Source of the DNA: a virus
DNA length: 22,390 bases
Virus record (IMG/VR): IMGVR_UViG_3300042879_000609
Coordinates: 1 to 22,390 of that record
Direction: 5' to 3' (one strand)
The notes under the pieces are model-generated. The model saw only the letters and a program-made list of their open reading frames with translations. It ran no database searches and had not been told where the DNA came from. Below, piece by piece: positions 1 through 22,390 of this stretch (its first letter is position 1; each line of letters begins with the position of its first letter). Position numbers and translations under genes: made by a program.

Positions 1-157
1 TGATGAAGCACGCAGGAAAAGTTCCTGTTTCATCGGTTGCCATTCCAACTTCGACAACTGGGTCATATATGTATAGTTGATTTTGCATGATTGCAACATA
101 TACGGGTGTTTCGGGGTGAAACGATTCAAGGATAACGATGAGTTCTTCTACTGTCAC
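1..157 (-). CDS. Small phage protein of unknown function, C-terminus cut by window edge
   Basis: An open frame starts at a GTG (155-157) and runs off the left edge. It begins VTVEELIVILESFHPETPVY. The pattern (M/V)TVEELI..L..F.P..PVY is typical of small phage proteins with one N-terminal helix followed by strands, usually around 60-100 residues; this resemblance is from memory and no function is known. The start lies 4 bases after the stop of the upstream DUF736-like gene, so the two are probably translated together. About 52 residues are visible. The GTG start is chosen because no ATG precedes it in frame after the upstream stop. Confidence 0.6.
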   Translation of the reverse strand, partial: MTVEELIVILESFHPETPVYVAIMQNQLYIYDPVVEVGMATDETGTFPACFI

Positions 158-161
158 AATT

Positions 162-410
162 TTAGAACGGAAAATCGTCTGAATTGCCGTTTGATTGTGG
201 AGCTTTATTTTTCAAGTTGTCATTTGCTTGTTGTTCACTAATTTTTAGCGACAGGAAAGAACCTTTCGCGCCTTGCTTTACCCATCCTGCAATGCGTAAT
301 TCTTTGCCGTTTATTTTGACGTTGCCAGTGTAGTCAGGTAGTTTATCACCATCCTGCTTTTTATTGTTCTTAAATAGTGTTCCGCTATTGTCTTGTAATT
401 CGTATGCCAT
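162..410 (-). CDS. DUF736-like small protein with SSB-like acidic C-terminal tip
   Basis: The 82-residue product starts MAYELQDNSGTLFKN, the usual opening of small phage proteins related to DUF736. The middle (NVKINGKELRIAGWVKQGAKG) looks like short beta strands with a conserved W. The last residues are NSDDFPF, close to the DDDIPF tip with which bacterial single-stranded DNA-binding proteins recruit partners. A role as a small ssDNA-binding or SSB-mimicking replication/recombination accessory protein is inferred; it fits the annealing protein and exonuclease in the same transcription direction. A TTG two codons upstream is possible, but the ATG at 408-410 is preferred because homologues begin MAYE. 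It overlaps the upstream gene by 26 bases. Confidence 0.7.
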   Translation of the reverse strand: MAYELQDNSGTLFKNNKKQDGDKLPDYTGNVKINGKELRIAGWVKQGAKGSFLSLKISEQQANDNLKNKAPQSNGNSDDFPF

Positions 411-603
411 GTTCAATTAAATTTTTGAGACGTTCTGTATAAGGTTTGCATGATTCAAATTGATAGTTGTGTTTAACGTGCATTAAGTGAGAGCGCAAGC
501 AGTGCCGAAAGTCCAACACTGTCACGTGTGGAGCTGGTTTGTACACTGCCTGCGGTAGCTCACGTGTTAGCAGTTCTTCAGCCTTTGCGATAAGTTCGGA
601 CAC
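385..603 (-). CDS. Hypothetical small protein
   Basis: About 72 residues from a GTG (601-603). The frame stays open upstream to a TTG at 670-672, but that longer form would overlap the ribbon-helix-helix gene by 95 bases, so the GTG with a 26-base overlap is preferred. The product has an amphipathic N-terminal helix (VSELIAKAEELLTREL), then HVTVLDFRHCLRSHLMHVKH rich in His and Arg, and a basic C-terminal helix. I do not recognise the family. The overlap with both neighbours fits a tightly packed phage operon. Confidence 0.5.
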   Translation of the reverse strand: MSELIAKAEELLTRELPQAVYKPAPHVTVLDFRHCLRSHLMHVKHNYQFESCKPYTERLKNLIEHGIRITRQ

Positions 604-742
604 TTCCTTGCTCGGTGGCAAGTGCTTTAGTCCGAAGGAATTCAGCAATGGATTGTTTGGCTTTTTTTGCAAGTGATGCGATTTTCTTTTTATCGGACTC
701 GCTGACTCGCGCTCCGATTTTGGTGGTTTTTACTTTACTCAT
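578..742 (-). CDS. Small ribbon-helix-helix/MobC-like DNA-binding protein
   Basis: This 54-residue protein begins MSKVKTTKIGARVSESDKKK and continues with KIASLAKKAKQSIAEFLRTK. The layout (short basic strand with RVSESDKKKI, then a helix, then SIAEFLRTKAL) is that of ribbon-helix-helix regulators and of the N-terminal region of MobC-type relaxosome proteins, where the strand enters the DNA major groove. A transcriptional repressor or DNA-bridging role is inferred. The start overlaps the stop of the 51-residue gene upstream (ATGAGTAA), which suggests coupled translation. It is shorter than MobC, so a stand-alone regulator is more likely than a mobilization protein. Confidence 0.65.
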   Translation of the reverse strand: MSKVKTTKIGARVSESDKKKIASLAKKAKQSIAEFLRTKALATEQGSVRTYRKG

Positions 743-890
743 TTTTAAGTTGATTGATTATTTCTTGTAATTCTTTTTTGATTGCTTCACACTCATCGCG
801 TAATGCGATAAGCTCCTGAAGTAATTCGCTTTCATTTACATCGGTCAAGTTGTAAACGATGGGCACGTTGTAGGTTGCATTTGATTCCAT
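735..890 (-). CDS. Small coiled-coil hypothetical protein
   Basis: A 51-residue frame from ATG at 888-890 to TAA at 735-737. The first 15 residues (MESNATYNVPIVYNL) may form a strand. The rest is one charged helix (ESELLQELIALRDECEAIKK, then ELQEIINQL) with heptad-like hydrophobic spacing, so a short coiled coil is likely. It shares 8 bases with the following ribbon-helix-helix gene. No function is recognised; oligomerization with a neighbour's product is only a guess. Confidence 0.55.
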   Translation of the reverse strand: MESNATYNVPIVYNLTDVNESELLQELIALRDECEAIKKELQEIINQLKNE

Positions 891-914
891 GTAACAAATT
901 TAGATACAAAATTG

Positions 915-1133
915 TTACAATAGGATGCCCTCTTCCAAACATTTGCCCCTTAATAAGTCGCGCAACCTTTCAACCATGTCATAAACTTCAGGCAACAACC
1001 CATCTTGGTATTTTATTATAGCCCTCATTTCCTGATCCATTTCATGCAAAATGAGTTGTGCTTTCGTTCCTTTAACGGCAGCATCAAATTCGAACTGCTC
1101 GTCTGGAAGATTGTATATTAGTGTTGCTTTCAT
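915..1133 (-). CDS. Conserved small phage protein, unknown function
   Basis: A 72-residue protein beginning MKATLIYNLPDEQFEFDAAV, with the later motif EMDQEMRAIIKY. This matches, from memory, a widespread phage family (opening MKA.L.F.LPEE..EF, then a W/H..DQ.LR..IKY motif) of unknown role found in phages of many hosts. It is small and acidic, alpha/beta, with no membrane segment. The ATG overlaps the TGA of the upstream gene as ATGA, so translation is coupled. Confidence 0.75.
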   Translation of the reverse strand: MKATLIYNLPDEQFEFDAAVKGTKAQLILHEMDQEMRAIIKYQDGLLPEVYDMVERLRDLLRGKCLEEGILL

Positions 1134-1351
1134 TTGTAGGTTTGATTGTAGTATTCCGCTGATGTTCTATCATACCATTTATCAATGGTGCTTTGTTGGT
1201 CGGTTCTACCCTCTCGATAGGCTTCGAGTATTTGGTCGCGATAAAGTTCTTTGGCTTGTTCAAATACTTCATTCCATTCTTTCATGGTTTTGCTTTGCAC
1301 TTGTGCATCATTGTTTATTTCATCAATCAGAAATTGTAGTGCCGTTTTCAT
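1130..1351 (-). CDS. Conserved small phage protein with EYYNQTYK tail
   Basis: 73 residues, mostly helical: MKTALQFLIDEINNDAQVQS, a charged helix FEQAKELYRDQILEAYREGR, and the C-terminal motif AEYYNQTYK. The pattern EQAKE...QI.DA...G followed by (E/Q)YYN.T(Y/F) is a recurring signature of a Bacteroidota phage protein of unknown function (recalled, not searched). It overlaps both neighbours by 4 bases at ATGA junctions, so it belongs to a coupled operon. Confidence 0.7.
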   Translation of the reverse strand: MKTALQFLIDEINNDAQVQSKTMKEWNEVFEQAKELYRDQILEAYREGRTDQQSTIDKWYDRTSAEYYNQTYK

Positions 1352-1620
1352 TTGTCACCTCCTTCATTTTTTGTAGTTAAATTCCACCTATTACCTGGTA
1401 AACTTGTTGTATTAAGCATCTCAAGCTGATCCGCAGAAGTAGTAAGTGTTACTGGTTTATGCTGGTCATCATGCGGAATACTCTTGTTGTCTCTAATCCT
1501 TTCGAGATTACCGAGTTGTTTCTTAAAGGCATCAAGTTCCGCGTTTAGAATCATCTTTTCATTTTGCAGGTTCTTGATATGCTCTTCACAGTCTCTAATT
1601 GCATATTCTATCTTGTTCAT
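1348..1620 (-). CDS. Coiled-coil hypothetical protein
   Basis: 90 residues. Residues 1-45 form a charged helix (EYAIRDCEEHIKNLQNEKMI then LNAELDAFKKQLGNLERIRD) with leucines at heptad spacing, so a coiled coil is likely. The second half is polar and probably disordered. I recognise no family. It is flanked by 4-base ATGA overlaps on both sides and sits in the accessory part of the leftward operon. Confidence 0.6.
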   Translation of the reverse strand: MNKIEYAIRDCEEHIKNLQNEKMILNAELDAFKKQLGNLERIRDNKSIPHDDQHKPVTLTTSADQLEMLNTTSLPGNRWNLTTKNEGGDK

Positions 1621-2162
1621 TGTTTAGATTGTTTAAGTGATAACATTATGTATTCAGCAGTCAATCCTGTTGCTCTGCTTTTTTCAACTATTTCCCTAAC
1701 TTGCTCCTCTGTATATAGAGTTTCTTTGGCTTTGTTGTAGCCTGCTGTGAATGCTTTTCTTATTAAAGAAGAATTTGGGTATAAATCATCATTTAATGGA
1801 TAAAATTCCTCAGCCAACTTCTCTACATCTTCCACCATCTTCCCGACATCAGGAACATGGTTGACCATTTCGTTGACCTCACCAATATGGTTGATCATTT
1901 CGTTGGTGTCAACAGGATGATGGATTAGTTTGGCATAGGTAAATTTTATTACATGTTTATCTATTGGGTGGACAATATCTTCAGTAATTGCTTCAAACTC
2001 TATTTCTTGTTTTAGACCTAATGCATAACTTGTATGGTCTATTACCCACAAGTCATCAGGAAGCAATGGTAGTTCACCATCTTCTGCACTTGGGTCTTGC
2101 CAAGTTCTTTGGTCAAATCTTACTACCCAACCTTGATCTGTTTCTACTAATGTTCCTTTCAT
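1617..2162 (-). CDS. Hypothetical phage protein with internal 10-residue repeat
   Basis: 181 residues. The N-terminal part (MKGTLVETDQGWVVRFD ... LPLLPDDLWVIDH) resembles small Bacteroidota phage proteins that open MKG.LV.T..GW.V.Y and contain LPL.P. The C-terminal part (AFTAGYNKAKETLYTEEQVR ... LTAEYIMLSLKQ) resembles a second recurring phage module found at the end of otherwise different small proteins. Between them, residues 88-117 hold three degenerate 10-residue repeats. The gene therefore looks like two modules joined by a repeat-derived helix. No enzymatic motif is visible. It overlaps both neighbours by 4 bases. Confidence 0.65.
   Translation of the reverse strand: MKGTLVETDQGWVVRFDQRTWQDPSAEDGELPLLPDDLWVIDHTSYALGLKQEIEFEAITEDIVHPIDKHVIKFTYAKLIHHPVDTNEMINHIGEVNEMVNHVPDVGKMVEDVEKLAEEFYPLNDDLYPNSSLIRKAFTAGYNKAKETLYTEEQVREIVEKSRATGLTAEYIMLSLKQSKQ
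1812..1901 (-). repeat. Three 30-base in-frame repeats inside the 181-residue gene
   Basis: The encoded units are EMINHIGEVN, EMVNHVPDVG and KMVEDVEKLA (residues 88-117). At DNA level the first two are very close (atggttgaYcatttcgttg at 1857 and 1887, exactly 30 bases apart). The third has drifted. This looks like a fairly recent tandem duplication that preserves frame and lengthens an amphipathic helix. Confidence 0.75.
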
Positions 2163-2365
2163 AGCTTTTGTATTTCTTGTTTAACTTCTTGATAATACTC
2201 TGTGAGACCAATGAACCCATGCTTTTGAGAGTATTCTAATACCTCATTCACCGCTATCAAAGCGCACTCTTTTGCAAGTTCATTCATAGATACGCCTCTT
2301 GTAAAGTCTTTGCCTAATTCTAAATAGGTTTTAACTAAACTTTCTGCTTTTTCTTTTGCTGTCAT
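2159..2365 (-). CDS. Conserved small helical phage protein, unknown function
   Basis: 68 residues: MTAKEKAESLVKTYLELGKD, then AKECALIAVNEVLEY and the C-terminus YYQEVKQEIQKL. The combination MTAKEKAEELV...AKECALIAVDEI...(Y/F)WQEVK.EI..L is a very common small protein in Bacteroidota phages and prophages, with no assigned function (recalled family). All-helical and acidic. It overlaps the next gene by 4 bases. The 56 bases upstream (2366-2421) hold no gene and no clear promoter. Confidence 0.75.
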   Translation of the reverse strand: MTAKEKAESLVKTYLELGKDFTRGVSMNELAKECALIAVNEVLEYSQKHGFIGLTEYYQEVKQEIQKL

Positions 2366-2421
2366 AGATTTTAGTTTGTGGTAAAATACAAGTTATCGGT
2401 TGACTTTCGCTTATTGATTAG

Positions 2422-2715
2422 TTATAAGCAATTGCTAAGAACCTGCTTCCAATTGACTTTTTCGCCACAATAAGGACAGTAAACAAATCTGCTTAAATAT
2501 CCTTTTCTGCCATCTACTATTTGACTTTTAGTTTGTGGCTCACCGTTCAGTAAACCATACTTTTTGAAAGTCGGCTGAATGTTTACAATCCTTTCTACTT
2601 CATAATCAATAGTAGATTTGTTTACTTTTTCTCCGCTAAGAAATCCTACCAAGCAATCGCAACTGCTTATAACATCGGTTTTGCAATAGTGGGACTTTTG
2701 TGCTTTATTGGTCAT
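2422..2715 (-). CDS. Small zinc-ribbon phage protein
   Basis: 97 residues with two cysteine pairs: CDCLVGFL near residue 20 and CPYCGEKVNW near residue 80, a split zinc-ribbon typical of small phage proteins of unknown function (CxC-LVG ... YCPYCG.K). The first ~18 residues (MTNKAQKSHYCKTDVISS) are encoded by the arm and loop of an attC-like inverted repeat, and the ATG itself lies in the loop. The repeat thus supplies the start of the gene. The stop codon falls on a second copy of the repeat's terminal motif (2421-2435). No other in-frame ATG exists downstream. Function is probably nucleic-acid or protein binding, but this is unproven. Confidence 0.65.
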   Translation of the reverse strand: MTNKAQKSHYCKTDVISSCDCLVGFLSGEKVNKSTIDYEVERIVNIQPTFKKYGLLNGEPQTKSQIVDGRKGYLSRFVYCPYCGEKVNWKQVLSNCL

Positions 2716-2804
2716 TTGTACTTCTATTTAAGTTTAGTTGTGGGTTGAACATTTGTGCCTTGAAACCCCACCATCGCAAAGCCGAGAACCGTTATACGCA
2801 ATTC
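2659..2804 (-). repeat. attC-like imperfect inverted repeat (integron-cassette-like element)
   Basis: Read on the minus strand, one arm (2804-2766) contains AATTGCGTATAACGGTT then TTTGCGATGGTGGG. The other arm (2694-2659) contains CCCACTATTGCAAA then AACCGATGTTATAAGC. The arms pair over TTTGC-AT-GTGGG (14 pairs including two G-T) and over TATAA/CGGTT, with an unpaired CAT on one side and CTCGG(C) on the other. Loop is about 70 bases and total about 145. Outer AAC/GTT ends, bulged bases and size are the structural marks of integron attC sites. The outer boxes (GTATAAC, GTTATAA) depart from the classic RYYYAAC/GTTRRRY, so this may be a Bacteroidota variant or an unrelated dispersed repeat. Confidence 0.55.
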
Positions 2805-2928
2805 GGCTGGACGATGCAGCGACATAGCTTCTCCCACTTAGCTCTACTTCTGATACTGCGATAAAAACCGCAGCAAAAAGTACCGAAGTCACGTATAAAT
2901 TAAAGTTGTTTTTTGAATGATTTCTCAT
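2734..2928 (-). CDS. Putative small membrane protein, C-terminus from repeat
   Basis: 64 residues. The N-terminus (MRNHSKNNFNLYVTSVLFAA then VFIAVSEVEL) gives a basic start followed by a ~17-residue hydrophobic segment, so one membrane span or a signal anchor is likely. From about residue 42 the frame runs through the attC-like inverted repeat, giving an unnatural-looking tail (NGSRLCDGGVSRHKCSTHN). The start overlaps the previous stop as ATGA, which supports real translation. The original C-terminus was probably replaced when the repeat arrived. It could also be a non-functional remnant. Confidence 0.4.
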   Translation of the reverse strand: MRNHSKNNFNLYVTSVLFAAVFIAVSEVELSGRSYVAASSSRIAYNGSRLCDGGVSRHKCSTHN

Positions 2929-3131
2929 GCGTTATCTGATTCAGCTTTGATGCTCATTACTTTCTTCAAATAAATAGCAAGGTCGAGAGCTTCCTCGTAT
3001 GCGTGTTGCATCCATTGCGCTTGCGTTAAATCGGTTCTGTCAACGGTTGTGCCGTACTTCATGAGTCCGCGTTCTTCGCGAACTCTCATGTCAGCGATTA
3101 CTTGCTGAAGGGTTGTGCTGGGTTGTTTCAT
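2925..3131 (-). CDS. MazG-like small phage protein (all-alpha NTP-pyrophosphatase-like)
   Basis: 68 residues: a helix LQQVIADMRVREERGLMKYG, the conserved GTTVDRTDLT, and QWMQHAYEEALDLAIYLKK. The EE..D pattern in HAYEEALDLA and the preceding E/R-rich helix resemble the metal-binding helices of MazG-like nucleotide pyrophosphohydrolases, and the KYGTTVDRTDLT...W.QHA.EE..D signature recurs in many phages. At 68 residues it lacks the full four-helix core, so activity on (d)NTPs is not certain. It is coupled to both neighbours by 4-base overlaps and lies just after replication genes, which suits a nucleotide-pool role. Confidence 0.65.
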   Translation of the reverse strand: MKQPSTTLQQVIADMRVREERGLMKYGTTVDRTDLTQAQWMQHAYEEALDLAIYLKKVMSIKAESDNA

Positions 3132-3784
3132 ATCTCGCCTTGATTTGACATTTCTTCCTGAAACCTTACCGCCCTGTACATTTCAAAATCCATCTGCTTG
3201 CCGTTGTACGTTGCGAATTGTTTCATGCCACGCAACTTGTCGTATTCTGAAATGACCTGATTTTCAAACGGTGTGCGCTTGCTCACGTACGGCTCAGGAT
3301 TATTTCGCTTTGCCTTTGTCGAGAGTTCATCCATGATTTTTTTGATAGCCGTATTGAAGTTGTCAAGGCTCATGATGTCTTTGTTTTGTTCGCTATTCTT
3401 TTGCATTTGTTCGTGTACAATTTTTTCGGTTCGTTCTATATCGTAGGTTCGAAGCCAGTCCATGATTACCGCACCATCGAGCCTGTTGTAAATCTTTCCG
3501 TACTTTCCTGACATCGCAGCCCTGAAGCATTGAGAGAAATCTTCAGCACTAAAGTAGTAGAAATTTTCTTTGATGATGTCGATTGTCATTTCAATCTGTG
3601 GCAAGGTCATTTGCCTTTCAAGGTTGAAATAAATCTGCAACTGGTCGATTGAACTTGCAAGTAATTTATTCACCACTTCGTCACCTTCAATGCGTTGTAG
3701 TCGCTTTATTGAGGTTTGGGAACAGGTTGAGGTAATGTGGGTTATCGCTGTGCTTTGCGATGTGGTCTGCAATTCGTTGTTCAT
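3128..3784 (-). CDS. Possible replication protein / helicase-loader-type protein
   Basis: 218 residues. The Thr/Ser-rich N-terminus (MNNELQTTSQSTAITHITST) is followed by a helical core with YFSAEDFSQCFRAAMSGKYG, RLDGAVIMDWLRTYD and a charged C-terminal half. The core pattern (FY..S.EDF..CF..A..G.YGKIYNR.D..V...W...Y...R) is common in Bacteroidota mobile elements and phages next to replication genes. It is often treated as a replication-associated or helicase-loading protein; that function is inferred. The first 98 bases overlap the DUF1376 gene in another frame. The Ser/Thr-rich opening is typical of the family, so the full-length start is kept. No Walker motif is visible, which argues against a DnaC-type ATPase. 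Confidence 0.6.
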   Translation of the reverse strand: MNNELQTTSQSTAITHITSTCSQTSIKRLQRIEGDEVVNKLLASSIDQLQIYFNLERQMTLPQIEMTIDIIKENFYYFSAEDFSQCFRAAMSGKYGKIYNRLDGAVIMDWLRTYDIERTEKIVHEQMQKNSEQNKDIMSLDNFNTAIKKIMDELSTKAKRNNPEPYVSKRTPFENQVISEYDKLRGMKQFATYNGKQMDFEMYRAVRFQEEMSNQGEI

Positions 3785-4397
3785 TGTTATTTTGTTTTAT
3801 AGGGTTTGCATTATTCATCCAGTTGCTTGCGCTGGCTTTCCAGTTCCTCATCGGGTTCTTGCCAACACGCCAACCGTTACTCTCGTAGTAATTAAAAAAC
3901 TTTTGTGCTTCCATTCGAATCATGCCTTCAGTCCAACGCTTGTTGGATTTCTCATTCAGCTCGGTCATGTATTCGAGTATTTGCATCGGTTCAGGAATTA
4001 CAAATTTAGTTCTAACTACTTTTTTATTTTCATTTCTATTTTCATTTTCATTTTCATTTTCATTTTCCATATGTGATGACATATGATTATTCACTTGTTT
4101 GTCTTTAGGTTTAGAATTTCTATTATTTCTACGGGATTCGCAGAAGTTCTTGCGCTTTTGAGTTTCATCATGCAGACGCTTGTTAATGAACGTGCCATCG
4201 TCTTGCTTTGTGAATTTCCCCCAAATGTCTTTGTCATATGTGTGACATATGTTTAACATATGTTGTTCGGTGAGCGCACCCATTTGATGCTGGGCGCATA
4301 AAAGTCGGATGTATTTTCCGATTTGTTCGTTGCTCATGAACATAGTTCCAGTAAGAAAATCGGAACTATAAAAAAGGAATGCCGGGTCTTTTGCCAT
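3687..4397 (-). CDS. DUF1376-type phage replication initiator-like protein
   Basis: 236 residues. Residues 1-85 match the DUF1376 N-terminal region (AFLFYSSDFLTGTMFMSNEQ, then GKYIRLLCAQHQMGALTEQH), a winged-helix-like fold seen in phage replication initiators of the YdaU type. Residues 90-130 are low complexity, with the dipeptide run EN x5 at 111-120. The C-terminal domain (KFFNYYESNGWRVGKNPMRN then WKASASNWM) is the usual partner in Bacteroidota replication proteins. The probable role is recognising the phage origin and starting replication, with the neighbouring 218-residue protein as candidate helicase loader. The gene itself contains repeated CATATG sites and an AT-rich array, as lambda O contains its own origin. 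It starts 10 bases after a terminator-like hairpin. Confidence 0.75.
   Translation of the reverse strand: MAKDPAFLFYSSDFLTGTMFMSNEQIGKYIRLLCAQHQMGALTEQHMLNICHTYDKDIWGKFTKQDDGTFINKRLHDETQKRKNFCESRRNNRNSKPKDKQVNNHMSSHMENENENENENRNENKKVVRTKFVIPEPMQILEYMTELNEKSNKRWTEGMIRMEAQKFFNYYESNGWRVGKNPMRNWKASASNWMNNANPIKQNNNEQRIADHIAKHSDNPHYLNLFPNLNKATTTH
4026..4067. repeat. ATTTTC hexamer array (AT-rich)
   Basis: Five perfect tandem ATTTTC units at 4038-4067, preceded by one perfect and one degenerate unit (4026-4037). On the coding strand this gives repeated GAAAAT, encoding Glu-Asn pairs. Because the unit is 6 bases, copy-number change would not shift the frame. The block is very AT-rich on one strand (pyrimidine-only apart from A), suitable as a melting element. 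Confidence 0.85.
4026..4262. other. Candidate phage replication origin inside the initiator gene
   Basis: The palindrome CATATG occurs at 4068, 4080, 4235, 4246 and 4257. The last three are exactly 11 bases apart and share CATATGTKTRA-like units; the first two are 12 apart. Both are close to one DNA turn, so bound proteins would line up on one face. The ATTTTC array abuts the first cluster. Iterons inside the initiator gene next to an AT-rich melting region is the arrangement of lambda oriL in O. Function here is inferred from arrangement only. Confidence 0.45.
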
Positions 4398-4402
4398 AAA
4401 TT

Positions 4403-4451
4403 AAAAAAGCCGCAGGGATTCAGCAGACCCGATGCCTCCTCCCTTTGGCTT
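4403..4451 (-). terminator. Terminator-like hairpin in the leader of the DUF1376 gene
   Basis: On the minus strand AAGCC-AA-AGGGA (4451-4440) pairs with TCCCT-GC-GGCTT (4418-4407), giving ten base pairs around a 2x2 internal loop, followed directly by TTTTTT (4408-4403). The 21-base loop contains CGGGTC (4431-4426), complementary to GACCCG at 4479-4474, just downstream of a promoter-like TATCTTTG. It could end transcripts of the YqaJ operon, or act as an attenuator with GACCCG:CGGGTC as a pseudoknot or competing pairing. Confidence 0.55.
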
Positions 4452-4483
4452 AAAGTTTAATATTCTATTTTTTCGGGTCAACA

Positions 4484-4491
4484 CAAAGATA
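4484..4491 (-). promoter_or_regulatory. Promoter -7 element TATCTTTG before the DUF1376 gene
   Basis: The minus strand reads TATCTTTG, a perfect match to the Bacteroidota -7 consensus TAnnTTTG, about 87 bases upstream of the DUF1376 start. No good TTTG is seen at the expected -33 spacing, so strength is uncertain. Transcription would begin near 4478, placing the terminator-like hairpin wholly inside the leader. Confidence 0.4.
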
Positions 4492-4511
4492 CAAATGTCA
4501 AGTTTTATACA

Positions 4512-5210
4512 TCATTTACTTTTGAACATCCATTCATTTAGTATTTGATCGCGGTAATGCTTTGCCTTTTCCATTACATCAATAGCAAGTTGCATATCTT
4601 CAGGAACCGCGTAACAGATTGCCCAGTGCAGTCTTCGATGTTCGGGTTGTCTTGGGTCGAATGAAGCAAATATCCAGCCGCCAATTTCGTAAGTCAGCAT
4701 ATTCATTTGCACCTGCCAATAGTAGTCGGAGTTAATTGCTTTCAAATCCGCTTCGCTTTGAATCTTGCAATGATGGTAGTGGTTTATCGGATTGTAAGGA
4801 CACTTAATCTCAACGCCAATTTTCGTATCATTTAATTGCATAAACGCATCAGGCGAAGCACCTGAATATTCGTTGAATAGTTTGAATCCGGGTCGCAGTT
4901 GTGTTTTTTCATCAGGCGAACCGATTGCCTTCTGAAGTTCAAGGAGTGCGGTTTCTTCCCACTCATTACCGTGATCGATTGCGGCACTGGATGCACTGTC
5001 TTGAGATTGCCCTGTGACGATTTCCATGACTTTGGAAAGGATATAATTCTCAGCGGTCTTTGACCATTCGCCTGCTTCTTGTGCGGCTTTGGTTTTAGGT
5101 TGCGTGAACAAGTCACCAAGCCTTGAACCTGTGAACTTACCGAGCCTTGCAACATCCCAAGCGGTGTTTTGTTTGATACTCTCGAAGAGTTCTTTTGTGT
5201 AGTTATTCAT
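4512..5210 (-). CDS. YqaJ-family phage recombination exonuclease
   Basis: 232 residues, the usual length for YqaJ/lambda-Exo-type PD-(D/E)XK nucleases. In order: KFTGSRLG at 25-32; HGNEWEETAL at 80-89; SGASPDAF at 116-123 with the catalytic Asp 121; GVEIKCPY at 132-139 with Glu 134 and Lys 136; and YYWQVQMNML at 163-172 with the conserved Gln residues. It should degrade the 5' strand of duplex ends, leaving 3' single strands for the annealing protein encoded just upstream. The start overlaps that gene's stop by 8 bases, so the two are co-translated. All catalytic residues are present. This is one of the most secure calls in the window. Confidence 0.93.
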   Translation of the reverse strand: MNNYTKELFESIKQNTAWDVARLGKFTGSRLGDLFTQPKTKAAQEAGEWSKTAENYILSKVMEIVTGQSQDSASSAAIDHGNEWEETALLELQKAIGSPDEKTQLRPGFKLFNEYSGASPDAFMQLNDTKIGVEIKCPYNPINHYHHCKIQSEADLKAINSDYYWQVQMNMLTYEIGGWIFASFDPRQPEHRRLHWAICYAVPEDMQLAIDVMEKAKHYRDQILNEWMFKSK

Positions 5211-5850
5211 TGTTACGATTGTTTAGTAGTCCAAAGATATGCTGTTTTTGTTGGTCGGTAACAAGATCACCGAGTTGGTCAAGTGCCTCACGAATTTCAA
5301 ATTCTTCAACACCGAGCTTAATATCATTCTCGATTTTCTTCATGGTGCTTTCGGGTAACTGTATTTTGAACGGTCTGTATTCGTCAACAATTTTGCGGTT
5401 CATGTCGCGCCCAAATATCTTACCAAGTGATTGCGCTGCATTCTTCAGGCATTCGGCTTTTAACTTCGGGAAAGCCATATCGAGCGCATTCGGTTTTTTG
5501 TTGTCAGGATTAAGTGCCCATCGGTTGCGTTCAGCTCCGCTAATTCCTTCGGGTGCTTTGTCAACGGTTATGACTATTGAAGCTGCTCCCGTGCGTTCAA
5601 TAACTTCATTGGTGACTGGATGATGCACTTTAAGGGTTAATGAGCCTTGCACTTCGTTACCGATTGCTGACCATGTGAAATTGGTCGTTGACCACCTGCC
5701 GAAATAAAGTTCATCGAGTGTCATTTCAACGTGTGAGATAGTCACCGTGTGAGCTCTGTTGTCAGGCGTTGGTGCGATTGATTCGCGAGCTGGTTCGCGG
5801 TTGAGGTGCTTCATGAATTTTTGAAGCGAATCCATTAGATTAGTTTCCAT
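5203..5850 (-). CDS. Single-strand annealing protein, Rad52/Sak-like
   Basis: 215 residues. The core has a strand-rich N-terminal half (HTVTISHVEMTLDELYFGRW, then WSAIGNEVQGSLTLKVHHPV, RTGAASIVITVD). A helix follows with LDMAFPKLKAECLKNAAQSL then GKIFGRDMNR. The pattern of a beta sheet followed by (A/K)...K..A.k.LG..FGRdlNR is that of phage Rad52/Sak-type annealing proteins in Bacteroidota. It would coat 3' tails and anneal complementary strands. The pairing with a YqaJ exonuclease directly downstream supports this strongly. Assignment to the Sak group rather than RecT/Erf is by pattern and less certain. The acidic, helical C-terminus (170-215) is likely a partner-binding tail. Confidence 0.7.
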   Translation of the reverse strand: METNLMDSLQKFMKHLNREPARESIAPTPDNRAHTVTISHVEMTLDELYFGRWSTTNFTWSAIGNEVQGSLTLKVHHPVTNEVIERTGAASIVITVDKAPEGISGAERNRWALNPDNKKPNALDMAFPKLKAECLKNAAQSLGKIFGRDMNRKIVDEYRPFKIQLPESTMKKIENDIKLGVEEFEIREALDQLGDLVTDQQKQHIFGLLNNRNNE

Positions 5851-6010
5851 TGTTATTTAGATTTAGGGTTAATACTTGTTTGAATAAATCGTAAGTGTGT
5901 GAACCGTATTCATCATTTAAGACTTTGGCAACGGCTTTCGCCAATTCACGCACATCGTAGTTATCCGGTACGATGGTACTTATTCTTGCGGCAAGTTGTT
6001 CGTGTGTCAT
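5840..6010 (-). CDS. Small hypothetical protein upstream of the annealing gene
   Basis: A 56-residue frame from ATG 6008-6010 to TAA 5840-5842: MTHEQLAARISTIVPDNYDV, then ELAKAVAKVLNDEYGSHTYD. It is helical, with no cysteines or membrane segment. It overlaps the following gene by 11 bases and the previous one by 4 (ATGA), so the frame is almost certainly translated. No family is recognised. Confidence 0.6.
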   Translation of the reverse strand: MTHEQLAARISTIVPDNYDVRELAKAVAKVLNDEYGSHTYDLFKQVLTLNLNNNGN

Positions 6011-6186
6011 GATAGTTGAGTTTCAGAATTAAACATCATGATGTCAGTAGCTTCACGAACCGCCTGCCTTGCGATAAGGCGTAGGAGTCTGCGAAATTCT
6101 TCCCTGCTATCATTTGTCAGTTGCACGTTAGATTGAAGCTTAAGGTACGCATTGATGCGATCTTCAACACCGATGAAGTTTTTCAT
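6007..6186 (-). CDS. Small helical hypothetical protein
   Basis: 59 residues from the ATG at 6184-6186, which overlaps the upstream TGA as ATGA; an in-frame ATG five codons earlier (6199-6201) is less likely. MKNFIGVEDRINAYLKLQSN is followed by an Arg-rich helix (REEFRRLLRLIARQAVREAT) and a short tail. It may bind nucleic acid or the adjacent products. I recognise no family. Confidence 0.55.
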   Translation of the reverse strand: MKNFIGVEDRINAYLKLQSNVQLTNDSREEFRRLLRLIARQAVREATDIMMFNSETQLS

Positions 6187-6506
6187 TTGCAAAAGGGGCA
6201 TTTTTCTTGGTCACAGGTTACAATAACATCGTCAATATCACTGCAAAGTTCTTGCACTTGCGCAGCGTAGTCTTTCAGAAAGCGTTGCAATACCAGCTCA
6301 ACATCTTTGGCGGTACGTGCATCGCGATACTTTAACGTTTCTGTCACCGCTTCCTTGAATGATGCGGATAAATACTTGTTCATGTTCTCGAGGTCAGTCG
6401 AAAGTTGCTTGTACATGAATGCGCAATCCTTTAGCGAACGGTTTTCGAGTTGGTCTGGTGAAGAGCAGATACATTGCTCGTCATTGTGTGGGCTGTGTAA
6501 ATCCAT
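6183..6506 (-). CDS. Hypothetical helical protein with terminal cysteine clusters
   Basis: 107 residues. An N-terminal CICSS and a C-terminal CDQEKCPFCK bracket a long charged helical region (LSTDLENMNKYLSASFKEAV ... AKDVELVLQRFLKDYAAQVQ). The two cysteine clusters could together bind one zinc ion, bringing the ends of a helical hairpin together. The gene starts behind a leader repeated at the next gene upstream (see 6518-6717). Function unknown. Confidence 0.6.
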   Translation of the reverse strand: MDLHSPHNDEQCICSSPDQLENRSLKDCAFMYKQLSTDLENMNKYLSASFKEAVTETLKYRDARTAKDVELVLQRFLKDYAAQVQELCSDIDDVIVTCDQEKCPFCK

Positions 6507-6517
6507 TGTATTGTTGT

Positions 6518-6717
6518 TTTATTGGTTACTTATAAATTTTGATCAAATAATGATGCTGGAAATGTAGATGAGTCAGATAGTTTTTTGGATTGGTTTGGTT
6601 GTAATTTGTCCAAAATTGCAATTACTTGATCACGGTTGAAATATTGTTGCACCCCTGACTTTATTCTCAATTTCATTTCATCGATTGTCATAATATTCTT
6701 TGTTTATTGGTTACTTA
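6518..6717 (-). repeat. Duplicated 15-base leader TAAGTAACCAATAAA before two genes
   Basis: The minus strand carries TAAGTAACCAATAAA at 6532-6518 and again at 6717-6703. Each copy starts at a gene's stop codon (TAA) and is followed 11 bases later by the next ATG (at 6506 and 6691). Identical spacing to stop and start suggests a duplicated translation-start leader, useful in a host that does not rely on Shine-Dalgarno pairing. Confidence 0.75.
6530..6691 (-). CDS. Small hypothetical protein
   Basis: 53 residues from ATG 6689-6691 to TAA 6530-6532: MTIDEMKLRIKSGVQQYFNR, then DQVIAILDKLQP and a Ser-rich tail. Probably two helices followed by a flexible end. Not recognised. The gene is supported by the conserved leader in front of it and by filling the only gap between its neighbours on this strand. 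Confidence 0.5.
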   Translation of the reverse strand: MTIDEMKLRIKSGVQQYFNRDQVIAILDKLQPNQSKKLSDSSTFPASLFDQNL

Positions 6718-7229
6718 GTACGATTAGCCATGGCATAACCACTGGCTACATGAGTGGTGCGAATAATTGTCCAGTTATTCATGCGCGATACGTTATACAT
6801 TACTTCACCACGCTTACTTGTTCTTGAATCTACAACTACATCAGTGGCACGTAATTCATTGCCGCGAACATTTTCTTTTGAAATCATTGCACTCATTGGC
6901 TGCTCACTAATTGAATACTGACTTGGGTTGAAAAAATAATTGAATTTATGGAATACTTGCTGCATATCAACATCTGCATTATTAACCATGATGAATGATT
7001 CGTCACCCGAAAGTATACGACGATCACCAGTGCTATGATCGCTAATGCGAATTAACGCTCCTTGACCTAAGTTCCAAGTCAATGCCCCATTGCAATTAAC
7101 GTAGATGTAACGACTGTGACCGTAATCAGTAATTGAATTGCTTCCTTTTGATACCTGAAAGCCTGCATTTTGAAATAATTCAACAGTTGCTTCAAATACT
7201 TTTTCGACTTGTGGATTAGCTGCATTCAT
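6711..7229 (-). CDS. Hypothetical phage protein, first gene behind a strong promoter
   Basis: 172 residues from the ATG at 7227-7229. The frame is open a further 12 codons upstream to a GTG, but that start would lie between the -33 and -7 promoter elements, so it cannot be in the transcript. An N-terminal helix (VEKVFEATVELFQNAGF) is followed by strands with HSRYIYVNC and LIRISDHSTGDRR, a combination (SRY..V ... RISDH) seen in various small phage proteins of unknown role. The C-terminal third (YNVSRMNNWTIIRTTH) is also strand-rich. Being promoter-proximal, it is likely expressed early and strongly. Confidence 0.65.
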   Translation of the reverse strand: MNAANPQVEKVFEATVELFQNAGFQVSKGSNSITDYGHSRYIYVNCNGALTWNLGQGALIRISDHSTGDRRILSGDESFIMVNNADVDMQQVFHKFNYFFNPSQYSISEQPMSAMISKENVRGNELRATDVVVDSRTSKRGEVMYNVSRMNNWTIIRTTHVASGYAMANRTK

Positions 7230-7250
7230 TGTTTTGTTGTTATTGATGGG

Positions 7251-7283
7251 CAAATATATGCACACAATTTTCTAATGTACAAA
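7251..7283 (-). promoter_or_regulatory. Bacteroidota-type promoter (TTTG-N21-TATATTTG)
   Basis: On the minus strand TTTG (7283-7280) is followed after 21 bases by TATATTTG (7258-7251), a full match to the Bacteroidota housekeeping promoter. The start of transcription would be near 7245, about 15 bases before the ATG at 7229, whose leader reads CAATAACAACAAAACA. It should drive the recombination operon independently of the terminase pair. Confidence 0.75.
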
Positions 7284-7324
7284 CTTTTTTCATAATTTTT
7301 TTATTCGCCTTGAAAATCAGCGAC

Positions 7325-8623
7325 TTACACGTATGAATATTTGCCGTAATTGGGCGAAAGTTCGAAATACATCCGCATCATGATAGCATCAGCGTAGTCA
7401 GGTGACACTCCGTGCATGGCTTTTATTTCGTCTTTTCCTGTGACTGCGAGCTTTCCATCGGCTTCTGGTCGTTTGCGCCTGATCATGTCGAGTTCTTTTG
7501 TAATGATGTCGCGTTTTGGAACTGGCAGAATGACCTTGCCTTGCTCAATAAGTTCGGCGAGCTTGTAATAGCATTCGGCTTTTTGATTTGTGAACTTGTC
7601 AGGTTGCCTTGCTTTTGAGCCATTGAGAAATCCGCGACACTTTAGCATATCGACTGCGCCACCGCCCACGCCATCTTCATCCACGATAACATTCGAGAGC
7701 TTTACATTGTGTTTATTGATTGCATTCCGAATGGCTGCGACTACTGTTGTAATTGGTTCTTTGCGTAATTCGTGAATCTCGAATAGTTGAAGTCCTTTCC
7801 ATACGCAAATGATTGTCCTATCCTTTCCAAGCCGTGCGATGTCGGCACTGATAAACATTTCACCCGTGCCAACTTCCTCACGAAAGCACCGAAGTAAGTC
7901 ATCGTATTTGAAAAGCCAGTCGATACTTTCATCAAAATCCCAGTCACCATGCAACAACCTTTTGCGGTCGGTTTCAGGCAATGACGCAAGCGTTTCTAAA
8001 TAACTTTCTGGAAGGTGTGGATTGTCACCTGGCAAAGCCTGAATAAAAGCGTAACGCTCAGGGAGTAATTGATTGCGCCACGGGTCGTAAAACTCATTAT
8101 ATAGCCATCCTTTCGAGGGGTTGCACGTTAGTAGTGCTTTCGGCTTTATATCAAATTCGCGTAGCTTAAAACGAACACGAGAGCGTAACACGTCAACGGC
8201 TTTCTTTGTGACTTGCGAAACTTCGTCTACGTAAAAGTCAGTAAGTTCAAGACCGCCTAAACTATCGAACACAGGATCTGATGGATATTGAAATAAGTCT
8301 TTGAGAATAATTTCGGACTTATTGAAAAACGTAATCACGTTGGTTGAGCCGTTCAATTCATAGTCGCGCCCTGCCCGAAGGTTCATCATTGAAGCGACTT
8401 CAAAGAAAGTTTTTACTGTGGTTTTTTTTAAGGTGTCGAGTTTGCTCCTGCCTATTAAACCACGAGAGCCTGCATAGTGCAAGCGTCTCATGATTTGCCA
8501 AGCGCACCCTGTGAATGATTTTGAACCACCAGCCGCGCCACCGTAAAGAACTATCTCACAAGGCGAATCGGTAGCAAGTGCCTTGAAGCATTCGATTTGT
8601 TTGGGTAGGTATTCAATACGCAT
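7325..8623 (-). CDS. terL: Terminase large subunit
   Basis: 432 residues, normal for a phage large terminase. ATPase: Walker A GGAAGGSKS at 28-36, Walker B LTDFYVDE at 127-134 with catalytic Glu 134, coupling motif LLTCNPS at 164-170. LLHGDW at 223-228 closes the ATPase part. Nuclease (RNase H fold): ISADIARLGKD with Asp 261, VDEDGVGGG at 314-322, and SPDYADA at 407-413. It cuts concatemeric DNA and pumps it through the portal. Oddly, it is on the strand opposite the small-terminase candidate and all virion genes, and 11 bases overlap the preceding DnaA-like gene. All active-site motifs are intact. Confidence 0.95.
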   Translation of the reverse strand: MRIEYLPKQIECFKALATDSPCEIVLYGGAAGGSKSFTGCAWQIMRRLHYAGSRGLIGRSKLDTLKKTTVKTFFEVASMMNLRAGRDYELNGSTNVITFFNKSEIILKDLFQYPSDPVFDSLGGLELTDFYVDEVSQVTKKAVDVLRSRVRFKLREFDIKPKALLTCNPSKGWLYNEFYDPWRNQLLPERYAFIQALPGDNPHLPESYLETLASLPETDRKRLLHGDWDFDESIDWLFKYDDLLRCFREEVGTGEMFISADIARLGKDRTIICVWKGLQLFEIHELRKEPITTVVAAIRNAINKHNVKLSNVIVDEDGVGGGAVDMLKCRGFLNGSKARQPDKFTNQKAECYYKLAELIEQGKVILPVPKRDIITKELDMIRRKRPEADGKLAVTGKDEIKAMHGVSPDYADAIMMRMYFELSPNYGKYSYV

Positions 8624-9221
8624 GAATGCGATTTTTGTCGCGTATGGCTTTTACTTCTGCATAACCCTCTGCCATTTTCTCAATCTCTTTTACCACGTTA
8701 TCGAATCGGTTCATCTCAATACACATTTGTTTGATTACATCCAAGTCTTGACGAAGTCTTGAATCATAACAATAGCCGTTTACTATCTTGCGGTAGCAGT
8801 GTATAATGGTCGAATGGTCTTTTCGCGGCACGAAATAGCTACCAATTAACGCAAGTGGGCAAAGGTGCAGCATTGATTTGAATTGAGTACGCAATAAGAA
8901 AATCAGAAGTGAACGTGCATATACAATTTGTTGGTGACGTGTAACGCTTGAAAGAATGTGATTGCATCCTGTTATACTTGAAACCATGCCTTCAAATACA
9001 TACGCGACTTTGTCCACGATGAAGTCCTCTCCGACCATAGCCGCAACACGTTCGCGACTGGATTGCAGCGACATGATGCGGTGCGCTTCGTTCATGATAG
9101 CCTTGTAAATAAGGTCTTTTGTTTGTTGGTCACTTGCAAGAGCTGCATTAGTGATTGTTTCAACTTCGCTTGGTGTGAGTGATAGCAAAACTTTGCCATC
9201 GGTGTTAAGAATTTTACTCAT
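8613..9221 (-). CDS. DnaA domain IV-like DNA-binding protein
   Basis: 202 residues. Residues ~93-166 resemble DnaA domain IV: TRHQQIVYARSLLIFLLR matches the R..e.v.aRqiamYLlR helix, and PRKDHSTIIHCYRKI (132-146) matches the DnaA signature RDHSTVLHAYRKI that contacts the DnaA box. There is no AAA+ ATPase domain. The first 90 residues are a helical region unlike DnaA, and the last 35 are charged helix. It probably binds DnaA-box-like sites. Its place directly before terL, overlapping by 11 bases, makes a role in packaging-site recognition as possible as one in origin control; both are inference. It is first behind the minus-strand promoter at 9251-9280. Confidence 0.8.
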   Translation of the reverse strand: MSKILNTDGKVLLSLTPSEVETITNAALASDQQTKDLIYKAIMNEAHRIMSLQSSRERVAAMVGEDFIVDKVAYVFEGMVSSITGCNHILSSVTRHQQIVYARSLLIFLLRTQFKSMLHLCPLALIGSYFVPRKDHSTIIHCYRKIVNGYCYDSRLRQDLDVIKQMCIEMNRFDNVVKEIEKMAEGYAEVKAIRDKNRIHAY

Positions 9222-9241
9222 GTTATTGTTATTTAGTTAAT

Positions 9242-9258
9242 TACTTTGCACAAAAGTA
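9242..9258 (+). promoter_or_regulatory. Palindrome overlapping divergent promoters
   Basis: TACTTT (9242-9247) and AAAGTA (9253-9258) form an inverted repeat around GCACA. The right half is part of the minus -7 element TACTTTTG; the left half, read on the plus strand, is TTACTTTG, one mismatch from TAnnTTTG. The site could be an operator or simply two back-to-back promoters. Plus-strand transcripts would start near 9256, giving a ~30-base leader to the sigma gene, but no good plus -33 element is seen. Confidence 0.45.
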
Positions 9259-9280
9259 CAATGATTTTGAACAAATCAAA
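9251..9280 (-). promoter_or_regulatory. Minus-strand promoter before the DnaA-like gene and terL
   Basis: TACTTTTG on the minus strand (9258-9251) matches TAnnTTTG, and TTTG (9280-9277) lies 18 bases upstream. The transcript would start about 25 bases before the ATG at 9221, with leader AACTAAATAACAATAAC. Confidence 0.6.
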
Positions 9281-9286
9281 ATAAAA

Positions 9287-9808
9287 GTGGAACAATGCCT
9301 TGAATATGCGGTTGCCGAACACCTTCCGACATGGATCAAGTTCGCATCGACATTAACGAGGAACCATACCAACGCTAAAGACCTTGTCAGCGAAACACTT
9401 TTGAAGATATTAGAGAACCAACGAGAGAAGGCAGAGGAACTTGCATGTGAGGATAAGTTAATTTCATACGTCAACCGAGCAATTTACTTAATGGCTATTG
9501 ATGACAGCTCACGTTTTGGAATGAAATATATGCAGTTTGCGCAAAAGTGGAATGAGAACGACAACGCTTTTGACATTGAACCCGACGAACCGTGGCTCGG
9601 GAGTAGGCTCGATAACGAATTTTTAGATGCTTACATTCAACTTATGCCCGAACGCGAAGCCATACTATTGAGGTTGTATATGCTTGACGAATTTGATTAC
9701 AAAGATTTGAGCGATAAGACCAACATACCGATAAAACGTCTTTACAAATACATTCAAAACGCACTTAAAAAATTACGCACCGATGTTCACCGTACCGCCA
9801 GCCATTAG
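9287..9808 (+). CDS. Phage ECF-like sigma factor (sigma-70 family)
   Basis: 173 residues from a GTG; no in-frame ATG exists upstream. Residues ~14-85 fit sigma region 2: NAKDLVSETLLKILEN, then ISYVNRAIYLMAIDDSSRFG. Residues ~117-165 fit region 4: LMPEREAILLRLYMLDEFDY, then the helix-turn-helix DLSDKTNIPIKRLYKYIQNA with a basic end. The layout of two domains joined by an acidic linker is that of ECF-type factors and of small sigma-like proteins in Bacteroidota phages. It would redirect host RNA polymerase; as the first gene of the structural operon it is the natural candidate for a late-gene switch. It could also be a sigma-fold DNA-binding protein without promoter activity. Confidence 0.75.
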   Translation: MEQCLEYAVAEHLPTWIKFASTLTRNHTNAKDLVSETLLKILENQREKAEELACEDKLISYVNRAIYLMAIDDSSRFGMKYMQFAQKWNENDNAFDIEPDEPWLGSRLDNEFLDAYIQLMPEREAILLRLYMLDEFDYKDLSDKTNIPIKRLYKYIQNALKKLRTDVHRTASH

Positions 9809-10211
9809 AGACCACAGGATTAAGACCTGTCAGGAATGCAAATACTATCGTAAAACGACTATGAGTTGTGGCACCTTGATAGTTGGCGAAAGCGTTCCAG
9901 AAGAAAACGAGTTCAACTATCGCAGGAAGAAAGTGAGGTTGTGCGGTTGCGTCATGCCGGTTAAAACTAAATTGATGTTTGCGAAATGTCCACTCGGAAA
10001 GTGGGATAGCTTCAGACTTTCAAAGGAGGAAATTGAGGAACTGAAGACATTTGTAGGCGGTTTGCCGTTATCTTCATTGAGCCGGGAACAAGTGAAAAAA
10101 TTATATGAGTTGAAATCAAAGTTGACAGGTCGCAGGGAACAACCTTCAACCTGTGGCAGTTGTGTCAACTCACTCATAAAGGAATTTAAGAAACAATTAG
10201 AACAACTCTGA
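9783..10211 (+). CDS. Cysteine-rich zinc-binding phage protein with CPLGKW motif
   Basis: 142 residues. Cysteines at 16, 19, 29, 54, 56 and 69 (CQEC, SCG, CGC, KCPLGKW) make a zinc-binding module; a second pair CGSC sits at 124-127. Proteins opening with IR..RI..C..C.YYR..T..CGT and ending with CP.GKW are frequent in Bacteroidota phages beside sigma-like or packaging genes; their role is unknown. The middle helix (SKEEIEELKTFV) is charged. It overlaps the sigma gene by 26 bases, so co-expression is likely, and it could be a regulator or a nucleic-acid-binding partner. Confidence 0.65.
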   Translation: MFTVPPAIRDHRIKTCQECKYYRKTTMSCGTLIVGESVPEENEFNYRRKKVRLCGCVMPVKTKLMFAKCPLGKWDSFRLSKEEIEELKTFVGGLPLSSLSREQVKKLYELKSKLTGRREQPSTCGSCVNSLIKEFKKQLEQL

Positions 10212-10543
10212 TGCGTTACCGAATAGTCTTAGCGGAAGCAACGAGGGTAAGTTTTGACTTCGATGGTACACTTGAAACGAAACGAGGGCAGGAAATAGCA
10301 AAGAATGAACTCGAAGCTGGCAATGATGTTTGGATTATTACGGCACGCGACATATCGGACTCGCGCCCTGTATTGAAACTTGCTGACACGTTAGGCATTC
10401 CACACTCGAAAGTTGTGTTCACGAATGGAGAAGACAAATGGAAATACATGATACGTTATCGGATAGCCAAACACTACGACAATAACGCCGAGCAAATCAA
10501 AAAGATAAATAAACACACTGATACAAAAGGAATAACATTTTAA
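10211..10543 (+). CDS. HAD-superfamily phosphatase
   Basis: 110 residues, a minimal HAD fold. Motif I SFDFDGTL at 14-21 carries the nucleophile Asp 16 and acid/base Asp 18; motif II WIITAR at 41-46 has Thr 44; motif III Lys is in GEDKWKY (Lys 76); motif IV is HYDNN (Asp 90). No cap domain is present. Short phage HAD proteins of this form are thought to act on nucleotides or nucleic-acid ends; the substrate here cannot be read from sequence. The start overlaps the previous stop by one base (TGATG), so translation is coupled. Confidence 0.8.
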   Translation: MRYRIVLAEATRVSFDFDGTLETKRGQEIAKNELEAGNDVWIITARDISDSRPVLKLADTLGIPHSKVVFTNGEDKWKYMIRYRIAKHYDNNAEQIKKINKHTDTKGITF

Positions 10544-10546
10544 CTT

Positions 10547-10708
10547 ATGCCAATACCAACAAGAAAGCAAGGCGAGAAGCCTGAGGAATTTATCGGTCGA
10601 TGTATGTCCGATGACGTTATGATAAAAGAATACACCGAACCAGCACAACGATACGCGGTTTGTGTTGGGCAACTGAAGTCTTTGAACACGTCTGAAGGGG
10701 AAGAGTAA
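10547..10708 (+). CDS. Small conserved phage protein (MPIP...RCM family)
   Basis: 53 residues: MPIPTRKQGEKPEEFIGRCM, then SDDVMIKEYTEPAQRYAVCV. This matches a very common small phage protein (MPIPTP..GE....F..RCM.D..M..E......QR.AVC...W) usually found near head-morphogenesis genes, sometimes fused to a prohead protease or portal region. Its function is not known. It ends with an acidic tail. Too short to stand out as an ORF, but the family match and the exact fit between HAD and small-terminase genes make it secure. Confidence 0.8.
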   Translation: MPIPTRKQGEKPEEFIGRCMSDDVMIKEYTEPAQRYAVCVGQLKSLNTSEGEE

Positions 10709-10729
10709 AACTATTTTTTATTGAGCAAA

Positions 10730-11014
10730 ATGGCAGCACCACGAGACGCAAACGGCAGATTGATGAAAGGACACTCAGGATTGAAACCGAAAGGGGCGAT
10801 TCATGAGAAGACTGAAATGTGGCACAAGCTCGGTGAGTTCATCGTGACAGAGGGAGCGCATAGGGCGATGGGCATTCTTATGGAAATGGAGAATGAAGAG
10901 TTCTTAAAGAATTACATGGCAATGCTCGAATACTTCAAACCAAAGCAAGCGCGCAACATTCACTCAGGTGACGAGCAGAATCCTGTTGTCATTAACATTC
11001 ACGGTAATATATGA
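10730..11014 (+). CDS. Candidate terminase small subunit
   Basis: 94 residues from the ATG at 10730; a TTG three codons earlier is less likely. The basic N-terminus (RDANGRLMKGHSGLKPKG) is followed by helices MWHKLGEFIVTEGAHRAMGI and LKNYMAMLEYFKPKQARNIH. The pattern G...........W..LGE(F/W)...EG........L....F...Y...LEYFKPK.AR is found in Bacteroidota phages next to packaging genes and is often taken as the DNA-recognition small terminase. Evidence is positional and by pattern, not by a known fold. It is separated from terL by the whole divergent region, which is unusual. The end overlaps the next start as ATGA. Confidence 0.5.
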   Translation: MAAPRDANGRLMKGHSGLKPKGAIHEKTEMWHKLGEFIVTEGAHRAMGILMEMENEEFLKNYMAMLEYFKPKQARNIHSGDEQNPVVINIHGNI

Positions 11015-11598
11015 AACAATACCACGTTCCGAAATCAGTCGAGGGCATAACCTTGAAGCAATACGTACAATTCTACACGGCAAAAACCGACATCGAGAAA
11101 GTATCAGCGGCTATTCAAAAGCCAGTTGCCGAATGTGAGCAGTTGCAATTTAGCGCGATTGAAACGATAATAGCTTTGTTCATTGGAGCTTGCCAAAGTG
11201 GTGCATCAAAACATGAGCAAACTTTCTTTGATGGTGACGTGCGCATGGGGTTTATTCCTGACTTGAATATGTTAACATTCAAAGAGTACATTGACTTGGA
11301 TTCTTTCACTTCACAGATATACAAGCAACCTGTTGAGCCTGAGAATTACAAATACTTCATTGACTTATTTTGTATCTTATTTCGCCCTGTTAAAGATGTT
11401 TGGGGCAAGCGTTATGAATTAGAGCCTTACGATATTCAGACCGTTCCAAACTATCGAGAGATCATTGAACGCATTACAATGGACCGCGTGAATGGTGCGC
11501 TGATTTTTTTTTCGACTATCGCAAACGAACTCTTTCAAGATTCGCTGACTTATTTGGAGAATCAGATGATGGAAGCGGTGAGGGAAATTGGGGGTTAA
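11011..11598 (+). CDS. Tail-assembly-chaperone-like protein, short (0-frame) form
   Basis: 195 residues. Features include ITLKQYVQFYTAKTDIEKVS near the start, DGDVRMGFIPDLNMLTFKEY in the middle, FIDLFCILFRPV and a helical end (GALIFFSTIANELFQDSLTY). The series (ITL.QY, GFIPDL..(L/I)T..EYIDLD, (V/I)L(Y/F)RP, GA..FF) is characteristic of a Bacteroidota phage protein encoded before tail genes. It is followed by an overlapping -1 ORF, the gene arrangement of tail-assembly chaperones such as lambda G/GT. The role of coating the tape measure before tail-tube assembly is inferred. It is coupled to the small-terminase candidate by ATGA. Confidence 0.6.
   Translation: MKQYHVPKSVEGITLKQYVQFYTAKTDIEKVSAAIQKPVAECEQLQFSAIETIIALFIGACQSGASKHEQTFFDGDVRMGFIPDLNMLTFKEYIDLDSFTSQIYKQPVEPENYKYFIDLFCILFRPVKDVWGKRYELEPYDIQTVPNYREIIERITMDRVNGALIFFSTIANELFQDSLTYLENQMMEAVREIGG
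11505..11511 (+). other. Slippery heptamer T_TTT_TTT for -1 ribosomal frameshift
   Basis: In the 0 frame the codons are ATT TTT TTT TCG (11503-11514), so the heptamer T TTT TTT is phased exactly as X_XXY_YYZ requires, within a run of nine T. The -1 frame has no stop from 11469 to 11775, whereas the 0 frame stops at 11596. Confidence 0.65.
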
Positions 11599-11777
11599 AT
11601 CCGTTATCTAAATACGGGTGGGTTCATGTGCTTGAAGGAATTACCGAGCGCGACATGTCGAAGTGGGATATTGTACTAAACAAGACAGCGTGGGAAGTGT
11701 TCACTCACATGACTTATTTGAAGGATTACAACGCAGAGCAGAAACGATTATTTGAATTAAGCAAGCATGGTCACTAA
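11511..11777 (+). CDS. -1 frame extension of the tail-assembly chaperone (long form)
   Basis: After slipping at 11511 the -1 frame adds about 88 residues to the first 167, giving a ~255-residue product. The end (NPLSKYGWVHVLEGITERDM, then KWDIVLNKTAWEVFTHMTYL) resembles the second tail-chaperone ORF of Bacteroidota phages (GW...i..LA..D..k.d.v.......e....L.y.k). There is no convincing start codon of its own near the front of this frame, and its stop overlaps the fibre gene by 11 bases. It also fills the only gap in the operon (11599-11766). An internal GTG start near 11634 is the main alternative. Confidence 0.6.
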   Translation, partial: FDYRKRTLSRFADLFGESDDGSGEGNWGLNPLSKYGWVHVLEGITERDMSKWDIVLNKTAWEVFTHMTYLKDYNAEQKRLFELSKHGH

Positions 11778-14271
11778 TATATCATACAACGTAATCATTG
11801 ACAGGCTAAAGGCTTTCGCCGCTGGTCACTATTTGATTAAACACTTTTCACATGGTCAGATTGATTTGCGCTATTTAGAACAAGGCGCAGACTATTACCC
11901 GTGGATGCACGTAATACCCGGCACGATTAACCCAGCAGAAGGTTTGCGTGAGTATTCGTTTGACATAACATTCAGCGACTTGACACGTGACAAAGAGCAT
12001 GAGTCAGAATACATACGTGAAGCGATAAGCGACTGCACGAGGTTGGCTGAAGACTTGCTTGCTGAAATAAAGAACGGCAACACCTTATTCGATTCGAGCG
12101 TTCAGATAGTCGATGGAAGTTCGATTACTCCATTCATTCATGAGGATACTCACACGCTCACAGGTGTTACACTTTCGCTTTCAATTCGCGTGCCTTGGGA
12201 TTGGTCGGCTTGCGACATTCCTGCGGACTACGCTCCAGGCGGTTCAAGTTCGGGCGGTGGAGCATTTGGCGGTTGTTGCGTGACCTTGCAAGTTGGCGGC
12301 ATTGATAACATCGACCAAAGTTTATTGAATTTGATTGCAGGCACTAACATGACTATCACAGATAACGGCGATGGCTCTGTGACATTTGACTCAACGGGCG
12401 GTGGTGGTGGTGGATTGCTTTTAGCTTTACCATTTACGACTGATCACATTAGCGCAACGGGAAACGAGTATTTAATAGGTGACGTTGTTTATTATAGTGG
12501 CAACGTGTATCGCTGCATTGCTAACAATGATTCAATACTTCCAACGGATGCAAATTATTGGTTAAATCTCGGTGCTGGTTATCCACTTATACAACAGCCA
12601 GCGGACTGGGATTCAACAAGCGGCAATAATCAAATACTGAATAAACCAACTCTCTCAACGGTTGCGACTTCGGGCGATTACAATGATTTGATAAACCTTC
12701 CAACGCTTGCAACCGTAGCGACAACAGGCGATTACAACGACTTAAATAATTTACCTACAATTCCTGCGGCACAGGTCAATTCGGACTGGAATGCAATTAG
12801 TGGTGTTGCTGAAATATTGAACAAGCCGACATTTGGTTCTGTTACATCGGTTGGTCTTACTGTTCCATCTGCTTTCAGTGTAACAGGTTCACCAATTACC
12901 ACATCGGGAACGCTTGCGATTTCAGGTGCAGGACTTGCAACCCAATATGTTCGCGGTGATGGGCAACTTGCTAATTTTCCAACAACAAGCGGCGGCGGTT
13001 CATCAGTTAGTTATTATTTGAACGGCTCAATAAATCAGGGAACAATAGGCGGCAGCACTTACTACCAAATGAGCAAGACAGCGGTATTTGGTCCGGGTAC
13101 AGATTTCACGCGAACCAACGCACAGGGCAATGGTTTAATTGCTCAATTTATTACGGATGCTAATGATCCGAATGTGTTGTTAATTCCGGGAGGTAACTTC
13201 AATCTTGAGTTTTATTTTAGTGCTTCTTCAGGTGGCGGTTCCCCTTCGTTCTATGTTGAATTATATAAGTATGATGGCAGCACCAGCACATTCACGCTAT
13301 TGGCTACGGATGTTGCAACGCCCGAAGGCATTACACAAGGCACTGTAATAGATGCGTACTTCACAGCACTTGCAGTACCTCCTACGGTTATGACTTTAAC
13401 CGATAGATTGGCTGTGCGTGTATTTGTTACTACATCGGGTCGCACTTTAGTACTGCATACTGAAAATTCGCATTTGTGTCAAGTAATAACCACGCTAAGC
13501 ACTGGCATCAATGCAATCAATGGTATTACATCGCAGGTTCAAAACCTTGCAACTGGCACGGCAGGAAGTGATTTCGCAATCAGTAGTACGGGCAGCACGC
13601 ACACATTCAATTTACCAACAGCCAGCGCATCAAATCGCGGAGCGTTAAGTAGTGCTGATTGGTCAACTTTCAACGGCAAGCAAAACAGCGTTGGATTTAC
13701 AACGGTGGGTAATAACATTGCTACGCTTGCGAATCCGAGCGCAATCACTTACCTAAAGATAGCAGCAGACAATACTGTTAGCGCGATAACTGCGGCACAA
13801 CTCAAAACTGATTTGGGTATTCCTTCGGGCACGATGTTTCAACTTGTTACAACATCAGACCAAGCAAGTAATAGCACCGCCGCAATAGTTGTATCTGATA
13901 TAACTGGTTTGACCTTTCCGATTACAAGTGGAAAAAAGTATAAATTCAAAGCATTGTTATTGCATACAGCAAATTCAACAAGTGTGAGTGTACGTGTAGG
14001 AATAAATGCTAATGTAGCGGTTACAAGTGTGAATCAACAGATAAGTATAGCTACTGCGACAGGAGCGCAAAATCAATGGTTTAATCTTAATTCGCTCGGT
14101 GTAGTCACATTTGCAGGTGCTAATGCAACTGCACAAATGATGTCAACAGTTGAAGGTATATTGATTGCAAACAATAGCGGAATTGCGGCTATACAATTCA
14201 GCAAGGGTGCGGCAAACACTGGTATATTAACAATCAAAGCAGGATCAATTCTTGAATATTTCGAAATATGA
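11767..14271 (+). CDS. Tail fibre / receptor-binding protein with fused N-terminal virion domain
   Basis: 834 residues. 1-155 is a globular domain (REYSFDITFSDLTRDKEHES ... ending VPWDWSACDIP) that in Bacteroidota phages commonly occurs as a separate protein after the chaperone genes. Gly/Ser linkers follow at 157-170 and 210-216. GTNMTITDNGDGSVTF (192-207) is a fibre shaft motif. 236-270 (IGDVVYYSGNVYRCIANNDS ... YWLNLG) resembles a carbohydrate-binding module of the chitin-binding type 3 shape. 280-375 has repeats DW..(I/T)SG...ILNKPT and GDYNDLxNLPT. ASNRGALSSADWSTFNGKQ is a fibre repeat often met in phages. The C-terminal ~145 residues form a likely receptor-binding head ending ILTIKAGSILEYFEI. 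No protease or intramolecular chaperone motif is seen. Confidence 0.8.
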   Translation: MVTNISYNVIIDRLKAFAAGHYLIKHFSHGQIDLRYLEQGADYYPWMHVIPGTINPAEGLREYSFDITFSDLTRDKEHESEYIREAISDCTRLAEDLLAEIKNGNTLFDSSVQIVDGSSITPFIHEDTHTLTGVTLSLSIRVPWDWSACDIPADYAPGGSSSGGGAFGGCCVTLQVGGIDNIDQSLLNLIAGTNMTITDNGDGSVTFDSTGGGGGGLLLALPFTTDHISATGNEYLIGDVVYYSGNVYRCIANNDSILPTDANYWLNLGAGYPLIQQPADWDSTSGNNQILNKPTLSTVATSGDYNDLINLPTLATVATTGDYNDLNNLPTIPAAQVNSDWNAISGVAEILNKPTFGSVTSVGLTVPSAFSVTGSPITTSGTLAISGAGLATQYVRGDGQLANFPTTSGGGSSVSYYLNGSINQGTIGGSTYYQMSKTAVFGPGTDFTRTNAQGNGLIAQFITDANDPNVLLIPGGNFNLEFYFSASSGGGSPSFYVELYKYDGSTSTFTLLATDVATPEGITQGTVIDAYFTALAVPPTVMTLTDRLAVRVFVTTSGRTLVLHTENSHLCQVITTLSTGINAINGITSQVQNLATGTAGSDFAISSTGSTHTFNLPTASASNRGALSSADWSTFNGKQNSVGFTTVGNNIATLANPSAITYLKIAADNTVSAITAAQLKTDLGIPSGTMFQLVTTSDQASNSTAAIVVSDITGLTFPITSGKKYKFKALLLHTANSTSVSVRVGINANVAVTSVNQQISIATATGAQNQWFNLNSLGVVTFAGANATAQMMSTVEGILIANNSGIAAIQFSKGAANTGILTIKAGSILEYFEI
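12649..12756 (+). repeat. Two 54-base tandem repeats in the fibre shaft
   Basis: The units encode TLSTVATSGDYNDLINLP and TLATVATTGDYNDLNNLP, 15 of 18 residues identical, but many third codon positions differ, so the repeat is held by protein selection rather than being new. Related half-repeats (DWDSTSGNNQILNKP, DWNAISGVAEILNKP) flank it. Confidence 0.85.
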
Positions 14272-14570
14272 AAACAATACAACCAATTCAATTATGGAGT
14301 GATGGCAAAATTCAGAATGCCGTTTACCTCAATATGTACATCAGTTATGACAATCTAAGCACAACGGCAGTGTTCTATTACTCACTCATGGGTGAAACAT
14401 TCGACTTGCTTGCTTCAGGTAAAATTGAAATGACAGGTAGCGATTATCAAAATTGGGATGATTCAAATGAGGGTGCGTATTTATATGCGGCTTATGTTTT
14501 GAATTTAGTCATCACAGGCGATGCGGTAACAACTGCCAGCGACACACCGAGCGATGAACAAACAGCTTAA
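14268..14570 (+). CDS. Fibre-associated protein of unknown function
   Basis: 100 residues: MKTIQPIQLWSDGKIQNAVY, then LNMYISYDNLSTTAVFYYSL, LASGKIEMTGSDYQNWDDSN and an acidic Thr/Ser tail. Proteins opening KTI.PIQ(I/L)W..G....A.YL and containing (L/I).G...M.G.DY..WD follow fibre genes in many Bacteroidota phages, apparently as small beta-rich structural or fibre-assembly proteins. No experimental role is known to me. The ATG overlaps the fibre stop (ATGA), so the two are coupled. Confidence 0.65.
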   Translation: MKTIQPIQLWSDGKIQNAVYLNMYISYDNLSTTAVFYYSLMGETFDLLASGKIEMTGSDYQNWDDSNEGAYLYAAYVLNLVITGDAVTTASDTPSDEQTA

Positions 14571-15093
14571 AGATTTACTCAAAATATTAGGTGCTGACGT
14601 TGTCGAGCGTGCAAAGAGTAATTTGAAAGTTACTCAAAGCATTCGTTACCCTAACGGCAAGACTTACAAGCGCAACCGATATGCAAGTGGTAAACTTTAC
14701 AACTCGCTTACTTTCAAGGCAAGTGTAGCAGGCGGCAAACCGTTCATCAAATTCACAACGAAGGATGATGAAACGGGAAAATATGCTGACATCGTTGAAT
14801 TCGGAAGAAGACCTGGCGCAACACCGCCACCGATTGACCCAATAATTGAGTGGATGAAGGTGCGTAAGATTCGTTTGCGTAATTCAAAGAATGAGTTCAT
14901 CAAATACTCGGATGAAGCACAGCGATACGCAGCGAAACGAATAGCGTGGGCAATAAGTAAACGCGGCACGCCCGGAATACTTTACTACACAACGGCACTT
15001 CAGGAAATATTAGACGAACGCTCGGATGCGTTTTTTCAATACTTGAATGAAGCTATATCATTCGAATTAGACTTAGACAAAAGAAACAAATAA
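14554..15093 (+). CDS. HK97 gp10-like head-tail/tail completion protein
   Basis: 179 residues. YADIVEFGRRPGATPPPIDP at 77-96 followed by IIEWMK is the hallmark of the HK97 gp10-like family (YA..VEFG..PG.PPP...I..W). Before it is a basic strand-rich region (PNGKTYKRNRYASGKLYNSL), after it AAKRIAWAISKRGTPGILYY, where family members have the I...G......A helix. Members act at the head-tail joint or tail completion. It overlaps the fibre-associated gene by 17 bases. Its position after the fibre, rather than before the tail tube, is unusual. Confidence 0.75.
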   Translation: MNKQLKDLLKILGADVVERAKSNLKVTQSIRYPNGKTYKRNRYASGKLYNSLTFKASVAGGKPFIKFTTKDDETGKYADIVEFGRRPGATPPPIDPIIEWMKVRKIRLRNSKNEFIKYSDEAQRYAAKRIAWAISKRGTPGILYYTTALQEILDERSDAFFQYLNEAISFELDLDKRNK

Positions 15094-15094
15094 C

Positions 15095-16456
15095 ATGGCA
15101 CTTACACAAGTTGACAAACCTTACTCATATACTCGCAAAGGGCAACGTCTTTACGTAGTCTATACAAGCGACAATAGCGGTAATACAGGCTTCAAATTTG
15201 GTTTCAAATTAACCGAAGTTGCAAGTGGTAAACAATATCAAGTATTCATTTCACCTGACCCACAAGGTCGCGGAATATTCGACATGGCACCGCTTGTAAA
15301 CTTGCGCCATCAAGAAGAACCGATAGGCACTTTTCAAATACACGCTGCGACTTGTTACGAGCTTAATGGAAACGGCTTCAAGACTTACGACATTGAAGTT
15401 ACTGAATGGTGGGTAGTCGATGGTGTGTTCACTCAAAATGAAGGCGTAAGCGATACGATTTCAGAAATGGTTGTTACGAACTCCTATTTTCAACCGTATC
15501 AAGGCTATAAACCCGACACGATTTCAGTTCCTGCGGCTTGCAATTATTCATGGGAAGTGCCGATGAACTTTAACTTTCTTGGACAAAATGATACAGCGTG
15601 GTATGCTTACTCGGATAGAACCATTGACACGAGTTCATGGATTTACCGCAACAATTCGCAATGGATAAATTTAGCAACTGAACCATACGTTGTGACAATC
15701 ATGTCGCGATGGGACGACTTAGGTTGTTTGACTTTTAGTACACGCTCGGAATTAACGGGCAACACGCTCGACTACATCGATGTGACTTGGGTGGATAACT
15801 TGGGTGGATTTACCAACACTCAAATACCCGTTAACTCAAATGAAGCACTTGCACACATGGCTGTTTATCCGGGGTGCGTTGCAGGAATTATGCCTGCGAA
15901 TACTGCATACTATTATTTAATTGGTCGCGATGCTTTAGATGCTCGAGTAAGTGCGATTTATTTATTCGTGAATGAAGAAACGCAAGGCAACTGGAATCAA
16001 AACTGCAACTATACACCTGTTCGCGTTGCGTGGGTTAATAGTCGCGGTGGCTGGGATTATTGGAACTTTCAATTAAAGAGTGAGCGCACAACTCAGATTG
16101 AGCGCAAGCAATACAACTCGGTATTGAAAACGGACTTCGATTATGGTTTTTCAGGTGGCAACGTGCCATTTCACCCATCGACTCGAATGCTCACAGATCG
16201 TTCAAATCTCAATACAACTTCATTGCTTGTAACAAGTGACTGGCTGAGTGATAACGAGTTTACTTTTTTACGCTCGTTGCTGGTCGCTAACCAAGTGCAA
16301 ATAATTGAGAACGACAATTTCGCAGATACGGGTTGCTATCGCGTAACGCCTGTGAGCATTGAGCAAACATCATTTGCAGAACAAAAAAGCAAAGATGGTA
16401 AGTTGCACAACATCACGCTCAACTTAAAGTATTCACAACCTTATTGGTCACATTAA
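15095..16456 (+). CDS. Phage tail structural protein (Bacteroidota type)
   Basis: 453 residues, beta-rich, no membrane segment. The motif RVAWVNSRGGWDYWNFQLKS (near 310-330) corresponds to the conserved (R/H).(A/Y)W(L/V)N..GG(Y/W)D(Y/W)(F/W)NF....S found in a tail protein family of Bacteroidota phages, and the C-terminus (WLSDNEFTFLRSLLVANQVQ) to its L...E...L..L..S..V.... end. It starts 2 bases after the gp10-like stop and ends at TAA directly followed by the next ATG. A place in the tail tip or baseplate, as a partner of the 1090-residue protein, is inferred; a tail tube role is less likely at this size. Confidence 0.65.
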   Translation: MALTQVDKPYSYTRKGQRLYVVYTSDNSGNTGFKFGFKLTEVASGKQYQVFISPDPQGRGIFDMAPLVNLRHQEEPIGTFQIHAATCYELNGNGFKTYDIEVTEWWVVDGVFTQNEGVSDTISEMVVTNSYFQPYQGYKPDTISVPAACNYSWEVPMNFNFLGQNDTAWYAYSDRTIDTSSWIYRNNSQWINLATEPYVVTIMSRWDDLGCLTFSTRSELTGNTLDYIDVTWVDNLGGFTNTQIPVNSNEALAHMAVYPGCVAGIMPANTAYYYLIGRDALDARVSAIYLFVNEETQGNWNQNCNYTPVRVAWVNSRGGWDYWNFQLKSERTTQIERKQYNSVLKTDFDYGFSGGNVPFHPSTRMLTDRSNLNTTSLLVTSDWLSDNEFTFLRSLLVANQVQIIENDNFADTGCYRVTPVSIEQTSFAEQKSKDGKLHNITLNLKYSQPYWSH

Positions 16457-19400
16457 ATGCAGAACGAAGTACAACTCATAGTTAAGTCGGGAGGTATTGT
16501 TTACCAAACGAATCAATATACTATTGCTGGAACTATTATTAACGGAGCAACAACCTTCAGCTTAAACTCGGTATTAAGTTCTCCATTATGGTTATGTATT
16601 TCATCAATACAACCAAAAATAGGCGGCACGTTTTCAGTGCCTGATGCGGATGTAAACAATACGGCAATTATTATTGGTTATGATCCATCCACTTGCGTTA
16701 TTACGCTCGACGTTCCTATTGTTTGGTCAGGTGTTGGAAACCCTGCAACCGATGTGTTTATAGATGTTGCAATCAATACTGAAGTAGAATATTTCCTTGA
16801 CTTATATCCGAACGAATCCATTTCGCTTTCATATCAATTTACCGACTTAAATAACTTTAGTCAGATAGGCACGTTTTCGCGTGACTTCAGGATACCAGCG
16901 ACAAAGAAAAATGTCGAAGCACTTGGACCGTTATACGATTATAATTTCGTGGACGATGTTCAATCATTCAGCAGAAAGTACACGGCTGAATTGAGGGTTG
17001 ACACGATACCGATTTCACGCGGTTACATCCGGGTTATGGCGGCTTACAAGCAACAGGATTTTTTGAGTGATTTCCAAGTTGCATTTTATAGTGAAGCTCC
17101 GAATTTCGTGAAGTCGATTGGTGAGAAAAAATTAAAGGACTTGACTGTATTGCCAACACTTTCCGAGCCAGTTGTATTTACTAATGTCACGACAATAAAC
17201 AGCACACGTATTTGGGCATTAATTGATCGTGGTCAAGGTGGCAAAGCGTTTAGTGAGACTGGAGAAACAAATACCCGACCAACGCAAAATGATGCACAAC
17301 CACTATATGCAGCTGATTTAACTCCATGCTTGCGATCCGACTATATACTTCAGCAAATTTTTAATGATGCTGGCTTCGAGCTTGACGCGAGTAGCTTATT
17401 AACTACATTAAGCGATTACTATGTACCTTGGGTTAATACGGAGTCATTAAACTTCAATTTCGCGGTAAGTGACAATGCGCTGCGTGTTACGAATAGCACG
17501 GCAATTAATCACACTACGGATTTTGGCTGGCAAATCATACCATTAGATAATGAAGATTACGACAATGGAATGAATTACAATGCAGCGACTTACACATATA
17601 CAACACCTTATACAGGGTATTATTCATTTCGTTTATATTTTACTTTTGAAAACGCTTCTTGTTGGACGAGTATACAGCTTCGATTAAAGTACAATGATGG
17701 CTCAAATGATTATTATATTAGTTTCGGAACTCATCAACCTATTGTTTTTGATGGTGTATTAGGATATACGTCAGGGGATTTATTTTTTAGCGCAGGATGG
17801 ACTATTCAATTTCAATATTTAGGCTACGACAACTACAGTTCAGTTGATTGCCCTACTCCAAATGTTGATTTAATTGCAAACGGCTTTGTATTAGAATTAA
17901 TGAATTTGAAGCCATTGACTGGTCCTGACATTATTTACTCAAATAACGCACCTGACATTAAGCAAATTGATTTCGTTTCAGATATAATTAAGATGCACAA
18001 TCTTGCGGTTATTCCTGATGCTGCTGGTGTAAATAAACTTTTGCTTGAACCGATGTCGACTTATTTAGGCAGCGGCTCAACACTTGACTGGACTAAGAAA
18101 CTCGACACGTCAAAGGACATAGTCATTAAAGGAACTGATGACATCAAAAAGTCAAAGTTGTATTTCACTTATTCGGCAGGGCAAGATACTTATTCAAAAC
18201 TATTCGTTGACCAAGGGCGCATATACGGTGACTACAAACTTGAACCGTACACCGTTGATGCAAATCAAGTACCGAGCGAATTTCTGACAGGCAACACAGA
18301 AGTAAAGTTAATTGCTCAATCGACACCTTCAACACAAGTCAATGGAAGTAGTTTAATCTGCCCACGCTTTTGGACTCAAAGCGGTGACGAGCCACCGAAG
18401 TTCACAGCTCCCGGCTTACGCTTTTTGTATTGGTCGGAAACCGCGCCAATTTATTTATATGATGAGGGTTTTGGTGGTTCGGTAGTTTACCAAAACGTGC
18501 CATTGGTAAATCATTACAACGACACGAGTGGTTTTAATCCAAACTTTGCAGGGCAATACGATTTGAACTGGGCACCTGAGACTCCACTTCATGACTACAC
18601 GATGAATCCTCAGAACAATTTATTCACGCAATACTGGCGCGATTATTTGGATTCAATTTATAGCGATGATGCGAGAATACTTGAAGCAAGTTTCGCGTTG
18701 AATAACACCGATATATTGAGTCTAAACTTCGGTGATTACATATTTGTGAAAGACGCTTATTGGCGAATCATTGAGTTAAGTGACTATAAAATGGGGCAAT
18801 ATGAAAGCACCCGTGTAAAGTTGCTTAAGGTTTCACCCGGCGCACCTGCAAAGCCTGCCTGTGATATTATTCCTGTATCAAATAACCAAGATGGTTCAGT
18901 AAATTTTGAAACCCCTGCTGGTGCAAGTGTATCAGCCACTCAATACTGTTGTAATTACTTCAACTTTACATGGAGCGTTAACACAAATCTTTGTTACGGA
19001 AAGGTTCGTGACAGACCAGGAATAACAAATCCGAATAACGACTCAACGGGTAAGGGTGAAATTACATCACTCAATTCGATTAGCGTTGGCGCGAATAATG
19101 TAATTACAACGGTCGGTTTGGATGCTGGCTCTTCGACATTCTCGGTGTTTGCAGGAAATGACATCAAAAGCGGTTCGAATGATAACGTGATTGCAGTCGG
19201 TGACACGCTCGAAGTTAAAGGTGATCAACGTGGCATTGCGATGTTTGGCAAATCAGTTGAAAGCGCAGTTCCTGGTTTAGTTGTCGGTGGTGGCTGGCCG
19301 CAAGACGATAGGACTTATGCGTTCAATGGTTCTCAGAGTGCAGGTACATTTATGATGTCGGAGCAGGGCACTTACGCCGCTACACTTGGCACTCTTGAAT

Positions 19401-19729
19401 TATTTATTGAGGGCATTGCGAATAAGCGCATAGAACTTGAAGACAACACTGCATGGTATATGCGAATGCAAGTCATGGTTCAACCGACAATCAATCAGTA
19501 CATCAACGCAACCATCACGGCACAAATTGGCAAAAGTTCGGGCATTGCATTTGCGACTGCTCCGATAGTTCAATATCAGGACACGAGTATGGCAGGGCGC
19601 ACGGTTAATTTAATCATTGACACGGCAACGAATACGGCACAGCATAGAATGAACATTCAACTTGCTGGCGGTACTTACCCATTCATCACTCGGTTGGTGG
19701 CTCAAATAAATTACACACAATTCAGATGA
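16457..19729 (+). CDS. Large tail-tip / baseplate protein with appended C-terminal domain
   Basis: 1090 residues. 110-160 holds FLDLYPNESISLSYQFTDLN and GTFSRDFRIPATKKN, the (L.L..(D/N)..I.L...F.D......(S/T)FSK...IPAT..N) signature of a big Bacteroidota phage tail protein thought to act at the tail tip. A long beta-rich body follows, with DYILQQIFNDAGFELDASSL and VSDIIKMHNLAVIPD. Near 790-850 is a Cys-rich knot (PACDIIPVSNNQ, TQYCCNYF, TNLCYG), and the last ~240 residues form a separate domain that may be an exposed ligand-binding or trimerizing head. No lysin or protease motif was found. The next gene begins inside the stop region (4-base overlap). Confidence 0.65.
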   Translation: MQNEVQLIVKSGGIVYQTNQYTIAGTIINGATTFSLNSVLSSPLWLCISSIQPKIGGTFSVPDADVNNTAIIIGYDPSTCVITLDVPIVWSGVGNPATDVFIDVAINTEVEYFLDLYPNESISLSYQFTDLNNFSQIGTFSRDFRIPATKKNVEALGPLYDYNFVDDVQSFSRKYTAELRVDTIPISRGYIRVMAAYKQQDFLSDFQVAFYSEAPNFVKSIGEKKLKDLTVLPTLSEPVVFTNVTTINSTRIWALIDRGQGGKAFSETGETNTRPTQNDAQPLYAADLTPCLRSDYILQQIFNDAGFELDASSLLTTLSDYYVPWVNTESLNFNFAVSDNALRVTNSTAINHTTDFGWQIIPLDNEDYDNGMNYNAATYTYTTPYTGYYSFRLYFTFENASCWTSIQLRLKYNDGSNDYYISFGTHQPIVFDGVLGYTSGDLFFSAGWTIQFQYLGYDNYSSVDCPTPNVDLIANGFVLELMNLKPLTGPDIIYSNNAPDIKQIDFVSDIIKMHNLAVIPDAAGVNKLLLEPMSTYLGSGSTLDWTKKLDTSKDIVIKGTDDIKKSKLYFTYSAGQDTYSKLFVDQGRIYGDYKLEPYTVDANQVPSEFLTGNTEVKLIAQSTPSTQVNGSSLICPRFWTQSGDEPPKFTAPGLRFLYWSETAPIYLYDEGFGGSVVYQNVPLVNHYNDTSGFNPNFAGQYDLNWAPETPLHDYTMNPQNNLFTQYWRDYLDSIYSDDARILEASFALNNTDILSLNFGDYIFVKDAYWRIIELSDYKMGQYESTRVKLLKVSPGAPAKPACDIIPVSNNQDGSVNFETPAGASVSATQYCCNYFNFTWSVNTNLCYGKVRDRPGITNPNNDSTGKGEITSLNSISVGANNVITTVGLDAGSSTFSVFAGNDIKSGSNDNVIAVGDTLEVKGDQRGIAMFGKSVESAVPGLVVGGGWPQDDRTYAFNGSQSAGTFMMSEQGTYAATLGTLELFIEGIANKRIELEDNTAWYMRMQVMVQPTINQYINATITAQIGKSSGIAFATAPIVQYQDTSMAGRTVNLIIDTATNTAQHRMNIQLAGGTYPFITRLVAQINYTQFR

Positions 19730-19899
19730 GAAACGATATAGGTATGTCTTTGGCTTTGTTGAAAGCTGGAATAAAATGCAGGCGTGAGGGTTATTCTATA
19801 AATCGCAGGCGCAAAATCGTCAAAACTTCCGTTATCTATTTAGTGCACACTACATCGTGGGCATTGATATTATTCGGACTCTATAAAATGATTTGGTAA
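19726..19899 (+). CDS. Small basic single-span membrane protein
   Basis: 57 residues: MRNDIGMSLALLKAGIKCRR, a basic stretch (NRRRKIVK), then a hydrophobic segment (VIYLVHTTSWALILFGLY) ending KMIW. Positive residues before the span suggest the N-terminus stays in the cytoplasm. It overlaps the tail gene by 4 bases (ATGA) and the tape-measure start by 1 base (TAATG), so it is translated as part of the tail operon. Possible roles are a membrane-inserting tail component or a small lysis/injection helper; neither is proven. Confidence 0.6.
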   Translation: MRNDIGMSLALLKAGIKCRREGYSINRRRKIVKTSVIYLVHTTSWALILFGLYKMIW

Positions 19900-21806
19900 T
19901 GGCTACAAATAACTATGTTGTAAGTTTAAGTATTGACGATAAGGGCGCGGTTGCAGCGGTCAACGACATGACCAAAGCACTCGACAAAGCGGACAGCAGT
20001 TCACAATCGCTAAAAGCTCAATTACGTCAAATGCAACAGGAGCTACAAAAGCTCGATGTGGGCAGTGCCGAGTTTCAAAAGTTGTCGCGTGAAGCTGGGG
20101 AATTAAAAGACCGAATTAACGATGCAAGTGAAGCAGTACGGGCAAATGCTGGCAGTGCGTTTGAGACATTAGGCAACAACGCATCATTATTACGTCAACG
20201 GCTTTTTAGTTTAGATTTCGAGGGTGTTGGTCAATCAGTCAAGGCATTAGCCGCGAATGTAAACAACTTAAAATTTGGTGAAGCATCAAAGGGTGTTGGT
20301 TCATTAACCAGTGGATTTGGCGCGCTCGGAAAAGCGTTACTGACAAACCCAATTATTCTGATAGGTGGAGTCATTGCGTTAATCATTACGAATTTAGAAA
20401 AGCTCGCGAATGTCATTCCATTTGTGGGCAAAGCATTTGAAGTAGTTGGCGGCATCATTGATACAGTTGTTCAAGGTTTCAAAGACTTAACCGACTGGAT
20501 TAACATAACAGAAAATGCAGCGGTTGATGCGGCAAACAAATCTATTGAAGCGCAAGACGAAACGATTAAGGCGATTGATAGGAATGCCAAACGTCAAGTT
20601 GCTATTGCCAAACAATTAGGGCAAGATGTCAACGCTGCGACCATTGAAGCGGAACAAAAGAAGCTTGAAGCGTATCAAAAGACCATTGATGACATTGATA
20701 AGCTTAACGGCAAATTAACCGACGAACAAATCAAAGCAAGAAAGGCCGCATCAGAAGCTATTTTCGATATTGAAACTGCACGAATAGAACGGCAAGCGGA
20801 ACAGAATCAAAAGGACATAGCTGAGAAAGAAGCACGCGAAAAAAAGGCACAAGAAGAAGCGGAACAACGTGCAAAAGAAGCGGCACAAAAAGCAGCAGAA
20901 CGCAGACAAAAAGAGAGAGAGCAACGCGAATATGAAGCTCAATTCATCGCTGATTTATACGCTGATCAAGACGCTGAAATTGAAGCGAACAATAAGGCAC
21001 TTGCTGACAGGTTAGCTGCGATATGGCAAAAGGCAAATGAGTTAAGCCGTGCCGCACAACAACAACAAGCGGATGATGTTGAAGCGATACAATTAGATAT
21101 TGAGCAACGACTCGATGAACGTGGCAAGAGTGCAAGAGAGCTTGAAATGCAGAACTTGCAGGACAAATATTTCGAGCAAAAAACCATGCTTGAAAATGCA
21201 GGGCAAGAGACTACTGCATTAACTGAATTATATGAGTCAGAACAAAATGCAATAAAACAGAAATACGCTGATGAGGATGAAGCGCGGCAAAAAGAATTAA
21301 ATCGTAAGCGTGTGCAAATGGCAAGCGATGTCATTGGTGCTATCGCAGGACTCGATGAAGCGTTCAGCAAGAACAACAAGAAAGGAGCACGTGCCGCATT
21401 CAATCGTAACAAAGCCTATGGTATTGCACAGGCTGGTATTCAAACAGGACTTGCCGTTACGGCTGCATTAACTGCCGGGGGTAATCCTTTGAAATTAGCA
21501 ACGGGCGCACAATTCATTGAAGCAGGTATTGCGGCAGCTACGGGTATTGCACAGATAGCAAAAATTGCATCAACAAAATTCAATGAAAATGGTGGCGATG
21601 GCGGTGGCGGTGGAAGTACATCGGTGCCAAGTGTAGGCGGTGGAGGTGGTGGAAGTCAACCGAGCGTTCCTGCGTTCAATGCTTTGAATCTTGGACTATT
21701 ACAAAACAGACCAGACCAAACACCAAAGGCTTATGTACTTGCGCAAGACGTTAGTACTGCGGTTGAAGCACGCGATAAGGTTAGAGATTTAGCACGAATA
21801 AATTAA
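19899..21806 (+). CDS. Tail tape measure protein (short)
   Basis: 635 residues from the ATG at 19899; the frame is open to a TTG two codons before, but the TAATG junction fits the ATG. The start MATNNYVVSLSIDDKGAVAA is a strand, then coiled coil (LKAQLRQMQQELQKLDVGSA). A hydrophobic segment LLTNPIILIGGVIALIITNL lies near 147-166 with a second apolar stretch to ~195. Residues 210-460 are a long Ala/Glu/Lys/Gln-rich helix, and a Gly/Ser-rich region near 565-590 precedes the end KAYVLAQDVSTAVEARDKVR. This Ala/Gly-rich C-terminal part (AGGNPLKLATGAQFIEAGIA) is typical of Bacteroidota phage tape measures. At roughly 1.5 angstrom per residue, 635 residues predict a tail near 95 nm if fully helical. 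Confidence 0.8.
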   Translation: MATNNYVVSLSIDDKGAVAAVNDMTKALDKADSSSQSLKAQLRQMQQELQKLDVGSAEFQKLSREAGELKDRINDASEAVRANAGSAFETLGNNASLLRQRLFSLDFEGVGQSVKALAANVNNLKFGEASKGVGSLTSGFGALGKALLTNPIILIGGVIALIITNLEKLANVIPFVGKAFEVVGGIIDTVVQGFKDLTDWINITENAAVDAANKSIEAQDETIKAIDRNAKRQVAIAKQLGQDVNAATIEAEQKKLEAYQKTIDDIDKLNGKLTDEQIKARKAASEAIFDIETARIERQAEQNQKDIAEKEAREKKAQEEAEQRAKEAAQKAAERRQKEREQREYEAQFIADLYADQDAEIEANNKALADRLAAIWQKANELSRAAQQQQADDVEAIQLDIEQRLDERGKSARELEMQNLQDKYFEQKTMLENAGQETTALTELYESEQNAIKQKYADEDEARQKELNRKRVQMASDVIGAIAGLDEAFSKNNKKGARAAFNRNKAYGIAQAGIQTGLAVTAALTAGGNPLKLATGAQFIEAGIAAATGIAQIAKIASTKFNENGGDGGGGGSTSVPSVGGGGGGSQPSVPAFNALNLGLLQNRPDQTPKAYVLAQDVSTAVEARDKVRDLARIN

Positions 21807-21813
21807 TAAAAAC

Positions 21814-22390
21814 ATGGATAAAAAAAGAATCGTTAAATGTGTCATTGACGAAAATGGCAAGTTAGGACTTACAGCAATGGGGCTTGTTGATATGCCAGCC
21901 ATCGAGGAAAATTGGGTTGCGTTATCGAGCACCAAAATAAAATTAGCAAGCGTGGATAACGAGCGCAGAATGTTATACGGTGCGGCTTTAATTCCCGAAA
22001 AGTTGATACTTCGAGTTGATAAAAACAATGAAGAGTATTACATGACTTTTGACAAAGCAACCATTGAGACATTAGCGCATGATTTCTATAAAAAGAACTT
22101 GCACCATACGACTAATTTACAACACGCATATCCAGTAACGGGCGTGACCATAGTTGAATCATGGCTTAAAGAGGGTGATAGTGATAAAAGTCTTGCGCTC
22201 GGATTAAGTGACTTGCCGAATGGTACATGGTTCATTGGCGCAAAGGTTGACGATGACAATGTGTGGAATGAAGTCAAGTCAGGGAATATAAGAGGTTTCA
22301 GCATCGAGGGAATGTTCGTTGAGGAAGCCGTTGAAATGAAAGTGCAGAGTGTTGAATCTTCGTTATTAAAAGAGATTGAACGGGTGCTTT
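21814..22390 (+). CDS. XkdF-like prohead protease, C-terminus beyond window
   Basis: 192 residues are visible from ATG 21814. MGLVDMPAIEENWV at 22-35 and LYGAALIPEKLILR at 54-67 are the opening signature of XkdF-type putative serine proteases; YYMTFDKATIETLAHDF follows at 75-91. Candidate catalytic His 104 lies in LQHAYP, ESWLKEGD at 115-122 is conserved, and Ser 163 in IRGFSIEGMF at 159-168 is the probable nucleophile, as in HK97-like prohead proteases. It would trim scaffold and capsid proteins before packaging. It begins the head genes, which here come after the tail genes. Only the C-terminal part is missing, because the window ends. Confidence 0.8.
   Translation, partial: MDKKRIVKCVIDENGKLGLTAMGLVDMPAIEENWVALSSTKIKLASVDNERRMLYGAALIPEKLILRVDKNNEEYYMTFDKATIETLAHDFYKKNLHHTTNLQHAYPVTGVTIVESWLKEGDSDKSLALGLSDLPNGTWFIGAKVDDDNVWNEVKSGNIRGFSIEGMFVEEAVEMKVQSVESSLLKEIERVL

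Follow-up and report, generated by a model that had tools for sequence, protein, structure and literature searches.

An invariant-length T run between two conserved frames of a probable tail-assembly-chaperone gene suggests transcriptional slippage in Bacteroidota phages

Gene content and organization of the locus

The window analysed is the whole of IMG/VR contig IMGVR_UViG_3300042879_000609, a linear sequence of 22,390 bases that is probably a fragment of a larger genome. At 11011-11777 it carries two overlapping reading frames that meet at a run of nine Ts. The features of the locus and its surroundings are as follows.

7325-8623, minus strand: large terminase gene
10721-11014, plus strand: small-terminase-like gene, directly upstream (BLASTP E 1e-8 in a single comparison, with the gene preceding the large terminase in the distant relative L026)
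11011-11598, plus strand: 0-frame gene, 195 aa, likely 'G-like' N-terminal chaperone domain (ORF with 71 diverse homologues)
11504-11512, plus strand: T9, the putative slippage run (seen in the sequence; T9 or T10 in 163/163 and 63/63 loci of two scans)
11505-11511, plus strand: in-frame heptamer T_TTT_TTT within T9 (codon phase ATT TTT TTT TCG)
11511-11777, plus strand: -1 frame C-terminal 'T-like' extension, 88 codons and TAA (open frame with homologous tails)
11513-11598, plus strand: dual-coding stretch, 0-frame C-terminus and -1 tail (both frames conserved in alignments)
11767-14271, plus strand: fibre-like next gene, whose start overlaps the tail by 11 bases (tail fiber family PHROG 9729, E 3.2e-14)
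19893-21806, plus strand: gene for the tape measure protein, roughly 8 kb downstream (matches to tape measure families of PHROG, best E 4.2e-12)

The coordinates given in the initial annotation for T9, the phase of the heptamer, both stop codons and the open -1 stretch were all found to be correct when checked against the sequence. The 0 frame begins with the ATG at 11011, where it overlaps the preceding gene by 4 bases, and ends with the stop codon at 11596-11598; the -1 frame has no stop between 11469 and 11774 and closes with the TAA at 11775-11777. The fusion of the two frames has a length of 255 aa as calculated from the sequence. A search of the -1 tail frame for ORFs of at least 50 aa starting with ATG, GTG or TTG returned none, in agreement with the earlier remark that the tail lacks a good start. 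The tail has no usable start of its own and would be reached by slippage only. The described 11-base overlap of the -1 stop with the start of the fibre gene was likewise borne out, the next ATG lying at 11767. T9 is the sole T or A run of nine or more in the contig, and among the in-frame slippery heptamers of its forward genes a single one is followed by a long -1 extension (88 codons, the others reaching at most 29).

The usual, though not defining, position of a tail assembly chaperone gene is between the major tail protein and the tape measure, and this position is not the one occupied here. The large distance from the tape measure, pointed out in the initial annotation, is also found in distant relatives, as shown by L083 with a tape measure about 7 kb downstream of the chaperone gene, and it is therefore old in the family rather than peculiar to this contig. 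In L026 one small gene lies between the large terminase and the chaperone gene, and in the Nonlabens phages the chaperone gene directly follows the large terminase. In the contig, the large terminase gene is on the opposite strand to the small-terminase-like gene and apart from it; the two are adjacent in L026.

The first approximately 210 residues of the fibre-like protein are 89-91% identical in two relatives (L008 and L015) and the remainder cannot be aligned, as expected for a variable receptor-binding part. A weak match to CBM_5_12 was observed at residues 231-256.

Conservation of the run and the -1 tail

All 14 close relatives, with 0 frames 75-100% identical, keep T9, its phase and the tail, and 39 further relatives also keep the run together with a homologous -1 tail. 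L026, only 27% identical, retains T9 and a recognisably homologous tail, and a tail search starting from the L026 tail recovered 41 loci. A tail-profile search of IMG/VR gave at least 576 matching stretches. The family loci that contain the junction have T9 in 132 cases and T10 in 31 (163/163), a set that includes repeat fetches of the same contigs and comprises 109 distinct 200-base contexts. A second scan, started from a Nonlabens protein of the sister group, yielded T9 in 62 and T10 in one of 63 loci, 44 of them distinct. Pooling both scans (226 loci) gave approximately 150 distinct junction sequences in which the run was always T9 or T10, retained down to about 25% protein identity and always accompanied by a homologous -1 tail. 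Across the 226 loci, there was no run of fewer than nine or more than ten Ts, no other heptamer replacing the run and no in-frame fusion. Elsewhere in 546 kb of family loci, one other T9 and two A9 runs occur. The arrangement of T9 with a -1 tail is far from chance.

Identity among the 71 aligned 0-frame homologues ranged from 17 to 78%, and the -1 tail protein was conserved down to approximately 12-27% identity in an alignment of tails. The alignment of homologous loci that had been proposed as a check found both the T run and the two frames conserved, upholding the -1 join of two frames claimed in the initial annotation. Homologues without the run and with the tail as a separate gene with its own start, named there as the counter-case, were not found in more than 220 loci.

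These counts bear on two explanations at the level of the DNA. Long T runs are mutable (PMC1088944), so that run length could change in replication and toggle the long form by phase variation, which we regard as very improbable: in 226/226 loci the tail and the 0 frame are out of register, leaving no genomic 'on' version, and the exact T9/T10 together with dual-coding conservation argue for constant programmed use. An assembly error, or a broken gene with a decaying or separately started tail frame, is scarcely credible. Homopolymers are error-prone in some sequencing methods, but the same run is present in the approximately 150 distinct junction sequences, which come from many metagenomes and include two sequenced isolates, and a tail protein conserved to such low identity with no usable start argues against a broken gene. 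With no in-frame 'on' version in the 226 loci, phase variation and assembly error were both rejected.

The two isolates, Nonlabens phages P12024S and P12024L (Inhavirus; gp38-gp39 and gp40-gp41), were reached through the 0-frame protein of L026 and were the only ones found with the gene. They share T9 in the same phase, a homologous -1 tail and a position next to the large terminase; they differ in having a shorter 0-frame protein (175 aa), are approximately 24% identical to the protein of the contig and are annotated there as two hypothetical proteins. The presence of the gene in Nonlabens isolates and a terminase 47.5% identical to that of Flavobacterium phage 11b sustain the initial assignment to a Bacteroidota phage. 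A scan of 84,980 species genomes of bacteria and archaea detected no prophage copies with the patterns used and so gave no link to a host; this absence may indicate that the phages are strictly virulent. In one 31,779-base contig (IMGVR_UViG_3300032288_001369; loci L018 and L034), the chaperone gene leaves one end and the tail matches again at the contig start, suggesting a probable genome of about 31.8 kb that is circularly permuted.

Predicted function of the two products

The 0-frame protein of the contig itself matched no Pfam family. Among the 71 representatives, which are relatives less than 90% identical to each other, PF10109 Phage_TAC_7 was matched by 28 (best E 8.4e-5) and the tail-protein profile PHROG 166 by 20 (best E 4.7e-8); P2 gpE also matches PHROG 166 (E 4e-7). 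Direct profile comparison (hhalign) with P2 gpE and E' found nothing. Among the viral proteins similar in structure to the AlphaFold model of the 0-frame protein (pLDDT 79) are Nonlabens I6R9M9 and Flavobacterium phage 6H R9VW65. Foldseek of this model against the PDB gave no significant match; when the model was compared with the 202 solved chains ranked highest by Foldseek, the best was the HK97 chaperone 2ob9, at a weak level of similarity (Z 3.7, rmsd 4.0, 82 residues, 11% identity). The -1 tail was modelled as all-helical (pLDDT 76), with no significant match among viral structures and no meaningful match in a Pfam search.

The gene has the G/GT-type layout, in which an overlapping second frame in -1, with no start of its own, is joined near the end of the first. 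Taken with the weak-to-moderate sequence and fold evidence, this suggests that the 0-frame protein is likely a tail assembly chaperone and that the gene is probably needed for tail building. The initial claim of a tail assembly chaperone is thus supported at a weak-to-moderate level by the Phage_TAC_7 and PHROG 166 matches in relatives and by 2ob9 as the top fold. It is unlikely, though compatible with either mechanism of slippage, that the frame join is real but belongs to a protein with another, terminase-side role in morphogenesis. Such a role would fit the location near the terminase genes and at a distance of 7-8 kb from the tape measure, which distant relatives share, as well as the missing Pfam match and weak fold match (Z 3.7) of the contig's own protein. 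It fits less well with Phage_TAC_7 in 28/71 relatives, with PHROG 166, which also covers P2 gpE, in 20/71, with a tail chaperone at the top of 202 solved chains and with a two-product layout that is itself typical of tail chaperones. Overall, 11011-11777 is best explained as a tail-assembly-chaperone gene with two products, carried by a Flavobacteriia-type phage.

Run length and codon phase

A ribosomal -1 shift requires the heptamer T_TTT_TTT alone, and slippage by RNA polymerase requires a homopolymer of hybrid length. The shortest run that contains the heptamer in frame is nine, eight or seven Ts, depending on where the run starts within a codon. Numbers of extra Ts (before, after the heptamer) among the 71 representatives were (2,0) in 38, (1,2) in 17, (1,1) in eight and (0,2) in eight. 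For the (2,0) class (38/71, phase 0), the heptamer by itself already demands nine Ts, so only phases 1 and 2 are informative on run length. In the remaining three classes, 33 representatives from several separate lineages, the run exceeds what the heptamer needs, and Ts missing on one flank of the heptamer are offset by extra Ts on the other.

If the flanks were independent, about four T7 and 14 T8 runs would be expected among the 71; none was observed. Shuffles kept every run at nine or more in 0/20,000 cases, a test that ignores relatedness. Since the relatives are not independent, the count on the tree is the more honest one: the phase state changes at least nine times, with some changes unsure on account of long branches, and the run never falls below nine.

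At the leucine codon after the heptamer, run length can be examined without interference from the amino acid that the 0 frame encodes. Where two Ts precede the heptamer and TTA or TTG would give T11, the codon was CTN in 7/7 cases, and without two preceding Ts it was TTA or TTG in 13/13; the TTA/TTG share of leucine codons in these genes overall is 68%. As this synonymous choice tracks run length, the length is bounded from both sides. Two points count against reading the run length as a signal for the polymerase: in the Nonlabens group, the T following the heptamer is also fixed by a tyrosine codon, and the -1 tail shares its coding sequence with the 0 frame. The conserved feature is the length of the run rather than its codon phase, of which all three states are seen, with phase 0 needing nine Ts for the heptamer anyway. 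Every run nonetheless contains T_TTT_TTT in frame.

Two further signals were looked for. RNA structure upstream (a terminator-like hairpin, which could promote slippage by the polymerase) or downstream (a frameshift stimulator) gave no signal at 71 loci (mean folding z 0.1-0.4), and early +1-frame stops, as a sign of tolerated U8 transcripts, were at the same level as background.

Proposed mechanism of slippage

A length kept at nine to ten Ts across codon phases favours slippage by RNA polymerase. In many bacterial genomes, selection against slippage-prone A/T runs sets in at a length of nine nucleotides (PMC1088944), and nine is also the length assumed for the RNA:DNA hybrid (PMC5574713). 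Known slippage genes use A/T runs of this kind (PMC5009743; PMC3711429), and the threshold is placed at a minimum of approximately 8-9 As or Ts in unbroken succession (PMC1088944, PMC3711429). The uninterrupted T9 or T10 of 226/226 loci lies in this range.

From these sequence patterns, we lean towards programmed transcriptional slippage as the main route, ahead of purely ribosomal -1 frameshifting. Unslipped reading of 11011-11777 would give the 195-aa chaperone. RNA polymerase would lose register on the T9 template, so that some transcripts gain one U (or lose two) and are translated by ordinary ribosomes into the long form; the -1 change at T9 would thus lead, in a minority of cases, to a 255-aa protein that carries a C-terminal domain of 88 residues. 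A -1 slip by the ribosome at T_TTT_TTT in the same run may contribute, and a mixture of the two is possible. We infer that both proteins are produced. If the two forms divide their work as in lambda G/GT, the tape measure would be coated by the 195-aa form, and the 255-aa form would recruit the tail tube protein.

The alternative, in which the ribosome alone shifts by -1 at T_TTT_TTT, as it does in lambda G/GT and P2 E/E', and the long run is a by-product of hydrophobic codons around the site or an enhancer of the slip, is a serious one that we nevertheless hold with some doubt. The in-frame heptamer is present in every locus, the phase 0 heptamer by itself requires nine Ts, and ribosomal frameshifting is the known mechanism for most tail chaperones (PMC5009743). 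Stimulatory structures downstream are frequent at ribosomal -1 sites but not required. P2 uses T_TTT_TTG without downstream structure (PMC3091744), and absence of such structure here is accordingly not evidence against the ribosome. A purely ribosomal shift would, however, be satisfied by T8 and T7 in phases 1 and 2, which were not observed, and it leaves the compensating flanks and the leucine codon choice unexplained. Nor was any relative found with T_TTT_TTC, T_TTT_TTA or A_AAA_AAG and no long run. A further point, indirect because it concerns a different type of site, is that in Flavobacterium johnsoniae the SD-dependent +1 shift at prfB is reported to be inefficient (PMC12421855). Of the slippage claim in the initial annotation, the -1 join of conserved frames stands, while the ribosome as slipping agent was not established and the conservation of run length points to RNA polymerase instead. 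The junction peptide I-F-F-F-D is identical for the ribosomal and transcriptional routes, so mass spectrometry cannot separate them and the RNA must be read.

Comparison with known systems

Lambda G/GT slips by a ribosomal -1 frameshift, whereas the slip site here is a pure T9/T10; the gene of this family also lies behind the terminase genes rather than directly before the tape measure and has no close sequence similarity to lambda G/GT. The P2 E/E+E' gene (PF10109 Phage_TAC_7) is closer in having a T-rich slip site in the same phase, a PHROG 166 profile common to gpE and relatives here, and the lack of a downstream RNA structure, for which the 71 loci here gave no signal. It differs in that its slip site T_TTT_TTG has six Ts (T6G) against T9/T10 and its E gene immediately precedes T, the gene for the tape measure; profiles of the two families compared directly gave no match. 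The -1 shift of P2 has been described as translational, without downstream structure, and published P2-like phages at 49-59% identity keep T6G (PMC3091744).

P2-like contigs were considered as a control for run length and set aside; all 80/80 have T6G, and all are near-identical to P2 and amount to one case.

In Shigella mxiE/spa13, Thermus dnaX (A9) and IS elements, an uninterrupted A or T run opens a second frame, as here. Those are not phage tail genes, and slippage was measured there and is deduced from sequence here.

Significance

The ratio of lambda G to GT is a textbook use of ribosomal frameshifting, and to our knowledge little recoding has been described in Bacteroidota. The two-frame gene is real and deeply conserved, and the surprise is the invariant length of its T run. 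Among the open-access papers listed for transcriptional slippage together with tail assembly chaperones, a review and two prediction studies, no such case was seen. We give an even chance to the broader proposal that this Bacteroidota phage family sets the dose of the long chaperone by RNA polymerase slippage on T9/T10, in place of ribosomal frameshifting, with other Flavobacteriia phages that have A9 or A8 possibly doing the same. If so, phages would have reached G/GT-type ratio control through RNA polymerase, in a family with at least 576 matching IMG/VR stretches; transcription would then offer a second way of solving the G/GT problem, and the family a measurable case of recoding in Bacteroidota. 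It would also explain the splitting of these genes into two 'hypothetical proteins' in annotations. With a T run of invariant length, the idea that the G/GT ratio arises in transcription can be tested directly, and the existence of isolates P12024S and P12024L allows the slippage question to be put directly.

Possible parallels in other Flavobacteriia phages

Other arrangements were observed in three Flavobacteriia phages. In Flavobacterium phage 6H (L310, NC_021867; 10352-10927, minus strand), the structural relative gp10 ends near T_TTT_TTC, and the tail-like frame downstream opens only after the -1-frame stop. In Flavobacterium phage 11b (L311, NC_006356; 17864-18528), the chaperone-like gp38 has an A9 (18173-18181) near its end, shortly before the large tail genes and with the tail-like gp39 frame in -1; this phage is AT-rich and long runs occur elsewhere too. 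Phage 11b gp38 is possibly the same strategy with As, in another chaperone family. The cases of 11b and Cellulophaga phage phi10:1 (L312, NC_021802; approximately 26530-27228 of the locus) are leads only. In phi10:1, an unannotated ORF in the gp085 slot, whose first part matches PHROG 2115 tail protein (E 4.4e-5), ends at an A8 (26890-26897). The tail-like gp086 frame follows this run in +1, beyond the reach of -1 ribosomal slippage, and the two frames would be joined if the transcript lost a single A from the run.
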